Source of the DNA: Kiritimatiellia bacterium | GTDB lineage: Bacteria > Verrucomicrobiota > Kiritimatiellia > RFP12 > UBA1067 | Assembly: GCA_017450695.1 (NCBI GenBank) | Contig: JAFSTA010000097.1 | Coordinates: forward strand, 1 to 42,257 | Direction of reading: 5' to 3' | Length of the DNA stretch: 42,257 nt | Shown here: positions 1 to 42,257 of the stretch, piece after piece | How positions within the stretch are numbered: position 1 is the stretch's first letter | Layout of the letters: each line of letters starts with the position of its first letter | Notes under the pieces: model-generated | The model's database searches: none | What the model was told of the DNA's origin: nothing | What the model saw: only the letters and a program-made list of their open reading frames with translations | Position numbers and translations under genes: made by a program

Positions 1-46
1 AGCGGCGGACGGGTGGCGGGTAGCGTGTGGCTTGGTTGTTGTGAAA

Positions 47-90
47 TCGAAAGCGCTCGATAGCTGTCGATAGCTATCGAGTGCTTTCGA
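47..90. repeat. Near-perfect 19-bp inverted repeat (palindromic element)
   Basis: The arms at 47-65 and 72-90 match at 18 of 19 positions around a 6-nt centre, and each arm contains CTCGATAGCT. It lies downstream of the minus-strand RpiB-like gene and could fold at the 3' end of that transcript, but no T-run follows, so it is not a standard intrinsic terminator. The word ATCGAAAGC recurs as a degenerate tandem repeat at 16656-16711. Confidence 0.75.
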
Positions 91-148
91 GAACGTCACG
101 CGACGGAGTGCGACCGCTTTTTAGCTGGCGCGAGACGCCCCGCCGCTT

Positions 149-685
149 TCAGTCGCGGAGTTCTTCGACTTTCTGGGCGGCTTCGCGCAGGAAGTCGTTG
201 TTTTCCGCGAAGGGCGTGGAGAGGAATGCGTCCACGGCCTCGTTCGCCTTTTGGCGGTCACCCCAATACCGGTTACCCATGCAGAGGACATTCGCGTTGT
301 TGATGGTGCGGCAGGCTTTCGTGGATTCCACCGACTCGACGACGGACGCGCGGATTCCCTTGAAGTGGTTCGCCGTGATCGCCACGCCCATCCCGGTTCC
401 GCAGAAGAGGATTGCGCGGGTCGCTTCCCCGCGTTGGATGGCCTTGCATGCGCGGGTGGCGGCTTCGTAGTAGGGGACGGTCTCGCCGCCCTTTTTCGTG
501 CCGAGATCCACGACCGTATATCCGGTCGCGCGAAGATGCTCGACGATGGAATCCTTCAGCGGCAGACCGGAGGGATCGGATGACACGAGGAGAACCTTGT
601 CGTTGGCAACCGGTTTTTCGGCGGAGACGGCAACCGTGGCGACGGTGGCAGCTCCGAGGGTGGCGAGAAATGATCTGCGATTCAT
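149..685 (-). CDS. RpiB/LacA/LacB-family sugar-phosphate isomerase-like protein with Tat-like leader
   Basis: The 178-residue product belongs to the RpiB/LacAB fold, which interconverts ribose-5-phosphate and ribulose-5-phosphate or related sugar phosphates. The family signature CGTGMG is at residues 95-100, with the likely catalytic Cys95, followed by ANHFKGIRA, which supplies the conserved His and phosphate-binding Arg. The N-terminus, MNRRSFLATLGAATVATVAVSA, is a twin-arginine-type leader with an AxA-like cleavage site, which is odd for an enzyme that normally acts on cytoplasmic sugar phosphates. AAAGGAAA precedes the ATG. The gene follows phosphofructokinase on the same strand after 66 nt containing a 10-bp hairpin, so the two may be co-transcribed. 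The fold is secure; export and substrate are inference. It could instead be an exported isomerase-like protein with another substrate. Confidence 0.82.
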   Translation of the reverse strand: MNRRSFLATLGAATVATVAVSAEKPVANDKVLLVSSDPSGLPLKDSIVEHLRATGYTVVDLGTKKGGETVPYYEAATRACKAIQRGEATRAILFCGTGMGVAITANHFKGIRASVVESVESTKACRTINNANVLCMGNRYWGDRQKANEAVDAFLSTPFAENNDFLREAAQKVEELRD

Positions 686-711
686 GTGTTTCCTTTCTTG
701 TGCGGTGTTGC

Positions 712-739
712 CGGATTCCGGTATCGTCGCCGGAATCCG
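712..739 (-). other. Intercistronic hairpin between pfk and the rpiB-like gene
   Basis: CGGATTCCGG at 712-721 and CCGGAATCCG at 730-739 form a perfect 10-bp stem with an 8-nt loop. It sits between the phosphofructokinase stop and the RpiB-like start. No T-run follows on the minus strand, so an mRNA processing or stability element is more likely than a terminator. Confidence 0.7.
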
Positions 740-751
740 TGTGATGATGCG

Positions 752-2116
752 TTAGGGCAGGACCGCGTCGGCGACCTTTGTATGCCCGTTGAAATAGACG
801 GCCTGTCCGGTCGCGTCCATCAGGGCGCGCCAGAGGTCGCTGGAAAGGCTGACTTTCTGCCGCTCCAGCGTGGCGAGCTTGATCGGCACGAGCGTGTACC
901 AGTCGTTCTGGTTGCCGACCACGCAGTCGGTCCGTCCCGCCATCGCGGCGTGTACGGCGTTTCTCGCGAGCATGTAGCAGCGGATGGCGTCGGTTCCGCG
1001 CGCGGGAACGCTACGGATCGTGTAACTCGGATCAAAGTACTTGACGGACGCGATCTGATTCGTTTCCTGAAAATACGTGGTGATGCGGTTTTTCAGGAAT
1101 TCGCCGATGTCCTTCTTCAGGATGTTTCCGGATGCATCCTTGCGGATCGGTTCGTCGGCGATCAGCTTCTGTCCCGCACCTTCCGCCACGACAATCACGC
1201 AGTGGTCTTTGCCCGAGCGGAAACGGCGGTTGAGCGCTTCCAGCAGTCCGTGTTTGCCGTCCAGCTCGAAGTCCAGTTCGGGAATCAGGCAGAAGTTGAC
1301 GACGGGATTCGCCAGCGTCGCGTAGGCCGCGATGAACCCGGAATCGCGCCCCATCAGCTTGACCAGGCCGATCCCGTTGAACGTGCCTTTCGCCTCGGTG
1401 TGCGCGGCGCGGATGATGTTGGTCGCCTCCAGCACCGCCGTCTCGAACCCGAACGAGCGGCCGACGAACTGCAGGTCGTTGTCGATTGTCTTGGGGATGC
1501 CCACCACGCTGATGTTCAGTTTCCGCTCTTTGCACTCCATCGCGATGTCGTGCGCGCAACGGAGAGAACCATCCCCGCCCACGCAGAACAGCAGGTTGAT
1601 GTTCATGCGGACAAGCGTATCGACAATCTCGCCCGTGTCCTGTTGCCCCCGGGAGGAACCCAGCACTGTTCCGCCTTTCTCGTGGATCGTATCGACGCTG
1701 TCCGGATTCAGCATGATCGGTTCATACCCGTAGCGGGAAACCAGTCCGGCGTATCCGTAGCGGATTCCATAGATGGTACGGATGTTGTAATCGAATGTCA
1801 GGATTTCCACGAGTCCCTTGATTACGTGGTTCAGTCCGGGACACAACCCGCCGGCGGTGACAATCGCGACACGGCTCCAGGCGGGGTCGTGAAAAATCTT
1901 CTGGTGAGGTCCCGCACGCTCAAAGGAAGGTTCTTCTCCGAATTTCTTCGTCAGGAAGTGCAGGAACTTCTGGTTTTCCGTCACGATGATCCGTTCGTGA
2001 TCTTCGATGAAATCGCTGCGGTTGCGGATCGGCGAGGGGATTTTGCATTCCCCCAGTTTCTCGACATCCAGCGTGTATTCCTGCGGGTTGGAAAGAATTC
2101 TCTCTAGAAAAGACAT
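752..2116 (-). CDS. pfkA: 6-phosphofructokinase, long PPi-PFK-like clade with ATP-type residue
   Basis: The 454-residue protein phosphorylates fructose-6-phosphate in glycolysis. Motifs run in order: TAGGLCPGLN at 88-96, GGDGSLR from 180, PKTIDND at 208-214 and, further on, KLMGRDSGF. Gly183 in GGDGS is the residue associated with ATP use (PPi enzymes carry Asp there), while Lys209 in PKTIDND is shared with PPi-dependent enzymes. This Gly/Lys combination is known from the long ATP-PFKs of plants and trypanosomatids, so ATP is the better guess for the donor. An N-terminal extension of about 80 residues precedes the core, as usual for this clade. AAAGGAG precedes the ATG and a good promoter lies just upstream. 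The RpiB-like gene follows on the same strand. Confidence 0.92.
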   Translation of the reverse strand: MSFLERILSNPQEYTLDVEKLGECKIPSPIRNRSDFIEDHERIIVTENQKFLHFLTKKFGEEPSFERAGPHQKIFHDPAWSRVAIVTAGGLCPGLNHVIKGLVEILTFDYNIRTIYGIRYGYAGLVSRYGYEPIMLNPDSVDTIHEKGGTVLGSSRGQQDTGEIVDTLVRMNINLLFCVGGDGSLRCAHDIAMECKERKLNISVVGIPKTIDNDLQFVGRSFGFETAVLEATNIIRAAHTEAKGTFNGIGLVKLMGRDSGFIAAYATLANPVVNFCLIPELDFELDGKHGLLEALNRRFRSGKDHCVIVVAEGAGQKLIADEPIRKDASGNILKKDIGEFLKNRITTYFQETNQIASVKYFDPSYTIRSVPARGTDAIRCYMLARNAVHAAMAGRTDCVVGNQNDWYTLVPIKLATLERQKVSLSSDLWRALMDATGQAVYFNGHTKVADAVLP

Positions 2117-2150
2117 GGCACTCCTTTCAATCAGTTCGAAAACGCAATCC

Positions 2151-2178
2151 AGTATAGGGATTTGCCTAAAAAATTCAA
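2151..2178 (-). promoter_or_regulatory. Sigma70-type promoter for pfk
   Basis: On the minus strand TTGAAT (2178-2173) and TATACT (2156-2151) are separated by 16 nt. Transcription would start about 30 nt before the ATG, leaving room for the AAAGGAG ribosome site. Confidence 0.65.
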
Positions 2179-2201
2179 GGGAAAAAGAAGGCGCTACGCG
2201 G

Positions 2202-2312
2202 GGGCGCGCGCTACGCGCCAGCTGAGAAGCTGGGAGGCGAGAGATAAGTAGCGGCTGCGCCGCCTAAGTGACCTTACGGCCTAAATGGGGCTGGCGCCCC
2301 TAAGTTGACTTA
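2202..2312 (+). repeat. Composite palindrome-string element, copy 1
   Basis: Part A is a CGCG hairpin followed by CCAGCTGAGAAGCTG (about 2202-2240). Part B is a chain of hairpins punctuated by TAAGT or TAAAT: TAAGT at 2245, GCGGC-TGC-GCCGC at 2251-2263, TAAGT at 2265, a GACC-TTAC-GGCC hairpin at 2270-2281, TAAAT at 2282, GGGGC-TGGC-GCCCC at 2287-2300, TAAGT at 2301, then an inverted ACTTAG. Copies 2 and 3, in the same orientation, are at 13519-13630 and 22080-22223. Confidence 0.8.
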
Positions 2313-2811
2313 GAGAAGAAACGGCACTGGGATTCGTCTCGTGGCCCGCGTGTAGCATTTCCGGAAAATCCGGCTTACCCGACTTACCCAGCTTAGCACG
2401 CTTACCACGCTTGCCCGGTTAAAGGCAAGACGGGGACATGGAAACAACAGAAACAACATCGAGAACAACTTGAATCGGGACGGCTCGCAACCGCGAGCCG
2501 GATGGGAACCGTCGCGCGGTTGCGCGACGACCGCCGGCGAGTTGTCGATCCGTTGTTTGAGTTGTCGTCCTATTTCCTTCCCTCTCCGAAACTCCGAGAC
2601 TCCCCGAAGCGAAAGCAATGGGCAGTCAGAAGGATTTGCCTCGCGCAGAGACGCGGAGCCGCAAGGGGAGGGTCGCGCCCCGTCGCGACCGCATTGCGTT
2701 TCCGGCATATCCGGAATGTCAGGAAAATCCGATTTGTCCGGCTTACCACGCTTGCCCGGCTTCCCCGACTAACTTCAAAGCTGGCAGCCTCCCCAATAGC
2801 TAATGGTCAGG
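2313..2811. other. Gene-free repeat mosaic
   Basis: I see no coding region. There are degenerate runs of CGGCTTACC/CACGCTTACC (2370-2420 and 2740-2770), a GGAAACAACAGAAACAACA run (2440-2470), an 8-bp hairpin (2481-2500), a 7-bp hairpin GTCGCGC-GGTT-GCGCGAC (2511-2528), a block at 2582-2618 that recurs almost unchanged at 14240-14276, a CGCAGAGACGCGGAG word and the hairpin GGTCGCG-ccccgt-CGCGACC (2671-2690). Confidence 0.7.
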
Positions 2812-3663
2812 TCAGGGGAGGAGCTGGATGCCGCCGATTTCCTTGGCCCAGTCGAACGCCTGTTTCCAGAAATTGCAGGTGAAGCCGACCGCGCCGAGCA
2901 TCTTGGCTTGTTCTAGGTCTTTCTTCGAGTTGACGCCGTAGAGGCGGAACTCCAGACCGGCGGCGCGGATGGCGTCGGCATCCGCGCGCGTCATCACGCC
3001 GTAGGTCGATCCGCATCCCGGGCAGAACACCTCAATTCCGGCGGCTTTGCATTTCGCCGCGTATTCCGTTGCCTGGAAAGTCGTTCCTCGTTTCAGTCCC
3101 ACCAGCCAGACCGTGCGGTATTTCGGATAACGCGACTTGAAATCCTTCAGCGCGGTGTAGTGGAACGAGGAAACGACGATGTTCGTCTCCGATAGTCCGG
3201 CTCTTTGAACCGCCGCTTCGAAGAGGTCTGCGTACTGCGGTGAGTACCCTTTGATTTCCGCCTGCAATACGCCGTGCTTCGGCACGACAGCCAGAACCTG
3301 GTCGAGTAGGGGAATGCGGTAGGTTTTCGGTAATCCGTCTGTTGTCCCAAGGTTTAGAGTCGCGACCTCTTCTTTCGTCAGATCCGCGATCTTTTTTTTG
3401 CATCCGGTGTATTTCTTCAGCTCGCCTTCGGCATGGATGCAGACCATTTGTCCGGCTTTCGTGTGATGGAAGTCGGTCTCGACCCACGTCGCTCCCGATT
3501 GGTATGCGCGACTGATGGCCTCGACGGTGTTTTGTGGCACATCCTTGTCCCACATACCTCGATGCGCAATGTTACGCATCACCAAGGGTTGTCCCGCCAG
3601 CGCGGGAAGGATGGATGCCGTGGCGCAAAGCCCAACGCAAACGATTGTGAGAATCTGATTCAT
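2812..3663 (-). CDS. Secreted glycerophosphodiester phosphodiesterase family protein
   Basis: The 283-residue protein starts with a signal peptide ending near ALAGQ (residues 1-24), so it should act outside the cytoplasmic membrane. The GDPD TIM-barrel motifs are present: HRG with His34, QNT at 44-46 where ENT is usual, the metal-binding pair Glu62 and Asp64 in WVETD, and His77. The usual HD pair at the second histidine is HA here, so Asp is missing. An AEIKG strand near residue 155 also fits the fold. The family hydrolyses glycerophosphodiesters to glycerol-3-phosphate and an alcohol. AAAGGAAA precedes the ATG. It stands alone between repeat-rich spacers. Family is secure; substrate is not known. 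Confidence 0.85.
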   Translation of the reverse strand: MNQILTIVCVGLCATASILPALAGQPLVMRNIAHRGMWDKDVPQNTVEAISRAYQSGATWVETDFHHTKAGQMVCIHAEGELKKYTGCKKKIADLTKEEVATLNLGTTDGLPKTYRIPLLDQVLAVVPKHGVLQAEIKGYSPQYADLFEAAVQRAGLSETNIVVSSFHYTALKDFKSRYPKYRTVWLVGLKRGTTFQATEYAAKCKAAGIEVFCPGCGSTYGVMTRADADAIRAAGLEFRLYGVNSKKDLEQAKMLGAVGFTCNFWKQAFDWAKEIGGIQLLP

Positions 3664-3731
3664 CGTGTGTTTCCTTTCATTTTGTTAAACGAACATTCCT
3701 CTTGCCTTACCAGTAAGTTGGCTTGGGAAGC

Positions 3732-3783
3732 GAGGCGCTTCGCGCCAGCTGAGAAGCGGGGTGCTTCGCGCCAGCTGAGAAGA
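3732..3783 (+). repeat. Tandem pair of family-A repeat (CGCTTCGCGCCAGCTGAGAAG)
   Basis: Two tandem copies of a GCTTCGCGCCAGCTGAGAAG word lie upstream of the glycerophosphodiesterase gene. The same word occurs in the composite elements and at several other spacers. The rest of 3664-3933 holds AAGCCGG/TAAGCCGG runs and an imperfect GGTCGCG-acgggg hairpin at about 3860-3880, with no gene. Confidence 0.7.
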
Positions 3784-3933
3784 TGAGAAGCGTGGTAGGC
3801 GTGTTAAGCCGGGAAAACCGTGTAAGCCGGATAGGCCGGAAAAACCGGATCAGCATTGCGGTCGCGACGGGGTGCGCCCCTCCCCTCTCGAACTTTGAAC
3901 GCATCGGCATGGGTTCGTCTTCGGTGTTGCCGG

Positions 3934-4878
3934 CTACCGCCAGGTGAAGGTACCGTCGGCGGAGATTTCCGCTTCACGCTGGAAGTCGATCAGGAGGCTT
4001 CCGGAACAATGGCCGTAGGGATAATCCGCGAAGACGGGGCAGGGGAGCGAGGTTGCGAATGTCTCGAAGAATTGGTTCAAATTGGTGTGGTCCTCTCCCG
4101 TATGACGGAAATCGGCGAAGACCACCGCTGCCGCGTCCTTCAGAAAACCCGCGTCGCGCATCTCCAGAAGTTGCGACTTGAGCTGGTCAACGGGATAGTT
4201 GGCGGTACACTCGAAAAAGACAATGCGCCCCGCCGTCGAAGGGGCGATTCCCTTTTGGAAGAGATGGTGCATCCGTGTCACGTGCCCACCCATCGGAAGT
4301 CCTTTTGCCGTCCCCGACTTGAGTACCTTGACCTGGAGTGTTGGAAGCGGCGCACCGGCTAGCATCTTTCCGAACCAGTTGCGTGCCTTGGCTGTCCAGC
4401 TCCCGAACGAGGAGAGCATCGGTCCGGTATAGGGATGCCCGATCTGTTTTGCGAGCATTGTGTTGACGAGCAGCGTGACGTCGCTGAACCCGATGACCCG
4501 CATGTTGCGCGAACGCAGTTTCTCCCAGTCGATCAGCCCGATGACATCCGCCGCGCCCTTGCCGCCGCGTGAAAAGAGGAGGAGGTCGATTTCCGGATCG
4601 AGCCAGGCCTTCTCGAAAAGCCGTGCGCGCGTCTCGGCTGGTGCGACCTTCGGACCTTGCACGTTCGGCATGACCTTCACGCGGTATCCGGCGGAGACGA
4701 TCAGGTTTGTTCCGCAATCGAATTTCTCTTTCGGGAGAATGCTTGATATCGACACGATACCGACCGTCTTCACGTCGGCGGGGAACAGATTACCCACCTT
4801 GTTCTTCATTCCCATCTCCGAGCCCATCGCTGCCCACGCGCACAACGTGCTCATGCCCCAAAACATCCAATGCTTCAT
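3934..4878 (-). CDS. Secreted LD-carboxypeptidase-like peptidase (family S66)
   Basis: The product has 314 residues. The ATG at 4878 is chosen because AGGAGAG lies just upstream and a signal peptide follows (MKHWMFWGMSTLCAWAAMGS); the open frame continues far upstream, but only antisense to prfA. Family S66 enzymes remove the terminal D-alanine from L,D-linked peptidoglycan peptides or cleave related peptides, using a Ser-Glu-His triad. Ser132 in GFSDVT, Glu223 in FFECT and His290 in YGHCSG fit that triad. SRGGKGA corresponds to the usual RGGYG loop, with Lys in place of Tyr. The predicted location is the periplasm or surface, with a role in peptidoglycan turnover. A microcin C7 self-immunity (MccF-like) role is an alternative within the family. 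Confidence 0.85.
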   Translation of the reverse strand: MKHWMFWGMSTLCAWAAMGSEMGMKNKVGNLFPADVKTVGIVSISSILPKEKFDCGTNLIVSAGYRVKVMPNVQGPKVAPAETRARLFEKAWLDPEIDLLLFSRGGKGAADVIGLIDWEKLRSRNMRVIGFSDVTLLVNTMLAKQIGHPYTGPMLSSFGSWTAKARNWFGKMLAGAPLPTLQVKVLKSGTAKGLPMGGHVTRMHHLFQKGIAPSTAGRIVFFECTANYPVDQLKSQLLEMRDAGFLKDAAAVVFADFRHTGEDHTNLNQFFETFATSLPCPVFADYPYGHCSGSLLIDFQREAEISADGTFTWR

Positions 4879-5037
4879 CTCCAACTCTCCTGATTTCTTG
4901 GTGTCGATTCTCATCCGGAAGTGCCAAGAATCGGCGGGGAAATCTGTCGAACCACATGAAAAAACCACTTTAGCAAACCATACCACACCCGTCAATGATG
5001 AATCCCGCCCAAAAGCGAATTTCGTATTCATTCTGTC

Positions 5038-5066
5038 TTGATTCTGCCGGTGGGATTCGGTATAAT
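5038..5066 (+). promoter_or_regulatory. Strong sigma70-type promoter for rpmE-prfA
   Basis: TTGATT (5038-5043) and a consensus TATAAT (5061-5066) are 17 nt apart. The expected start near 5073 gives a leader of about 75 nt. Confidence 0.85.
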
Positions 5067-5096
5067 TACCCTTTTGTTTGTGGTTGCCGGAGGATT

Positions 5097-5110
5097 TCGG
5101 CGATCGCCGA
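5097..5110 (+). promoter_or_regulatory. 14-bp palindrome in the L31 leader
   Basis: TCGGCGATCGCCGA is a perfect palindrome in the 5' leader, flanked by GCCGG and GCCGCC. It could be an RNA hairpin for autogenous control by L31, as known in other bacteria, or a DNA operator. No known L31 leader motif is recognised. Confidence 0.45.
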
Positions 5111-5148
5111 GACGGTAGGAGCCGCCTCACAAAGGAAGGAGAAAGAAG

Positions 5149-5373
5149 ATGAAAGAAGGAATTCACCCTGAGTATCAAGATGCGACCATTACCTGCGCTT
5201 GCGGGAATGTGATCCATACCCGTTCCACGCGCAAGACGATGAACGTCAACACCTGCGCCGCTTGCCACCCTTATTTCACGGGCGCGCAGACGATGGTTGA
5301 CACGGAAGGCCGCGTCGATGCGTTCCGTAAGCGTTACGCGAATTTCAACCTTTCCGCGAAGGCGAAGAAATAA
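5149..5373 (+). CDS. rpmE: 50S ribosomal protein L31 (bL31, zinc-binding form)
   Basis: This 74-residue protein matches bL31 in length and sequence: MKEGIHPEY at the start, the CxC pair in TCACGNVIHTRST, the CAACHPYFTG motif and FRKRY near the end. Four cysteines (CxC plus CxxC) identify the zinc-binding C+ form. It binds the 50S subunit near the central protuberance and bridges to the 30S. AAGGAAGGAG precedes the ATG. prfA follows after only 15 nt, a common bacterial arrangement, so the two form one transcription unit from the promoter at 5038-5066. Confidence 0.97.
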   Translation: MKEGIHPEYQDATITCACGNVIHTRSTRKTMNVNTCAACHPYFTGAQTMVDTEGRVDAFRKRYANFNLSAKAKK

Positions 5374-5388
5374 CCCCACGTTCGCTCG

Positions 5389-6477
5389 ATGATACCGAAG
5401 GAACAAATACAGCGCGTCCTGGAGAAGATCAAATCCTGTGAAGCGGATTTGTCGGATCCGGGCGTGCTGGGGAATCCCAAGCTGTACCGCGAAAAAGTTC
5501 GCGAACACGCTTCCTTGAAGAAACTGGAGAGCTCCGCGCAGAATTATTTCAAGCTGCTGGACGATCTGGAGGGGAATCGCGTGCTGCTCGCCGAGGAGTC
5601 GGATGCGGAGATGGCGCAGATGGCTCAGGAGGAGATCGCGAAGATCGAGGAGGCTTTGCCGCAGGCGGAGCGCGAGGTTCTGGTCTCGCTGTTGCCGCAG
5701 GACGCGGTGGATTCCCGGAACGCGGTATTCGAGGTGCGCGCCGGAACCGGCGGGGAAGAGGCGGCGCTTTTTGCCGCTGACCTCTTCCGCATGTATTCCC
5801 GCTACTGCGAATCGGTCGGATGGAAGATCAATGTCATGGATTCCAGTTCGACGGACATGGGCGGGTACAAGGAAATCGTTTTCACCGTCGTCGGCGAGGG
5901 ATCGTACGGCGCGTTCCGTTTCGAGAGCGGGGGCCACCGTGTCCAGCGCGTTCCCGTTACGGAGGCGCAGGGGCGGATTCATACTTCCGCCGCCACCGTC
6001 GTGGTCTTTCCCGAGGCAGACGAAGAGGACGATATTCAAATCCCGGAGTCTGAACTTCGGATCGATATTTTCTGCGCGGGCGGACATGGCGGACAAGGCG
6101 TGAACACGACCTATTCCGCAGTACGCATCACGCACCTGCCGACCGGCTTGGTCGCGCAGTGCCAGGACGAGCGGAGTCAGCACCGCAACAAGGAAAAGGC
6201 GATGGCGGTGTTGAAATCGCGTATCCTCGATATGCAGCGTCAGAAGGAAGAGGCGGAGTTGGGACAGAACCGGCTCAGCTTGCGCGGGTCTGGCGACCGT
6301 TCGCAACGGATTCGCACCTACAATTTCCCGCAGAATCGGATGACGGATCACCGAATCAACCTGACGCTTTATTCTCTCGACCGTATGATGGAAGGCGACA
6401 TGAAGGAACTCTTGGATTCCCTCCACGCCTTTGATGCCGACCAGCGGCTTAAGCAACAGTTCGAAAAAACGGTCTGA
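5389..6477 (+). CDS. prfA: Peptide chain release factor 1
   Basis: The 362-residue product is full length for RF1. It recognises UAA and UAG in the ribosomal A site and triggers peptide release. The stop-codon motif is PVT within RVPVTEAQGRIHTSA, which is the PxT form of RF1 and not the SPF form of RF2. The catalytic GGQ lies in GGHGGQGVNTTYSAVR, followed by CQDERSQHRNKEKA. The N-terminal helical domain is typical. It is 15 nt behind rpmE and has only a weak ribosome site of its own. A short hairpin with a T-run follows the stop. Confidence 0.97.
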   Translation: MIPKEQIQRVLEKIKSCEADLSDPGVLGNPKLYREKVREHASLKKLESSAQNYFKLLDDLEGNRVLLAEESDAEMAQMAQEEIAKIEEALPQAEREVLVSLLPQDAVDSRNAVFEVRAGTGGEEAALFAADLFRMYSRYCESVGWKINVMDSSSTDMGGYKEIVFTVVGEGSYGAFRFESGGHRVQRVPVTEAQGRIHTSAATVVVFPEADEEDDIQIPESELRIDIFCAGGHGGQGVNTTYSAVRITHLPTGLVAQCQDERSQHRNKEKAMAVLKSRILDMQRQKEEAELGQNRLSLRGSGDRSQRIRTYNFPQNRMTDHRINLTLYSLDRMMEGDMKELLDSLHAFDADQRLKQQFEKTV

Positions 6478-6487
6478 TTGTCTAGAG

Positions 6488-6509
6488 ACGGCACCAAGTG
6501 CGCCGTTTT
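6488..6509 (+). terminator. Possible weak intrinsic terminator after prfA
   Basis: ACGGC (6488-6492) pairs with GCCGT (6502-6506) and is followed by TTTTC. The stem is only 5 bp with a 9-nt loop, so termination would be weak. Confidence 0.4.
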
Positions 6510-6611
6510 CGAGTTTTGAGCGGGAAGGGCGTACCCCGTCCCGTCCTCACAGCTTTTCAGCTTGCCTGCTTCTCAGCTGGCGCAGGGTTCCAGTTGCGCG
6601 AATTCCGGTGT

Positions 6612-6639
6612 TTGAAAGGGAGAGGAATTGTGCTAGAAT
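6612..6639 (+). promoter_or_regulatory. Promoter for the GH27 gene
   Basis: TTGAAA (6612-6617) and TAGAAT (6634-6639) are 16 nt apart, about 30 nt before the ribosome site GGAGG (6662-6666). Confidence 0.6.
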
Positions 6640-6672
6640 GGGTTTCGTCTTTCATTCATACGGAGGTCACAG

Positions 6673-8640
6673 ATGAAACGGTTGATTCTTTCTTGGGGAC
6701 TGGTTTGCGGAATCGCGTGCATGGCGGTTGCGGATCAGAAGGTTTGGCTGGACGAGATGGACTTGGGGCTGATGTCTTGCGCATGGAAACGTCCGCAGCG
6801 CAACAAGAGCGTCGAGGGCGCCCCGCTCCGCATCTTCCGCACGAACATGGAACGAGGCGTCGGTACCCATGCGCGTAGCCGTCTGCTTGTCGAACTCTCC
6901 GATGCGATCGCATTTGACGCGCAGGTCGGAATAGACGCGGAGGTCTTGAACTCCGGCGATGGGTCCGTGCGCTTCCGCGTGATGTCGGGTAAGACCGTGC
7001 TGGCCGACACCGGTGTCCTCACCAAGCGGAAGGGACCCGTTCCGATTCACGCGGATCTGAAAGGCGTGAAGCTCATCGCGCTTGAAGTGTCGGAGGCGGG
7101 CGACGGCGACAACTTCGATCACGCGGACTGGGGCAACGCTTACTTCACCGTGGCGGACGGCGGCAAGGTCAAGGCGATCGCTCAGCCGGAAACCAAGCAA
7201 CTCGGCGTCTTGACTCCGCCAGCGCCCGCCGAGCCGCGTCTGGTCGGTCCCAAAGTTTTCGGTGTCCGTCCGGGAAGCCCGATCCTCTTCCGTTTCTCCG
7301 CCACGGGAGTTCGTCCGCTAACCTTCACAGCGAACCATCTGCCCAAGGGTGTCTCGCTGGATGAAAAGACGGGAATCCTCTCCGGTTCCGTCAACGAGAA
7401 AGGCGCCTACGAGATCTCGGTTTCCGCGAAGAACGCGAAGGGAACCGTCACCGCGCCTTTCACTCTGCAGGTGGGCGAGACCATCGCCCTGACGCCGCCG
7501 ATGGGGTGGAACTCGTGGAACTGCTTTGCTGGCGCCGTCTCCGAGGAGAAGATCAAGAGCGCGGCGCGCGCGATGGTGGAGAGCGGCCTTGCCGACCACG
7601 GTTTCTCCTACATCAACATCGACGACTATTGGCAGAACCACGAGAACCCGAAGAATGACGAGACGCTGAAGGGGCCTGCCCGTGACGAGCGGGGACGTAT
7701 CGTGCCCAACAAGCGGTTCCCGGACATGAAGGCTCTCGCCGATTATGTGCATGGACTCGGTTTGAAAATCGGGCTGTACTCCTCGCCAGGCCCCCTCACC
7801 TGCGGCCATTGCTACGGCAGCTGGCAACACGAGATGCAGGATGCGCAGTCCTACGCCGAGTGGGGATACGATTACCTGAAGTACGACTGGTGCTCCTACG
7901 GCAAGGTCGCGAAGAACGAGGACAGCAACCTCCTGTATGTGATGAAGCCCTACACGTTGATGGGCAAGTGTCTGCGTGCGCAAAAGCGCGACATCGTGTA
8001 CAGCCTTTGCCAGTACGGCATGGGGAATGTTTCGGCGTGGGGCGACCGCGTTGGCGGGAACACCTGGCGAACGACGGGCGACATCCGGGACACCTATGAC
8101 AGCATGCGCTCGCTGGCGGACAAGCAGGACGGCCTGGAAGTCTTCGTCAAGCCCGGCAACTGGAACGATCCCGACATGCTGGTTGTCGGCAAGGTCGGTT
8201 GGGGGCATCTCCACGACAGCAAGCTGACGCACAACGAGCAGTACACCCACATTTCGCTCTGGTGTATCTTTTGTTCTCCGCTCTTGATCGGGTGCGACAT
8301 GACGCAGCTGGATGAATTCACGCTGAACCTGCTGACGAACGACGAGGTGCTGGAGACCAACCAGGATCCGTTGGGGAACGCCGCCAGCCGCATCTACCGC
8401 GACGAGGATTTCGAGATTTGGACGAAGCGGATGTCCGACGGTTCGACCGTCGCCTGCCTGGTCAACCGCAGTTACGACGAGGTTCCCGCGAAGTTCAACT
8501 TTGCGGACGCGGGGCTTTCCGGCAAGTACCGGATGCGCGACCTCTGGCGGCAGCAGGACATCGGCATCTCCGAAAACGCGTACCAGACCACGTTGCTGGC
8601 GCACGGTTGCTCGCTGATTCGTCTCTTCCCGGTGAGGTAG
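6673..8640 (+). CDS. Secreted GH27 alpha-galactosidase with NPCBM and Ig-like modules
   Basis: The 655-residue protein has a signal peptide (residues 1-20, ending MAVADQ). Residues about 22-165 form an NPCBM-type galactose-binding module (GVGTHARSRLLVEL, then ALEVSEAGDGDNFDHADW), and about 185-270 a putative Ig module (LPKGVSLDEKTGILSG). The GH27 barrel starts at MGWNSWNCF (277) and includes KYDWC with the nucleophile Asp405, TTGDIRD with the acid/base Asp470, and GNWNDPDML. A C-terminal beta domain closes the protein. It should release terminal alpha-galactosyl (or N-acetylgalactosaminyl) residues from plant or mucin glycans outside the cell. It stands alone with its own promoter. Confidence 0.93.
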   Translation: MKRLILSWGLVCGIACMAVADQKVWLDEMDLGLMSCAWKRPQRNKSVEGAPLRIFRTNMERGVGTHARSRLLVELSDAIAFDAQVGIDAEVLNSGDGSVRFRVMSGKTVLADTGVLTKRKGPVPIHADLKGVKLIALEVSEAGDGDNFDHADWGNAYFTVADGGKVKAIAQPETKQLGVLTPPAPAEPRLVGPKVFGVRPGSPILFRFSATGVRPLTFTANHLPKGVSLDEKTGILSGSVNEKGAYEISVSAKNAKGTVTAPFTLQVGETIALTPPMGWNSWNCFAGAVSEEKIKSAARAMVESGLADHGFSYINIDDYWQNHENPKNDETLKGPARDERGRIVPNKRFPDMKALADYVHGLGLKIGLYSSPGPLTCGHCYGSWQHEMQDAQSYAEWGYDYLKYDWCSYGKVAKNEDSNLLYVMKPYTLMGKCLRAQKRDIVYSLCQYGMGNVSAWGDRVGGNTWRTTGDIRDTYDSMRSLADKQDGLEVFVKPGNWNDPDMLVVGKVGWGHLHDSKLTHNEQYTHISLWCIFCSPLLIGCDMTQLDEFTLNLLTNDEVLETNQDPLGNAASRIYRDEDFEIWTKRMSDGSTVACLVNRSYDEVPAKFNFADAGLSGKYRMRDLWRQQDIGISENAYQTTLLAHGCSLIRLFPVR

Positions 8641-8749
8641 GACGGGGCGGTCATGTTGGTTACGCGTGTTTGGCTGGGCGCTATGCGCAAGCTGAAATGC
8701 CGAGAAGTGAGGGGAGGGGCTTTCCCTTGCCCGGTTGCAGGTGTTTGAG

Positions 8750-9247
8750 ATGTCCGCGTTCGATTGGAAAGTTTTGCATGTGAAGCCGCGTTGCGAGAAG
8801 AAGCTCGTGACCTGGTGTACGAACCTGCACGTTCCGTGTTATCTGCCGCTCTGCCAGAAGAAGCGGATCGTGCAGCGTCGCAAGGTCTTTGTGGAGTTGC
8901 CGCTCTTTCCGGGGTACGTTTTCGCCGAGTTCAAGACGGAACAGTACAAGCTGTCGATCCTGCAAAGCCAGCACGTCGTGAGGATCATCGACCCCGGTCA
9001 CAACATGCGGTTGGCGAAAGAGCTGGTGATGATCCGCAAGGCGCTTCGCCTGAACCCGGATGTCTCTCCCGAACCTCCTCTCGTGAAGGGATGTCACGTG
9101 AGGATTGTCTCCGGTCCCTTCATGGGGATCGTGGGGATCGTGGAACAGGTGAAGAAAAAGATGCGCGTCATCCTCAACGTGGAAATGATCGGGCAGTCGA
9201 TTTCCGTCAACGCCAACTCGGACGAGGTGGAGGTGATTCGGGAGTGA
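8750..9247 (+). CDS. NusG-family transcription antiterminator (RfaH/UpxY-like)
   Basis: The 165-residue product has the NusG N-terminal fold (DWKVLHVKPRCEKKL; RKVFVELPLFPGYVFAEF) and a C-terminal KOW domain (KGCHVRIVSGPFMGIVGIVE). ATG at 8750 is preferred over TTG at 8735, although neither ribosome site is strong. Specialised NusG paralogues of this size bind RNA polymerase and suppress termination in long surface-polysaccharide operons. Here the next gene on the strand, after 276 nt, is a single glycosyltransferase, which agrees with a polysaccharide role but gives no complete locus. The housekeeping NusG usually sits beside secE and rplK, which are not here. A 6-bp hairpin and family-A repeat follow the stop. 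Confidence 0.85.
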   Translation: MSAFDWKVLHVKPRCEKKLVTWCTNLHVPCYLPLCQKKRIVQRRKVFVELPLFPGYVFAEFKTEQYKLSILQSQHVVRIIDPGHNMRLAKELVMIRKALRLNPDVSPEPPLVKGCHVRIVSGPFMGIVGIVEQVKKKMRVILNVEMIGQSISVNANSDEVEVIRE

Positions 9248-9250
9248 CGA

Positions 9251-9334
9251 GGGCGGCTGACGCCGCCAGCTGAGAGGCTGAGAAGCTGAGAAGAAGGGAG
9301 TAGGCAGTGGGGAGGGACGCGCCCCGTCGCGTCC
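9251..9334 (+). repeat. Hairpin plus family-A repeat and CCCCGT-loop hairpin
   Basis: GGCGGC-TGAC-GCCGCC (9251-9266) begins 4 nt after the NusG-like stop. It runs into AGCTGAGAGGCTGAGAAGC, then the perfect hairpin GGACGCG-ccccgt-CGCGTCC at 9315-9334. That hairpin has the same loop as the one at 2671-2690, but with a changed base pair in the stem. Confidence 0.75.
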
Positions 9335-9417
9335 GTGTGGACAAGGGTGGGGCGAAAAGCTGGAAGCGAGTCCGCTGCTCGCGCTTACTGGGGAATGGAA
9401 ATGAGGATAACTGTTTG

Positions 9418-9495
9418 ATTGTTCACCAATCTCCATTGGCACAATTGTCCACCAATCGCAACTGCCCATTTGTAGTGGTGGCATTTGTGAACAAT
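9418..9495 (+). promoter_or_regulatory. Three copies of a 13-bp operator-like motif before the glycosyltransferase
   Basis: ATTGTTCACCAAT (9418-9430) is followed by ATTGTCCACCAAT (9444-9456; 12 of 13 matches) and, inverted, by ATTTGTGAACAAT (9483-9495). The outer copies form an inverted repeat that would close the intervening sequence. The arrangement suggests a regulator-binding region or a structured leader for the gene at 9524. No regulator is identified. Confidence 0.55.
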
Positions 9496-9523
9496 GGAGT
9501 GATGGGCAAGGCAAGGTTTGGTC

Positions 9524-10690
9524 ATGTCTGCGAAAGAGGTTTTTTACAATGCGATGGTTCTGCGTGAACCGTACTCTGGCGTGGAGGTGACGGTTCACCA
9601 GCTCGCCTGTTCGCTCGCGCAGTTCGGTTCTTTCCCGATTCGCTGTTGCATTCCGAGAGGGCAGCGGGAGATACCCGTTCCCGCGAAGGGTGACTTCCGC
9701 TTGATCTACGCCTCGGAGAAAACCGCGCGGTCGCGCATGATGCGGATTCTCTGGGAACAGACCGTCCTCCCCGTGCTGTTGTGGCGGAACCATGCCTCGC
9801 TGCTGCACAATCCCGCCTATGTCTCGCCGTTGTTGACGCCATGCCCGACCGTGGTGACGATTCACGATCTTCATGTGATGACCCATCCGCAGTTCTGCCA
9901 AAAACGGAACCGGCTCTATTTCAACCTGATGATTCCGCAATCCGTGCGGAAAGCTGCCGCCGTCATCGTCTTTTCCCGTTACACGAAGCAGACCGTGTTG
10001 AACCGTTTTCCGCAGGTCGCGGAGAGGATTCATGTGATCCCGCCCGGTTTGTCGGAGGCGTTCTGTCGCTGTACCGATTTCGCAAACCTCCAGCGGGTGA
10101 AGCAGAAGTATCGTTTGCCGACCTCGTTTCTGCTGTTTGTCGGGGACATGACCTCGCGCAAGAACATCAGCGGCTTGCTCAGCGCGTTCGTGATTATCCA
10201 GGGCGAACGTCCCGATCTTCATCTGGTTCTGGCGGGCGCGAACACGCCGGAGGTATTGGCGTCGATCGAACGGTTCACGCGCCAGCACGATATCCGGCAT
10301 CGCGTCCGGTCGATCGGCTATGTCAACCAGACCGACCTGCCCGTCCTGTATTCTCTGGCGCAGGCGTTCGTTTTTCCCTCGCACGACGAAGGATTCGGGC
10401 TGCCGCCGCTGGAGGCGATGGCGTGCGGATGCCCGGTCGTCTGCAGCGGCGGCGCGGCGCTGGACATTTGCGGCAAGGCCGCCGTGCTGTGCGAACCGAG
10501 CGACCACACCTCCATCGCAACGGCGGTCAGCGCGTTGCTCGACCATCCCGACATCCGCCGCGAGAAGGTGGAGGCTGGTTACAAAAAGGCGTCTCTCTTC
10601 TCCTGGAAGAAAGCCGCCCTCGCCACGGAAAAAGTGTACCGGCTCGTGATGGGGATGACGAACGGCTCCCGTCCGAAATCTTGCCGGTAG
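9524..10690 (+). CDS. Glycosyltransferase, GT4 (GT-B fold) family
   Basis: The 388-residue product transfers a sugar from a nucleotide or lipid donor. The N-terminal half has SGVEVTVHQLACSLA and TIHDLHVMTHP. The C-terminal donor domain has LLFVGDMTSRKNISGLLSAF, GYVNQTDLPVLYSLA and the GT4 signature SHDEGFGLPPLEAMACGCPVV, in which the EGFGLPPLE Glu contacts the donor. ATG at 9524 is used; an in-frame TTG at 9518 is possible. No signal peptide is seen, so it should be cytoplasmic or membrane-associated. Following a NusG/UpxY-like gene, it probably contributes to a surface polysaccharide. The acceptor and the linkage cannot be read from the sequence. Confidence 0.88.
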   Translation: MSAKEVFYNAMVLREPYSGVEVTVHQLACSLAQFGSFPIRCCIPRGQREIPVPAKGDFRLIYASEKTARSRMMRILWEQTVLPVLLWRNHASLLHNPAYVSPLLTPCPTVVTIHDLHVMTHPQFCQKRNRLYFNLMIPQSVRKAAAVIVFSRYTKQTVLNRFPQVAERIHVIPPGLSEAFCRCTDFANLQRVKQKYRLPTSFLLFVGDMTSRKNISGLLSAFVIIQGERPDLHLVLAGANTPEVLASIERFTRQHDIRHRVRSIGYVNQTDLPVLYSLAQAFVFPSHDEGFGLPPLEAMACGCPVVCSGGAALDICGKAAVLCEPSDHTSIATAVSALLDHPDIRREKVEAGYKKASLFSWKKAALATEKVYRLVMGMTNGSRPKSCR

Positions 10691-11036
10691 GTTGGTCGGG
10701 TAGCTGTTAGCTTTTAGTTGTTAGCTGCTAGGTGGTGGCTAGTGGTTCTAGGGATTCTAGAACGTCTAGGTAAGATGCGGGAGGGGTGCGCCCCGTTCAG
10801 AACTCTGAACTTCGAACTCGAACTGATGCAGTGACATTCCAACCTTCCGATACGCACACGTCTCATGTCCCTTCTTTTTCAGCTTTCACGCTTTTCAGCT
10901 TCTTAGCTGCCGCGCGTGGCGCCTCTTATCCCGTGGTTTTCAAATTGTCCAACAGAAAACTTTAGGATGAATATTCCCCAGCACGGTACGGAAACGCCCG
11001 TCGAACGTATTTCGGTTTTCCCAAGATTTTTGATTT
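10691..11036. other. Gene-free spacer with repeat words
   Basis: It holds a run of TAGCTGTTAGCTTTTAG and GGTGGTGGCTAGTGG words (10696-10740), an imperfect GAGGGGTGCGCCCCG word (about 10777), an inverted family-A word (10886-10915) and, at 10938-10956, an inverted degenerate copy of the TCTGTTGGACA repeat found at 29760 and 30120. I see no coding region. Confidence 0.6.
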
Positions 11037-11092
11037 CCGCAAAATATTCTATATTTTTTGCGGTTGCATCCGCAAATTATTTCTGGTATCGT
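11037..11092 (+). promoter_or_regulatory. Promoter with three CCGCAAA half-sites upstream of the ATPase gene
   Basis: CCGCAAA occurs at 11037-11043, inverted (TTTGCGG) at 11057-11063 and direct at 11070-11076. The latter two form a perfect 7-bp inverted repeat around TTGCAT. TTGCAT (11064-11069) can serve as -35 with TATCGT (11087-11092) as -10, spaced 17 nt with an extended TGG. A protein on the palindrome would cover the -35, so repression or autoregulation is plausible. Confidence 0.55.
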
Positions 11093-11111
11093 ATGGGCAA
11101 AGGAGCATTCT

Positions 11112-12284
11112 ATGTATATCAGACGAGATTTCGAGAACCTCTTCGCCAAGACGATTCGTTCGCGCAAAGTCTTGATTGTCTATGGCTCGCGCCAGACGGG
11201 AAAGACTACCGTTATCGAGAGAATCCTGGAGGATCAAGATATTCAAGATGCAGGAGTGGTTATACTGGATGGCGATGTGAAAGCTCACCGTGACATGCTT
11301 TCTTACGAGTCCATGACGCCCGAACGCGCCCGGTCAATCATCGGAACAGCCAAAACCCTTTTTATCGACGAGGCACAGAAGATTCTTGATATTGGGATTA
11401 CGCTCAAAATCATCCATGACAAGATCAAGAATCTCCGCATCGTGGCGACGGGATCTTCTTCGTTTGAACTCTCCGAAGAGGTTGGAGAACCCCTTACAGG
11501 ACGCATGGCTAGTTATGTCCTGCCGCCGTTATCCTTCACGGAATTGGCCGCTGCGACTTCGAACGCTACTGAGATTTCTGCGCTTCCTACCCGACTACGA
11601 CTCGGTTCCTATCCGGAGATAGCGGTCTCCGTGACGGAAGCGGATGCAATCGAGAACCTCGGTCAGCTTTGCGAGTCCTATCTTTTCAAAGATGTCCTCA
11701 AGTGGCAGAATGTAAAACATTCCGAAATGCTGTCCAAGCTCCTTCGCGCCCTTGCGCTACAAATCGGGAACGAAGTTTCGTACAAGGAAGTCGGTGACAT
11801 CGTCGGCATCGACAATGAGACCGTACAATCTTATGTGGAAAGACTCGAAAAGGCTTTTGTCTTGTTCAGATTGCCGGCGTTCTCCCGAAATCTACGGAAC
11901 GAACTGAAGAAGTCGCGAAAGATTTATTTTTGCGACGTGGGAGTCCGAAACGCCGTTCTCGGAAATTTTTTGCCGCTTGACTGCCGTGACGACACGGGGC
12001 ACCTCTTCGAGAACTATCTTATCTGCGAACGGATGAAGAATAACAATGTGAAGAGAAAGGACGTCATGCCTTATTTTTGGCGTACCATGGTTCCTGGAGA
12101 CGGAGAGGTAGATTACATCGAGGTGTCGGCAAATGGTGGAATCGCCGCCTACGAGTTCAAATGGAATCCCGCAAAAGCAACGAAGGCAAGACCTTCGAAA
12201 CGGTTTTCAACCGCCTATCCGGATGCCCAATGGCATTCTATCTCGACCAACAACTATGCGGCTTTCGTGTCGGGCGAAATCTAA
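11112..12284 (+). CDS. AAA-type ATPase with DUF4143-like C-terminal domain
   Basis: The 390-residue protein starts at ATG 11112, just after AAAGGAG. Walker A is GSRQTGKTT (residues 25-33), Walker B LFIDEA (83-88), and a sensor-like strand RIVATGSSSFEL follows. The C-terminal half has the winged-helix segment typical of this family (YKEVGDIVGIDNETVQSYVERLEKAFVLFRL) and ends with GEVDYIEV and YEFKW, a D...ExK pattern like that of PD-(D/E)XK nucleases. Members are abundant and patchily distributed in gut and environmental bacteria; their function is not settled, though links to mobile DNA or toxin-antitoxin-like behaviour have been suggested. Base composition looks more AT-rich than the flanking genes, in keeping with acquisition. 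No partner gene overlaps it. Confidence 0.87.
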   Translation: MYIRRDFENLFAKTIRSRKVLIVYGSRQTGKTTVIERILEDQDIQDAGVVILDGDVKAHRDMLSYESMTPERARSIIGTAKTLFIDEAQKILDIGITLKIIHDKIKNLRIVATGSSSFELSEEVGEPLTGRMASYVLPPLSFTELAAATSNATEISALPTRLRLGSYPEIAVSVTEADAIENLGQLCESYLFKDVLKWQNVKHSEMLSKLLRALALQIGNEVSYKEVGDIVGIDNETVQSYVERLEKAFVLFRLPAFSRNLRNELKKSRKIYFCDVGVRNAVLGNFLPLDCRDDTGHLFENYLICERMKNNNVKRKDVMPYFWRTMVPGDGEVDYIEVSANGGIAAYEFKWNPAKATKARPSKRFSTAYPDAQWHSISTNNYAAFVSGEI

Positions 12285-12550
12285 ACCGTGGGAACGGGGC
12301 GCGTTGGGACAGTTTTTTGTTAGCCCCGTAACCCGCGCCCGCACGGGAATGCAAAAGAGATTAAGTCGCGCGCGCCTCACGCAGAGCCGCGAAAGGCCGG
12401 TATTAGTTTTCTCGCTGTATGACGCTTATCTTGTGATTGAAGTGGCTCGATTCATGCGGCTTGGGTGTTTCATCCACGAGTTCAGGCGAATCTCCTGCAA
12501 CCCACCTGGCAAATTTCGGCGTAGCCACAATTTTTAGCCACAATTTTCTC
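12285..12550. other. Spacer with long-looped inverted repeat
   Basis: ACGGGGC (12294-12300) and GCCCCGT (12323-12329) form a perfect 7-bp inverted repeat whose loop contains TTTTTT. A CTCACGCAGAGCCGCG word (12376) belongs to the CGCAGAG repeat family. A tandem duplication of TAGCCACAATTTT lies at about 12521-12547. No gene is seen. Confidence 0.55.
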
Positions 12551-12615
12551 TTGAATGCATTCATTCCGAAATGCTATGCTCCCGTTTCCGTTAGGGCGGT
12601 GAACCCGTGAACGGG
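12551..12615 (+). promoter_or_regulatory. Promoter and leader hairpin of the Rpn-type nuclease gene
   Basis: TTGAAT (12551-12556) and TATGCT (12575-12580) are 18 nt apart. In the leader, CCCG-TGAA-CGGG (12604-12615) forms a compact tetraloop hairpin 3 nt before the AAGGAA ribosome site, where it could affect initiation. Confidence 0.5.
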
Positions 12616-12629
12616 ACGAAGGAACGGAT

Positions 12630-13490
12630 ATGGCTAAATATCTCGATCCCAAGGCAGATCTGACATTCAAAAGGGTATTCGGTGAACACGCGAATCTTGT
12701 CGCAAGCCTCTTGAATTCCCTCTTGCCGCTTCCGGCGGGGGAGGAGATTGCCGACATCGAATACATGTCGTCAGAGAGTGTGCCGCGCACGAACTTCGGC
12801 ATGAACAGTATCGTTGACGTCCTGTGCAAGACTCGGGACGGACGACAGTTCATTGTGGAGATGCAGATGTTCTGGACGGCGGACTTCAAGGACAGGGTCC
12901 TTTTCAATTCCGCCAAGGTGTACGTCGATCAGCTGGAGCATGGCGACGCCTTCTCGCTCCTGCGCCCCGTCTATTCGCTGAACCTGGTCGATGAGGTGTT
13001 TGAGAAGGACGTGCCCGACTTTATCCACCACTACCAGATGGTACACGAGAAATATACAGACAAGGTCATCGATGGGGTCCACCTCGTCTTTGTCGAACTG
13101 CCCAAGTTCAACCCGCAGAGTATCGCCGAACGGAAGATGGCCGTGCTCTGGCTCCGCTTTCTCACCGAGGTGTACAAGACACCGGACGAGGTGCCGCCGG
13201 AGTTCTTGGAAACCCCGGAGACCCGCCAGGCCGTCGAACTCGTCGAGGAGTCTGGATATACGCGAGAACAACTGAGGGGCTACGACAAGTTCTGGGACTA
13301 CGTGCGCGTGGACAAGGCACTTGCCGCCGCTCCCGAACGCAGTTACAAGGCGGGGTTACGGGAAGGCAAAGAGGCGGGACTACGGGAAGCGAAGATTCAG
13401 ACCGCCCGGCAGATGAAAGCCGATGGCATGATTGCGGAAACAATCGCGAAATATACCGGTCTAACCGTCGGCGAGATTATGGAGCTGTAA
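12630..13490 (+). CDS. Rpn-family PD-(D/E)XK nuclease (recombination-promoting nuclease/putative transposase)
   Basis: The 286-residue product opens with MAKYLDPKADLTFKRVFGEH, the characteristic start of this family. The nuclease core is SIVDVLCKTRDGRQFIVEMQ, with Asp63, Glu77 and Gln79 as the D...ExQ variant of the PD-(D/E)XK site. The C-terminal KAGLREGKEAGLREAKIQTARQMKADGM helix and the TGLTVGEI tail are also typical. Family members such as E. coli RpnA are DNA endonucleases that stimulate RecA-independent recombination; many copies are found per genome in gut bacteria. No terminal inverted repeats or target duplications are visible, so it is not annotated as a transposon. AAGGAA precedes the ATG. 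Confidence 0.88.
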   Translation: MAKYLDPKADLTFKRVFGEHANLVASLLNSLLPLPAGEEIADIEYMSSESVPRTNFGMNSIVDVLCKTRDGRQFIVEMQMFWTADFKDRVLFNSAKVYVDQLEHGDAFSLLRPVYSLNLVDEVFEKDVPDFIHHYQMVHEKYTDKVIDGVHLVFVELPKFNPQSIAERKMAVLWLRFLTEVYKTPDEVPPEFLETPETRQAVELVEESGYTREQLRGYDKFWDYVRVDKALAAAPERSYKAGLREGKEAGLREAKIQTARQMKADGMIAETIAKYTGLTVGEIMEL

Positions 13491-13518
13491 CGTTTCGCAG
13501 GATAGGCGTGTTCAGCAG

Positions 13519-13630
13519 GACGCGAAGCGCCAGCCGAGAGGCTGAGAAGCGTGAGAGGCCGGGGATGGGATACGTGGCGGCTGCGCCGCTTAAGTGGCCT
13601 TACGCCGAAATGGGGTCGGCGCCCCTAAGT
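13519..13630 (+). repeat. Composite palindrome-string element, copy 2
   Basis: Family-A part: GCGAAGCGCCAGCCGAGAGG and relatives (13519-13560). Part B: GCGGC-TGC-GCCGC, then TAAGT (13591), a GGCCTTACGCC hairpin, AAAT, GGGGTCGGCGCCCC and TAAGT (13626). The order and orientation match the copies at 2202 and 22080. Confidence 0.75.
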
Positions 13631-14581
13631 TGGTTGGGCTGCGGAGCGACGTTGGGCGATGCGCGACACTTTTAGCCACGGCGGCAAAACCTCTGCGTCC
13701 TCCGCGCCTCTGCGTGAGGAAAAAAGATCGACGGTACCTTCGTACCTTTCATTGCGGATGCGACGGGGCGCGACCACGCAAGAAAATTAAATCGCTTCGC
13801 TTTAAATGGTGAAATGGTTCAATTGACGAGCCGACGGAAAGCGACAAGGAGTGCCGCTTCCCCGATTTTGCGAGCTGTTTCCCTTCGCGTACTTTGCGGA
13901 TTTTGCGCGAGACAAATTTACCTTCATTTCCATTCCCGCGTACAACGCGGGCTAACAAGCTACCCGCTACAAGCCAACAGCTAAGGTAGAAAGGAAACAA
14001 CGGAGACAACTTCAAGGACAACTGTCATTGGACATGCGGGCCAACCTACCCGCGCCCATTCCAAAATCAGGATGGCGGCTGAACGGAACGCTGGTTTTGC
14101 GAGAGGAATCACACGGGCGGGTTAGCCCACGCACCTTCTACAGGGTTGTTCTCGATGTTGTCCCTGTTGTTTCCCAATCCTTCCCGTCACGATGGATTGG
14201 ACGCGACGAGTCGCGTCCCTCCCATTCTTTGCACCCACTATCTCCGAAACTCCGAGACTCCCCGTAGCGAAAGCAAGATGCGCTCTGACGAAGCGGACGC
14301 GACGGAGCGCGTCCCTCCCATTCGGACGCGAGGGAAAAGGAGTGCGACATGCGACGAGTGACATACGGTGTGGCACGAGACATGAGACGAGTCCCAGTGC
14401 CGCTTCTTAACAGGCGGCATCCGCGTTGCCCTCTGCGCCCTCAGCGACTCCGCGTGAGAACTGACAGCCTTCAGCGAATTTGATGCAACCATGCGGACGC
14501 GACGGAGCGCGTCCCTCCCGTTCAATGCGCGAGGCAAAAGGCAAGTATCCCAACTTACCCGGCTTGACACGCTTTCCCGGC
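13631..14581. other. Gene-free repeat mosaic, about 950 bp
   Basis: In order: CTCTGCGT family words (13691-13720), the inverted TTTAAATGGTGAAATGG word (13783-13833; relative of the 36.5-kb array), GCTACCCGCTACAAGCC words (13960-13985), AACAACGGAGACAAC words, an inverted copy (14147-14180) of the AACAACA run at 2440, a block (14240-14276) nearly identical to 2582-2618, and hairpins GGACGCG-N6-CGCGTCC at 14199-14218, 14295-14314 and 14495-14514. I find no supported gene. Confidence 0.7.
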
Positions 14582-16495
14582 TTACTCCAACGGTTCTGCC
14601 GCGATCAGCTTGCCGCCGGTGAAGTAGATGAGCCCTTCGCCGAGGCGCAAGACCACCTGCCGCTTTTCCGTATCCCATTTCGGGTTCAGCTTGCGTCCTT
14701 GGTAGTTGGTAAACGCGACGCGGTCGGAAAAGGTGAGTCGGTAGTCCCGTGCTGCGGAAAGCGTCCAGACGGCGCCCGCGATTGTCCCGTCCGGCAGTTT
14801 CCAGTGCGGGCAGTAACAGTTGGCGGCTTCGTTCTTCCAGTTGCCGTCGATCACCGTGGAATTCGCGGGACGGCATTTCGTCAGCGTCCAGTAAGAGGCG
14901 AGGGCGGGTTTCGGCTGGAATTCGCGGTGGACGATGCCGAAGTGCGATTCGCCGTCGCTGTCGTCCCACTCCGGCGACTGGAACTCGTACCAGAAGAAAC
15001 GCTCCACTCCGTTCTGCAAGGCGATCAGCAAGGCTCGCGGCAGAAACTCTCCCTGTTGCTTTTCGTTGATCGCGCGGTCATTCATGTTCATGAAACCGCA
15101 GGTGATGAACGCTCCCTTCAGGTCACTGTTATACTTGTACACGGCGGCGGCTGTCGCCGTGTATCCATCTTTTGCGGCTCCCGTCAACAGGGGAATGAAC
15201 TGGTCGCCTTCCTTCGCGTTGGCGAAGGGACGGAAAAAGCGCTGGGCTTTTTCTTGCGGGAGTTCGATTCCCTTGCCGGCCTCTGTCGGTTTGACGTCCA
15301 GCTGCTCCGGTAACTTCTTGTTCGTCCACCAGGCTTCCTCTTGGATGCGCAGTCTCCGCCGGCATTCATGCGGGGCGATCTTGTCGGTCTTGACCCACTT
15401 GTTCAGTTTCTCGTCGCGCACATAGGCGGTCCAGATCGGCATTCCGCCGGGCTGGAACCAGACACCGCCCTTTTGGACGAAGGTGAAGAGATCCTCGAAC
15501 AGATCGGCGGGAAATGCCTCTCCGGCGCTCAGCATCACGGCATCGACACCCATTTTTTGGATTTCGGCGCGCAACTCATCCGCGTCCATCGGCTTCAGGA
15601 TGGAGTTGGCCGGCCATTCACCAGCCTCGAAGAAACGGGCGGGAACCTTGCAGCTCTCGATTCGGGCGTCTTGCAGAAGCCCGATCCGCCAGTGTTTCCG
15701 CTCCGGATTCGCGACGCGCAGTCCTGCGGCGGCGATTCCCCGGAGGGAGGGGGAGGGCGTGGCGTGTGTGGGCCACCCCAGCTCCGTGATCCAGATGGGC
15801 TTTTTCTCGTCCCCGTACTTCGCCATCAGTTCACGCAGTTTCACAATCTTCTCCTCCAGCGAGCTTTCCGGCGGATGGGGTTGCGAATAGGGGTGGATGT
15901 TCATGATGTCGAAAGAATCCTTCCCTCCTGCCTTGTACACGTTTTCGATGAACTCGTAGGGGACGCCCGCCGTACCGCCGAACGCCACACGCAGTTTCGG
16001 GTTGACGGCTTTGATCGTCTCGTAGGTTCTCTTCAGGAGCTTCGCATAATCCTCGGCGTTCGGGTTCTTCCAGAATCCCTCGATGTTCTCCTCGTTCCAC
16101 ACCTCCCAGACGGGAAGGTTATTCTGATAACGCTCCACCACCGTGCGCACGAAATTCGCCCACTGGTCCAGGTGCTGGTGCGCGGGATAGGCGAACTTCG
16201 GCGCACACCCCAGAATCGGAAGCAACTGGATATTTGCGTTTTCCATCCGACGGATCAGTTCATCGTACTTTTTGAAATTCCATTTTCCGGGTGAGTTTTC
16301 GAGGTGTACCCAGTCGAAATCGGAACGGACCCATGTGATACCCGCCTGTTGCAACTGCGGGAAAAACTTGTCCGTGTTCTGAAACTCGTCCCGCGTCACA
16401 TGGGAACAGATTCCGTACGGGTTCCCGTTCTGCTGGGCGGCGAAAATCATGGTCGCCGCCGTGGCGGCACCAAGGCAATACCAGAAATGCTGCAT
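14582..16495 (-). CDS. Secreted clan-A glycoside hydrolase (GH39-like) with an inserted domain
   Basis: The 637-residue protein starts at ATG 16495, behind AGGAGG, with a signal peptide ending about residue 21 (MIFAAQQ). The barrel begins with YGICSHVTRDEF and TWVRSDFDWVHLENSPGKWNF. Glu135 in VWNEEN is the likely acid/base and Glu238 in ITELGWP the nucleophile, as in retaining clan GH-A enzymes of the GH39/GH5 type. The barrel then breaks off: residues about 248-475 look like a Rossmann/glutamine-amidotransferase-like domain (DADELRAEIQKMGVDAVMLSAGEAF; DLFTFVQKGGVWF). The last strand resumes at LIALQNGVERFFWYEFQSPEW, and a C-terminal beta domain follows. The substrate (xylan, beta-glucan or galactan) cannot be decided. 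Confidence 0.8.
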   Translation of the reverse strand: MQHFWYCLGAATAATMIFAAQQNGNPYGICSHVTRDEFQNTDKFFPQLQQAGITWVRSDFDWVHLENSPGKWNFKKYDELIRRMENANIQLLPILGCAPKFAYPAHQHLDQWANFVRTVVERYQNNLPVWEVWNEENIEGFWKNPNAEDYAKLLKRTYETIKAVNPKLRVAFGGTAGVPYEFIENVYKAGGKDSFDIMNIHPYSQPHPPESSLEEKIVKLRELMAKYGDEKKPIWITELGWPTHATPSPSLRGIAAAGLRVANPERKHWRIGLLQDARIESCKVPARFFEAGEWPANSILKPMDADELRAEIQKMGVDAVMLSAGEAFPADLFEDLFTFVQKGGVWFQPGGMPIWTAYVRDEKLNKWVKTDKIAPHECRRRLRIQEEAWWTNKKLPEQLDVKPTEAGKGIELPQEKAQRFFRPFANAKEGDQFIPLLTGAAKDGYTATAAAVYKYNSDLKGAFITCGFMNMNDRAINEKQQGEFLPRALLIALQNGVERFFWYEFQSPEWDDSDGESHFGIVHREFQPKPALASYWTLTKCRPANSTVIDGNWKNEAANCYCPHWKLPDGTIAGAVWTLSAARDYRLTFSDRVAFTNYQGRKLNPKWDTEKRQVVLRLGEGLIYFTGGKLIAAEPLE

Positions 16496-16519
16496 CCTAT
16501 CCTCCTTCACTTTCATTCC

Positions 16520-16549
16520 GCTTTCCACGCGGAAAGCACCTCCATTGTA
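16520..16549 (-). promoter_or_regulatory. -10 element and 5'-terminal hairpin of the GH39-like gene
   Basis: On the minus strand TACAAT (16549-16544) is followed about 7 nt later by a perfect hairpin, GCTTTCC-gcgt-GGAAAGC (16537-16520), which would sit at the very 5' end of the mRNA and could protect it from decay. No good -35 is seen. Confidence 0.45.
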
Positions 16550-16796
16550 GCATATTTTGGGAGAAGTGTGTAGATGGTAGGTGGTTGGGTGGTTAGTCCG
16601 TGGCCCACATTGGCGCACGGGAATGTAGATGGGGAACGTTGAGGCGGTAGTGAATTATCGAAAGCAATCGACAGGAATCGAAAGCAATCGAAAGCAATCA
16701 AAAGTAATCGACACTAGCCACCTCTTTTGCGGTCACGTTGGCTCCGACGACTGCTCAGAACTTCGAATTGGCGCGTAGCGTCCTGCCGCTTTCCTC
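16550..16796. repeat. Spacer with degenerate ATCGAAAGCA tandem repeat
   Basis: About five and a half units of roughly 10 bp, related to AATCGAAAGC, lie at 16656-16711. The same word forms the arms of the palindrome at 47-90. GTAGGTGGTTGGGTGGTTAG words are at 16574-16593. No gene is seen. Confidence 0.65.
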
Positions 16797-19700
16797 TCAC
16801 CGTGTGATGCGGAGGCGGAAGAATTGGGCGGGAGCATTGGTGATGGGAACGGACCAGGTGAAGGGGAGTCCCGTTCCGTCGAGTTCCACCGCGCCTTCGA
16901 CCGGTGTCCAGACTGCGGAGATCAGATTGGTGGTGGTCTCGACCGTGTAGCGGTATCCCGCTTCCGTTTGCCACGAGAATCCGAAACGGTTGCCGGTGGT
17001 TTGTACGCCTTGCAGGAATGTTTCGGGATAGGCGATCAGGAGACGCCAGTCAAAGGCATAGAACGGCGTATAAGGATCATTGCTCTGCACGAGGATTGTC
17101 ACCGTGTCGTCATCGAGCGGCGCCGTCGTCGGGGTGTTGTACCAAGAGAACGCCTTTCGTCTGCCTGCCGCGATTTCAAACGGGAAGTTTGGACCGGACG
17201 GCGTGTTGAACGCGGGACGCGAGAGCAGGGGATAGACGGCGATGTCATCGATATACCATCCCTCCAAGTCGGTGTTGTTGTCGCCGCCAAAATGGAAGCG
17301 GAACCGGACGTCCTCTCCGAAAAGCCCGTCCGCATCCGGAAGGAGTTCCGCGAGGTCGAAGGTGACGCGCTGCCACTCTGCGGTCTGGATTCCTGAGAAG
17401 CAGGGAATCCCATCTTCCCACGGCGATTTTTGCCAGCCGTACATTTCATGCGTGTAGGGGCCGGGCAACAGCCGGAAGGTCTCGTTCGTTCCGGTGGCGT
17501 ATTCGACGATGCCGGCGTCGTAGGCGCGGTGGGGACTGTTGCGGTCGGTCTCCGCAAGGATCTTGTGCAGGAAGGTGAGCCGTGCGTTCCTCCCGATGCG
17601 GCAGGCGGGGAAGGTGATCGTCGCGTGGACGGACTCGCCGTTCCCGAGTGCGGAGTCGAGTTGCGCGTGCAAGGAGTAGGGGGCGGAGGCGCACTCATTG
17701 GTAGTGATCGTCCACGGTTGACCGATGGACTCCGCAGACCAGGTGGGCGTTAGGTCTGTCACGGCATCACAGCGCGCGAAGGAGACGACACCGGTCAGCG
17801 TGTCGTTCCCGTGGTTTACCAGACGGTTGGTCCAGGTGACGGTGGGATCGTTCGCGTAGGCGGTGACCGTATGCGGAAGGAGGTAGGAGAAATCGGCGAG
17901 CGGATAAACTGTGAAGAGAAGATTGGTTTCGGAGGTCGCCACGTATCCCGCCGGGTCGCTCGCCTGGATGTAGTACTCGATGAGGTCGGCAGGTTGCGTT
18001 TTGCTGGAGAACTCCGCACGGTAAAGATCTCCCGTCACGCAAGACAGTCGGGTTTCGTGCCAGCCTCCGCCGTTGCGATTCCAGAATACGGAGGCGTTGG
18101 AGATGCGGCACGAGTCAGTAAGGCGCGCCTCCAGCGTGAAAGGTCCGGGCCGCAGCTGTTCCTCATCGAGTGGCGTGAATTCGATCACGGGAGCGGCGGG
18201 GACGGAGGTGGCATCCAGCGGATCCGTACGGTCCGCGTACTCTTCCGCCAACGTGAAGCCGTCCGCGTCATCGTCCCCGTTCGGGGCGTTGCCGATCTCT
18301 CCGTAATAGCGGTACTCGTACCAGTCGGGAATCCCGTTGCCGTCTTCATCTTGCTCTTCCGGTTGGTAACACGCGACCAGTGTGTGCGCGGCGGTGATTG
18401 GCTGCCCGGTCAAGGTTCTCGGCGGTCTTCCCGACCGAGAAAGGATTTTCGCCCCGTCCAGCCTCCAGTATGTGAAGACTTGATTCGTTCCGGTTTCATC
18501 GGAATAGACGAGCGGGATATCCGGAAACTCGCAGTATTCGCCGTCGTCCGTCCAGATGTTGGTCGCGACAATCCCGTCGGGGCGGGAGGAAATCGCGAGC
18601 TGGTACTGGAGCTGCCACCGCCAGCAGTGGAAGGAGTCTTCGGCGATCTCGAACCGGTTGGTTGTCAGGTCGGTTGTCGCGGGGGCGGAACCGCCGCCGA
18701 CCGCCCCGTTGAATCGCATTCTCCGTGTGTCGGAGAGTGGTACGAGGAGGGGCGCGGTAAGCGTGATCGGAAGTCCGGAAGCCGAGTGGTGGAGTCCGTA
18801 GTCCGGTGTCACCTCACCGTATTGCGCGGGGGAACCTAGAATGGAGAGGGAGAGTTTTTCCGTTGTGAAGAATCGGCAGGTCTCTCCGTCGGCGGGGAAG
18901 TAACCGGTTACTCCGGCCGCGTTGACCGCTCGCAACTGGTAGTCGATTCGTGTGTTGACGGGGTGGGCGGGGATGAACGATTCGTACAGGTTTCCCTCCA
19001 CCTGCGACATGAGCTGCGTGTGGATTTCGTCGGACGTGTCGCTCCGCCAGAGCAGGGTGACGCTTGCCGGATCGTAGATGCCGATCGGTTCGACAGCGCA
19101 GGAGATGCGGTAGGGAAGGTTGGTTTCGTAGGTGTTGATGAGTGGCGTGTGTTCGAACGAGGGCGGCGTCTGGTTGATCGCCTTCGCAAAGGGAAGCGCG
19201 GGATCGCCGAAGAGATTGACTTCGTAGTACGCCCAACGCCAGAGCGTGTATTGCGTGGCGGAGATCAACGGCAGGTTCGCGAGTCGCGAGGCCTCGTTGA
19301 TTTCGCCGAATCGGGTTGCCGTCCCGCGCAGGGCCGCGTCCCAAAAGGCGCGGTGGAAATTGTGGTTGAATCCTCCGACCGAACCGGTGTATTCCCAGCT
19401 GTCGCGTGAACTCATGACGGTTCCGACCGCGAGATTCGTCGCGGTCACCAGCACTTCCGCGAAGCAGTCGTTGACGTCGTAGGCGCCGGCTTGGCATGCG
19501 CCGGAATAGACGAAATAGGGGATGTCGTTTGAGATGGCGAGGAGGCGGTTGCGGCAGGTTGCGTCCGAGATGGTAATTTTCATGCAGCTCTTGGGCCTAC
19601 CGTGTCCCAGATGGTTGATTGTGGCGAAATTGCCCTCTAGCAGGGCGAGCGCGTCGTTCTGCGTCCAGTTGCCTGCGGTGGAATCGTACAGCGTGGTGGA

Positions 19701-20966
19701 GAGGAAACGGTTGGAGTAGATGGAGGTTTCATACCCGATGGTGTCAATCCAGTTCTTGTCGCTGCCGAATCGCAACTCGTCCATAAACCCGTCCGCATAG
19801 ACCATCGTCCCGAAGTTGACCTCCTCTGCCGCGAACGCATGATTGTCAAACGCGGACGCGGGCGCGTTCTCGTAGAGGATGGTTTTGCGCACGAGGTTGG
19901 CGACTTCCGCGGGTGTCTCGACGGGAAATCTGCCGACCATCACCTCTGCGGTCAGATCGACGTCACCGCCGCCATCCCCATCCCCCAGTTCTCCGTAGAT
20001 GCCGTTACCGTTGTGGTCGAACTCGCCGTCCAGGCACCCGAAGTAAATCGCGTCAGCGGGAATCGATTCGCGGTAAATCTTGATGATCGCGTTGTACTGC
20101 GTGTAAAGAGGTATGCAGGGAATCTGTCGATGCGTCCCGCCGATCAGCAGATAGCGCAAGCCGCAACGCGCGTGGGCGTCTTGCGCAAAAGCGCGGACTT
20201 GGATTGCAAGGTTCGTTCCCGGATAGTGTTCCGCCACCCATTCCGTTGTGTAGATTGCCGGACGGAAACCGTCCCTGCGGCGTTGTTCCAGCAGGGTATC
20301 AAAGTTCCATTCTTCCGTCCGGTTGGTCGCCAGCGCGGCCGGAGCGAGAATGACGTAATCGTTCGTCACGGTTGAATCGAGCGGGGAAGGCGTATCGGCG
20401 AGAAGACGTGGCGCGGATGGTTTTTCGGGCGTTTTGGCGAGGGCGACGGTGATCGTGATACGGCGGGCGGAGCGGAGCAGGTTGCGGCGGGGATTCCAGC
20501 GGATTGGGAAGAGCGGAATGGAAAGACGGTCTTTCCCGTTGATCCGATCGACTCGCCACTCACCCGCGAGCGTCTGTGGATAGAATGCGTCAACACCATA
20601 GACCGTCGCATCCGCCGGAATATCGGGCAACCGTTCCGCGCCCGTCGGCAACTGCGCCCACGGGACGGTGGCGGACAGGGATTCGTCCGAGGGCGTTGCT
20701 TCCCTACAGTCGATGGCGGTGACGGAATATCCGGACGGAATCTCCAGCGTGACGGGCAGGACAGGCAGGAGCGGTTTACCGGGGTGCGGATCGAGCTGGC
20801 CGCCAGGGAGTTCGATGATTGCTTCCCCGTGGCGGATTGCAATCTCCGGTTGCGGCACCGTGATTTCCCGAACGATGGATACGTCTGCCTCGGCTGGCTT
20901 TTCACACCGGCCGGTGTGCGTCCAGCAAAGGCAGCAGAGAGAAAGGATCCATGTCAGGCGTCTCAT
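16797..20966 (-). CDS. Secreted gingipain-like cysteine protease (peptidase family C25), multidomain
   Basis: The 1389-residue product starts at MRRLTWILSLCCLCW, a signal peptide; the open frame upstream of it lacks a ribosome site and overlaps the metallophosphoesterase. A propeptide-like region precedes the C25 domain (about 215-640). His455 in INHLGHG and Cys491 in YSGACQAG match the His-Cys dyad of gingipains, 36 residues apart. Ig-like beta domains follow, then an Asp-rich calcium-binding segment (DEDGNGIPDW and GDDDADGF, about 870-920), more beta domains and a C-terminal module (TVETTTNLISAVWTPVEGA ... FFRLRITR) of a kind common on Verrucomicrobia/Lentisphaerae exoproteins. A Bacteroidetes type IX secretion domain is not apparent. 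The start is 35 nt after the metallophosphoesterase stop, so they are co-transcribed. It probably degrades extracellular protein. Confidence 0.85.
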   Translation of the reverse strand: MRRLTWILSLCCLCWTHTGRCEKPAEADVSIVREITVPQPEIAIRHGEAIIELPGGQLDPHPGKPLLPVLPVTLEIPSGYSVTAIDCREATPSDESLSATVPWAQLPTGAERLPDIPADATVYGVDAFYPQTLAGEWRVDRINGKDRLSIPLFPIRWNPRRNLLRSARRITITVALAKTPEKPSAPRLLADTPSPLDSTVTNDYVILAPAALATNRTEEWNFDTLLEQRRRDGFRPAIYTTEWVAEHYPGTNLAIQVRAFAQDAHARCGLRYLLIGGTHRQIPCIPLYTQYNAIIKIYRESIPADAIYFGCLDGEFDHNGNGIYGELGDGDGGGDVDLTAEVMVGRFPVETPAEVANLVRKTILYENAPASAFDNHAFAAEEVNFGTMVYADGFMDELRFGSDKNWIDTIGYETSIYSNRFLSTTLYDSTAGNWTQNDALALLEGNFATINHLGHGRPKSCMKITISDATCRNRLLAISNDIPYFVYSGACQAGAYDVNDCFAEVLVTATNLAVGTVMSSRDSWEYTGSVGGFNHNFHRAFWDAALRGTATRFGEINEASRLANLPLISATQYTLWRWAYYEVNLFGDPALPFAKAINQTPPSFEHTPLINTYETNLPYRISCAVEPIGIYDPASVTLLWRSDTSDEIHTQLMSQVEGNLYESFIPAHPVNTRIDYQLRAVNAAGVTGYFPADGETCRFFTTEKLSLSILGSPAQYGEVTPDYGLHHSASGLPITLTAPLLVPLSDTRRMRFNGAVGGGSAPATTDLTTNRFEIAEDSFHCWRWQLQYQLAISSRPDGIVATNIWTDDGEYCEFPDIPLVYSDETGTNQVFTYWRLDGAKILSRSGRPPRTLTGQPITAAHTLVACYQPEEQDEDGNGIPDWYEYRYYGEIGNAPNGDDDADGFTLAEEYADRTDPLDATSVPAAPVIEFTPLDEEQLRPGPFTLEARLTDSCRISNASVFWNRNGGGWHETRLSCVTGDLYRAEFSSKTQPADLIEYYIQASDPAGYVATSETNLLFTVYPLADFSYLLPHTVTAYANDPTVTWTNRLVNHGNDTLTGVVSFARCDAVTDLTPTWSAESIGQPWTITTNECASAPYSLHAQLDSALGNGESVHATITFPACRIGRNARLTFLHKILAETDRNSPHRAYDAGIVEYATGTNETFRLLPGPYTHEMYGWQKSPWEDGIPCFSGIQTAEWQRVTFDLAELLPDADGLFGEDVRFRFHFGGDNNTDLEGWYIDDIAVYPLLSRPAFNTPSGPNFPFEIAAGRRKAFSWYNTPTTAPLDDDTVTILVQSNDPYTPFYAFDWRLLIAYPETFLQGVQTTGNRFGFSWQTEAGYRYTVETTTNLISAVWTPVEGAVELDGTGLPFTWSVPITNAPAQFFRLRITR

Positions 20967-21000
20967 GGCGTATGGTCCGGTTGTCGCGTTCCCGTGTGTT

Positions 21001-21957
21001 TCAGACGGCAGTTCCCTTCGGCAGGATGAAGGTACAGGTCTGCCCCCGGTTTTCTTCCAGATGGATGTCCCAGTCCTCGGGACGCTTTTCCTTCGGCAGG
21101 GGATGCGGGAAGTAGAAATCCGACTGGCGCAGTTCCGCGACCGCACGATCCGGACGGATTCGGAAAAGCGTATAGCCGATGTCGCCCCAGTGTCCGGTGG
21201 AGGGCAGGCAGAGCGTACGGAGGGTTCTGGAATTGGTCCAGTCCGCTTTCACCCACCCCTTCGTCCAGCGGTGGTGGTGGCCGTGGATGAATCCTGCGAC
21301 CTGTGGCGTATTCACAAGAAGCTTGTCGAGCTTTAGCTCTTTGATGCTGTGGTGCGCGCTGACGAAGACCGGTTTCTTGTAATTCTGGAGGGTCAAAGCG
21401 AGCCATTTGCGTTGTTCGGGGTCGATCAATCCGCCGCCGATTCCCTTGCCCGACGGTTCGTGTTGCAGACTGTCCAGCATGATCAGATCGAGGTGCTGGG
21501 TTTCCACGACGGAAACGATCCGTCCGGGAACCGGGCTGGTCTTCGCGTAATCGGGATAAAATTCAAGGAACGGCTCACGTCGATCGTGGTTGCCCATGCC
21601 GATGGTGAGTTTGATTCCCGCGTCGGCCAACGGCTTCACCGTTTGGGAGGCGGCGACATAATCCTCCCGCCGCCCGTTCAGGTAGGCGAAGTCGCCGAAG
21701 ATGACGACACGTGCGGGCAGGGGATTCAGCTTCAAGATTTCCGCCACGACCGCCTGAAGGCGCTGCCGCTGATAGGAAAGACCTTTCGGGTTGCAATGCG
21801 TGTCGGAGAGGAACACGATCAGGTTCGGATCGAAATCTTCAGGCTTTTTGGTGAAAAGCGCGGGTGCCTCGCCCTGTCCCCGAACGGGAACGGCTGAGTG
21901 AGAGACAAACAGGGACGAGATCAAACCGCCCAGAAACATTCTGCGTGACGTGTACAT
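21001..21957 (-). CDS. Tat-exported calcineurin-like metallophosphoesterase
   Basis: The 318-residue protein begins MYTSRRMFLGGLISSLFVSHSA, a twin-arginine leader. ATG 21957 is supported by AAGGAG; longer in-frame starts are not. The two-metal motifs are present in order: SDTHC (D-x-H), GDFAYLNG, GMGNHDRRE and HGHHHRW. The family hydrolyses phosphomono- or diesters with Fe/Mn/Zn pairs, and Tat export suits folding around metals in the cytoplasm. The gene leads a two-gene unit with the C25 protease. A functional connection between the two is not obvious; phosphate release from extracellular substrates is the simplest guess. Confidence 0.88.
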   Translation of the reverse strand: MYTSRRMFLGGLISSLFVSHSAVPVRGQGEAPALFTKKPEDFDPNLIVFLSDTHCNPKGLSYQRQRLQAVVAEILKLNPLPARVVIFGDFAYLNGRREDYVAASQTVKPLADAGIKLTIGMGNHDRREPFLEFYPDYAKTSPVPGRIVSVVETQHLDLIMLDSLQHEPSGKGIGGGLIDPEQRKWLALTLQNYKKPVFVSAHHSIKELKLDKLLVNTPQVAGFIHGHHHRWTKGWVKADWTNSRTLRTLCLPSTGHWGDIGYTLFRIRPDRAVAELRQSDFYFPHPLPKEKRPEDWDIHLEENRGQTCTFILPKGTAV

Positions 21958-22038
21958 GGCAATACTCCTTGGTTGCCGCCGCGAAAAAAGCGATCCGACG
22001 ACCGTGTATTTTCCTTCAACAAAACAAACAACCCACAC

Positions 22039-22067
22039 ACTCTATCATTTCATCCGGCAAGAATCAA
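22039..22067 (-). promoter_or_regulatory. Promoter of the metallophosphoesterase/C25 unit
   Basis: On the minus strand TTGATT (22067-22062) and TAGAGT (22044-22039) are spaced 17 nt, about 80 nt before the ATG at 21957. Confidence 0.55.
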
Positions 22068-22079
22068 GCACGAGTGGCA

Positions 22080-22223
22080 GGCGCTTCGCGCCGACACAGA
22101 AGCTGAGAGGCGGATAAGTGGCGGTTGCACCGCCTAAGTGGTCCTAAATGGGGCTGGCGCCCCTAAGTTTACTTAGCGGGGAAGGGGCACTTAGTTCCGC
22201 CAGGAACACTTAGCTACGAAGTG
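22080..22223 (+). repeat. Composite palindrome-string element, copy 3 (longest)
   Basis: Family-A part (22080-22112: GGCGCTTCGCGCC, then AGAAGCTGAGAGG). Part B: TAAGT (22115), GCGGT-TGC-ACCGC, TAAGT (22135), a shortened GGTCC, TAAAT (22145), GGGGC-TGGC-GCCCC (22150-22163), TAAGT (22164). It then extends with ACTTAG (22171), ACTTAG (22189), TTCC-gcca-GGAA (22195-22206), ACTTAG (22208) and CACTT/AAGTG arms ending at 22223. It ends 22 nt before the -35 of the ROK gene. Confidence 0.8.
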
Positions 22224-22245
22224 CCCAACAGCGTTTTTCTCTGCT

Positions 22246-22274
22246 TTGACTTTTCTTCCTAACTTTGATAGACT
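22246..22274 (+). promoter_or_regulatory. Promoter for the ROK kinase/GmhA-like unit
   Basis: TTGACT (22246-22251) and TAGACT (22269-22274) with a 17-nt spacer; AGGAGG (22293-22298) lies 6 nt before the ATG at 22305. Confidence 0.65.
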
Positions 22275-22304
22275 AATTCGTGTTTTTCCGCTAGGAGGTT
22301 TGTG

Positions 22305-23267
22305 ATGAATGTGATCGGATTGGATATTGGTGGTACGAAGTGCGCCGTCGTGTTGGCAAATACGGACGGAAAGAAAATCACGATTTTGAAAAAGAAGCGG
22401 TTCGCGACGGACAATCGGCAACCCGCGATGGAGATCATCGATCAGTTTTGTTCCATCATCGACCAGTTTACGAAGAAGACGCCGGCGGAGGCAATCGGGA
22501 TTTCCTGTGGAGGACCGCTGGATTCACGTACGGGTGTGATCAAGCGTCCGCCGAACTTGCCCATGTGGGATGACATTCACATTTGCGACATCCTCAGCAA
22601 GAAGTATGGAATCCCGGCGCGCTTGCAGAATGACGCGAATGCCTGTGCACTCGCCGAATGGATGTATGGCGCGGGACGCGGAACGCGCAACATGGCGTTT
22701 CTGACCTTCGGTACGGGACTGGGTGCCGGATTGATTCTGGACGGGCGTCTGTACTGCGGCACGAATGACAACGGTGGTGAATTCGGCCATATCCGTCTTT
22801 CCGAAAACGGTCCTGTCGGTTACGGCAAGGTCGGCTCGTTCGAGGGATTCTGCAGCGGCGGTGGCATTGCGCAACTTGGCGCCATGCTCGGCCTTCAGGC
22901 TTTTATGAACGGGGAAACGCCCGCGTATTACAATCCAAAGACCGCTCCAGTCGGGATTACTGCCCAGACGATTGCCGAGGCCGCGATGAAAGGGGACAAG
23001 ACCGCGAAAGAAGTCTATCGTCTCAGTGGCGAATATCTGGGGCGCGGGCTTTCCATTCTGATCGACATCCTGAATCCGGAACGGATTGTCATTGGCAGTG
23101 TTTTCAAGCGTGCGAAGAATCTGCTGCTTCCCTCCTGCATGAAGGTGATTGAGCGTGAGGCGTTGCCTCTTTCCCGCAAGGTCTGTAAAATTGTCCCCGC
23201 TGCGCTCGATGCGGAACTGGGCGACTTTGCGGCCGTGACTACGGCTGTTTACACGACGGACAAATAA
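22305..23267 (+). CDS. ROK-family sugar kinase (glucokinase-like)
   Basis: The 320-residue product has the phosphate-1 motif GLDIGGTKCAVV at the N-terminus, DANACALAEW, the TFGTGLGAGLILDG phosphate-2 loop, and GEFGHIRL with the conserved His. The usual zinc motif CxCGxxGCxE after the His is absent; GYGKVGSFEGFCSGGG stands in its place, so this is a non-canonical ROK protein. A helix-turn-helix is lacking, so it is a kinase and not a repressor. It would phosphorylate glucose, N-acetylmannosamine, fructose or a related sugar with ATP. ATG 22305 fits the AGGAGG site better than GTG 22302. The GmhA-like gene follows after 18 nt, suggesting action on one sugar pathway. Confidence 0.88.
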   Translation: MNVIGLDIGGTKCAVVLANTDGKKITILKKKRFATDNRQPAMEIIDQFCSIIDQFTKKTPAEAIGISCGGPLDSRTGVIKRPPNLPMWDDIHICDILSKKYGIPARLQNDANACALAEWMYGAGRGTRNMAFLTFGTGLGAGLILDGRLYCGTNDNGGEFGHIRLSENGPVGYGKVGSFEGFCSGGGIAQLGAMLGLQAFMNGETPAYYNPKTAPVGITAQTIAEAAMKGDKTAKEVYRLSGEYLGRGLSILIDILNPERIVIGSVFKRAKNLLLPSCMKVIEREALPLSRKVCKIVPAALDAELGDFAAVTTAVYTTDK

Positions 23268-23285
23268 CAACGGGAGTGCTTCCGA

Positions 23286-23927
23286 ATGAATCCCGTCTGG
23301 AAAGACCTTCTCGCCCGTTACCCGCAACTCGAAGTCTGCGTGGATTCGATCGAACAGGCATTCGACCTTCTCGTCGCGACGTTTGAACGCGGCGGGAAGC
23401 TCCTGTTGTGCGGCAACGGAGGAAGCGCGTCAGACTCCGCGCACATCGTCGGCGAGCTGATGAAAGGTTTCCTGCAGAAGCGGCCCTTGCCGTCCGCGCT
23501 TCGTCAGTCCATGAAAGAACGCAATCCCGGCTTGCCGGAGCCGATCCTCAATCAGTTGCAGGGCGCGCTTCCCGCAATCGATTTGGGAGAAAGCCTCGCG
23601 CTTGGGTCGGCGTTCGGCAACGATGTGAATCCGGAGTATGTCTTTGCGCAGCAGGTACTGGGGCTTGGTCGCGAGGACGATGCGTTGATCGGAATCAGCA
23701 CATCGGGCAACGCAACCAACGTCGTTGCAGCCATGCAGGTCGCCAAAGGAATCGGGATGCGCACCGTTGCGTTGACGGGCCGGGACGGCGGTCAGATTGC
23801 CCGGATCGCAGATGTCGCCATCGTGGTTCCGTCTCGGGAAACTTTCCAGATCCAGGAACTCCACCTGCCGATCTACCACGCGCTCTGCATCGCACTGGAG
23901 ACGCGATTCTTCGGTTGCGGCGGTTAA
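23286..23927 (+). CDS. SIS-domain sugar-phosphate isomerase, GmhA-like
   Basis: The 213-residue protein has the SIS fold of sedoheptulose-7-phosphate isomerase: LLLCGNGGSASDSAHIVGEL, GISTSGNATNVVAAM and QIQELHLPIYHAL, where Glu and His of the last motif fit the GmhA catalytic site. It is somewhat longer than E. coli GmhA because of an insertion around residues 60-100 (KGFLQKRPLPSALRQSMKER...), seen in other phyla. GmhA makes D-glycero-D-manno-heptose-7-phosphate for lipopolysaccharide or S-layer heptose. No gmhB or hldE homologue is present, so the heptose role is inference from family; a phosphosugar isomerase or binding role paired with the ROK kinase is possible. Confidence 0.8.
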   Translation: MNPVWKDLLARYPQLEVCVDSIEQAFDLLVATFERGGKLLLCGNGGSASDSAHIVGELMKGFLQKRPLPSALRQSMKERNPGLPEPILNQLQGALPAIDLGESLALGSAFGNDVNPEYVFAQQVLGLGREDDALIGISTSGNATNVVAAMQVAKGIGMRTVALTGRDGGQIARIADVAIVVPSRETFQIQELHLPIYHALCIALETRFFGCGG

Positions 23928-23934
23928 CACCGCC
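23919..23934 (+). other. Hairpin across the gmhA-like stop codon
   Basis: GGCGGT-TAAC-ACCGCC forms a perfect 6-bp stem whose loop holds the TAA stop. No T-run follows. Confidence 0.5.
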
Positions 23935-24005
23935 CGGTTATGCGCAGGAACACAAGTAGAGGCAATCGGCGATGGGGGTAAGTTTTGTCTCCCGCAGAGA
24001 ACGGG

Positions 24006-24092
24006 GCGCTTCGCGCGGCCACGAAAGGGGGGGGGTACGCGCCAGCTGAGAGGCTGAGAGGCTGAGAAGCTGAGAGGCTGAGAAGCTGAGAA
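24006..24092 (+). repeat. Family-A hairpin, G9 run and six 8-bp tandem units
   Basis: GCGCTTCGCGC is followed by a G9 run (24027-24035), GCGCCA and six units of GCTGAGAG/GCTGAGAA (24045-24092). The tail of the family-A word appears to have expanded here by slippage. Confidence 0.8.
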
Positions 24093-24170
24093 GCGAAAGG
24101 AAGGCGGTCGGATTACCTCACGCAGTGTCGCGGAGAATGAATGCGGGGAAAATCCATCGCCCTATCGGGG

Positions 24171-24192
24171 AAGCGACACTCCTGTCGCTTTT
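24171..24192 (+). terminator. Terminator-like hairpin with ACTCCT loop
   Basis: AAGCGAC-actcct-GTCGCTT is followed by TT, giving a 7-bp stem with a short T-run. The loop is identical to that of the hairpin at 31826-31845, but one stem pair differs on both arms (A-T here, G-C there). It is about 245 nt after the gmhA-like gene and may terminate that transcript. Confidence 0.5.
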
Positions 24193-24629
24193 ACGTGGTA
24201 ACAGAACCGAATGAAGCGGCCGCTTCCCCGAACGTGCCGCTTTGAACCTAAGTTTGGGTTTTCACGCAGAGCCACTGAGGTCGCAGAGTACGTAGAGAAA
24301 GTGTCAAAACAAAGGCTTTTCGCATACAAGTACTCGCGTGGCGACAGAGAAGCGATTCACCCGAATGGTGAAAGACCGTCTTGTTCCGGAGTACCGGTAT
24401 TCTTCCTGTTCTACTTTTTTGTGTCCTTTGTGGCTCAACAAAATCTCAATAGAAGGCTTTAGGCTTATAGGCAAGGCAGACGCGAGGCACAGCACACACC
24501 TGTCATCGTTTTGATCCCGTGTATCGCTTTCTATCCCTTCCAGCCTACGTATGCCACGACGGATGAAGATACGCGCCGTCCTCGGGGCTGAGCGGACGCG
24601 CGTCACGTCCGCCCTTTCCCTGTGCTTTC
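24193..24629. other. Gene-free spacer with repeat words
   Basis: It contains AAGCGGCCGCTT (24214), the CACGCAGAGCCACTGAGG repeat (24260-24301; close copy at 27200-27242), a GTACCGGTATTCTTCC stretch and CGAGGCACAGCACA-like words. No coding region is supported. Confidence 0.6.
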
Positions 24630-25685
24630 TTAGAAGAAATGTTTGGCGAGGCCGAGGATTCCTTGCTTCCAGGGAACGCGGTGGGAGACGCCTGATTTAC
24701 CCTTGAAGGAATCGATATTCTTCACGTACCAGCGGTAGTTGCGCACCAGCGCGTCCTTGTTGGAGTATTTCGGGGCGAAGCCCAGAATCTTTTTCGCCTT
24801 GTCGATACTGACGAAGGAGTCCTCGCAGGCCGTGCGGTAAACCCAGGGGTAAAGCGGGGAGAGATGAAGCCATTCCAGAATGGTCAAGATCCAAATGATC
24901 GGCAACGCGGGAAGGCCGCGAATCTTCTTGTTGAAACCCGCCTCATCCAACACGGCCTGGTAATCCTCGCGCATGGTCGTGAATTCCTCCGCGCCGATGT
25001 TGAACGTGTCGTTGACCGTTTCTTTCGGGAGCGTCAGGCAAAGGTAGATCGCTTGGCATAGATCCTCTACGTCCATGAGCTGATAGCGGTTCTTTCCGCT
25101 TCCGATCATGGGGAATCCGTGTCCCGTGTACGCCCAGTCATAGAAGAGCGCGAAGACTCCGAGACGTTCCGGGCCGATGAAAGACTTGGGCCGGATGATG
25201 CTGACGGTCTGTCCCCGTTCACGCGCCTTCAGGCATTCCTCTTCGGCGGCGATTTTCGCGTGGCCGTAAGGCCCCACGCCGATCAGGGGATCGGTCTCGT
25301 AGAGGGGATGGTGCTTGGGAACACCGTACACGGCGGTCGAGGAGATCATGACAAATCGATCGACTCCGACCTTGTGGGCTGCCTCCAGTACATTGGCGGT
25401 TCCTTGGATGTCCGTCGAGAAGATGTCCTCTTTGGAATAGAGCGGCAAGGCGGCAGCCGTGTGGATGACCCAGTTGCGACCTTCCATCACCTTAGCCAAA
25501 GCCTCTTTGTCGCGGATGTCGCCGACCACGGCATCAACGCGGTCTTTCTCCGGGTAGTCGAACTCCACGAGGTCAATGGAACGGATGTCCTTGATTCCTT
25601 TTGCCAGCAGGAAGCGGATCAGGTTGATTCCGAGAAAACCGCTACCGCCCGTTACTAAAACTCGAATTTCACTTGTGCAATCCAT
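24630..25685 (-). CDS. NAD-dependent epimerase/dehydratase (extended SDR)
   Basis: The 351-residue product has the extended-SDR layout: VTGGSGFLGINL for NAD(P) binding, DAVVGDIRD, SSTAVYG with the catalytic Ser/Thr and YGHAK (YxxxK). Near residue 262 is a hydrophobic stretch, LPALPIIWILTILEWL, that may touch the membrane. Such proteins act on nucleotide sugars or on 3-beta-hydroxysterol-like substrates; the PYGHAK and RPKSFIGPERLG segments resemble sugar epimerases. Start 25685 follows AAGGAG, which lies inside the end of the upstream decarboxylase gene, only 11 nt away, so the pair is an operon. The substrate is unknown. Confidence 0.85.
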   Translation of the reverse strand: MDCTSEIRVLVTGGSGFLGINLIRFLLAKGIKDIRSIDLVEFDYPEKDRVDAVVGDIRDKEALAKVMEGRNWVIHTAAALPLYSKEDIFSTDIQGTANVLEAAHKVGVDRFVMISSTAVYGVPKHHPLYETDPLIGVGPYGHAKIAAEEECLKARERGQTVSIIRPKSFIGPERLGVFALFYDWAYTGHGFPMIGSGKNRYQLMDVEDLCQAIYLCLTLPKETVNDTFNIGAEEFTTMREDYQAVLDEAGFNKKIRGLPALPIIWILTILEWLHLSPLYPWVYRTACEDSFVSIDKAKKILGFAPKYSNKDALVRNYRWYVKNIDSFKGKSGVSHRVPWKQGILGLAKHFF

Positions 25686-25696
25686 CTGTCAGCTCC

Positions 25697-26959
25697 TTAT
25701 GCGTGAAAATCCTGAACGGCATTGAAGTCCAATGTCGCGAAGTAGTCATCCACAGTCTCCGCGCGGCGGATCGGGATGATGGCTCCGCCCTCTCGTAACA
25801 ACAGTTCGGCGCACCGCAGTTTGCCGTTGTACTGGAAGCCCATTGCGTGACCGTGGGCGCCGGCGTCGTGAATGACAACCAGATCGCCCGGCGTGAGAGC
25901 CGGCAGACTCCGCTGGATCGCGAACTTGTCGTTGTTCTCGCAGAGCGATCCGGTCACGTCGCACACCATAGTTTCCGGTTCCCCTTCCTTCGCGGGAACG
26001 GAGATGTGGTGGTAGGCGCCGTAAAGCGCCGGTCGCATCAGGTTCGCCATGCAGGCGTCCAATCCGACATAGGTACGGTAGGTTTTTTTGATGTGGCGGA
26101 CACGCGAGATCAGCCATCCGTACGGGCCGGTGATGACGCGTCCACATTCCATGTACAGCCGGAAGGGGGCAAGTCCCTTCGCGATCTGCTCAGCATAGAC
26201 GGCATGGATCCCCGCGCCGACGCGGGCGAGATCAACGGGTTCTTGGTCAAGGCGGTAGGGGATGCCCACGCCTCCGCCGATGTTGGCGAACTCGAAGGTG
26301 ATACCGAGTTTCGAGGAGATATCCCGCATCAGGTCGAACAAGAGGACGGCCGTGTCGATGAAGTACTGCGGGTTCAGTTCGTTCGACGCCACCATCGTGT
26401 GGATTCCGAACCGCTTGATTCCCTTGTCGCGCAGAATCTTGTATCCCTCGAAGAGCTGGTCGGTCGTGAAACCGTATTTCGCCTCTTCCGGTTTTCCGAT
26501 GATCGAGTTGCCGCCTTTCAGGGGACCGGGGTTCCAGCGGAAACAGACCAAATCGGGAAGTCCGCACACCTTTTCCAGAAAGTCGATGTGTGAAATGTCA
26601 TCGAGGTTGATGTTGGCGCCCAACTCTTTCGCCTTGCGGAATTCCTCGGCGGGGGTGTCGTTGGAGGTGAACATGATATCCTTGCCGGTCACGCCGATTT
26701 TTTCGCACAGCAACAACTCGGGCAGGGAGGAGCAATCCATGCCGCACCCTTCGGACTTCGCGACTTTCAGAATGAACGGGTTGGGTGTTGCCTTGACCGC
26801 AAAGTATTCGTGGAATCCCGAATTCCAGGAGAAGGCGGATTTTAGACGGCGGATCGTGTTTCGTATGGATACCTCGTCATAGACGTAAAACGGCGTCGGA
26901 ACCTGTTTCGCCAGATCCTCAAGTTGACTTGCGGTCAACGGAAAAGTTTTCGTACTCAT
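25697..26959 (-). CDS. Diaminopimelate decarboxylase-like PLP enzyme (fold III)
   Basis: The 420-residue protein is an alanine-racemase-fold decarboxylase. FAVKATPNP carries the PLP Lys, NIGGGVGIPY the phosphate-binding loop, ECGRVITGPYG a substrate/PLP loop, VTGSLCENND the active-site Cys of the opposite subunit and DAGAHGHAMGFQYNGKLR the C-terminal motif. Each resembles LysA but is altered: canonical HIGSQ is replaced by IHTMVAS, GPxCESxD by GSLCENND, and GAY by GAH. It is therefore probably a LysA relative with its own substrate, or a divergent lysine-pathway enzyme. ATG 26959 follows GGGAG; a TATACT -10 lies at 26993-26988. It is in an operon with the SDR gene. Confidence 0.8.
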   Translation of the reverse strand: MSTKTFPLTASQLEDLAKQVPTPFYVYDEVSIRNTIRRLKSAFSWNSGFHEYFAVKATPNPFILKVAKSEGCGMDCSSLPELLLCEKIGVTGKDIMFTSNDTPAEEFRKAKELGANINLDDISHIDFLEKVCGLPDLVCFRWNPGPLKGGNSIIGKPEEAKYGFTTDQLFEGYKILRDKGIKRFGIHTMVASNELNPQYFIDTAVLLFDLMRDISSKLGITFEFANIGGGVGIPYRLDQEPVDLARVGAGIHAVYAEQIAKGLAPFRLYMECGRVITGPYGWLISRVRHIKKTYRTYVGLDACMANLMRPALYGAYHHISVPAKEGEPETMVCDVTGSLCENNDKFAIQRSLPALTPGDLVVIHDAGAHGHAMGFQYNGKLRCAELLLREGGAIIPIRRAETVDDYFATLDFNAVQDFHA

Positions 26960-27398
26960 CAACAACTCCCAAAAGAAAACGGCGTCTAGTATAGACTTTT
27001 CCAGCGGTGTTTGTCGAGTCAAACCTAAACATGGTTGGGTGGTTAGGGGGGCAGGTGGTTGGGGTGGTTCGGTGTTTATCATGCGGTGCGGCATACTATG
27101 CCGCACAACAAAACGCGCCAATCAACGCCGCGTTCTGCACCATCTGCCCGCGCTACTTGCTAGCTGCAAACTTTCAACCGAAATTCCTCTTTGGGGTTCT
27201 CACGCAGAGCCGCTGAGGCCGCAGAGTACGCAGAGAAAGTGACGATTCAGCCAAATGGTGAAAGACCGCAAAACCCTAAAGCACCATGAATAAACACATG
27301 GAATACATGGAAAATATCCGTTTCTTGGAACGGCGATTCCGTGTATTCCGTGGTCTTTCAACGTGACCAGCAGAGGAATTTCGATTCAAAGATTGCGC
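26960..27398. other. Gene-free spacer with three repeat families
   Basis: It holds GGTTGGGTGGTTAGGGG and GGTGGTTGGGGTGG words (27031-27068), the GCGGCAT/ATGCCGC hairpin repeat (27086-27112), the CACGCAGAGCCGCTGAGG repeat (27200-27242) and two oppositely oriented ACACATGGAATACATGG / TATTCCGTGGTC words (27285-27360). No gene is seen. Confidence 0.65.
27086..27112 (+). repeat. GCGGCAT hairpin repeat, copy 1
   Basis: GTGCGGCAT-act-ATGCCGCAC is a perfect 9-bp inverted repeat with tail AACAAAA. A second copy, hairpin plus ACAACAGAA tail, is at 31773-31800. Confidence 0.75.
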
Positions 27399-27458
27399 TT
27401 GACTTTTGTCGGATGTTTCTATATAACAGTACACCGTTTGAGGCAACCACGGGGTTGC
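27399..27458 (+). promoter_or_regulatory. Promoter and leader hairpin of trpE
   Basis: TTGACT (27399-27404) and TATAAC (27422-27427) are 17 nt apart. The short leader contains GCAACC-ACGG-GGTTGC (27443-27458), 2 nt before AAGGAG. No Trp-rich leader peptide or T-box is seen. Confidence 0.65.
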
Positions 27459-27470
27459 GGAAGGAGAAAC

Positions 27471-28973
27471 ATGATACTGCAAACATTTCCTGCCCGCGAT
27501 GAGTTCAAGCTCATGCTGAACGATTCGACGGTCGTTCCGGTTGGCGCGAAGGTCCTTGCCGACACGGAGACGCCGGTCACCATGCTGGCGCGTTTCGCGA
27601 ATTCCAGTTCCGACGTGTTCCTGTTGGAGTCTGCCGAGGGTGGCGAGCATTGGGGACGCTACAGCTTCATGGGAATTTCCGCGCGGGCGAATGTGACGGT
27701 TTACAGTCGCGACGTCGTCGTGCGGCAGGGAATCAAGGAGAAGCGAATCCCGCACGGTGACAAGCCGTTTCAGGTGCTGCGCGAACTTCTGGCGCCGTAC
27801 AAGGTGGCGGAGATTCCCGACACGCCGCGTTTCAGCGGCGGGCTGGTCGGGTACGTGGCGTACGAGATGGCGCACTTCTTCGAGCCTCGCGTTCCGAACA
27901 AGCTGCCGCCCGAGTGTCCGTTGGCGGAGTTCATGATTCCCGACGCGATGCTGGTCTTTGATAACATCGCGCACACGCTGACGGTCGTCGCGCTCGCGTT
28001 CCGCGAAGATGGCGACGCGGAGACGCTTTTCCAGAAGGCGATGGATCGCGTGCGTGATATCCTTCGGGTGATCGAGATGCCCGCTGACACTTGCCTGCGC
28101 CTGAACGGGCGCGAGATCACGTTGCCGCTGCCGACGCACGATCCGACGTATTTCAAGGGAATTGTCGAAGAGGTCAAGAAGCATATCTACGATGGCGACC
28201 TGATCCAGTGCGTCCCGTCGCAGAGCTTTGTCGCACCGGCACCGGATGACTTGGTGAGTCTCTACCGAGCCCAGCGTTATGTCAACCCCTCTCCCTACCT
28301 CTTCTTCCTGAAGGCGAACAGTTGCACGCTGATCGGTTCGTCGCCTGAAACGATGATCCGGCTGGACAACCGCACGGCGACATTGCGCCCGATCGCCGGG
28401 ACGAAGCCGCGCGGGAAGACGGAGCAGGAGGACCGCAAATTGGCGGATCTCATGCTCAATGACGAGAAAGAGCGGGCCGAACATTTGATGCTGGTCGATT
28501 TGGGACGCAATGAACTCGGTCGCGTCTCTCTGCCGGGAACCGTTCAAGTGACAGACCTCATGGTGGTGGAGCGCTATTCCCACGTGATGCACTTGGTTTC
28601 GAACATCACCTCGAATCTGGAGCCCTGCTACGACGCCTTCGATCTCTTCGCCTCATCGTTCCCCGCGGGAACGTTGACGGGGGCGCCGAAGATTCGCGCC
28701 ATGGAAATCATCGCCGAGTTGGAGGACGGGCCGCGTGGCCCTTACGGCGGTGCGGTCGGCTACTTCTCCTTCGACGGGAACATGGACTTCGCGATCTGCA
28801 TCCGTACCGCGATTGCCGAACACGGCCGCATGACGATTCGTGCCGGCGCGGGTGTGGTGGCCGATTCCGATCCCGACTACGAATATCGGGAAACGGTGAA
28901 CAAGGCCGGGGCGATGGCACGTTCGGTCGAGTTGCTGCGGACCGCGCAGCGGGAACAGGGAAGCGTTGCGTAA
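27471..28973 (+). CDS. trpE: Anthranilate synthase component I
   Basis: The 500-residue product joins chorismate and ammonia to give anthranilate for tryptophan. LLES at 51-54 is the tryptophan feedback motif. The chorismate-binding core includes LIGSSPETMIRL, RPIAGTKPRGKTEQEDRKLA, DLGRNELGRV, YSHVMHLVSNI, FPAGTLTGAPKIRAMEII and RTAIAEHGRMTIRAGAGVV. ATG 27471 follows AAGGAG and places the protein at normal TrpE length. trpG begins 15 nt after the stop. The remaining trp genes are not here. PabB is an alternative for isolated pairs, but the feedback motif and N-terminal domain favour TrpE. Confidence 0.93.
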   Translation: MILQTFPARDEFKLMLNDSTVVPVGAKVLADTETPVTMLARFANSSSDVFLLESAEGGEHWGRYSFMGISARANVTVYSRDVVVRQGIKEKRIPHGDKPFQVLRELLAPYKVAEIPDTPRFSGGLVGYVAYEMAHFFEPRVPNKLPPECPLAEFMIPDAMLVFDNIAHTLTVVALAFREDGDAETLFQKAMDRVRDILRVIEMPADTCLRLNGREITLPLPTHDPTYFKGIVEEVKKHIYDGDLIQCVPSQSFVAPAPDDLVSLYRAQRYVNPSPYLFFLKANSCTLIGSSPETMIRLDNRTATLRPIAGTKPRGKTEQEDRKLADLMLNDEKERAEHLMLVDLGRNELGRVSLPGTVQVTDLMVVERYSHVMHLVSNITSNLEPCYDAFDLFASSFPAGTLTGAPKIRAMEIIAELEDGPRGPYGGAVGYFSFDGNMDFAICIRTAIAEHGRMTIRAGAGVVADSDPDYEYRETVNKAGAMARSVELLRTAQREQGSVA

Positions 28974-28988
28974 CGGGAGGATGTGAAG

Positions 28989-29564
28989 ATGATTCTGATG
29001 ATTGACAACTACGATTCTTTCACGTACAACCTGGTTCAATACTTCCGCGAACTGACGGCGGAGATTCGTGTCGTCCGCAATGACGCGATTGACATCGACG
29101 GGATCCGCGAGGCCGCTCCCGCCGGAATCGTGGTCTCGCCCGGTCCCGGACGTCCGGAAGATGCGGGTGTCTCCTGTGAGGCGATTCGCGCCTTTGCGGG
29201 CAAGGTTCCGATTCTCGGTGTCTGCCTCGGGCATCAGGCGATCGCCCTCTCTTTCGGAGGTACGATCATCCACGCCAAGCGCCTTATGCACGGGAAGGTC
29301 AGCGATGTGACCTGTAACGGCGAGGGGATTTTCAAAGGTCTGGGTGACCGTCCGTTCAAGGCGATGCGCTATCACTCGCTGGCGGTTGACCAGGCGACGC
29401 TTCCCGACTGCCTGGAGGTGACGGCGACCTCCGAGGACGGGGAGATTATGGGTATCAGCCACCGCGAGTTCCCCGTGTATGGAATGCAATTCCATCCCGA
29501 ATCAATCATGACGCCGGTCGGCAAGCGCATCCTCCGCAACTTCCTCAAGATCGTCACCGGCTGA
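28989..29564 (+). CDS. trpG: Anthranilate synthase component II (glutamine amidotransferase)
   Basis: The 191-residue class-I amidotransferase supplies ammonia to TrpE. Its motifs are [39 protein letters not shown] with nucleophile Cys79, and [12 protein letters not shown] with the His-Glu of the triad. GGAGG (28976-28980) is 8 nt before ATG 28989, preferred over GTG 28983. The gene directly follows trpE. Many TrpG proteins also serve aminodeoxychorismate synthase for folate; whether this one does cannot be read here. Confidence 0.93.
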
Positions 29565-30430
29565 TGCCGCCCACGTAGTAGGCTGGTTAATCGGGTTCAG
29601 GAATGCGGACTTGGCGCGAGCCAAACTTTCCCTCGTGTGTATTCCTACGCGCAGCGTAGGCTACTAGCTATTAGCCATTAGCCATTGCTATCAGCTACTA
29701 CCCCCCCCGCTCACGCGTTGCGTGAGTGATTCAATTCGGATGACTTCATTGATCCCACATTCCTCTGTTGGACACTTTGAATAAACCACGGAACACACGG
29801 AATACACGGAATCTGTCGGCGAGGGCGCTTCGCGCGACCACGAAAGCCTGACGCGGCGCGGTTATACCGCGCACGGCGTGAGTCGGCACCGGACGGGCTC
29901 GAAGTCCGCTATGCGTCCTTCACCCGCCGCCGCCACCTCCCGCCATCCTTCGGATCGCGCCAGGACACGAAAACCCGCTGGCGCGGGACACGAAAAGATG
30001 GTTAAAAGATGAAATGGTTAAATCGCCGCTGACGCGGCTTTAAATCGACCTGATCCCCCCGCTTTTCTCCGGCGCGTCAATTTAACCATTTAAAGCGAAG
30101 CGATTTAACTTTTCCTAAATTCCTCTGTTGGACACTTTGAAATGAATCAGGGTGCTTGGGAATTTTTCATGCTTTCACCATTTGGGTGAATCCGTTTTCT
30201 GTCGTAACGTGTGGGGGGGGGATCAAACAGTCTGTGTTTTCGGCACTTTCTCCGCGTACTCTGCGGCCCAGCGGCTCTGCGTGAGAACCCAAACGAGGAA
30301 TCTAGGTTGATATTTTGGAAGTTATGGTTGAAGTTATAGACGAGCTACCCGCTACTAGCTACCAGCCACCCGCTACCACCTACTCGCTACCCGCTACCAG
30401 CAAAAATTCTATTGCCCGTAGGCTTGAAAC
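29565..30430. other. Gene-free repeat mosaic, about 870 bp
   Basis: In order: CTACTAGCTATTAGCCATTAG words (29660-29700), C8 run (29701-29708), 7-bp hairpin CTCACGC-gtt-GCGTGAG (29710-29726), CTCTGTTGGACACTTTGA (29760-29781), ACACACGGAATACACGG words (29785-29815), GCGCTTCGCGCG, a GCGCGG-ttata-CCGCGC hairpin (about 29855-29871), TTAAATCG / TTTAACCATTTAAAGCG words (29997-30115), a second TCTGTTGGACA copy (30120-30142), a G9 run (30213-30221), the inverted CGCAGAG repeat (30247-30293) and GCTACCCGCTACTAGC words (30345-30410). No gene or tRNA is supported. Confidence 0.7.
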
Positions 30431-31168
30431 ATGAGAAAATGCCGACGTATGTTGGCATTCATCCAGAAGCTGGTCGATGCGGTTTACCCGCGAATCTGTC
30501 CCATCTGCGGCAAACCCGCAGACCGGCCTGACCGCCATATCTGTTGGGATTGCTTTTCGTCTGTCGACTTGTATCGTGACAGTCTGTGCGACATCTGTGG
30601 ACATTTCGCCGAGAGCCACGTACAGCACCGGTTCGTTTGCAGTACGTGCCAGCACGTAAAACCGGCCTTTGACCGAGCCCGTGCGGCGGGACGTTACGAG
30701 CAGGGGTTGCGTACGCTCATCCATTCCTTCAAGTATCGTCACGCGCTTTATTTGAAACGTGATTTGGTGGATCTGCTCGACGGATGTCTCTCCGCGCATT
30801 TCGATCCCGAGCAGGTTGACTTTGTTATTCCGGTTCCCTTGCATTCGTTGCGTTTCCGCGAACGGTCCTACAACCAGTCGGCGGTTTTGGCGCAGGAACT
30901 TTCGCTACGGATTGATCGGCGTTACGATCCCGATGTCCTGGAACGGATTCGGCAGACCGAAACGCAAACGCACTTTCACGCCGCCGAGCGGCGGAAGAAC
31001 ATGATGGGCGCTTTTGCCGTGGCTCGTCCTGCATGGGTTCGCCACCGAACCGTTCTCGTGGTGGATGACGTGATGACGACAGGAGCCACGCTTCACGCCT
31101 GTGCGCAGGCACTCAAACAAGCGGGCGCCGACACCGTCTGGGGCGTTGCATTGGCGAGGGGCGTTTGA
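30431..31168 (+). CDS. comF: ComF family phosphoribosyltransferase-like protein
   Basis: The 245-residue product has an N-terminal zinc-binding region (CPICG, CWDC, CDICG, CSTC) followed by a phosphoribosyltransferase fold with the PRPP motif VLVVDDVMTTGATL. YPRICPICGKP and IPVPLHSLRFRERSYNQSAVLAQEL are classic ComF segments. ComF proteins act in the cytoplasm in DNA uptake during natural transformation, probably with ComEA/ComFA and PriA-type helicases, though many non-competent bacteria keep the gene. The start is uncertain: ATG 30431 gives a slightly long N-terminus, and ATG 30449 (MLAFIQKLVDAVYP) matches typical ComF starts. Neither has a clear ribosome site. The DUF721 gene follows. Confidence 0.87.
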   Translation: MRKCRRMLAFIQKLVDAVYPRICPICGKPADRPDRHICWDCFSSVDLYRDSLCDICGHFAESHVQHRFVCSTCQHVKPAFDRARAAGRYEQGLRTLIHSFKYRHALYLKRDLVDLLDGCLSAHFDPEQVDFVIPVPLHSLRFRERSYNQSAVLAQELSLRIDRRYDPDVLERIRQTETQTHFHAAERRKNMMGAFAVARPAWVRHRTVLVVDDVMTTGATLHACAQALKQAGADTVWGVALARGV

Positions 31169-31177
31169 GATTGGTGG

Positions 31178-31206
31178 TTGCGAACAACGAAAAATAACGG
31201 TACACT
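31178..31206 (+). promoter_or_regulatory. Promoter placed for a leaderless DUF721 mRNA
   Basis: TTGCGA (31178-31183) and TACACT (31201-31206) are 17 nt apart. The ATG at 31214 is where transcription would start, and no ribosome site is present. Confidence 0.45.
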
Positions 31207-31213
31207 ACAAGCC

Positions 31214-31750
31214 ATGAAACAGACCGACAAGCGACAGACGGAAGAAGACGCCGACGAAGATGTGATACAGGATTCGGAACCGGATCAGACATCGTACAGT
31301 ATCGAGCCTGAAATGAGACGCGATGGAAGCGGCCATGCGATTCCGTTGACGCCGAGAGACGTGGCGCGGAATCAAGGCGTGGAGAAACTTTTCTCCGCCC
31401 GCATTCCCGGATTGCCAATCGACGCGGATCCATCCGAGACGAGGACGGAACCGCAAACCATGTCGAATTGTGTGGAGGATTTGCTTCGGCGTCTAGGTAT
31501 CCGGCAAAGCCCCTGGCTCGATCAATTGCTGGAGAAGTGGAATACGCTGGTGCCGCCCGAAGTCTCGCAGTTTGCGACGCCCGGCAAATGGGACAGCGAG
31601 CGCCGCATCCTCTATCTGTATGTCCAGTCATCGACCAAGCTGTTTGAGATCCGCCGGAAATACCTGCGCGTGATCGAAACGTCCGTCCGCGCGTTTGCTC
31701 CGGACAAGCAGATTCGCCAAGTGCGTCTCATGCAGAGCATCGTCCAGTAG
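31214..31750 (+). CDS. DUF721 (DciA-like) domain protein
   Basis: The 178-residue product has an acidic, low-complexity N-terminal half (TDKRQTEEDADEDVIQDSEP) and a C-terminal DUF721 fold from about residue 85: LGIRQSPWLDQLLEKWNTLV, then SQFATPGKW, RILYLYVQSSTKLFEIRRKYLRVI and IRQVRLMQ. DUF721 includes DciA, the ancestral loader of the replicative helicase DnaB in bacteria without DnaC or DnaI, in which the fold binds DNA and helicase. Its family assignment is by pattern and moderately sure. ATG 31214 is chosen over TTG 31178. It follows comF by 45 nt, and a terminator-like hairpin lies 75 nt after the stop. Confidence 0.75.
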   Translation: MKQTDKRQTEEDADEDVIQDSEPDQTSYSIEPEMRRDGSGHAIPLTPRDVARNQGVEKLFSARIPGLPIDADPSETRTEPQTMSNCVEDLLRRLGIRQSPWLDQLLEKWNTLVPPEVSQFATPGKWDSERRILYLYVQSSTKLFEIRRKYLRVIETSVRAFAPDKQIRQVRLMQSIVQ

Positions 31751-31772
31751 CGGCGGGCGGCTGTCTCGTTGC

Positions 31773-31800
31773 GCGGCATACGATGCCGCACAACAGAATG
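31773..31800 (+). repeat. GCGGCAT hairpin repeat, copy 2
   Basis: GCGGCAT-acg-ATGCCGC with tail ACAACAGAATG. It shares hairpin and tail with 27086-27112; the loop differs by one base. Confidence 0.75.
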
Positions 31801-31824
31801 TGCCCCATGCGTGACTGATTCTGT

Positions 31825-31848
31825 GAAGCGGCACTCCTGCCGCTTTTC
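31825..31848 (+). terminator. Intrinsic terminator after the DUF721 gene
   Basis: AAGCGGC-actcct-GCCGCTT (31826-31845) is a perfect 7-bp stem followed by TTCTT. It sits between the convergent DUF721 and toroid-protein genes and is suited to the plus-strand transcript. The loop is shared with the hairpin at 24171. Confidence 0.6.
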
Positions 31849-31854
31849 TTCGCT

Positions 31855-32988
31855 CTAACGCGCGTCGGCAAGTGCGAACAGGGAGGCGGAGTAGAGTCTG
31901 CCGCCGATTTCACCCCAGGTGTCTTCCTTGGCGTTCGGATGCCAGAACTTGCGGACGGTGTCGGCTTCTCTCCCTTCCCCTGCGGCGCGGAAGGCGATGA
32001 CCTTCGCGTAGTCGCGGTAACTGTCCGCTGGCTTTCCTTCGCCGTTCGCGGAGGAGAGTTCTCGGATGATCCGCTTGCCCAGCAGGGGAAGTCCGTCAAA
32101 GGAGGCGCCTGCGGTCAGGAGCGCGTGCGCGGTCAGCGCGCGCAGACTCTCGGAACGGGAAATTTGTCCGCCGCGATGATAGACCACCGTGCCGTTGTCG
32201 TGCATGACATCGCGGAGCCAGCGCAGTCCCTTTCGCAGCGGGAGGCGGGCCGCGGCGACGCCCTGTCTCTCGGCGAGGGAAAGTGCGCGGACGTTCCATG
32301 CGGTCAAGGCCGTGTTCCCTTGCGACCCGTCCTCGTAATCCCATCCGCCAGACTGCGTCTGTTCGTCCGCGATTCGGGTGACCGCCTTTTCGAGCGCGGG
32401 GCGCAGACCGTCATGCGTCGGCAACAGCGCGGCGAGGGCGAACGCCGTGATGGACTGGTTATAGGACTGCACACGACCTTTCTGCCCGAACGAGCCGTCC
32501 TCCTGCTGCATCGAAACGAGGGCGCGGCACGCCGCGTGAACGGAGTCGGACGACGGGTCGCGGGAGGCGAGCGCCAATGCGGCCAGGGCGGTCAGGGCTG
32601 GACGGTATGCCTCGTACCCGCCGGCGCGAACCGGCGACCAGCTGCCGTCCTGTTCCTGAAGGGATGCGATCCAATCGAGGTCATTTGAAACCGCGGGAGT
32701 CCGATCTGCGGACTTCCAGAGAAGCGATGCGGCCAATCCGAGGAGAAGGAGGAGAATGGCCGCGCGGGACATCCATTTCCGAAACCGGTACGAACTGAAC
32801 GCGGAGGGAAGGAAACTGCGAGAAGGCGTCACGTCACGCTCCGCTTCGACCTTCACGGCGGCAAGGATCCGGTCGGTCAGTTGCGGCGATGCGGCGGGTA
32901 GGGGAAGCGAGCGAAGGCGGGCGACGAGGGAGAGGAAATCCTCTCTGTCGCAAGGGGAAAACTCATTCAGGTGTTCGCTGATCGTCAT
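31855..32988 (-). CDS. Probable anti-sigma factor with alpha/alpha-toroid (squalene-cyclase/prenyltransferase-repeat) ectodomain
   Basis: The 377-residue protein has a short cytoplasmic N-terminus (residues 1-70), one membrane segment (about 75-95, AAILLLLLGLAASLLW) and an exterior part built of repeats: DWIASLQEQDGSW, ALVSMQQEDGSFGQ, ADEQTQSGGWDYEDGS and a VMHDNGTVVY repeat. QxxDGSW repeats are typical of squalene-cyclase/prenyltransferase toroids; no DxDD catalytic motif is seen, so a binding or sensing role is likelier than catalysis. Its ATG overlaps the sigma-factor TGA (ATGA), so translation is coupled, and location and topology fit an anti-sigma factor. This function is inference; a recognisable anti-sigma zinc motif (HxxxCxxC) is absent. 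Confidence 0.72.
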   Translation of the reverse strand: MTISEHLNEFSPCDREDFLSLVARLRSLPLPAASPQLTDRILAAVKVEAERDVTPSRSFLPSAFSSYRFRKWMSRAAILLLLLGLAASLLWKSADRTPAVSNDLDWIASLQEQDGSWSPVRAGGYEAYRPALTALAALALASRDPSSDSVHAACRALVSMQQEDGSFGQKGRVQSYNQSITAFALAALLPTHDGLRPALEKAVTRIADEQTQSGGWDYEDGSQGNTALTAWNVRALSLAERQGVAAARLPLRKGLRWLRDVMHDNGTVVYHRGGQISRSESLRALTAHALLTAGASFDGLPLLGKRIIRELSSANGEGKPADSYRDYAKVIAFRAAGEGREADTVRKFWHPNAKEDTWGEIGGRLYSASLFALADAR

Positions 32989-33578
32989 TTCTTCTTTCCT
33001 TTCACCGGAGTGCCGGATTCGTCGTTCTTTAAAAACTCCCGCATTCTCCCGAGGGCGTGAAACATGCGCGATTTCACGGTTCCCTCCGGGATTCCCAGAA
33101 TGCGCCCGATCTCCGCGTAGGGGCGTTCCTCGAAGACGCCCAGCACGACGACCTGCCGCAATCCGTCGGGGAGTGTTTCCAGCAAACGCAACACGTCCTG
33201 CCGATTTTCCACATGCTGGGTGTCGGAGACATCCTGCTGTACCGGCGCGTCGATCGGTTCCTCCGGCATGGGTACTTCACCCCGTTCCCGACGTTTCCGT
33301 TTTCGCAACTCGTCGAGCCAGACCTGCCGGGCGACAAGCAACAGGAACGTCGTGAACTTGGCGGAGACCACATACCGGTTGCGATACCGGAAAATCCGCA
33401 AGAAGGTTTGCTGCACCAAATCCTCTCCGTCGTATTGAACGCCGGAACGGACGAAATAGTTCAAGAGGTTTTGCTGATGACGGGAAACCAGTACCGCGAA
33501 GGCATCCTGGTCGTTCTGTTCGCGAACGCGCACCATCAGGTCCTCGTCGGAGATGGCAGGATCTGCGTCTCGCGTCAT
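32985..33578 (-). CDS. ECF-type RNA polymerase sigma factor
   Basis: The 197-residue product has region 2 (DQDAFAVLVSRHQQNLLNYF; EDLVQQTFLRIFRYRNRY; FTTFLLLVARQVWLDELRKRKRR) and region 4 (LRLLETLPDGLRQVVVLGVFEERPYAEIGRILGIPEGTVKSRMFHALGRMREFL), joined by a short acidic linker, without region 1 or 3. ATG 33578 overlaps the cvpA stop (ATGA) and has GGAAGC upstream; the longer open frame beyond it reads through cvpA in another frame. It directs polymerase to envelope or stress promoters and is probably held by the membrane protein translated next. Confidence 0.92.
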   Translation of the reverse strand: MTRDADPAISDEDLMVRVREQNDQDAFAVLVSRHQQNLLNYFVRSGVQYDGEDLVQQTFLRIFRYRNRYVVSAKFTTFLLLVARQVWLDELRKRKRRERGEVPMPEEPIDAPVQQDVSDTQHVENRQDVLRLLETLPDGLRQVVVLGVFEERPYAEIGRILGIPEGTVKSRMFHALGRMREFLKNDESGTPVKGKKK

Positions 33579-34087
33579 GGTTGCTTCCGGAGCGCGGGAT
33601 GGTTCTCCAGCGGTTTGACCCATTGGGAAATGGTATCGAGGAGAGAGGAGGTGTTCGCGATCGTTCCGGTGACGGGCTGGTGCGGGGTGATCCATCCCAG
33701 CGAGCAGAGGATCGAGAGAATGACCAATGCTTTCGCCCCGCCGATCACGCCGCCCAGAATCGCGTCGAACGGCTGGGGAACGACGAAGCGGATGATCTTG
33801 CGCAGAATATGGCTCGTCAGGATCCCGACCGAGATACAAGCCACGGTGATCAGCACGAACCCCGCGAGCTGGTTCGCGAACTGAGACGCCCCAAGCAACT
33901 GGCTTTCCTGCGCCCACGTGGAGAGGGGCGCGGAACCGAAATAGGCGGTCAGGGCGGCAGCGCCCAATCCCAGCAGACGTCCGATCTCGCCGGAACAACC
34001 GTGCTTGAATCCCAGCACGATCAGCACGAGGATTCCGCCGAGAATCAGATAGTCAAGCCCCTGTAGCGAATGCAAGAATGTGTCCAT
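33575..34087 (-). CDS. CvpA-family membrane protein
   Basis: The 170-residue product has four hydrophobic segments (LDYLILGGILVLIVLGFKHG; GRLLGLGAAALTAYFG; FANQLAGFVLITVACISVGILT; FDAILGGVIGGAKALVILSILCSLGW) and the CvpA signature of a Gly-rich third-fourth pair (PFDAILGGVIGGAKAL). CvpA proteins are inner-membrane proteins linked to colicin V production, purF and envelope stress or bile resistance in enteric bacteria. The start is 15 nt after the TPR lipoprotein stop, and the end overlaps the sigma ATG, placing it inside an envelope-stress operon. Its molecular role is not known. Confidence 0.82.
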   Translation of the reverse strand: MDTFLHSLQGLDYLILGGILVLIVLGFKHGCSGEIGRLLGLGAAALTAYFGSAPLSTWAQESQLLGASQFANQLAGFVLITVACISVGILTSHILRKIIRFVVPQPFDAILGGVIGGAKALVILSILCSLGWITPHQPVTGTIANTSSLLDTISQWVKPLENHPALRKQP

Positions 34088-34102
34088 GTAAGCCCGGCCC
34101 GA

Positions 34103-35260
34103 TTAGAGAGATTTCAACCATTTCTCGAAGGTTTCGTCCTTCGATCCGGACTTGAGCAGGGAAAGGTAGAAGTTCCCGTATGCGCGCGCCTCCGGAATTT
34201 TTTTTTGCAGATGGTAAAGGGAGGAGATCTGCTTCAGCGTTTCCGGACTGAACGGAGAGCGGGCGATGGCCGTGTTCAGAATCGCTTCCGCCTCCTCGTA
34301 CCGTTTCAGCTGGATCGCCAGCGTCGCGGATCGCAGATAGCAGTCCTGGTGGGTGGGCTGCAGTCGCGAAGCGCGCCGGAAAGACTCCAGCGCCTCCGCC
34401 TTCAGTCCTTGACGGGTGTAGGCGACACCCAGACCGAACTGTGCAGTGAACGCTCCGGCGTACTGGTTGATCGCGCCCTTGAAATGCTTGATCGCCTCGT
34501 TGTACTTGCGCGTGGCGAGAGCTTCACTTCCCAGCTCGATCAGCTTTTCAGCCTTCGCCTTCGCGGCGGCGTCCGGCTTTTCGACGGGACGGGCGTTCCG
34601 GGCGATCACGCCCTCCAGCTGCTTGATTTTCTGTTCCGCCTTCCCGTAGTGGGGATCGTTCTGGTCGCAAAGGTGGGTGAAGAGTTTGAACTGATCCAAC
34701 GCCTCTTCGTAGAGCCGGTATTGGTCACGGTAGAGTGTCCCGAGGTTGTAATAGGTCGGGGCATATTTGGGATCGATCTTCTGCGCGTTCAGCAGGTGCA
34801 GCCGGTACTGGGGAAAATTGTGCTTCGAATACTCGACTCGTGCGATTCCGTTCAGCACCGCCGCGCGGGATTCGGGCGTGGCGAGATTCGTATTGTACGC
34901 CTGCCGGAAGTAACGCTGCGCCTCGTCGAACTTCTGTTCATGGAAAGCGATCTCCCCCAACCCGGCAAGGGCTTCGCCGTGTCCGGGTTTGTAGCTCAAC
35001 GCTTCCTTGTAGGCATCCGTCGCCTTCGCAAGTTCCCCCAACTGCAGGTAGGAGCTTCCGAGCAGGGTGCAGGCTTCGACCGAGTTCGGAATCAGTTCGC
35101 TCGCTTTCGCGAGCTTGGCGGCAGCTTCCGAAAAGTTCCGGACTTTGTACGCCGCGATTCCGTCCGAAAGACACTGCTGACCGGACTGACCCGATCCGCA
35201 CCCGGTCAACACGAGACAGACGGCGATGATAGAAAAACAACCCAAAATAATCTTGTTCAT
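34103..35260 (-). CDS. TPR-repeat lipoprotein
   Basis: The 385-residue product begins MNKIILGCFSIIAVCLVLTGCG, a lipoprotein signal with lipobox LTGC and Cys21. At least six tetratricopeptide repeats follow, e.g. ACTLLGSSYLQLGELAKATDAYKEALSYKP, ALAGLGEIAFHEQKFDEAQRYFRQAY, TYYNLGTLYRDQYRLYEEALDQFK, KYNEAIKHFKGAINQYAGAF and LGVAYTRQGLKAEALESFRRASRLQP. TPRs mediate protein contacts, so it is probably an outer-membrane or periplasmic scaffold. It leads the cvpA-sigma-toroid operon. AAGGAT precedes the ATG and TATACT at 35318-35313 may be its -10. Partner unknown. Confidence 0.87.
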   Translation of the reverse strand: MNKIILGCFSIIAVCLVLTGCGSGQSGQQCLSDGIAAYKVRNFSEAAAKLAKASELIPNSVEACTLLGSSYLQLGELAKATDAYKEALSYKPGHGEALAGLGEIAFHEQKFDEAQRYFRQAYNTNLATPESRAAVLNGIARVEYSKHNFPQYRLHLLNAQKIDPKYAPTYYNLGTLYRDQYRLYEEALDQFKLFTHLCDQNDPHYGKAEQKIKQLEGVIARNARPVEKPDAAAKAKAEKLIELGSEALATRKYNEAIKHFKGAINQYAGAFTAQFGLGVAYTRQGLKAEALESFRRASRLQPTHQDCYLRSATLAIQLKRYEEAEAILNTAIARSPFSPETLKQISSLYHLQKKIPEARAYGNFYLSLLKSGSKDETFEKWLKSL

Positions 35261-35414
35261 GTCGCGAAGATCCTTCTACGAGTTCGGAAACACAATCGCA
35301 AAAAACAAAAACAGTATAACCTTTTTCGAGGAGAAAGAAAAGGGGAAAATGGGAGCGACAGGGAGAATCGCGCCGTTCCCGACGCGGCACAGAACAGGAA
35401 CGGCGGGCTATCCG

Positions 35415-36386
35415 CTACGGACCGAGAAATCGGTCGAGGAAACGGTAACCGGTTTCGGTTGCGTCCGGAGGCGGGCGGTGTCCCGATGCGTGGTTCACGA
35501 GCAATAACCGTTCGGGATGCCCTTCGTATCCGGCGGCACGTCGCATCATGGCGCCGCTTGATTCGTCATCATACTTGCCCGCGATCAGGCAGAACGGCTT
35601 GCCGCCCGCAAGGGACAGCAGTCCCGCGTGATCCATCCCGCGCGCCCGAACCGTCTCCAGTGTTTGTCCCCAGTACCACGGATCGCTCCAGTTCGTCTGA
35701 TCCCACCCGATTCCGAAATCGCTGGCCACGATGACACGGATGCGCGGGTCGAGACATCCCGCATAGAAGGCCATCTTGCCGCCGAGCGAATGCCCGATGA
35801 TACCAATGCGATTCGTATCGACGCGCGGATCCGCGGCCAGCAGGTCGATGAGCAGTCGCGTGTCAAAGGTCAGCTTGCCGATGCCCGTCCATCCCGGCCA
35901 ATCACGCCGCAGTCTTTCCCCGACGTGCCGCCATTTCTTCCAGGCGTCCTGCGGCGCGTCATCGGGACGATAGGTCAAGTGGTAAGCCTCCGCCGATGCG
36001 GTGACATAACCGCGACGCGCCAGCGCGGCCATGTACGCGATTTCCGCATAGCGCGTCAGGTTCGTCTCGGCGGAACCGGACGAAGTTCCATTCCCGCCGG
36101 TTTTCGGATCGAATCCCAACATCGCCTCCGGGAAATAGAACGGGGCTGCGACTGCGGGGAGGGGTGCTTTACCTTGACGGGGGACTGCCAGCAACACACG
36201 TTGCGAGGTGCCGGGACCGTTCGCCTGCCGGTACTCCTCCACGTCGAAGCCGTCGCACCGGTAAACGCCCAGTTTCTCAACGCGGCGAGGAAACGCCGCG
36301 TACCCGGGCGGCGCGTCCAGATATTCGCTCCACTCTCCGAATGCGCTGCACGCGATGGTGGCGACCGCGAGACAAATCCATTTCAT
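35415..36386 (-). CDS. Secreted alpha/beta-hydrolase (dienelactone hydrolase/acyl-esterase type)
   Basis: The 323-residue protein starts at ATG 36386 behind GGAGGAAGG and has a signal peptide (MKWICLAVATIACSAFG). GHSLGGKMAFYAG carries the nucleophile Ser, and NHASGHRPP contains the likely catalytic His; Asp is probably in the KYDDESSGA strand. Large hydrolases of this type with GHSLGG and an upstream FYFPEA oxyanion-loop region include acetylxylan, glucuronoyl and feruloyl esterases that remove side groups from plant polysaccharide. Alternative members are dipeptidyl or dienelactone hydrolases. The upstream open frame runs into the tandem repeat array and is not used. Confidence 0.75.
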   Translation of the reverse strand: MKWICLAVATIACSAFGEWSEYLDAPPGYAAFPRRVEKLGVYRCDGFDVEEYRQANGPGTSQRVLLAVPRQGKAPLPAVAAPFYFPEAMLGFDPKTGGNGTSSGSAETNLTRYAEIAYMAALARRGYVTASAEAYHLTYRPDDAPQDAWKKWRHVGERLRRDWPGWTGIGKLTFDTRLLIDLLAADPRVDTNRIGIIGHSLGGKMAFYAGCLDPRIRVIVASDFGIGWDQTNWSDPWYWGQTLETVRARGMDHAGLLSLAGGKPFCLIAGKYDDESSGAMMRRAAGYEGHPERLLLVNHASGHRPPPDATETGYRFLDRFLGP

Positions 36387-36483
36387 TTCGACCTTCCTCC
36401 CATACTTTCTTAAGGGGGCATCGCTCCCGCTTTCGAAATCAGGGATCAGCATAGCAAAAGCATACACGACAGTCAATCCGTGA

Positions 36484-36779
36484 GACGCGCTCCGTCGCGT
36501 CCGTTTTTTTCGCTGCCTCGTCAATTTAACCATTTCACCATTTAAAGCGTAGCGATTTATTTTTTCCCCCGCGGGGGAGGGACGCTCTTGCCGCGTCCAT
36601 TTTTTTCGTTGCCTCGTCAATTTAACCATTTCACCATTAAAAGCGCAGCGATTTAATTTTTCCCTGCGGGAGGGACGCGCTCCGTCGCGTCCGTTTTTTT
36701 CGCTGCCTCGTCAATTTAACCATTTCACCGTTTAAAGCGTAGCGATTTAATTTTTCCCCGCGGGGCGCGTCCCTCCCGA
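36484..36779. repeat. Tandem array of three ~95-bp repeat units
   Basis: Units begin at 36484, 36581 and 36674 (spacing 97 and 93). Each has GACGCGctccgtCGCGTC or a decayed form, a T-run with TCGCTGCCTCG, then TCAATTTAACCATTTCACC, AAAGCG(T/C)AGCGATTTA, a T-run and a CCCCGCGGGG-like palindrome. Relatives are at 13783-13833 and 29997-30115. The flanking stretches 36387-36483 and 36780-36802 hold no gene. Confidence 0.85.
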
Positions 36780-36802
36780 TCGGGTGAGCCGTCTGCATCC
36801 GC

Positions 36803-37138
36803 TCAATTCCAGAAGGTGTCGTTTTCGGCGACGAGCATCCTCGCGTGGCGGATGGAGAGGATATGCACCTCGTCTCCTACGGACTCGTACACGATTCGGT
36901 ATGGTGAGCAGATCAGTTGCCGAAGGCGGTCGGCGTTCGCGGGGATGGACTGGAAACAGACCACGGGAATGACGGTGCCAAGATTGGGAAATGTGGCAAG
37001 CCGACTGGCATGGCTGTCTATTTTTGTTTTCCAGCGAGCGGCATCCAGCGACGAAACTTCGATCCTTACCGTGTTGAGAACATTTGCGAGGAGGATCCTA
37101 GCGTGCGGCGACCACTTGAGCGTCATGGCATTCTTCAT
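36803..37138 (-). CDS. ParE/RelE-superfamily toxin
   Basis: The 111-residue product has the ParE/RelE fold pattern: LKWSPHARILLANVLNTV, ARLATFPNLGTVIP, LRQLICSPYRIVYESVGDEVHILSIRHARM. The conserved RIVY and HILSIRHARM segments near the C-terminus are typical of ParE-like plasmid stabilisation toxins, which inhibit gyrase, while RelE relatives cut mRNA in the ribosome; which applies here cannot be read. The gene overlaps the antitoxin by about 41 nt, antitoxin first, as in canonical type II modules. An internal ATG at 37126 is an alternative start. Confidence 0.82.
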   Translation of the reverse strand: MKNAMTLKWSPHARILLANVLNTVRIEVSSLDAARWKTKIDSHASRLATFPNLGTVIPVVCFQSIPANADRLRQLICSPYRIVYESVGDEVHILSIRHARMLVAENDTFWN

Positions 37139-37454
37139 CGCGCATCCACCCTTGAATCATCTCGTCCATCTCGCGCATGACTTGCTCATGCGGTATCCCC
37201 TTGCCTTCGGCGAATTCGCGACGGGAGATTTCGATGTCGCGGGAGAGTTCCATCCGGTCGAAGAGCGCGTCCATCGACTCGGCATCGACGAGGTAGGAGG
37301 CTGCGCGGCCGTTTTGGGTGATGAGGATGGGGCGGTGCGTCTCGCGGACGCGGTTGATGTACGAGGAAAGGTTGTTGCGGCACTCCGAGAACGGTACGAC
37401 ATCCTCGGACGGACGGCAGCGGCGAATCGGCAGATCACAAACTTCTGGCATCAT
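37098..37454 (-). CDS. Phd/YefM-family antitoxin
   Basis: The 118-residue protein carries the Phd/YefM DNA-binding fold: VVPFSECRNNLSSYINRVRETHRPILITQNGRAASYLVDAESMDAL. Its C-terminal part (SRDIEISRREFAEGKGIPHEQVMREMDEMI) should be the toxin-binding helix. Phd proteins bind toxin and repress their own promoter, often cooperatively with the toxin. It precedes and overlaps the toxin gene. A possible start two codons in from the 5' end (MMPEV) has no strong ribosome site. Confidence 0.85.
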   Translation of the reverse strand: MMPEVCDLPIRRCRPSEDVVPFSECRNNLSSYINRVRETHRPILITQNGRAASYLVDAESMDALFDRMELSRDIEISRREFAEGKGIPHEQVMREMDEMIQGWMRDEECHDAQVVAAR

Positions 37455-37555
37455 TCATCCTCCATTGGGCTTGACACGGCATATTGTGCAAAATTCTGTT
37501 CTGTCCGTCAAGAACAATCCGTTAACTGTGGCATAAATTTTCCCTTATGCGGGGG

Positions 37556-37839
37556 AGGCGCTTCGCGCCAGAGGAGGTGCAGGTGGGGCGAACCCTCCTC
37601 CGGGGGAGCCGTCTGTCAAGATGGGCGTAGCGGACGCGCTTGCTTGTCCTCCGTAGCCTTGCGTAGAAAGGATCGCGTCCGTTTCGGGGACGGCTACAAG
37701 CCACCCACCAACAACTACCCGCTAAACTTATCTCATGCGCTGGCATGGAGAATGCCGCCTTCCGTCGGTTTCCCTCACGCAGAATGAAAACTTCGCGAAT
37801 GGCGCTTCGCGCCATGCCTAGGCGGCGCAAAGCGCCGCC
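37556..37839. repeat. Spacer with family-A hairpins and a strong GC hairpin
   Basis: GGAGGCGCTTCGCGCCAGAGG at about 37556-37575, GCTACCCGCTA words at 37697-37726, GGCGC-ttc-GCGCC (37801-37813) and GGCGGCGC-aaa-GCGCCGCC (37821-37839), an 8-bp perfect stem followed by AAAAAA. No gene is seen from 37455 to 37859. Confidence 0.65.
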
Positions 37840-37859
37840 AAAAAATCCAAACTTTGCTC

Positions 37860-37885
37860 TTGACAATATGCGGGGGGGGTAATCT
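37860..37885 (+). promoter_or_regulatory. Promoter-like elements separated by a G8 tract
   Basis: TTGACA (37860-37865) is a perfect -35 and TAATCT (37880-37885) a fair -10, but the spacer is only 14 nt: ATATGC plus eight G. Three more G would give the optimal 17. This is the layout of slip-strand phase-variable promoters. It lies 74 nt before the small ORF at 37959. Confidence 0.4.
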
Positions 37886-37958
37886 TGAAAGATTCCATCC
37901 ACACGATTCGCTCTTCCGTTCCGCGCCGCGCGCCTTTCGACGCGACCGTGATAACGGA

Positions 37959-38072
37959 ATGACACGGGAAGAGATCCGCTTTCTCTTTCCCGGAACGTGG
38001 GGGAGAAGGTGCGATTTTGTTCGCATCTGCCAGATGTGGATGGAAAAAGAAAGTGAGGAATTGAAGTTATGA
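37959..38072 (+). CDS. Small unknown protein, possibly translated (37 aa)
   Basis: The ATG at 37959 opens a 37-residue frame, MTREEIRFLFPGTWGRRCDF followed by VRICQMWMEKESEELKL, whose TGA overlaps the ATG of the next gene (ATGA). In the same frame an earlier ATG at 37854 would give 72 residues but includes the promoter-like G8 tract. No family is recognised, and there is no clear ribosome site. The four-base overlap with the following gene is the main argument for translation; a decayed gene remnant is the alternative. Confidence 0.4.
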   Translation: MTREEIRFLFPGTWGRRCDFVRICQMWMEKESEELKL

Positions 38073-38347
38073 CCGAAATTGAAGAATGCAGTTCTTGGAG
38101 TGAACTCTTGAGACAGATAATCAACATCCCCATCAAACGTTTTCCTGATGAAGCGTACTCGGATGATGACATTCGAACGATTCTGACAACGATGCGGACG
38201 CGCACGGACGAGGCAAATGCGAATCCTGATGCGGAGGATCCATACGAAACGCGAGGAAAGGATTATGGTGAAATGCAAGAGATTTTCGAAAAGATGGCGG
38301 ATTACCGTGGCATCGTGATCCATGATGACAAAGGCGAAAAGGATTAG
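38069..38347 (+). CDS. Unknown acidic protein, 92 aa
   Basis: The product is acidic and mostly helical in appearance, MTEIEECSSWSELLRQIINI, ending in KMADYRGIVIHDDKGEKD, with no signal peptide and no recognised domain. GAGG lies about 10 nt before the ATG, which overlaps the stop of the small upstream ORF. The next gene starts 4 nt after its stop, and its ribosome site AAGGA lies within this gene's end, so the group is probably one transcription unit. The AT-rich, soft codon use differs from the GC-rich genes to the left and suggests acquired DNA. Function unknown; an antitoxin or immunity role is possible but unsupported. Confidence 0.6.
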   Translation: MTEIEECSSWSELLRQIINIPIKRFPDEAYSDDDIRTILTTMRTRTDEANANPDAEDPYETRGKDYGEMQEIFEKMADYRGIVIHDDKGEKD

Positions 38348-38351
38348 CGAG

Positions 38352-38726
38352 ATGGGAAATCGGGGAGAACTGGAAGACTTTTTTCGAGGATTTGGTGCAT
38401 TGTCCGACAAACGGGGGATGACCCCCAGTCAAGCTGCTGCTCTGTTTATGAGGTATCTCGCTTACGAGAAAGACTTAAAAGATGGTAAATCGCTAGACGA
38501 CTCTGGCTGGATGTTTTCCAAGTGGAACTTACCGCCTGGATTTAGTTCTGGAGGTCCCACTACCGTCAAGATACCGGATGATTATGTGGAGTGTGCTGAG
38601 TTCTGGAATAAATCTTCAGACGGTCGTGTGCGGGTATCAGAGCAGGGAATCCGTTACATCAAATGCAACTGGGATTTCTTTGGGAAATACTGCGAGACTT
38701 GCGATTCTGCGGGTGATAATTCGTGA
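38352..38726 (+). CDS. Unknown protein, 124 aa
   Basis: ATG 38352 is preferred to the overlapping ATG at 38322 because AAGGA (38340-38344) is 7 nt before it. The product has a helical N-terminus (MGNRGELEDFFRGFGALSDK; GMTPSQAAALFMRYLAYEKD) and a C-terminal part with two or three Cys (YIKCNWDFFGKYCETCDS). No signal peptide or known domain is recognised. Its stop overlaps the GTG that could open the SUMF1 frame, and the SUMF1 ribosome site is immediately downstream, so it is likely co-transcribed. Base composition is AT-rich like the gene before it. Confidence 0.6.
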   Translation: MGNRGELEDFFRGFGALSDKRGMTPSQAAALFMRYLAYEKDLKDGKSLDDSGWMFSKWNLPPGFSSGGPTTVKIPDDYVECAEFWNKSSDGRVRVSEQGIRYIKCNWDFFGKYCETCDSAGDNS

Positions 38727-38749
38727 ACGAACAAAGGAGAACAACGGAA

Positions 38750-39940
38750 ATGAGAACGAGTGATTGGATGAGGAGAGTGGCTGGTATGGCGGTCGCGGCG
38801 GCTGTCGTGGTCGGCGCGTGGACGGCGGATGCCCAGCAGATCAAGAACGTGACGGCGAGGCAGCGGTTTCCGTGGAACGGGAAGGTCGATATCTCGTATG
38901 AGGTGGTCGGAACTATCTCGTCGGTTTCGTCGGTCGAGATCAGCATGACGGACAAGTCGACGGGGCAAGTGTATCCGGCTCTTGCGTCCTCCCTTTCGGG
39001 CGACACAGGGACTGGGGTGGGTGTCCACAAGGCTGTTTGGGATCTCACCGCGCAGGGGATTGAACTGCGGTCGCAGAGTGCTGTTATTTCCGTTGAATAC
39101 AATCCTCTCTATCTTGTGATCGATCTCTCCGGCGGAACGTCCACGTTGAGTTATCCGGTGACATATCTTGACGCGGAGCCGAGCGGCGGGTTTAACATTG
39201 ATGCGTACAAGACAACAAAACTAGTACTGCGGAAGATTTCCGCTGGAATATTCATCATGGGCGATGACCAGACGAACGAGTTCCACCGTGTGATGCTGAG
39301 TCAGCCGTTCTACATCGGCATTTTCGAGGTGACACAAAAGCAGTATCAATTGGTGATGGGGAGCAATCCGTCTTACTACAAAGGCAACATGCGCCCCGTG
39401 GAACAAGTCTCGTATGATATGATCCGCGGTTCCTCGGAGGGGGCGAAATGGCCGTCGTTCTCCGCCGTCGATTCGGACTCGTTCCTCGGCAGGCTCCGCG
39501 CACGGACGGGGTTGGAGTTTGACCTGCCGACGGAGGCGCAGTGGGAGTACGCTTGTCGTGCGGGTACGACGAGTGCCTATAACAACGGCGGTAGCGCGGG
39601 GAATGACCTGAAGTTGCTGGGGCGGTATGACGGCAACAGATCCGACGGGAAGGGCGGGTATTCGCAGCACACGACGGTCGGTTCCTATCAGCCGAACGCG
39701 TGGGGACTGTATGACATGCACGGGAACGAGTGTGAATGGTGCTTGGACTGGTACGGGACGCTGGCGTACGGGACGGATCCGAAGGGGGCTTCCTCGGGGT
39801 TGAAACGGGTGATTCGCGGCGGCAGCTGGAACCACGGCAGAACAACAGACTGTACTTCGCATAATCGTGGCGCTCTTACCTCGTCTGTCGTGAATAGCCT
39901 TTACGGTGGCATTCGCCTGGCCAAAACCCTGTCCAACTAA
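38750..39940 (+). CDS. Secreted SUMF1 (formylglycine-generating-enzyme-like) protein
   Basis: The 396-residue product has a signal peptide (MAVAAAVVVGAWTADAQQ), an Ig-like N-terminal domain (TARQRFPWNGKVDISYEVVG) that is a familiar start in Kiritimatiellota surface proteins, and a C-terminal SUMF1 domain: FIMGDDQTNEFHRVMLSQPFYIGIFEVTQKQY, LPTEAQWEYACRAGTT, WGLYDMHGNECEWCLDW, RVIRGGSWNHGRTTDCTSHNRG. The domain is that of enzymes converting sulfatase Cys to formylglycine, and of other oxidoreductases such as EgtB and PvdO. Only one Cys lies in the RGGSW...C region, where copper-dependent FGE uses two, so it probably lacks FGE activity. AAAGGAG lies 10 nt before ATG 38750; a GTG at 38723 is possible. 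Confidence 0.85.
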   Translation: MRTSDWMRRVAGMAVAAAVVVGAWTADAQQIKNVTARQRFPWNGKVDISYEVVGTISSVSSVEISMTDKSTGQVYPALASSLSGDTGTGVGVHKAVWDLTAQGIELRSQSAVISVEYNPLYLVIDLSGGTSTLSYPVTYLDAEPSGGFNIDAYKTTKLVLRKISAGIFIMGDDQTNEFHRVMLSQPFYIGIFEVTQKQYQLVMGSNPSYYKGNMRPVEQVSYDMIRGSSEGAKWPSFSAVDSDSFLGRLRARTGLEFDLPTEAQWEYACRAGTTSAYNNGGSAGNDLKLLGRYDGNRSDGKGGYSQHTTVGSYQPNAWGLYDMHGNECEWCLDWYGTLAYGTDPKGASSGLKRVIRGGSWNHGRTTDCTSHNRGALTSSVVNSLYGGIRLAKTLSN

Positions 39941-40186
39941 CGTGCGGAAGCGAAAGGACGCGCGAAGGGGCGAGGCGGTAACCGCCCGAGCGCCTCCGCG
40001 AAAAACCGGGATCATGCAGATACGAGTCAAAAATGAACGAAGGAAGTTATCCCTGCCGCGTCTGGAGCGAATGCGACTTCTCGCACAGGGCGGCGGCGAG
40101 GGATGGAACCATGATGATGAACCGCGTGTCAAGATCGCGTTTGTTTACAGCCAGTTTTTGGTTGTGTTTGGTGAAAGGAGTAAAAG
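39941..40186. other. Spacer between SUMF1 and HEPN genes
   Basis: A GGCGGT-a-ACCGCC palindrome lies near 39975-39990 and GAAAGGAG (40170-40177) serves the HEPN gene. No gene is seen. Confidence 0.5.
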
Positions 40187-40807
40187 ATGGCTACTACGGC
40201 GAAACAGAGGTTTGACGATGTGATGGATCGGTGCGACAGTTTGGTCGCGCAGAGCCAAGGTAGTTCCGTGTGTGATGACATCTTGCGAGCGGCGGTGGTA
40301 CTGGCAGTTTCCGCGTTGGATATGTATGCGGCGGACAGGTTCGCGGAAGAGTTTGTTCCGGAATTAAAGAGAAAGACACCGTCGAAAGAGGATGTCGATT
40401 TCTTTACGGAGATTGGTGTCGGGATTAAGGAGGTACTTGGAGTGCTTAAGGAAACGCCGAAGAAGCCTTACAAACGGTTGCGGAAACTTCTGGACGATTA
40501 TTTGTCGCGAAACTCGATGCAATCGTTTTCACAGATTGAAAGACTTTACAAGTACTATGGTCTTCCGAAAATAATAGACAATGCTTGTGAAAAATCGGGT
40601 GCCAAGACATTGAAAAATCGCGTTGGGAAAATGCTTGAGCGTCGCAACGAGATCGTACACAACTGCGATTATGACGGGAAAAATGCACTTCAACCAATTT
40701 TGCGAAAAGATGTCGAATATTGGATACGATCTCTCAAGAAGCTTGTCGACAACATGGAACAAATCATCCATAACAGATTCCAAATCGTGAAAGGAGAAAC
40801 GAAATGA
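40187..40807 (+). CDS. HEPN-domain protein (possible RNase)
   Basis: The 206-residue helical protein contains RRNEIVHNCDYDG, in which Arg153 and His158 form the Rx4H motif of HEPN RNases; the helix before it (KNRVGKMLE) fits the motif helix. The N-terminal part, ILRAAVVLAVSALDMYAADRF, is a helix pair usual in HEPN or RiboL-PSP-HEPN proteins. HEPN proteins often act as toxins or in phage defence, but this one has no obvious antitoxin or nucleotidyltransferase partner; instead its TGA overlaps the ATG of the BspA-like gene (ATGA). GAAAGGAG supports ATG 40187. Activity and role are inference. Confidence 0.72.
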   Translation: MATTAKQRFDDVMDRCDSLVAQSQGSSVCDDILRAAVVLAVSALDMYAADRFAEEFVPELKRKTPSKEDVDFFTEIGVGIKEVLGVLKETPKKPYKRLRKLLDDYLSRNSMQSFSQIERLYKYYGLPKIIDNACEKSGAKTLKNRVGKMLERRNEIVHNCDYDGKNALQPILRKDVEYWIRSLKKLVDNMEQIIHNRFQIVKGETK

Positions 40808-42257
40808 AGAAGACGATGATGATGCTGTTTGCGGTGTTGTGCAGTGCTGCCACGCCGACGGTGTTCGGGGCGGTGCGCGGGGAGAGTACGCCTGTGATGA
40901 TTGACACGGTTACCATAGCGAACTTGGTAACAAGTCCGCTTGTTGAAAGCATGACGTTGTCGTTGTGGTGGGGTGCCGCTTGGATAGGCGGAAACGCGAA
41001 TGCGACGGTCGTGATCAAGGACAACGGGACGGAGGTGAAACGCGCGACAGGGACGGGGCAGTTCACCTGGACACCTTCGACTGTCGGGCCGCACACATTG
41101 ACCTATACCACCTACATCAACGGTACGGTCCAGTCCGAGGTCTATACGGTTACGGTCTATAAGGAATGGAAGTGCACGGTATCGGGCGGAAAAGCGACCA
41201 TCACCGCCCCGACCCACACGACGGGGAACGTGACGATCCCTGGAACGCTGAACGGCTACACCGTGGAAATCGGGGACAACGCGTTCAGGGACTGCCATGA
41301 TCTGGAGCGGGTGACGATCCCGTCAACGGTGACGAGGATCGGGGACGGCGCGTTCCGGTCGTGCGACTACCTGGACAACGTGGTGATTCCGGACTCGGTG
41401 ACGGAGATCGGTGATTCCGCCTTTTACGGGTGTTCCTACATCCAGAACCTCTCAATCGGCACAGGCGTGAAGACGGTGGGGAATTCCGCGTTTGAAGGTT
41501 GTTCCTCGCTGCGGCGCGTGTCCTTCCCCGGCAACGCGCTGACTTCAATCGGCTCGTACGCTTTCAACGGCGACTGGCGGATGGTCTCGGTCAACCTGCC
41601 GGGAAGCGTCACGTCCATCGGTTCATATGCGTTCAGCGGGTGCAGCGGTCTGACGGAGGTGAGCGTCCCGTCACGGTGGACGATGCCGTCACTCTTCCCC
41701 GCCGCCTACGCGAAGCTGGAATCGGTGGCGGTCCCCGCCGGGCCGACCTCGGTGGCGGACAACATGTTCTCCGGCTGCGCCGCCCTTGAAACGGTGACGC
41801 TCCCCTCCGGGATCACGTCCATCGGCGCGAACGCCTTTAAGAACTGCACCTCCCTCACGACGCTGGGGGTTCCGACGAGCGTGACGAGCATCGGCTCGGC
41901 GGCGTTCAGCGGCTCCTCGATTTACGCGGTCTATTACCTCTGCCAGCAGGCGCCATCGTGCGCCGGAGACGCCTTCTCCTCCTCGCCCGCCGACCTGACG
42001 CACTTCGTGCTGGAGGGGTCGAAGGGATGGGACGGCGTCGCGACCTCCCGCGTCCTGCCGCAGAAGTGGCAGGGGCGCGCGATCGAGCACTACAGGCAGT
42101 CGGACTGCGCCTACGGCATCACGATCCGCTTCTACGCGGGCGGCGGGTCCGGCTCGATGGCGAACGTGAACGTCAACGCCGACCTCTGCGCGAACAGCAC
42201 GCGCTACACCCTCCCGGCCTGCCGCTTCACGCGCTCCGGCTTCGCCTTCGCGGGGTG
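40804..42257 (+). CDS. BspA-like leucine-rich-repeat surface protein, partial (C-terminus outside window)
   Basis: The frame runs from ATG 40804 to the window end (484 codons, no stop) behind AAAGGAG. A signal peptide (MKKTMMMLFAVLCSAATPTVFG) is followed by an Ig-like domain (TTYINGTVQSEVYTVTVY) and repeated BspA-type LRRs: IGDNAFRDCHDLERVTIPS, IGDGAFRSCDYLDNVVIPDS, IGDSAFYGCSYIQNLSIG and others to about residue 380. Near the end ITIRFYAGGGSGSMANV and FTRSGFAFAG begin a Listeria-Bacteroides (Flg_new-type) repeat whose tryptophan is cut by the edge. Such proteins bind host or matrix proteins and are common in gut and oral bacteria. The ATG overlaps the HEPN stop. Confidence 0.9.
   Translation, partial: MKKTMMMLFAVLCSAATPTVFGAVRGESTPVMIDTVTIANLVTSPLVESMTLSLWWGAAWIGGNANATVVIKDNGTEVKRATGTGQFTWTPSTVGPHTLTYTTYINGTVQSEVYTVTVYKEWKCTVSGGKATITAPTHTTGNVTIPGTLNGYTVEIGDNAFRDCHDLERVTIPSTVTRIGDGAFRSCDYLDNVVIPDSVTEIGDSAFYGCSYIQNLSIGTGVKTVGNSAFEGCSSLRRVSFPGNALTSIGSYAFNGDWRMVSVNLPGSVTSIGSYAFSGCSGLTEVSVPSRWTMPSLFPAAYAKLESVAVPAGPTSVADNMFSGCAALETVTLPSGITSIGANAFKNCTSLTTLGVPTSVTSIGSAAFSGSSIYAVYYLCQQAPSCAGDAFSSSPADLTHFVLEGSKGWDGVATSRVLPQKWQGRAIEHYRQSDCAYGITIRFYAGGGSGSMANVNVNADLCANSTRYTLPACRFTRSGFAFAG

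Follow-up and report, generated by a model that had tools for sequence, protein, structure and literature searches.

The window analysed here, a stretch of 42,257 nucleotides, comes from a rumen-type Kiritimatiellae bacterium; its relatives belong to the Kiritimatiellae, several of them being of rumen origin. On its minus strand lie four genes, encoding in this order a TPR lipoprotein, a CvpA protein, an ECF sigma factor and a toroid protein with a single transmembrane helix. The first gene (34103..35260) encodes a lipoprotein of 385 aa, with a lipobox (LTGC) at its start and many TPRs detected with Pfam, and the second (33575..34087) a 170-aa membrane protein that belongs to the CvpA family, as PF02674 (Colicin_V) scores 72.6 bits against a cut-off of 29.3. 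The product of the third gene (32985..33578) is an ECF sigma factor of 197 aa, in which the Pfam models for sigma2 (Sigma70_r2) and sigma4 (Sigma70_r4_2) are both over their cut-offs and sigma1.1 and sigma3 are lacking, its closest solved relative being SigW (5wuq). The fourth gene (31855..32988) encodes a membrane anti-sigma factor candidate of 377 aa with a toroid ectodomain, as judged from Pfam, AlphaFold2 (AF2) and orthologue alignment, and residues 93–258 of this protein match SQHop_cyclase_C/Prenyltrans in Pfam. A 15-nt gap separates the TPR and CvpA genes, and both the CvpA/sigma and the sigma/toroid junctions are ATGA, so that the open reading frames and their coordinates bear out the gene set and spacing proposed earlier from the letters alone (the sequence-only reading).

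A recurring promoter recognised by the sigma factor, which that reading had proposed to look for, also upstream of the operon, was not found with two generic forms of the ECF consensus, these being no better upstream of the operon or of the sigma gene than in shuffled sequences. A candidate housekeeping-like -10 box (TATACT), with a weak -35, can be read upstream of the TPR gene (35313..35318, minus strand), and TTGAAA-17-TATACT is present in the upstream regions of L040 and L041; the sigma70-like score upstream of the operon is barely above that of shuffles. Since the readable -10 is of the housekeeping type and no generic ECF promoter is enriched, autoregulation finds no support. An enrichment of 7-mers was seen in the promoter comparison, among sequences that are related.

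Other features were noted elsewhere in the window. An intergenic repeat of 86 nt is present in three tandem copies at 36484–36759, their starts spaced by 96 and 94. A genome-wide count of its core, allowing up to two mismatches, gave 31 occurrences, and 0 for the reversed control, so that this repeat constitutes a dispersed family. A ParE-type toxin gene and an overlapping gene for a Phd/YefM-type antitoxin (Pfam) are found at 36803–37454 on the minus strand, and a protein with an FGE-sulfatase domain (PF03781) is encoded at 38723–39940 on the plus strand.

Conservation of the sigma–toroid pair and of its upstream genes

We searched 144 relatives for the toroid protein, and a search for the sigma factor in the same set led to 96 genomes at E ≤ 1e-20. 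The neighbourhoods of these loci were scanned with profiles built in this analysis, and linkage was counted over the 79 loci with a sigma orthologue and at least 500 bases downstream. The toroid protein was detected downstream of sigma in 68 of the 79 at E ≤ 1e-3 and in 76 at E ≤ 0.01, and either the protein or a recognisable shortened form of it in 78, the exception being L148; some of the counted loci had gone into the toroid profile, and 14 into that for the remnants, so that the figures characterise this set and do not amount to an independent test. The pair is present in all eight family-level groups having a sigma orthologue and room downstream, and the toroid gene mostly overlaps the sigma stop codon or directly adjoins it, some loci having between tens and a few hundred bases in between. 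When the search was extended to the whole phylum, most of the best toroid hits were preceded by an orthologous sigma factor, and the pair was met once in another class (L182). No relative of the toroid, CvpA or TPR proteins was detected within the 1.5-kb flanks of the remaining ECF loci in the window's genome (L001, L003–L008). The distances between sigma proteins and those between toroid proteins show a correlation of 0.78, with none of 2000 permutations as high, a value that vertical descent alone could produce.

Chance adjacency was rejected, given that order and spacing are kept across many genomes, and a conserved wider neighbourhood was rejected as well, the ComF and DciA-like genes turning up in the nearest relative, L039, and in none of the others. 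In one locus, L052, an insertion of around 2.4 kb separates the sigma gene from the toroid gene, and second toroid-like matches lie on the opposite strand near the pair in L058 (4983–5510) and L064 (5321–5770).

In the window's family, 58 loci extend far enough upstream of the sigma gene; a TPR orthologue was found there in 53 of them, CvpA in 49, and both in 48, and neither was found in any of the 24 loci outside this family. The proposed conservation of the four-gene order holds, in consequence, inside the family and fails beyond it, and the deep unit consists of sigma and toroid, the upstream genes being confined to one family. It is rather unlikely that the whole four-gene set works as one signalling complex, in which the TPR lipoprotein and CvpA would be obligate and would hold or release the anti-sigma factor in an RseB-like manner. 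The tight coupling, the order kept within the family and the persistence of TPR and CvpA in some genera with an eroded toroid speak for such a complex, but their absence from upstream positions outside the family, together with five loci of the family itself (L045, L048, L054, L055 and L057) that have the pair without TPR and CvpA, indicates that these two proteins are not obligate. A literature search for a link between CvpA and sigma factors returned nothing direct.

A reduced segment of a probable anti-sigma factor

The toroid orthologues of other families carry a zinc-type anti-sigma domain at their N-terminus. The pattern C...HxxxCxxC (C11, H36, C40 and C43) is invariant in 15 zinc-type orthologues, which had been selected for carrying HxxxCxxC; a zf-HC2 match at E ≤ 0.05 is present in 11 of these sequences, and one over the cut-off in L060, L064 and L065. 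A profile of the zinc-type orthologues matches the solved structures of RslA (3hug, E 7e-9), RsiW (5wuq, E 2e-6) and ChrR (2q1z, E 0.0025). HxxxCxxC is missing from the window protein and from all 58 loci of its family that were tested, so that the zinc motif of class I zinc anti-sigma (ZAS) domains, HxxxCxxC with an upstream Cys/His, is found in the orthologues of other families and not in the window. The N-terminus of window-type proteins, of around 50 residues, aligns with the second half of the zinc anti-sigma profile (hhalign 97.4%, E 1e-11, 46 columns), which places the cytoplasmic segment of the window protein (residues 1–52; 32833..32988, minus strand) among class I ZAS domains by homology, and in the full-length alignment the similarity between window-type and zinc-type proteins continues through the transmembrane helix and the toroid. 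AF2 models two main helices in this segment, at residues 12–26 and 37–51, with moderate confidence (block pLDDT 63–78), and not the four of a class I domain; four N-terminal helices were modelled, at low confidence, in the zinc-type orthologue P0005.

As judged from these alignments, the window protein derives by reduction from a zinc-type one, helices 1–2 and the zinc site having been lost and helices 3 and 4 kept. The missing zinc motif, noted by the sequence-only reading, is thus a likely derived loss and not the mark of a different kind of protein, and, since around 44% of class I anti-sigma domains are without it (PMC7406223), the lack of it does not speak against a function. The proposal of the same reading, that the product of the last gene combines a candidate anti-sigma function with a toroid ectodomain, was strengthened by the zinc anti-sigma homology of the orthologues and by the class-wide linkage to sigma. 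An anti-sigma role of the toroid protein is very probable, and from its relationships we infer inhibition of the sigma factor. In class I domains, structures and coevolution assign the contact with sigma2 to helix 4 and that with sigma4 to helix 1 (PMC7406223), and helix 1 is among the helices absent from the window segment, which counts against inhibition.

The reduction has gone to different lengths. When mapped onto a tree built from 63 sigma proteins, the zinc site must have switched between present and absent at least seven times; the topology has weak and open forks and does not give the direction of change. These changes are likely losses, because the regain of four ligands is unlikely. 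When the remaining pieces were assigned to helices by reading alignments, L170 and L173 were seen to retain a short helix 3 plus helix 4, L184 and L190 hardly more than helix 4, and certain genera of the window's family, with proteins of around 140–190 aa in total, just the portion for helix 3 and a remnant of the toroid. In many members of the family the toroid protein is cut to around 130–225 aa overall, its position behind the sigma gene persisting. L127, L142, L147, L153 and similar loci encode a remnant of around 140–190 aa with the transmembrane helix and a single QW-like motif, and TPR, mostly together with CvpA, is still found ahead of their sigma gene. The erosion of the toroid and of helix 4 in some members of the family implies that neither is essential there.

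Such reduction, with its repeated loss of zinc site and helices and its extreme in L127 and similar loci, could also mean that the reduced members, that of the window included, no longer inhibit sigma, being either vestigial linked genes or tethers that activate or localise it. We consider this improbable, as H6, E9, R40 and the helix 3–helix 4 pattern are conserved in window-type proteins at 22–44% identity, and the overlap of their start codons with the stop codon of sigma has been kept. A broader and tentative proposal, to which we give somewhat less than an even chance, is that throughout the class four-helix zinc domains were repeatedly pared to a two-helix CnrY-like minimum, with an enzyme-derived toroid as the ligand sensor; if this is true, the pared-down family shows how minimal anti-sigma domains can arise. 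The natural series from the complete zinc domain to the minimal segment makes the parts needed for inhibition testable.

The toroid ectodomain, the proposed mechanism and known systems

The single transmembrane helix spans residues 69–91 (32716..32784, minus strand) in the AF2 model, and is also apparent in the hydropathy of the orthologues. As R/K residues lie at its N-terminal side, the positive-inside rule predicts an internal N-terminus and a toroid outside the cell membrane. The ectodomain (residues 96–377; 31858..32703, minus strand) was modelled as a confident alpha/alpha toroid, with block pLDDT mostly of 88–98 (AF2), in agreement with the fold that had been anticipated for these residues. 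Drimenyl diphosphate synthase (Z 25.5), AprG (Z 23.7) and squalene-hopene cyclase (Z 23.6) are among its structural matches, as are sugar epimerases; a shared fold by itself shows no function. The motifs DxDD, DCT and CGEQ are all absent from the window protein, which, with a single toroid in the model, has neither the DxDD nor the two-domain architecture of squalene/oxidosqualene cyclases, and NCBIfam cyclase models reach 33–37 bits on it versus cut-offs of 323–851. Residues Y176, N177, Y324 and R325 are among the polar and aromatic ones invariant across 23 orthologues, and the location of such residues near helix starts is compatible with a binding pocket. Given the absence of DxDD, the ectodomain probably serves in binding and not in catalysis. 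Although the fold is common to cyclases, epimerases and GH76, and the invariant residues would suit a kept pocket, it is very improbable that the protein is a terpenoid- or sugar-active enzyme co-encoded with a sigma factor controlling its expression, and no anti-sigma factor, given the zinc anti-sigma domain of its orthologues, the lack of cyclase motifs and the many family members that keep the place behind the sigma gene with the toroid cut down.

We favour, with a probability of about 80%, a sigma/anti-sigma pair in which the toroid protein holds the sigma factor inactive and its ectodomain receives the signal that releases it. This reading starts from the observed gene order, its conservation and the homology of the anti-sigma segment, together with the toroid fold as modelled. 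The ECF sigma factor would be kept inactive at the inner membrane by the short two-helix cytoplasmic segment, whose helices 3 and 4 would derive from the zinc anti-sigma domain, helix 4 being the sigma2 binder in related proteins. The predicted extracytoplasmic ring, a putative non-cyclase relative of squalene cyclase toroids, may have a small molecule, an envelope component or a partner as its ligand. A signal received there would lead to sigma release, either by regulated proteolysis or by a change of conformation. The TPR lipoprotein and CvpA would have joined the operon of the pair in the window's family, and may add or relay envelope signals.

The anti-sigma principle is already known. 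None of the open papers searched (anti-sigma plus squalene cyclase/prenyltransferase) described an anti-sigma factor that senses through a toroid, although such a case may have been published elsewhere. The pair would provide a defined envelope signalling system for a largely uncultured bacterial class, and puts the alpha/alpha toroid forward as a possible sensor domain for anti-sigma factors.

Like RsiW and RslA (class I ZAS), the candidate is encoded directly after an ECF sigma gene and combines an N-terminal cytoplasmic anti-sigma segment, one transmembrane helix and a predicted extracytoplasmic domain, and its orthologues keep C...HxxxCxxC; it differs from them in the lack of helices 1–2 and the zinc site and in having a squalene-cyclase-like toroid as ectodomain. 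The short two-helix cytoplasmic segment, here a predicted monomer, resembles that of CnrY from the class II CnrH/CnrY system, in which two helices embrace sigma2 and sigma4 (PMC4598750), but by alignment it descends from a class I domain, and the likeness is one of helix layout. As in RpoE/RseA/RseB, a membrane anti-sigma factor, here a candidate, shares an operon with further envelope proteins, although none of the four genes is RseB-like and the partners here are a TPR lipoprotein and CvpA. Finally, the alpha/alpha toroid and its QW motifs are shared with squalene-hopene cyclase and drimenyl diphosphate synthase (Z 23–25, around 18% identity), whereas the toroid of the window is single, membrane tethered, probably outside the cell membrane and devoid of DxDD.
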